A stretch of DNA of 10,543 nucleotides, taken from the NCBI GenBank assembly GCA_027029065.1, contig JALVGO010000170.1, forward strand, positions 1 to 10,543, given 5' to 3'. This document shows positions 1-10,543 of this stretch, in pieces. The notes beneath the pieces were generated by a model. The model ran no database searches, was not told the DNA's origin, and was given only the letters and a program-made list of their open reading frames with translations. The translations under genes were made by a program, and so were the position numbers. Origin of the DNA: Sulfurovum sp. GTDB lineage: Bacteria > Campylobacterota > Campylobacteria > Campylobacterales > Sulfurovaceae. How positions within the stretch are numbered: the first letter of the stretch is position 1; every line of letters begins with the position of its first letter.

Positions 1-146
1 TCTACGGTGCAAGACCGCTCAAAAGAGCGCTCTACGAAGTGGTCGAGGACAGACTTGCCGAGCTTATCCTCGAAGACAAAGTCGTCGAGGGCAGCAGCGT
101 CGAGTTCGATGTCCAAAACGGCGAGATTGTCGTCAATATCTCCTAA
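1..146 (+). CDS. clpB: ClpB disaggregase, C-terminal end (partial)
   Basis: The frame starting at base 3 reads [20 protein letters not shown] and continues to a TAA stop at 144-146, giving 47 visible residues. The YGARPLKR motif, followed by an acidic helix and a short beta-rich tail, is the classic C-terminal D2-small domain of ClpB/ClpA-type AAA+ proteins. The Arg of GAR is the sensor-2 arginine that contacts ATP. ClpB is a cytoplasmic ATP-driven disaggregase working with DnaK. Only the tail is inside the window, so length and start cannot be judged. The ending fits ClpB better than ClpC or ClpA, but the assignment rests on this fragment alone. It has no evident functional link with the CRISPR locus downstream and marks the host chromosome on the left. 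Confidence 0.85.
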
Positions 147-153
147 TAGCTTT

Positions 154-175
154 GAGGCAGAGATTTTTCTGCCTC
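154..175 (+). terminator. Hairpin after clpB, possible terminator
   Basis: GAGGCAGA (154-161) and TCTGCCTC (168-175) are perfect 8-bp inverted repeats around a 6-base loop GATTTT, starting 8 bases after the clpB stop. The position is right for a transcription terminator. The following bases are only moderately T-rich and lack a proper U-run, so a classic intrinsic terminator is not proven; it could instead stabilise the mRNA 3' end. Confidence 0.5.
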
Positions 176-385
176 TGCATACTTCTACTTTCTAAAATAA
201 AACAACTATCTTCTGTACCGTTTTAATCCTATATCTTTTACCACAAAGAGTAATTTTTGCAGGTCTATTGATGTTATCTACATAAGGCATTTTTGTAAAG
301 ACAATACTAAGCTGGAAATCAGTTTTTTTAATGGTGAATTGCTAAAGTTTATTGATGTTTGAAGGTAAATTTTTAGGGGTTTGAT
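176..385. other. Intergenic stretch without a convincing gene
   Basis: This AT-rich stretch separates clpB from the tRNA unit. The only open frame of note is on the minus strand, ATG at 290 to TAG at 192, 32 codons (MPYVDNINRPAKITLCGKRY and on). The frame stays open 17 codons upstream of that ATG, but there is no ribosome binding site. It could be a small protein, a gene remnant or chance. TATTGATGTT occurs twice (266-275 and 350-359). I see no terminator with a U-run for the minus-strand tRNA transcript that enters this region. Confidence 0.35.
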
Positions 386-462
<77 letters not shown>

Positions 463-500
463 ACAGATAGAAAGAAGTCATTTTGAACCGAAGTTCAAAG

Positions 501-575
501 TGGATGGGGTAGAGGGATTCGAACCCCCGAATGACTGGACCAAAACCAGTTGCCTTACCGCTTGGCGATACCCCA
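501..575 (-). tRNA. tRNA-Gln (UUG)
   Basis: The minus strand gives a 75-base cloverleaf starting TGGGGTA and ending TACCCCA, with U1-A72 as usual for bacterial tRNA-Gln. The anticodon loop is TTTTGGT (anticodon TTG) within the CTGG/CCAG stem. The T loop is GGTTCGAATCC. CCA is encoded at 501-503, preceded by a T at the discriminator position. It is first in a two-tRNA unit with the initiator tRNA-fMet and lies 25 bases downstream of the predicted transcription start. Confidence 0.95.
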
Positions 576-607
576 ATCGGATAAGCCTCTCTGCTTATGT
601 GGACGGC

Positions 608-636
608 ATTATAGCACCAAATGAGTTGCATGTCAA
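608..636 (-). promoter_or_regulatory. Consensus sigma70 promoter of the tRNA unit
   Basis: On the minus strand TTGACA (636-631) and TATAAT (613-608) are both perfect consensus hexamers, separated by exactly 17 bases. Transcription should start near base 601, about 26 bases before the 5' end of tRNA-Gln. A full -35/-10 pair is uncommon in Campylobacterota mRNA promoters but expected for a strongly expressed stable-RNA unit. Confidence 0.9.
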
Positions 637-663
637 GGGGTTTTTGGAAAAAAATTTAAAATT

Positions 664-691
664 TTGAAAGAAGCTCTTTTTTGGCTATGAT
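664..691 (+). promoter_or_regulatory. Promoter of the WYL regulator gene
   Basis: TTGAAA (664-669) and TATGAT (686-691) are spaced by 16 bases, each one base from consensus. The start point 7 bases beyond the -10 box falls on or next to the A of the ATG at 698. No Shine-Dalgarno sequence is visible before that ATG. The mRNA may therefore be leaderless, or the start may be later than annotated. Confidence 0.55.
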
Positions 692-697
692 TTTCAG

Positions 698-1609
698 ATG
701 AAAAAATATGTCAAAAGAGCACAACCCGTTGAGAGGATCATTGATATACTCAGGCGTCTGTATGCGTTTGAGCGTCTGTATGTCAGCAGGGAGGCAGAGC
801 AGTACGGGGTGGACAGCCGTACGATACGAAGAGATTTGAGGAAGATCGCCGATGCAGGCATACCGCTGCTCTCCAAAAGAGGGGAGTACCGCATAGATAC
901 TTCGCAGCTTAGCCGTATGAGCCGTCTGCCCTCGGCGCTACTGCATGCGTTTGCCTCCAATGCGGGGCTGAGCATCGAGTGTCTTGGCAGCGGCAGCGGG
1001 GAGGGGATACCGCTGATCTCATTTGCCATTGCCTACAGCGGTATAGACAGGCAGATCGCCGAGGCGATCATAGAGAGCATAGAAAAGGGATGCAAGTGCC
1101 GCTTTGTCTACACCAATAACCGCAACATCACTGGCATCAAAACTGTCTCACCCGTCAAGCTCTATACTGCCAAAGGCAAATGGTACCTGCTGGCAAAAGA
1201 GGATACCACTGCACAGGTACGTCCCTTTGACTTTTTAAAGATCAGAGACTTTGCTCTCCTTCCCAATATCCCTCAAGACTTGACCCCGGAGGAGATAGAA
1301 AAAGCCAACCGCCGCGCCTCTATCTGGAGCAGTGACGATGCCAAGCCCTTTGAGGTGCGCATCTACGCTTCTGCCTACGCCACCCGCTACCTCAAAGAGG
1401 TACCCCTCCATCCTTCCCAACAACTCGACATGCCACACAGTGACGGCACCGCCGAGTTTGTCTATACCATCACCCACCCTATGGAACTTCTGCCTGAAGT
1501 GAAGAACTGGATCCCTCATCTGCACATTGTTGAGCCAAGGTCATTAAGAGATGGTTTGAGAGAGGATGTGGAGAAGTTTTTGGCTGAAATGAATCAAATG
1601 GACATATAA
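698..1609 (+). CDS. WYL-domain transcriptional regulator
   Basis: The 303-residue protein has the three parts usual for WYL regulators. Residues about 10-62 form a DeoR/HTH_11-like winged helix (VSREAEQYGVDSRTIRRDLR, then a GIPL wing). Residues about 130-190 are a WYL domain with the literal motif W162-Y163-L164 in GKWYLLAKE. Residues about 215-300 are a C-terminal extension (WCX). WYL domains bind nucleic acid or nucleotide-type ligands, and such proteins often regulate defence operons, including CRISPR-Cas. It lies just upstream of the cas6 promoter in the same direction, so control of the cas operon is plausible but not shown. Its G+C content (one 60-base line, 901-960, counted at about 60%) is far above that of cas8b. 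The ATG at 698 has no clear ribosome binding site; homology-like sequence begins soon after it, so a much later start is unlikely. Confidence 0.9.
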   Translation: MKKYVKRAQPVERIIDILRRLYAFERLYVSREAEQYGVDSRTIRRDLRKIADAGIPLLSKRGEYRIDTSQLSRMSRLPSALLHAFASNAGLSIECLGSGSGEGIPLISFAIAYSGIDRQIAEAIIESIEKGCKCRFVYTNNRNITGIKTVSPVKLYTAKGKWYLLAKEDTTAQVRPFDFLKIRDFALLPNIPQDLTPEEIEKANRRASIWSSDDAKPFEVRIYASAYATRYLKEVPLHPSQQLDMPHSDGTAEFVYTITHPMELLPEVKNWIPHLHIVEPRSLRDGLREDVEKFLAEMNQMDI

Positions 1610-1615
1610 GTGTCC
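1600..1615. promoter_or_regulatory. Inverted repeat over the cas6 -35 region, candidate operator
   Basis: GGACA (1600-1604) and TGTCC (1611-1615) form a perfect 5-bp dyad with a 6-base centre, spanning the stop codon of the WYL gene. It covers the place where the -35 box of the cas6 promoter would sit (about 1605-1610). A dyad here is well placed for a dimeric repressor such as the adjacent WYL protein. It is short, and no second copy was seen upstream of the WYL gene. Confidence 0.35.
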
Positions 1616-1624
1616 GTGCGGTTG

Positions 1625-1633
1625 TGGTATAAT
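1625..1633 (+). promoter_or_regulatory. Extended -10 promoter of cas6 / cas operon
   Basis: TGGTATAAT (1625-1633) is a perfect extended -10 element (TG, one base, TATAAT). There is no good -35 hexamer, as is common for Campylobacterota sigma70 promoters. Transcription should begin near 1640, leaving a very short leader of about 14-20 bases before cas6. Confidence 0.75.
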
Positions 1634-1653
1634 AGGGCTAACTAAATAAAAGG

Positions 1654-2331
1654 ATGAGTGTGATTACAATAACGTCGACGCTGCCTACCGCAACACTGCC
1701 GATACGTAGGGTATTGGCTGAATTGACACAAGCGTATTTATATACGCATTTTCCCAAAAAAGAACATGAAGGGTATGCTCATGCCAATGGAAAGGTATTT
1801 AAGTCAATGAATTTTAAAGCGTTTTACAAAGATCGTATCGTAACAATACTTTTTAGTGCCGTCAATAAGTCTTATGAAAAAGAGATTGCTATGGCGGTGT
1901 TGCGCGAGGGGCTTAAGCTTGGAGAGATTCATATCGCGCAAACGGAGATTGTGTTAAACGAGAAGTATCCCAAAAGTTTGCAAAGCGGCAAGATCAAAGT
2001 CAAAGGGTATGTCGCTGCGGCGATCAAAGACGGCAATTCGAACCAAAAGATCTATCTTGAGCCAAAAACCCATAAGTTTCAAGAGATCGTTCATAAGCAT
2101 ACGCTTGAAAAATATGAAACATTGATGCGCAAGCCGTATCGAGGCGACCTAAACATCATACCGCTTTATCAGGCACCAAAATCTCGTACCTTTTATTATA
2201 AAAAAGCACGTATCCGTTCATGGTGCGGTGTTTATGAGATAGAGGCAAATGAGGATATGTTGAAACTAATTCTTGATACGGGACTTGGTGCACATGTAAT
2301 GCAGGGACTAGGATTTGTGGAGGTTGCATAA
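1654..2331 (+). CDS. cas6: Cas6 CRISPR RNA endoribonuclease
   Basis: The protein (225 residues from this ATG) has the Cas6 layout: two ferredoxin-like halves and a C-terminal glycine-rich loop, GLGAHVMQGLGFVEV (about residues 210-224), the family signature that binds the repeat hairpin. Candidate catalytic histidines lie in the first half (H38 and H43, in EHEGYAHANGKVF). Cas6 cuts the array transcript 3' of each repeat hairpin, leaving an 8-nt 5' handle. Start choice: AAGGA (1650-1654) overlaps the ATG and cannot serve it, but lies 5 bases before an in-frame GTG at 1660, so the true start may be 1660 (two residues shorter). It is transcribed from the promoter just upstream. Its G+C (one line, 1981-2040, about 52%) is between that of the WYL gene and cas8b. 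If the crRNA-like element downstream is real, Cas6 would also process it. Confidence 0.9.
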   Translation: MSVITITSTLPTATLPIRRVLAELTQAYLYTHFPKKEHEGYAHANGKVFKSMNFKAFYKDRIVTILFSAVNKSYEKEIAMAVLREGLKLGEIHIAQTEIVLNEKYPKSLQSGKIKVKGYVAAAIKDGNSNQKIYLEPKTHKFQEIVHKHTLEKYETLMRKPYRGDLNIIPLYQAPKSRTFYYKKARIRSWCGVYEIEANEDMLKLILDTGLGAHVMQGLGFVEVA

Positions 2332-2344
2332 ATGAGAATGGATA

Positions 2345-2394
2345 CCGAAAACAATACATTCTATGTTTCAAATCCCATAGGGAATAGTTCTCGA
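2345..2394 (-). ncRNA. Candidate crRNA-like guide RNA (CreA-type antitoxin)
   Basis: On the minus strand TCCC (2383-2380), TAT, GGGA (2376-2373) forms a tight hairpin followed at once by TTTGAAAC (2372-2365). A short stem, then exactly eight bases ending in GAAAC, is how many type I-B repeats look after the Cas6 cut site. The next bases, from 2364 downward, read ATAGAATGTATTGTT and match a site upstream of mazF (13 of 15). A CATAAT hexamer (2405-2400, minus) would start transcription near 2394, just before the repeat-like part; TATAGT (2433-2428, minus) is an alternative. In CreTA modules a crRNA-like RNA directs Cascade to the toxin promoter. A convincing second repeat on the 3' side was not found; the guide would run into the end of cas6. 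This is inference: the genuine array repeat is outside the window. Confidence 0.55.
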
Positions 2395-2426
2395 TATCCA
2401 TTATGCAATTCTATCGAAATTTTTTT
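2391..2426 (+). terminator. Weak terminator-like hairpin with T-run after cas6
   Basis: TCGATA (2391-2396) and TATCGA (2412-2417) are perfect 6-bp inverted repeats with a 15-base loop, followed within two bases by seven T residues (2420-2426). The stem is AT-rich and the loop long, so at best it is a weak intrinsic terminator for transcripts reading through cas6. Alternatively the T-run is simply part of the T-rich upstream region of the mazF promoter. Confidence 0.3.
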
Positions 2427-2444
2427 AACTATACACTCTATTAA
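2427..2444 (-). promoter_or_regulatory. Candidate Cascade target upstream of mazF
   Basis: Read on the minus strand from 2441 to 2427 this is ATAGAGTGTATAGTT. Against the guide ATAGAATGTATTGTT it matches at positions 1-5, 7-11 and 13-15; only 6 and 12 differ. The three bases on its 5' side, where a type I PAM would be, are TTA (2444-2442). The PAM position coincides with the expected -35 region of the mazF promoter (-10 box at 2466-2471). The protospacer also contains TATAGT, a possible minus-strand -10 box, so binding could silence both divergent transcripts. The PAM preference of this system is unknown. Confidence 0.5.
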
Positions 2445-2465
2445 ATATTTTAAGTTCATTATCGG

Positions 2466-2471
2466 TATGAT
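2466..2471 (+). promoter_or_regulatory. Candidate mazF promoter (-10 box)
   Basis: TATGAT matches the -10 consensus at five of six positions. It is preceded by a strongly T- and A-rich stretch and has no clear -35 hexamer, as is usual in Campylobacterota. A start near 2478 would give a leader of about 28 bases including the AAAAGG ribosome binding site (about 2490-2495) of mazF. Confidence 0.45.
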
Positions 2472-2505
2472 TTTGTACGTAAAAGTGTTAAAAGGTTCTA
2501 TTTTT

Positions 2506-2883
2506 ATGAAAAAATATGATGAATGGAATGAAGTAAAAAAGAAAATTGACACCCAAAGAACCATATATACTAAAATAGGCGAGATTTTTTTTGCCTATCT
2601 CGGTGAAAATATTGGTTATGAACAGTGTGGAAAAGGCGAAAATTTTTTAAGACCGGTGGTAGTGTTTAAAAGATTCGGCAAAAATGCTATTTTGGCGATT
2701 CCGTTAACAACTAAACCGAAAGAGGGGAGGTATTATTTCAGTTTTTCATTCAAAAGCGACAAAGAGAGTGTTGCTTTGCTCTCACAAATCAGATTTTTGG
2801 ACACACGAAGACTGTTCAAAAAAATAGGAAGAATGAAATCGGAAGAATATGAAAAACTCAAAAGAAAATTTTATGAATTGTAA
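2506..2883 (+). CDS. MazF/PemK-family toxin (endoribonuclease) inside the cas operon
   Basis: From the ATG at 2506 this encodes 125 residues of a MazF/PemK-fold toxin. Visible family features are an EIFFAYLG first strand, NIGYEQCGKGENFLRPVVV with the conserved Arg (R49), the PLTT turn with the conserved Thr (T68/T69), and LLSQIRFLDTRRLFKKIG near the end. R and T at these places correspond to the catalytic pair of MazF RNases, so activity is likely. Such toxins cut mRNA or other RNA and stop growth. AAAAGG lies about 10 bases upstream and the protein begins MKKYDEWNEVKKK, a typical start for this subfamily. The frame is open back to ATG 2332, which has a good GGAGG 8 bases before it, but those 58 residues do not resemble a MazF. 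No protein antitoxin gene precedes or follows it; the crRNA-like element in the upstream gap is the candidate antitoxin. Composition is AT-rich like cas8b. Confidence 0.85.
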   Translation: MKKYDEWNEVKKKIDTQRTIYTKIGEIFFAYLGENIGYEQCGKGENFLRPVVVFKRFGKNAILAIPLTTKPKEGRYYFSFSFKSDKESVALLSQIRFLDTRRLFKKIGRMKSEEYEKLKRKFYEL

Positions 2884-2896
2884 CGGAGGCAGGTTT

Positions 2897-2917
2897 GCCA
2901 AGAGACAAGCTCTTGGC
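2897..2917. repeat. Perfect 8-bp hairpin after mazF
   Basis: GCCAAGAG (2897-2904) and CTCTTGGC (2910-2917) pair perfectly around a 5-base loop ACAAG, 13 bases past the mazF stop. It is locally GC-rich in an AT-rich gap. There is no T-run after it on either strand, so it is not a standard intrinsic terminator; an mRNA-end stabiliser, an attenuator or part of an unknown RNA are possible. Confidence 0.6.
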
Positions 2918-2944
2918 GGAGCCATAGTTTCAGGCAATTTACAA

Positions 2945-2988
2945 ACATATTATACCATAGAAAATATTATGTGTCAATGTATTATCGG
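2945..2988 (+). promoter_or_regulatory. cas8b upstream control region with several -10-like boxes
   Basis: TATTAT, one base from the -10 consensus, occurs three times: 2948-2953, 2965-2970 and 2980-2985. Any could start a cas8b transcript independent of cas6. Between them, at 2957-2972, ATAGAAAATATTATGT matches the crRNA-like guide at 12 of 16 positions (1-6, 9-12, 14, 16), with ACC on the PAM side. That match has two adjacent seed mismatches (7 and 8), so it is a weak hint of Cascade-mediated autoregulation. ATTATCGG at 2981-2988 is repeated exactly at 2458-2465, next to the mazF -10 box. Confidence 0.35.
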
Positions 2989-3014
2989 CAAAAAGTTAAA
3001 GAAGGTGAATACTG

Positions 3015-4781
3015 ATGGGTGATATCATAACTACATTTGCAAAAATCGGCTCGCATTATCTTGAAGATGAAAAGAGAGTCAAAAATAAAGCTTATGAATA
3101 TAAAAGCATAAAAGTGTATCTCTTGGATATAGCAAATAAATCGATAGAACCGTCCATTAATATCCCTTATGAAGATTTGATTATCACACGTTTCGGCATA
3201 GGCTCCAATAGTGGCAACCTTTTTCCAATACTCCCTTTTCCAAATTATACTTCGGATCAAAAAAAGAATTTTGATCTTGTAGAAAAAATGATTCGAGGTA
3301 TACTTAAAGCCAATAAAAATCTTTTGTCTTTTTTTAAGGAAGATGAGATTAGTGAAAATGAGATATTAACTATTCTCTCTTCTATGTATGACACTTTTTT
3401 TGATGAGTTGAAAGAACAGTTGCAAAAACTTGAAAAATATAAAGAAAAAGGCAAAGTTGCTACCTACTTATCACTCTCTTATCACAACCGACCTGTCTCT
3501 GCCTATTTTAAAGATATTTATGAACAGTACCTAAACAAAAGCGAAAAATCTACTCTGAAAGGCTTTGATATCGTCACCAATGAACAAGGGGTAGGGGGTG
3601 ATGCAAATCTGGCATTTTGTTCGGTGAATGAGTTGCCGACCAAATTAAAATCTGTTAAACACAGGCTTTTACCACTTTCTCATCAAAGCGCTAAAAAAGT
3701 CAAAATCGGTTTTGATGCGATGGATAAAATGCTCTCTCATAACTTTTATGGACTTAAATTAGCTATTATGCCTACAGTTTTGAGTGATGATGAAAAATTG
3801 TATGGAGAGATATTAGAAATTTTGGAAAAGAGTGCAAAAGGAAAGATTTCTGAAGTCAAAGAGAGCGAAAGCTACATCAACTATTTCATAGAGAGTGTAG
3901 CTGAGAGTGAAAAATCTTTACCGGTGCTAAACACTATACTTTTTTATAATAAAAGCAATGCAGCAGTTGACGTATTATTGCAGATTGATGATATTTTACC
4001 ATCGTTTATCACGCATATTGCCAAATCAATGGAGCAATATAATATAAAAGCTTTCAAAGAAAAAGATAGCAAAGATAGTGAAGAAACAATCTATTTACAA
4101 AATCTGTTTGATGATCGTCTGGAGATTATGAATCTCCTTCTTTCGAGTCAAAAAATAGATGTTGATGTTTTTACAGAAAAACTTTCACAACTCATTTACT
4201 GGGGAAATATCAACAAAAAATATGCCTATCCTGTTGATTGGTCAAAGTATTTTAACGGATATTATTTCCATCGAAGTATTGAAGCAATAAATCGATATGT
4301 GCAATTGTTTAGTGAAATAAATAAATTTAAAAAGAGTTTTATACTGCAAAAGGAGTGCGATGTGAGTGAAACAGAAAACAGACAAAAAATGATTGAAGAG
4401 TTAATGCAAAACAGTCCGTTTTTAGAGAATAATGTTCTGAAAAGTGCCTATCTTTTGGGTATGCTTTCAAGTGCTATTATGAATTGGCAATATGCTGTGA
4501 GTGGTACGGATAGTTACAACCGATGGCTTAATAGTAGTGGTGTTATCAACAAGGATAGTTTGCCCCGTATCTGGAAAAAAGCGGAAGAGACAGTACGAAA
4601 ACTGAATGCTACTTCCGGTAAAGGAAATAAAACGCTCAATGCGATTATGGAGATGGTGATAGAACAAGCTCCACAGGCTTTTATTTCTGAGGAGATAGTG
4701 AAAAGCGCTTATGTTTCCCTGGCTTTTGCAATGGGTGGCACTGACTATACAAAACATATTAAAAATAGAAAGGATGCATAA
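3015..4781 (+). CDS. cas8b: Cas8b (Csh1-type) large subunit of type I-B Cascade
   Basis: This 588-residue protein fits the TM1802/Csh1 Cas8b family by its length, by its place immediately before cas7-cas5-cas3, and by segments such as GKVATYLSLSYHNRPVSAYF and KVKIGFDAMDKMLSHNFYGL. Cas8b recognises the PAM and starts R-loop formation in the Cascade complex. Its start has GAAGG (3001-3005) nine bases upstream. The C-terminal part, from about residue 450, is the helical small-subunit-like region and can be translated separately (see the internal Cas11 feature). An oddity: many Csh1 proteins carry paired CxxC zinc-ligand motifs, but only isolated cysteines are visible here (LAFCSVN and KECDVS). 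The gene is very AT-rich (line 3301-3360 about 25% G+C by hand count). Family assignment is by context and general resemblance; this is the most divergent protein of the set. Confidence 0.85.
   Translation: MGDIITTFAKIGSHYLEDEKRVKNKAYEYKSIKVYLLDIANKSIEPSINIPYEDLIITRFGIGSNSGNLFPILPFPNYTSDQKKNFDLVEKMIRGILKANKNLLSFFKEDEISENEILTILSSMYDTFFDELKEQLQKLEKYKEKGKVATYLSLSYHNRPVSAYFKDIYEQYLNKSEKSTLKGFDIVTNEQGVGGDANLAFCSVNELPTKLKSVKHRLLPLSHQSAKKVKIGFDAMDKMLSHNFYGLKLAIMPTVLSDDEKLYGEILEILEKSAKGKISEVKESESYINYFIESVAESEKSLPVLNTILFYNKSNAAVDVLLQIDDILPSFITHIAKSMEQYNIKAFKEKDSKDSEETIYLQNLFDDRLEIMNLLLSSQKIDVDVFTEKLSQLIYWGNINKKYAYPVDWSKYFNGYYFHRSIEAINRYVQLFSEINKFKKSFILQKECDVSETENRQKMIEELMQNSPFLENNVLKSAYLLGMLSSAIMNWQYAVSGTDSYNRWLNSSGVINKDSLPRIWKKAEETVRKLNATSGKGNKTLNAIMEMVIEQAPQAFISEEIVKSAYVSLAFAMGGTDYTKHIKNRKDA
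4362..4781 (+). CDS. cas11b: Cas11b small subunit from an internal start in cas8b
   Basis: Inside cas8b, in the same frame, a GTG at 4362 is preceded by AAAAGGAG (4348-4355) with a 6-base gap, the strongest ribosome binding site in the gene. Translation from it gives 139 residues starting MSETENRQKMIEELMQ, mostly helical, ending at the cas8b stop. In type I-B, I-C and I-D systems the small subunit is known to be made by internal translation of the 3' part of the large-subunit gene, and its size there is similar. Here the SD-like sequence also encodes LQKEC of Cas8b. Several copies of Cas11 would line the belly of Cascade and hold the non-target strand. No separate cas11 gene is present in the operon, which supports the reading. 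Confidence 0.7.
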   Translation: MSETENRQKMIEELMQNSPFLENNVLKSAYLLGMLSSAIMNWQYAVSGTDSYNRWLNSSGVINKDSLPRIWKKAEETVRKLNATSGKGNKTLNAIMEMVIEQAPQAFISEEIVKSAYVSLAFAMGGTDYTKHIKNRKDA

Positions 4782-5729
4782 ATGAAGAAAAAAGAGATAC
4801 TGTTTTTGTGGGACGGTGAAAACTGGAATCCAAACGGTGATATGTTAAGGGAAAATGCGCCAAGGGTCGATGAAGAGACAGGTGTGGCGGAAGCAACAGA
4901 TGTTCGGATAAAAAGAACGATAAGAGATGAATTGATAAAAAGAGAGGGTGATTCGGTTGTTTTTATCAAAGAGTATAAACGTGATGAAAATATTCTTGAC
5001 TGTAAAACCGCGATCAGAGAAAATGAAATCAATATCAAGCAAAGTAAAGCAGATCTGGAAAAAGAGATTTTAGAGCGATTTTTGGATATCAGGGCATTTG
5101 GTGGTGTTTTACCGATTTCTGACAAAGATGAAATGAAAAAAGATAAGGAGATTACAACAGCCGGTGTTCAATTTACAGGACCTGTACAGTTCCGTATGTC
5201 AAAATCGCTGCACCGTGTACATCTGCAACACATCAAAGGAACAGGTGCTTTCGCCAGCGACTACTCTGATACAGATGCCAAAAAACAGAAGCAGCAGGCA
5301 ACTTTCAGAGAAGAGGATTTTCTCAGTTACGCTCTTTTTGCAACATACGGTATTATGGACAATTACAATGCCAAAAAGACAGGTTTTAGTGAAGAAGATG
5401 CCGGGAAGATTATCGACGCCCTTTGGTACGGTACAAAAAATCTCATCACCCGTTCCAAGATGGGACAAACACCGAGGTTTATGCTCATTATCACCTACAA
5501 AGATGACACTTTTGCAGGAGATTTAAACAATTCCGTCAAATTTGTCGCAAAAAAAGATGAAGAGGCGGTACGAAGTATCAACGACTATACGATAGATTTT
5601 TCCAATCTCAAAGCGAAACTACAGCGGTATAAAGATGCCATAGAAAAAGTTGAATATTTTGTGGATTATGATTTTGAGGTCAATCATAAAGAGCAATTTG
5701 AGAGTCATTGGACAAAGATAGAGCGCTGA
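4782..5729 (+). CDS. cas7: Cas7 (Csh2-type) backbone subunit of type I-B Cascade
   Basis: The 315-residue protein opens with KKEILFLWDGENWNPNGD and then RVDEETGVAEATDVRIKRTI, the characteristic Csh2/Cas7 start (an RRM-type first strand, the NPNGD turn and the TDVRIKR segment). Further family features are the RAFGGVLP segment around residue 105 and the FTGPVQFRMSKSLHRV stretch around residue 130. About six copies polymerise along the crRNA spacer and form the Cascade backbone; in I-B it has no nuclease role. The ATG follows the cas8b stop with no gap, and AAAGGA (4769-4774) lies 7 bases upstream, so translation is probably coupled. It is followed after one base by cas5. Length is normal and no key segment appears missing. 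Confidence 0.95.
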   Translation: MKKKEILFLWDGENWNPNGDMLRENAPRVDEETGVAEATDVRIKRTIRDELIKREGDSVVFIKEYKRDENILDCKTAIRENEINIKQSKADLEKEILERFLDIRAFGGVLPISDKDEMKKDKEITTAGVQFTGPVQFRMSKSLHRVHLQHIKGTGAFASDYSDTDAKKQKQQATFREEDFLSYALFATYGIMDNYNAKKTGFSEEDAGKIIDALWYGTKNLITRSKMGQTPRFMLIITYKDDTFAGDLNNSVKFVAKKDEEAVRSINDYTIDFSNLKAKLQRYKDAIEKVEYFVDYDFEVNHKEQFESHWTKIER

Positions 5730-5730
5730 G

Positions 5731-6441
5731 ATGTCAGTTGTTGCATTTAAGTTAAAAGGTGATTATGCACACTTCTCGCATCCGGCTACGATCTACTCCT
5801 CATTGACTTATCCTGTGCCGCCCAAAACAGCTATTATGGGATTTTTGGGGGCTTTGATCGGGGAAGAAGAGCATTTCAGATTGCGAGATATCCTTTACAG
5901 TGTCAAAGTCAACCGGGAGATAGTCAAAAAGAGTTTTGTTTTTAACGGTATTAAATTTGCACTCTCTAAAAATATGCATATCAAAGAGGGATATCAAAAT
6001 GTCAAAGAGAAGAAGCAGTTTTACAGAGAGCTTATCTGTACCCCTGAATATACCGTCTTTGTCGATCTTTCCCGGCTCACAGAGAATTATCGGCAGGCTA
6101 TAAAAGATGCACTGAAAAAACATCAAACCAAATTCACCCCCTATCTTGGTATCAATTTTTGTATTGCAGATTTTGAGTGGATAGAGATTGAAAGATATGA
6201 AAAAATCGATGATGCATTATGCGAAATAGATACCTTTACCAGAAAAGAGGATTTTGAGTTTGATATGGATAATTATAACGTCAAACTTACAACGGCACAT
6301 ATGGCGTGTGATGTGGAGGAGGGGAGGTTTTTTAAAGGTTTTCAGGAATTTATCATCGAAATAAGCGGTCAAAAGTCTATTCGCTCTAAAAACAGAGACA
6401 ATATTTATCAGATCAACGACTATAAGGTCTATTTTGTCTGA
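5731..6441 (+). CDS. cas5: Cas5 (I-B type) Cascade subunit
   Basis: The N-terminus, VVAFKLKGDYAHFSHPATIYSSLTYPVPPKTAIMGFLGALIG, carries the Cas5 RAMP signature: first strand, then a P-P-K-T-A-I-x-G-F-L-G helix start. The protein is 236 residues, normal for Cas5b. It caps the 5' handle of the crRNA and contacts Cas8b. Because the operon has its own Cas6, Cas5 is expected to be non-catalytic, unlike the type I-C form. Its ATG lies one base after the cas7 stop, and its end overlaps the start of cas3 by 8 bases, so cas7-cas5-cas3 are likely translationally coupled. The ribosome binding site is weak (a GATAGAG-like stretch), which also suggests coupling. Confidence 0.92.
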   Translation: MSVVAFKLKGDYAHFSHPATIYSSLTYPVPPKTAIMGFLGALIGEEEHFRLRDILYSVKVNREIVKKSFVFNGIKFALSKNMHIKEGYQNVKEKKQFYRELICTPEYTVFVDLSRLTENYRQAIKDALKKHQTKFTPYLGINFCIADFEWIEIERYEKIDDALCEIDTFTRKEDFEFDMDNYNVKLTTAHMACDVEEGRFFKGFQEFIIEISGQKSIRSKNRDNIYQINDYKVYFV

Positions 6442-8596
6442 AACATTTCTCTCTCATCCTGGCAAACCCTATGAAGAGCATATCCGGCGGATGCTCGATG
6501 AGAGTGATACCAAACTGGAACAGGCTGTTAAATGCTTTCATGATATTGCCAAACTAAAACACAATTTTCAAATCTATATACGAGATACTACCCAAAACGT
6601 AAAAGATAAAAATCACTCTCTGCTTTCAGCCTATCTTTTTGTGCTCAACCACAAGTTTGATGATCTTGAGATGCTGTTTGGTTTTTTTAGTATCGTTTCT
6701 CATCACAGCAGTGTTGAAAATTTTGCACAGATAAAAGAAGCGAACAAAAATCTTGGCGAGTATTGTGAAACACTTAAAGAGCTGGACTTTTTGGAGGAGG
6801 TAATTGCACATGCAAAAATGTTAGATCTCTATCCCCATATCGAAGGGAAGAGGGAAAAACTCAAAGTATTGTCTCAAAATTTTAGAACCTATCTGATGCA
6901 TCGAAAATTTAGAGATAAGTTCTCTTACGATGACTTTGTAGCATTTAAAAAACTCTATGCTTCACTTATCTATAGTGACAAGTATGAAGCAATATTTTCT
7001 CTGCCTAAAGAGAAGAAAAAGAGAGTTGATGAAAAAACAGTGGATGATTATATTGCGTCTCTGCCCTATCATGAAAAAAGAGATAATTTCAGGCGATATG
7101 TACTCAGTCATTTTGATGCTGATCAAAAACTTTTCACGTTAACGGCTCCGACAGGATACGGTAAAACACTGACAGCCTTACAGTTTGCACTAAAATTTCA
7201 CAAAGAGAAGATCATCTTTGCACTTCCTTTTACCTCTATCATCGATCAGACGGAAGGTATCATATCGAACATTTTCGAGCAGAGCGATATTGACATTTTT
7301 AAGGTACATCACAAAACAATAATAGATGAAAGTGTCGATGAAGACAGGTACTCTCAGGTGAAATTTTTGATGAGTTCTTTCAGTGGTGAAATCAATATTA
7401 CAACCCTTTATCAGATCATATTCGCACTCTTTGGGAACAGCAATAAAGACAATGTAAAGTTCAATCAGTTCAAAAAAGCCGTTGTGATTATTGACGAGGC
7501 ACAGGCTATACCGTATCAGTTCAGACAGGACTTCATGAAAGTTTGTGAAATCATCTCCCAAAAGCTTGATACGGTCTTTATCTTTATGTCCGCAACAATG
7601 CCTGTTGTCAACGGATTTACAGAGATATCAAATCTTGAATATTTTAAACATCAAAACCGTTATATTCTCAAGTGGTTAGATTTAGAAAATGGACAAGATA
7701 GTCTGATCAAAAAGATAGAAGATGAAGCACAAAACAAACATACACTTTGTGTAGTCAATACCATCTCTAAGGCACAAGAACTTTACTTGTATTTTAAAGA
7801 TAAGTTTGACTGTTTCGCCCTCAACGGCTATATGACGGATGAAGATAAACAAAGGTGTGTCAAAACAGTTGGTGAAAAATTAAAGCAAGATGAGAAAAAA
7901 GTGTTGCTGATCTCTACGCAATCTATCGAAGCAGGGATTGATCTTGATTTTGAAGTTGGGTTTCGTGAAGTGGCTCCAATAAGTTCTATCATTCAGACAG
8001 CCGGGCGGGTAAATCGCCACTTTGGAGAGAAGCAGGGAGTTCTTTATATCTTTGAAGATATTTGTGGATACAGCGATCTTATCTATGGTGATTTGCAACA
8101 GATCAGTAAAGCGATTTTTGAACTTTTCAAAAACGGCGATGTGGAAGAAAAAGAGATTTTGGAAGTGAGTGAACGCTACTTTTCAAAGATACACCACCAG
8201 CTTGAGAGAATGATGCTTGAAGAGAAGATGCAAGAGCTGGCATTTGGGGATATTAACCAGATGATAACCGAAGAGATGGATAGTGGAAATTATAAGCAGT
8301 TTATTGTCATTGAACCCTATAATGGTTTTATTCGTGAAATAGAAGATGAGATTTTAAAAATCAGAAAAGAAGTTTCTGACAAATTCAAACAAAAAGACCG
8401 GATTGAAGGGGTTGTCAAAAAACTATCAAATTACGGTGTCAATGTATCTATCAAAGATATAGAGAAATTTCAAACCAATCTGGAGAAGGTGCAATATTTG
8501 CATGAAATGCTTTATCTTCCTTTTGGGGCAGAAGAGTATGACAGTGATTATGGAATTAAGAAGTATCAGTCAGAGGCGGAAGAGGCTTTTTCATAA
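6434..8596 (+). CDS. cas3: Cas3 HD nuclease-helicase
   Basis: The 720-residue protein has an N-terminal HD nuclease (about residues 1-190) and an SF2 helicase. HD ligands visible are H16, H36-D37 (CFHDIAK), H61, H90-H91 (SHHSS) and D182. Helicase motifs are Walker A APTGYGKT (238-245), the II box IIDEAQ (354-357 DEAQ, with Gln in place of the more usual His), SATMP (386-390), TQSIEAGID (495-503) and QTAGRVNRH (521-529). Cas3 is recruited to the Cascade R-loop and degrades the displaced strand in the 3' to 5' direction. The start is a TTG at 6434 with AAGG 6 bases upstream; it is preferred because H16 of the HD site would be lost from the next ATG (residue 20). It overlaps cas5 by 8 bases, and its stop overlaps the ATG of cas4 by one base. 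Confidence 0.95.
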   Translation: MSETFLSHPGKPYEEHIRRMLDESDTKLEQAVKCFHDIAKLKHNFQIYIRDTTQNVKDKNHSLLSAYLFVLNHKFDDLEMLFGFFSIVSHHSSVENFAQIKEANKNLGEYCETLKELDFLEEVIAHAKMLDLYPHIEGKREKLKVLSQNFRTYLMHRKFRDKFSYDDFVAFKKLYASLIYSDKYEAIFSLPKEKKKRVDEKTVDDYIASLPYHEKRDNFRRYVLSHFDADQKLFTLTAPTGYGKTLTALQFALKFHKEKIIFALPFTSIIDQTEGIISNIFEQSDIDIFKVHHKTIIDESVDEDRYSQVKFLMSSFSGEINITTLYQIIFALFGNSNKDNVKFNQFKKAVVIIDEAQAIPYQFRQDFMKVCEIISQKLDTVFIFMSATMPVVNGFTEISNLEYFKHQNRYILKWLDLENGQDSLIKKIEDEAQNKHTLCVVNTISKAQELYLYFKDKFDCFALNGYMTDEDKQRCVKTVGEKLKQDEKKVLLISTQSIEAGIDLDFEVGFREVAPISSIIQTAGRVNRHFGEKQGVLYIFEDICGYSDLIYGDLQQISKAIFELFKNGDVEEKEILEVSERYFSKIHHQLERMMLEEKMQELAFGDINQMITEEMDSGNYKQFIVIEPYNGFIREIEDEILKIRKEVSDKFKQKDRIEGVVKKLSNYGVNVSIKDIEKFQTNLEKVQYLHEMLYLPFGAEEYDSDYGIKKYQSEAEEAFS

Positions 8597-9108
8597 TGCA
8601 ATCTTACTTCGATCCCACCCTTATCACCGGCACGCTCGTCCACTACTACGTCACCTGCAAACGAGAAGCGTGGCTCTACAGTCGCCGTATCCACGCCGAT
8701 CAGTGGGATGAAAATATTTTGATGGGCAAGGCGCTGGCGGAGATCAAAGAGGAGCAGTTGTCTCAGTTTCCCTTTTCGCATCTAAAATTCGACAAGATCG
8801 GAAAGCAGCGCGGGCACTATCTGGTGACTGAGTACAAAAAGACGCTCAAAAATCCGGAGGGTGCGAAGATACAACTTCTGTTTTATATGTGGCAGCTCAA
8901 AACCTCTCTGGGGCTCAAACAGATCAACGGTAAAGTCATCAGCGGAAAACAGGTGCTCTTTGTGGAAGGGAGCGAGGAGAATATGCAAAAAATGGCGGAG
9001 CTTGTCGAAGAGATTGCTGCATTTCTGGAGTCCGAAAAGCCGCCGCCGTTTCGCAAGATCGCATTTTGTAAAAAGTGCGGGTACAGGGATTATTGTTTTG
9101 AGGAGTAG
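8596..9108 (+). CDS. cas4: Cas4 Fe-S exonuclease for spacer acquisition
   Basis: This 170-residue protein is a RecB-family nuclease with an iron-sulfur cluster. The four cluster cysteines are C21 and C158, C161, C167 (CKKCGYRDYC). Nuclease residues visible are D66 (KFDKIG), E79-x-K81 (TEYKK) and Q93-x-x-x-Y97. The His usually seen in motif I (G-x-x-x-H-E) is replaced: here the stretch is MGKALAEIKEE, with Ala48 at that place. Cas4 trims prespacers and helps select the PAM and orientation during integration by Cas1-Cas2. The ATG overlaps the cas3 stop by one base (TAATG) with AGAGG 10 bases upstream. From this gene on, base composition rises sharply (line 8641-8700 about 57% G+C against about 42% in line 8521-8580). 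Confidence 0.95.
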   Translation: MQSYFDPTLITGTLVHYYVTCKREAWLYSRRIHADQWDENILMGKALAEIKEEQLSQFPFSHLKFDKIGKQRGHYLVTEYKKTLKNPEGAKIQLLFYMWQLKTSLGLKQINGKVISGKQVLFVEGSEENMQKMAELVEEIAAFLESEKPPPFRKIAFCKKCGYRDYCFEE

Positions 9109-9110
9109 TG

Positions 9111-9389
9111 ATGTATGTGATTTTGTTTTATGATATCGCTGACAGAAGTCTCAAAGAGCGTGATAACAGCAGGCGTATCCGCAAAGCGGTGGAGAAGTAT
9201 CTCTCCCGTGTGCAGTACTCGGTCTTTGAGGGAGAGATCCGTGAGAGCGATTTGAAAAAACTCAAAGCCTATCTGCGCAAACACGCCCAGAAGGAGCTGG
9301 ACTCTATTGTCATCTACGAATCGACAAGGCTTAACTATACCGAGCGTATTGTTATCGGCGTGGATAAAAACGAAACCCTCTTTAGTTAG
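9111..9389 (+). CDS. cas2: Cas2 adaptation protein
   Basis: MYVILFYDIADRS at the start, with the conserved Asp (D9) at the end of the first strand, and the YSVFEGEI segment define Cas2; the product is 92 residues, a normal length. Cas2 dimers bridge two Cas1 dimers in the spacer-integration complex. The ATG at 9111 is chosen because AGGAG (9101-9105) lies 5 bases before it; a GTG at 9108 is in frame but only 2 bases from that site. The gene lies between cas4 and cas1, whereas type I-B operons usually end cas4-cas1-cas2. There is a 2-base gap after cas4 and an 8-base gap before cas1. Confidence 0.93.
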   Translation: MYVILFYDIADRSLKERDNSRRIRKAVEKYLSRVQYSVFEGEIRESDLKKLKAYLRKHAQKELDSIVIYESTRLNYTERIVIGVDKNETLFS

Positions 9390-9397
9390 GAGCAGAT

Positions 9398-10396
9398 ATG
9401 CAAAAAACAGACCGAACACACTTTCTGATGAATGCCGGCAGGCTCAGACGGCAGGATAATAATCTCTATTTTGACCGATACGACGACGAAGGTGAAGTAA
9501 CAGGCACGAAAATACTCCCCATCAATGCCATTGATGAAATCTACATCCTCGGCAGAGTTGATATCGACAGTTACACTATTGCATTTATTGCTGACAACAA
9601 CATATTACTTCACTTTTTCAGTCCCTATCAGAGTTTTCGCGGTAATTTTTTCCCAAATACCTCCAACTCCGTCAACAAAAGTGGCTTTGTCCTGCTGCAA
9701 CAGCTTCGCGCATTTGACGACGCCAAGCATAGACTTTATATCGCCAGAGAGATCACCCGCGGACATATCCAGAACGGTGCGGCAAATTGCAAGCGTTACC
9801 GCATACCGTTTGAGAGCGCCGAATACCTGAGTGCACTCGATCGGGCTGTGAGTATCGGGGAAGTAATGGCTGCAGAGGGTGCCTTCAAGAAAAACTACTA
9901 TCAAGCATGGAACAGCATCATCAAAAATCAGCGCAGCTTCAAGTTCACTACCCGCTCCAAGCGCCCTCCCACCGACAAACTCAACTCCTTTATCTCCTAT
10001 GTCAATACACGGGTATACAATGTCGTACTGAGTGAAATTTATAAAACCGAACTGGATCCACGTATCGGTTTTTTGCACGAACCCAATTATCGAAGCCTGA
10101 GTCTGCATCTCGATATCGCCGAGATCTTCAAACCCATCATCGGCGACAACCTGATCTTTACGATGCTCAACAAAAACGAGATTACCGCCAAAGATTTCAA
10201 AACCGACAGTGGACGTATCCGCTTTACTAATGAAGCCGTCAAAAAGATAGAGTTAAAATTTATCCAAAAACTCACCGAACAGACTACTCTTGGCAAACAA
10301 ACACTCACTTGGAGACAGGTGATACGACATGAAGTGAACCGCCTAAAGAAAACCATCTGTGAATATAGTGAATACAAACCGTTCGTATTGTCTTGA
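9398..10396 (+). CDS. cas1: Cas1 integrase
   Basis: The 332-residue protein has the full Cas1 layout: a beta N-terminal domain, then a helical catalytic domain with E160 (MAAEGAFKKNYY), H227 (IGFLHEPN), D239 and E242 (LHLDIAEIFKP) at the spacing usual for the family. Cas1 catalyses the two transesterifications that insert a prespacer at the leader end of the array. AGGAG (9388-9392) is 5 bases before the ATG and overlaps the cas2 stop. It is the last gene of the operon, followed by a leader-like region, which fits an array starting just outside the window. All active-site residues are present, so adaptation should be functional. Confidence 0.96.
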   Translation: MQKTDRTHFLMNAGRLRRQDNNLYFDRYDDEGEVTGTKILPINAIDEIYILGRVDIDSYTIAFIADNNILLHFFSPYQSFRGNFFPNTSNSVNKSGFVLLQQLRAFDDAKHRLYIAREITRGHIQNGAANCKRYRIPFESAEYLSALDRAVSIGEVMAAEGAFKKNYYQAWNSIIKNQRSFKFTTRSKRPPTDKLNSFISYVNTRVYNVVLSEIYKTELDPRIGFLHEPNYRSLSLHLDIAEIFKPIIGDNLIFTMLNKNEITAKDFKTDSGRIRFTNEAVKKIELKFIQKLTEQTTLGKQTLTWRQVIRHEVNRLKKTICEYSEYKPFVLS

Positions 10397-10543
10397 TAAA
10401 GCGTTTTTTAAGGTTTGGAGGAATCTGAAAAAAGGGAGTATTTCTTGATCTCATTGTGCAAATTCAGAGAAATATAAGGAAGTTTTTTGGCTTATATATT
10501 GATTGATACATCGGTTTTTAGGCATTTTTTTGCTATTATGAGA
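10397..10543 (+). promoter_or_regulatory. Probable CRISPR leader with outward promoter
   Basis: No gene is seen in the 147 bases after cas1. The stretch is AT-rich and ends in TGCTATTAT (10531-10539), a TG-extended -10 box preceded by T-runs, typical of Campylobacterota promoters without a -35. It would start transcription a few bases past the window end. An inverted repeat TATTTCT (10439-10445) / AGAAATA (10468-10474) lies within it. Position directly after cas1, composition and outward promoter together suggest the leader of a CRISPR array, but no repeat unit is present to confirm it. Confidence 0.55.

What the first reader, a model, noticed from the sequence alone, without database searches (positions are those of the whole stretch)
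2332..2883. CreTA-like module: MazF-family toxin between cas6 and cas8b with a crRNA-like element in place of an antitoxin
A toxin gene with intact MazF catalytic Arg and Thr sits in the cas operon with no protein antitoxin on either side. The gap before it holds a CRISPR-repeat-like hairpin with an 8-nt handle, whose following bases match a site just upstream of the toxin. CreTA modules, in which Cascade plus a crRNA-like RNA represses a toxin, are known between cas6 and cas8 in the haloarchaeal type I-B system, where the toxin is a small RNA. A MazF-type protein toxin in a bacterial I-B operon would be a distinct version. It would make the cell dependent on Cascade and punish its loss or inhibition by anti-CRISPRs.
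Basis: partly seen in the sequence, partly recalled or inferred. Interest (0 to 1): 0.93.

Follow-up and report, generated by a model that had tools for sequence, protein, structure and literature searches.

The report
CRISPR-repressed MazF toxin module
In the CRISPR operon of a Sulfurovum-like bacterium, a crRNA-like RNA appears to guide the cell's own CRISPR complex to switch off a MazF RNA-cutting toxin, so that losing or blocking CRISPR would release the toxin; related genomes show the same wiring with other genes in the toxin's place.

Summary
Antisense to the cas operon, between cas6 and mazF, lies a solitary CRISPR-repeat copy (2365-2394) whose last 19 nt are identical to array repeats of seven related genomes. 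The same guide-target-PAM pattern occurs in 30 of 54 readable cas6-downstream regions of Campylobacterota; 30 of 30 best sites carry TTA (background 4.2%). The target abuts a promoter whose first gene is cas8-like in 14 loci (CreR-like); MazF (5 loci, three behind a small peptide), PIN (2) or small membrane-like peptides follow in most others. New here: MazF as the CRISPR-repressed toxin; a closing stem instead of a second repeat; and, convergent to mazF, a perfect sigma70 promoter with a two-hairpin RNA that accompanies most solitary MazF relatives examined, so 'no antitoxin' may be wrong. Best reading: a CrePA/CreTA-type module, a new variant of a known kind. Expression, repression and toxicity are untested; the window's own array lies beyond its end.

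The parts
1654..2331 (+). cas6, which would process the crRNA-like RNA
   Evidence: PF01881 65.8 bits, cut-off 23; TIGR01877 56.1 bits, just under its cut-off of 58.65
2337..2351 (-). 3' arm of the stem that encloses the element
   Evidence: pairs with 2388-2402; score 31 against a null maximum of 23 in 200 shuffles
2347..2364 (-). pseudo-spacer psiS (guide), 5' end at 2364; overlaps the 3' arm
   Evidence: follows the handle directly
2365..2394 (-). pseudo-repeat psiR: hairpin CCCTATGGG and 8-nt handle TTTGAAAC (2365-2372)
   Evidence: last 19 nt exact in arrays of seven relatives
2388..2402 (-). 5' arm of the enclosing stem; probable start of the RNA
2408..2413 (-). -10-like TAGAAT of the RNA's presumed promoter (weak)
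2427..2441 (-). target of psiS: nt 1-5, 7-11, 13-15 match; nt 6 and 12 do not
   Evidence: the only site in the window with at least 9 of 10 seed matches and TTA; 30 of 30 loci have an equivalent
2442..2444 (-). PAM TTA
2466..2471 (+). -10-like TATGAT of the presumed mazF promoter (weak, 8 of 12 with its -35)
2506..2883 (+). mazF, PemK/MazF-family endoribonuclease, 125 aa
2892..2948 (-). candidate convergent small RNA with two hairpins (2921-2935 and 2898-2916)
   Evidence: ends set by hand
2949..2977 (-). TTGACA-17-TATAAT promoter of the convergent RNA, 12 of 12
3015..4781 (+). cas8b (TM1802 family)
   Evidence: PF09484 79.2 bits, cut-off 25.1; TIGR02556 below its cut-off
4782..8596 (+). cas7 (Csh2, type I-B), cas5, cas3
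8596..10396 (+). cas4, cas2, cas1
10535..10543 (+). probable first bases of the first array repeat; the window ends here
   Evidence: alignment with the leader and first repeat of L057

Best explanation
A CRISPR-repressed protein-toxin module. A minus-strand RNA (about 2402 to 2337) with one repeat copy is cut by Cas6, which leaves an 8-nt handle and a short guide, and loads Cascade. Cascade binds 2427-2441 beside PAM TTA, with too little pairing to bring in Cas3, and blocks the promoter in front of mazF, and probably also read-through into cas8, since in relatives the same promoter drives cas8 directly. If Cascade is lost, titrated or blocked by an anti-CRISPR, mazF is released and its endoribonuclease stops growth. 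The convergent RNA behind mazF may be a second brake. Shown here: repeat identity, guide-target-PAM pattern and its recurrence, MazF family and predicted fold. Inferred: transcription, Cas6 processing, Cascade binding, repression, toxicity, and the addiction or anti-anti-CRISPR role.
For: The last 19 nt of psiR are exact in arrays of seven relatives. The best 17-nt match of psiS, any PAM and either strand, has TTA in 30 of 30 loci; mismatches within nt 1-12 fall at nt 6 (15 loci), nt 12 (17) and nt 8 (1) only; in a tested CreA nt 6 and 12 tolerate mutation and the other ten of the first twelve do not (PMC8501985, passages). Window: 0 of 3000 shuffles with seed plus PAM. A -35-like box lies -4 to +7 nt from the PAM in 29 of 30 loci. 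An enclosing stem is possible in 30 of 30 loci; in 18 no shuffle of 200 did as well. All five MazF genes found downstream of cas6 in such operons have guide and target and lie in three places of the MazF tree. In L056 and L120 guide and promoter lie between an antitoxin-like ORF and a PIN gene that are contiguous in L121 and L123, where no guide was found.
Against: No expression, binding or toxicity data. The window's mazF promoter is weak (8 of 12; none at 9 of 12). 24 of 54 readable regions gave no such RNA. In 14 of the 30 no toxin follows, so the guide is not tied to toxins. MazF with the guide, 5 of 30 against 0 of 24, is p = 0.045 (about 0.055 by hand without L117 and L126, which show no cas8), and the loci are not independent. 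26 of the 30 loci were found by scans that required at least 9 of 10 seed matches. In the tree the cas-locus label is hardly clustered (53 of 500 shuffles as low) and three changes may be gains or losses. In the window, L055, L056 and L120 the MFE fold pairs the start of psiS with the repeat hairpin, which could hinder processing. The frame 2332-2883 is open through the element, its ATG follows the cas6 stop directly, and homologue P0002 is also 183 aa, so translation from the cas6 message is not excluded.
Confidence: 0.73

Rival explanations
1. CreR-like autoregulation with a passenger: the selected function is repression of the cas8-cas7-cas5-cas3 promoter by Cascade, and a MazF cassette happens to have landed between promoter and cas8.
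For: In 14 of 30 loci the gene behind the target is cas8 or a large ORF in its place (L096 untested), starting about 53-59 nt past the PAM. Solitary MazF of this family also occurs in many other places: tandem copies, next to what look like restriction genes, fused to other genes (named by eye). G001, 94.5% identical to the window over 2980-8134, has neither mazF nor guide and only a remnant of a convergent RNA.
Against: Several unrelated toxin or peptide genes sit in the same slot at similar spacing; a released MazF should be costly (recalled). This reading and the best one can both be true.
Confidence: 0.16
2. The real antitoxin is the convergent RNA: mazF and the two-hairpin RNA form a self-sufficient RNA-controlled toxin-antitoxin cassette, and the CRISPR guide is secondary for mazF.
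For: 29 of 39 MazF copies have a 10-12 of 12 sigma70-like promoter downstream and antisense, against 4 of 39 on the same strand and 1 of 39 antisense within the gene; the window's is 12 of 12. 28 hand-trimmed RNAs share two hairpins, mean folding z -2.4. G001 keeps such an RNA without mazF.
Against: 10 of 39 copies fall below 10 of 12. RNAalifold found no consensus pairs; no covariance model was made. It does not account for the guide and its target. A terminator or cassette end could look similar.
Confidence: 0.08
3. Relic: the guide once regulated this promoter but neither it nor mazF is active now.
For: The window's mazF promoter is weak. In L067 the mazF frame is interrupted. G001 lost or never had the module.
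Against: psiR, PAM and the ten seed positions are intact in the window; mazF is a full-length open frame with conserved Arg49; the same region is conserved in translation in P0002.
Confidence: 0.03

Closest known systems
CrePA (CRISPR-repressed protein toxin with crRNA-like antitoxin; Shu et al., Nat Chem Biol 2025, original not read)
   Same: A protein toxin whose promoter is repressed by the CRISPR effector with a crRNA-like CreA and is released when the effector is inhibited (review PMC12737573, section 3.3 read).
   Different: The described CreP typically has a KilA-N domain and acts on FtsZ; here the protein is a MazF-type endoribonuclease, and the RNA has an enclosing stem.
CreTA of haloarchaeal type I-B (Li et al., Science 2021, original not read)
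   Same: Module between cas6 and cas8; psiR-psiS; pairing at nt 1-5 and 7-11 with a PAM next to the toxin promoter (PMC8501985, passages).
   Different: RNA toxin that sequesters a tRNA, PAM TTC, usually two psiR; here a protein toxin, PAM TTA, one psiR.
Citrobacter rodentium type I-E Cascade-repressed CreT
   Same: Crra-like RNA on the opposite strand upstream of a toxin ORF that must be translated, target beside the promoter with a PAM (PMC12055562, passages).
   Different: Type I-E, between cas3 and casA; a 96-bp ORF without known relatives, not MazF.
CreR (crRNA-like autoregulator of cas operons; Liu et al. 2023, original not read)
   Same: crRNA-like RNA that represses the cas promoter (PMC12737573 and PMC13131331, passages); 14 of the 30 loci here look like this.
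   Different: No toxin in CreR as described; here mazF is the first gene behind the target.
MazEF, type II toxin-antitoxin
   Same: MazF family and fold.
   Different: No MazE-like ORF beside it.
Type III toxin-antitoxin (ToxIN, CptIN, TenpIN; recalled)
   Same: MazF-like ribonuclease with an RNA partner, if the convergent RNA proves to be one.
   Different: No tandem-repeat RNA upstream of mazF; the candidate RNA is convergent at the 3' end.

Membership tests
CRISPR-regulated toxins (CreTA, CrePA) | crRNA-like gene with a repeat-like psiR outside the array, in the cas locus | tested here: met
   psiR 2365-2394
CRISPR-regulated toxins (CreTA, CrePA) | psiS partly complementary to a PAM-flanked site at the toxin promoter, nt 1-5 and 7-11 | tested here: met
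   2427-2441 with TTA; the promoter itself is weak
CRISPR-regulated toxins (CreTA, CrePA) | Cas6 processing and Cascade-dependent repression | not testable with these tools
   needs RNA and reporter data
CRISPR-regulated toxins (CreTA, CrePA) | The regulated gene is toxic | not testable with these tools
   MazF family only
CreTA (type VIII) | Toxin is a small RNA | tested here: not met
   protein of PF02452; an additional RNA toxin is not excluded
CrePA as described | Toxin protein with KilA-N domain | tested here: not met
   only PemK_toxin in Pfam
CreR | Target in the cas operon promoter, no toxin | tested here: inconclusive
   mazF is the first gene; cas8b starts 131 nt after its stop and no plus-strand terminator was found between
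Type II MazEF | Adjacent protein antitoxin | tested here: not met
   no such ORF seen; by ORF list and position, no antitoxin profile search of short ORFs
Type III toxin-antitoxin | Tandem-repeat RNA antitoxin upstream on the same strand | tested here: not met
   only a 1.9-copy repeat inside mazF, at 2822-2848
MazF mRNA interferases | Fold and catalytic Arg/Thr | tested here: met
   Foldseek best 4mzp E 3.7e-8; Arg49 invariant, Thr/Ser at 68-69 in 15 sequences; that these are catalytic is recalled
Type I-B CRISPR-Cas | Cas7/Csh2 with Cas5, Cas8b, Cas3, Cas6 | tested here: met
   Csh2 247.3 bits, cut-off 171.55; Cas6, Cas5b and Cas8 models below their NCBIfam cut-offs but Pfam models above theirs

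The most novel reading that the evidence does not exclude
The cas6-cas8 junction of Campylobacterota type I-B is a docking slot under Cascade autorepression that has captured toxins of several unrelated kinds. The MazF captured here brings its own, unrecognised kind of antitoxin, a convergent two-hairpin RNA that marks a wide solitary-MazF family, so that one toxin answers to two RNAs: a crRNA-like guide at its promoter and a small RNA at its message or protein.
Probability: 0.32. Interest if true: 0.95.

Novelty: new variant of a known kind. Interest (0 to 1): 0.85.

Why it matters
If true, a classical ribonuclease toxin has had its transcription handed to CRISPR, and cas autoregulation (CreR) and CRISPR addiction (CreTA, CrePA) are one architecture that differs only in which gene follows the repressed promoter. 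That makes the origin of CRISPR-regulated toxins testable, since empty, single-toxin, split antitoxin-toxin and peptide-plus-MazF states coexist in one phylum. It also offers natural anti-CRISPR sensors, and points to a solitary-MazF family with a likely RNA partner that Rfam does not list in the 20 sources searched.

Tried and rejected
Gene start at 2332: not taken as the main start; 14 of 14 other sequences start at the codon aligned with 2506 or within three columns of it, though P0002 (not in that alignment) has the same long frame. A second psiR after psiS: none seen. RNAalifold on the small-RNA alignment A2 returned 0 pairs, I think because hairpin 2 was out of register; a second alignment, A4, was out of register there too, so no covariance model was built. 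Fixed pattern for the small RNA in 18 chosen genomes: 4 hits, 3 directly behind a MazF (G123, G088, G105), 1 elsewhere (G186), 1 control hit; too rigid to weigh. A check of the PAM through protospacers of array spacers was not tried. Paper searches listed no MazF, PIN or Campylobacterota case; Li 2021, Liu 2023 and Shu 2025 did not come up as papers there and were not read, and their supplements could list some of these loci.

Full report
What is there. The window carries two tRNA genes, a WYL/WCX-domain regulator, and a type I-B cas operon: cas6, mazF, cas8b (TM1802), cas7 (Csh2), cas5, cas3, cas4, cas2, cas1. The own assembly is not held. The nearest held genome, G001, is Sulfurovum sp. MAG M17 bin.038 (L054 = L137); its DNA is 90.4% identical over 975-2326 and 94.5% over 2980-8134, and the stretch between, where no blastn match was found, is the module discussed here.

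The toxin. The ORF of the finding (2332-2883) includes a 58-codon open stretch before 2506, where homologues start. The 125-aa product matches PemK/MazF and B. subtilis MazF by sequence (1ne8, E 5.1e-5); its model (mean pLDDT 83.7, residues 35-45 below 50) finds MazF structures first. Arg49 is invariant and residues 68-69 are Thr or Ser in 15 aligned sequences. That such Arg and Thr are catalytic is recalled.

The crRNA-like element. On the minus strand, 2394 to 2365, is a copy of the I-B repeat. Its last 19 nt occur exactly in arrays of G143, G116, G102, G126, G100 and G142 and G197. In one search, 12 of 200 relatives matched the 23-nt form with up to 3 mismatches, and the backward control pattern matched in 2 of 200; one of the 12 (G040) lacks the exact core. 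Single copies just upstream of cas8 in G088 and G117 led to the comparison. The window's own array is not seen; its last bases look like the start of a first repeat.

Target and PAM. A scan of 31 cas6-downstream gaps for sites matching a guide at nt 1-5 and 7-11, with no PAM asked for, gave in 18 of 31 an antisense repeat-like handle whose site on the same strand carries TTA; it also gave scattered hits with other PAMs, mostly at handle-like strings that are no repeat. More cas6 loci brought this to 26, and four with degenerate handles or an inverted target (L081, L083, L085, L125), set by eye, to 30. Taking simply the best 17-nt match in either strand, 30 of 30 have TTA, against 4.2% of trinucleotides. 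Mismatches in nt 1-12 are at nt 6 in 15 loci, nt 12 in 17, nt 8 in 1, nowhere else. Caution: 26 of the 30 were found by scans requiring at least 9 of 10 seed matches, so their seed is good by construction; nt 6 and 12 were left free. The PAM was free, but and 55 sites with 9 of 10 had to have TTA. In the window the match is nt 1-5, 7-11 and 13-15 (2441 to 2427). Seed plus TTA arose in 0 of 3000 shuffles for the window and in 1, 5, 1, 3 and 0 of 3000 for L055, L067, L128, L140 and L056; 13 of 17 with TTA arose in 21 of 3000 for the window. In a tested CreA, nt 6 and 12 are the tolerant positions and the other ten of the first twelve are needed (PMC8501985, passages).

How many loci. By my count, DNA downstream of cas6 could be read in 54 loci: 30 with guide and target, 24 without (L054, L057, L058, L059, L062, L063, L077, L078, L090, L095, L098, L117, L118, L121, L122, L123, L126, L127, L139, L143, L155, L156, L157, L159). 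L117 and L126 show no cas8 there. The 24 were scanned by script and not all checked by eye for degenerate handles, so 30 is a lower bound. Dropped because the contig ends in or soon after cas6: L076/L153, L119/L145, L124/L151, L129/L160, L131/L167, L132/L166, L135, L136/L169, L168, L170; L145 ends in a repeat-like stretch. cas6 hits of G303 and G525 were not fetched under those handles. Duplicates between calls were counted once; several loci are close relatives.

Geometry. The best sigma70-like promoter near the PAM has its -35 box -4 to +7 nt from it in 29 of 30 loci (for L125 the script used the wrong site, its target being inverted). Of those 29, 21 score 9-12 of 12; the window scores 8 (TAAATA-18-TATGAT) and L128 7. 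In 14 loci the next gene is cas8, or in L096 an untested large ORF, starting about 53-59 nt past the PAM: the CreR arrangement. Elsewhere another gene starts roughly 40-70 nt past the PAM: MazF in the window and L128; a 36-41-aa hydrophobic peptide and then MazF in L055, L067, L140; a like peptide alone in L133 and L125; other small membrane-like peptides in L079 and L087 and in L086, L092, L094; a PIN protein (PF01850, 49.3 bits) in L056 and L120. In L130 an Abi-like region (named by eye) follows further on, and L164 is unclear. The PIN frame overlaps the cas8 start in L056 and L120, and the peptide abuts it in L133 and L125, so these are probably co-transcribed with cas8 and co-repressed (inference).

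Structure of the RNA. In 30 of 30 loci the stretch 5' of the repeat copy can pair with a stretch starting at psiS nt 14-25, over 7-15 nt, with arms that differ between lineages; in 18 of 30 no shuffle of 200 did as well, in the other 12 between 1 and 18 did. Window arms: 2402-2388 and 2351-2337, score 31 against a null maximum of 23. An exact TATAAT lies 0-8 nt before the 5' arm in 12 of 30 loci, against 5.4% of random windows. No second repeat was seen; most known creA genes have two (PMC8501985, passages). I take the stem to set the 3' end or protect the RNA (inference). In the window, L055, L056 and L120 the MFE fold pairs the start of psiS with the repeat hairpin instead, which I cannot explain.

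Capture. A tree of 65 MazF rows, with few columns and 17 open forks, puts the five cas-locus MazF in three places: window and L055 inside a 13-row clade (98/99), L140 with L067, and L128. Strongly supported branches force at least three changes of the label; gains and losses are not told apart, 53 of 500 label shuffles were as low, and the context of the database rows P0002-P0011 in the window's clade is unknown. In L121 and L123 an antitoxin-like ORF and PIN are contiguous and no guide was found; in L056 and L120 guide and promoter lie between the same two genes. The partner ORF has no Pfam match above cut-off and is called antitoxin-like by position only. This reads as toxins taken from their own control and put under Cascade (inference). 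MazF with the guide, 5 of 30 against 0 of 24, has p = 0.045, about 0.055 by hand without L117 and L126.

The convergent RNA. Between mazF and cas8 the minus strand has a perfect TTGACA-17-TATAAT. Of 39 MazF copies, 29 have a 10-12 of 12 promoter within 200 nt downstream and antisense, against 4 of 39 on the same strand and 1 of 39 antisense in the gene. What follows is about 50-65 nt, trimmed by hand, with two hairpins, ending near the mazF stop; 28 examples have mean folding z -2.4. Rfam at its gathering scores found only the two tRNA genes in 20 sources. RNAalifold found no consensus pairs, so covariation is not shown. G001 has no mazF and no guide but keeps a like stretch close to that of L067, as an orphan antitoxin or a cassette scar would be. 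I hold antitoxin function at about one in three.

Known relatives. CreTA, CrePA and CreR were compared through passages of PMC8501985, PMC12737573 (passages, section 3.3), PMC12055562 (passages), PMC13131331 and PMC12948488 (passages). For PMC9458426 a term search gave no passage.

Verdict. The element is very probably a crRNA-like guide to a site just upstream of mazF; repression of mazF by Cascade follows by analogy with CreTA, CrePA and CreR; toxicity follows from the MazF family. It is not a strict CreTA (the toxin is not an RNA) nor a CrePA as described (no KilA-N), but works like them: a new variant. No printed MazF, PIN or Campylobacterota case came up in the searches named in Tried and rejected, with the key subscription papers unread.

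Noticed in passing
L099, L100-L115; 39 MazF copies: Solitary MazF relatives sit in varied places: a tandem triplet (L099), next to what look like hsdM/hsdS or other restriction genes (L104, L106, L107, L112, by eye), in frame with a CysN-like gene (L108, by eye), most with a convergent promoter and two-hairpin RNA at the 3' end. Perhaps a mobile toxin cassette.
   Followed up: partly
L055, L067, L140, L133, L125: A conserved hydrophobic 36-41-aa peptide (..LLG..F...TINI...KE) behind the Cascade target; in three of the five it precedes mazF. A possible small membrane toxin; no Pfam match above cut-off for two copies tested.
   Followed up: partly
L079, L087; L086, L092, L094: Two more kinds of small membrane-like ORFs in the same slot in family f10 of the held genomes.
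   Followed up: no
L056, L120 against L121, L123: The same antitoxin-like ORF and PIN pair exists contiguous without a guide, and split by guide plus promoter: a possible before and after of toxin capture.
   Followed up: partly
L062, L130, L157: A strong conserved hairpin upstream of Abi-like ORFs downstream of cas6; L157 has the hairpin without the ORF. It recalls the AbiF non-coding RNA (recalled, not tested; the L062 ORF has no Pfam match).
   Followed up: no
L057, L139, L143: Nucleotidyltransferase-like ORFs, with a HEPN-like partner in L057 and L143, between cas6 and cas8 without a guide found; named by eye.
   Followed up: no
window 2332-2505: An open frame in frame with mazF begins directly after the cas6 stop; P0002 (81% identical MazF) has a like 58-residue extension. 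Chance, or a cas6-coupled long form.
   Followed up: partly
window 2365-2394 with 2360-2365: The last handle base and psiS nt 1-4 can pair with the repeat hairpin; in L055 both sides differ from the window yet still pair. Seen in 4 of 30 loci as the MFE fold; 7 of 30 have a complementary 5-mer.
   Followed up: partly
window 698-1609: A WYL/WCX-domain regulator directly upstream of cas6, a possible further regulator of the operon.
   Followed up: no
L067, mazF: The mazF frame of this MAG is interrupted in its last third; the close relative L140 is intact.
   Followed up: no
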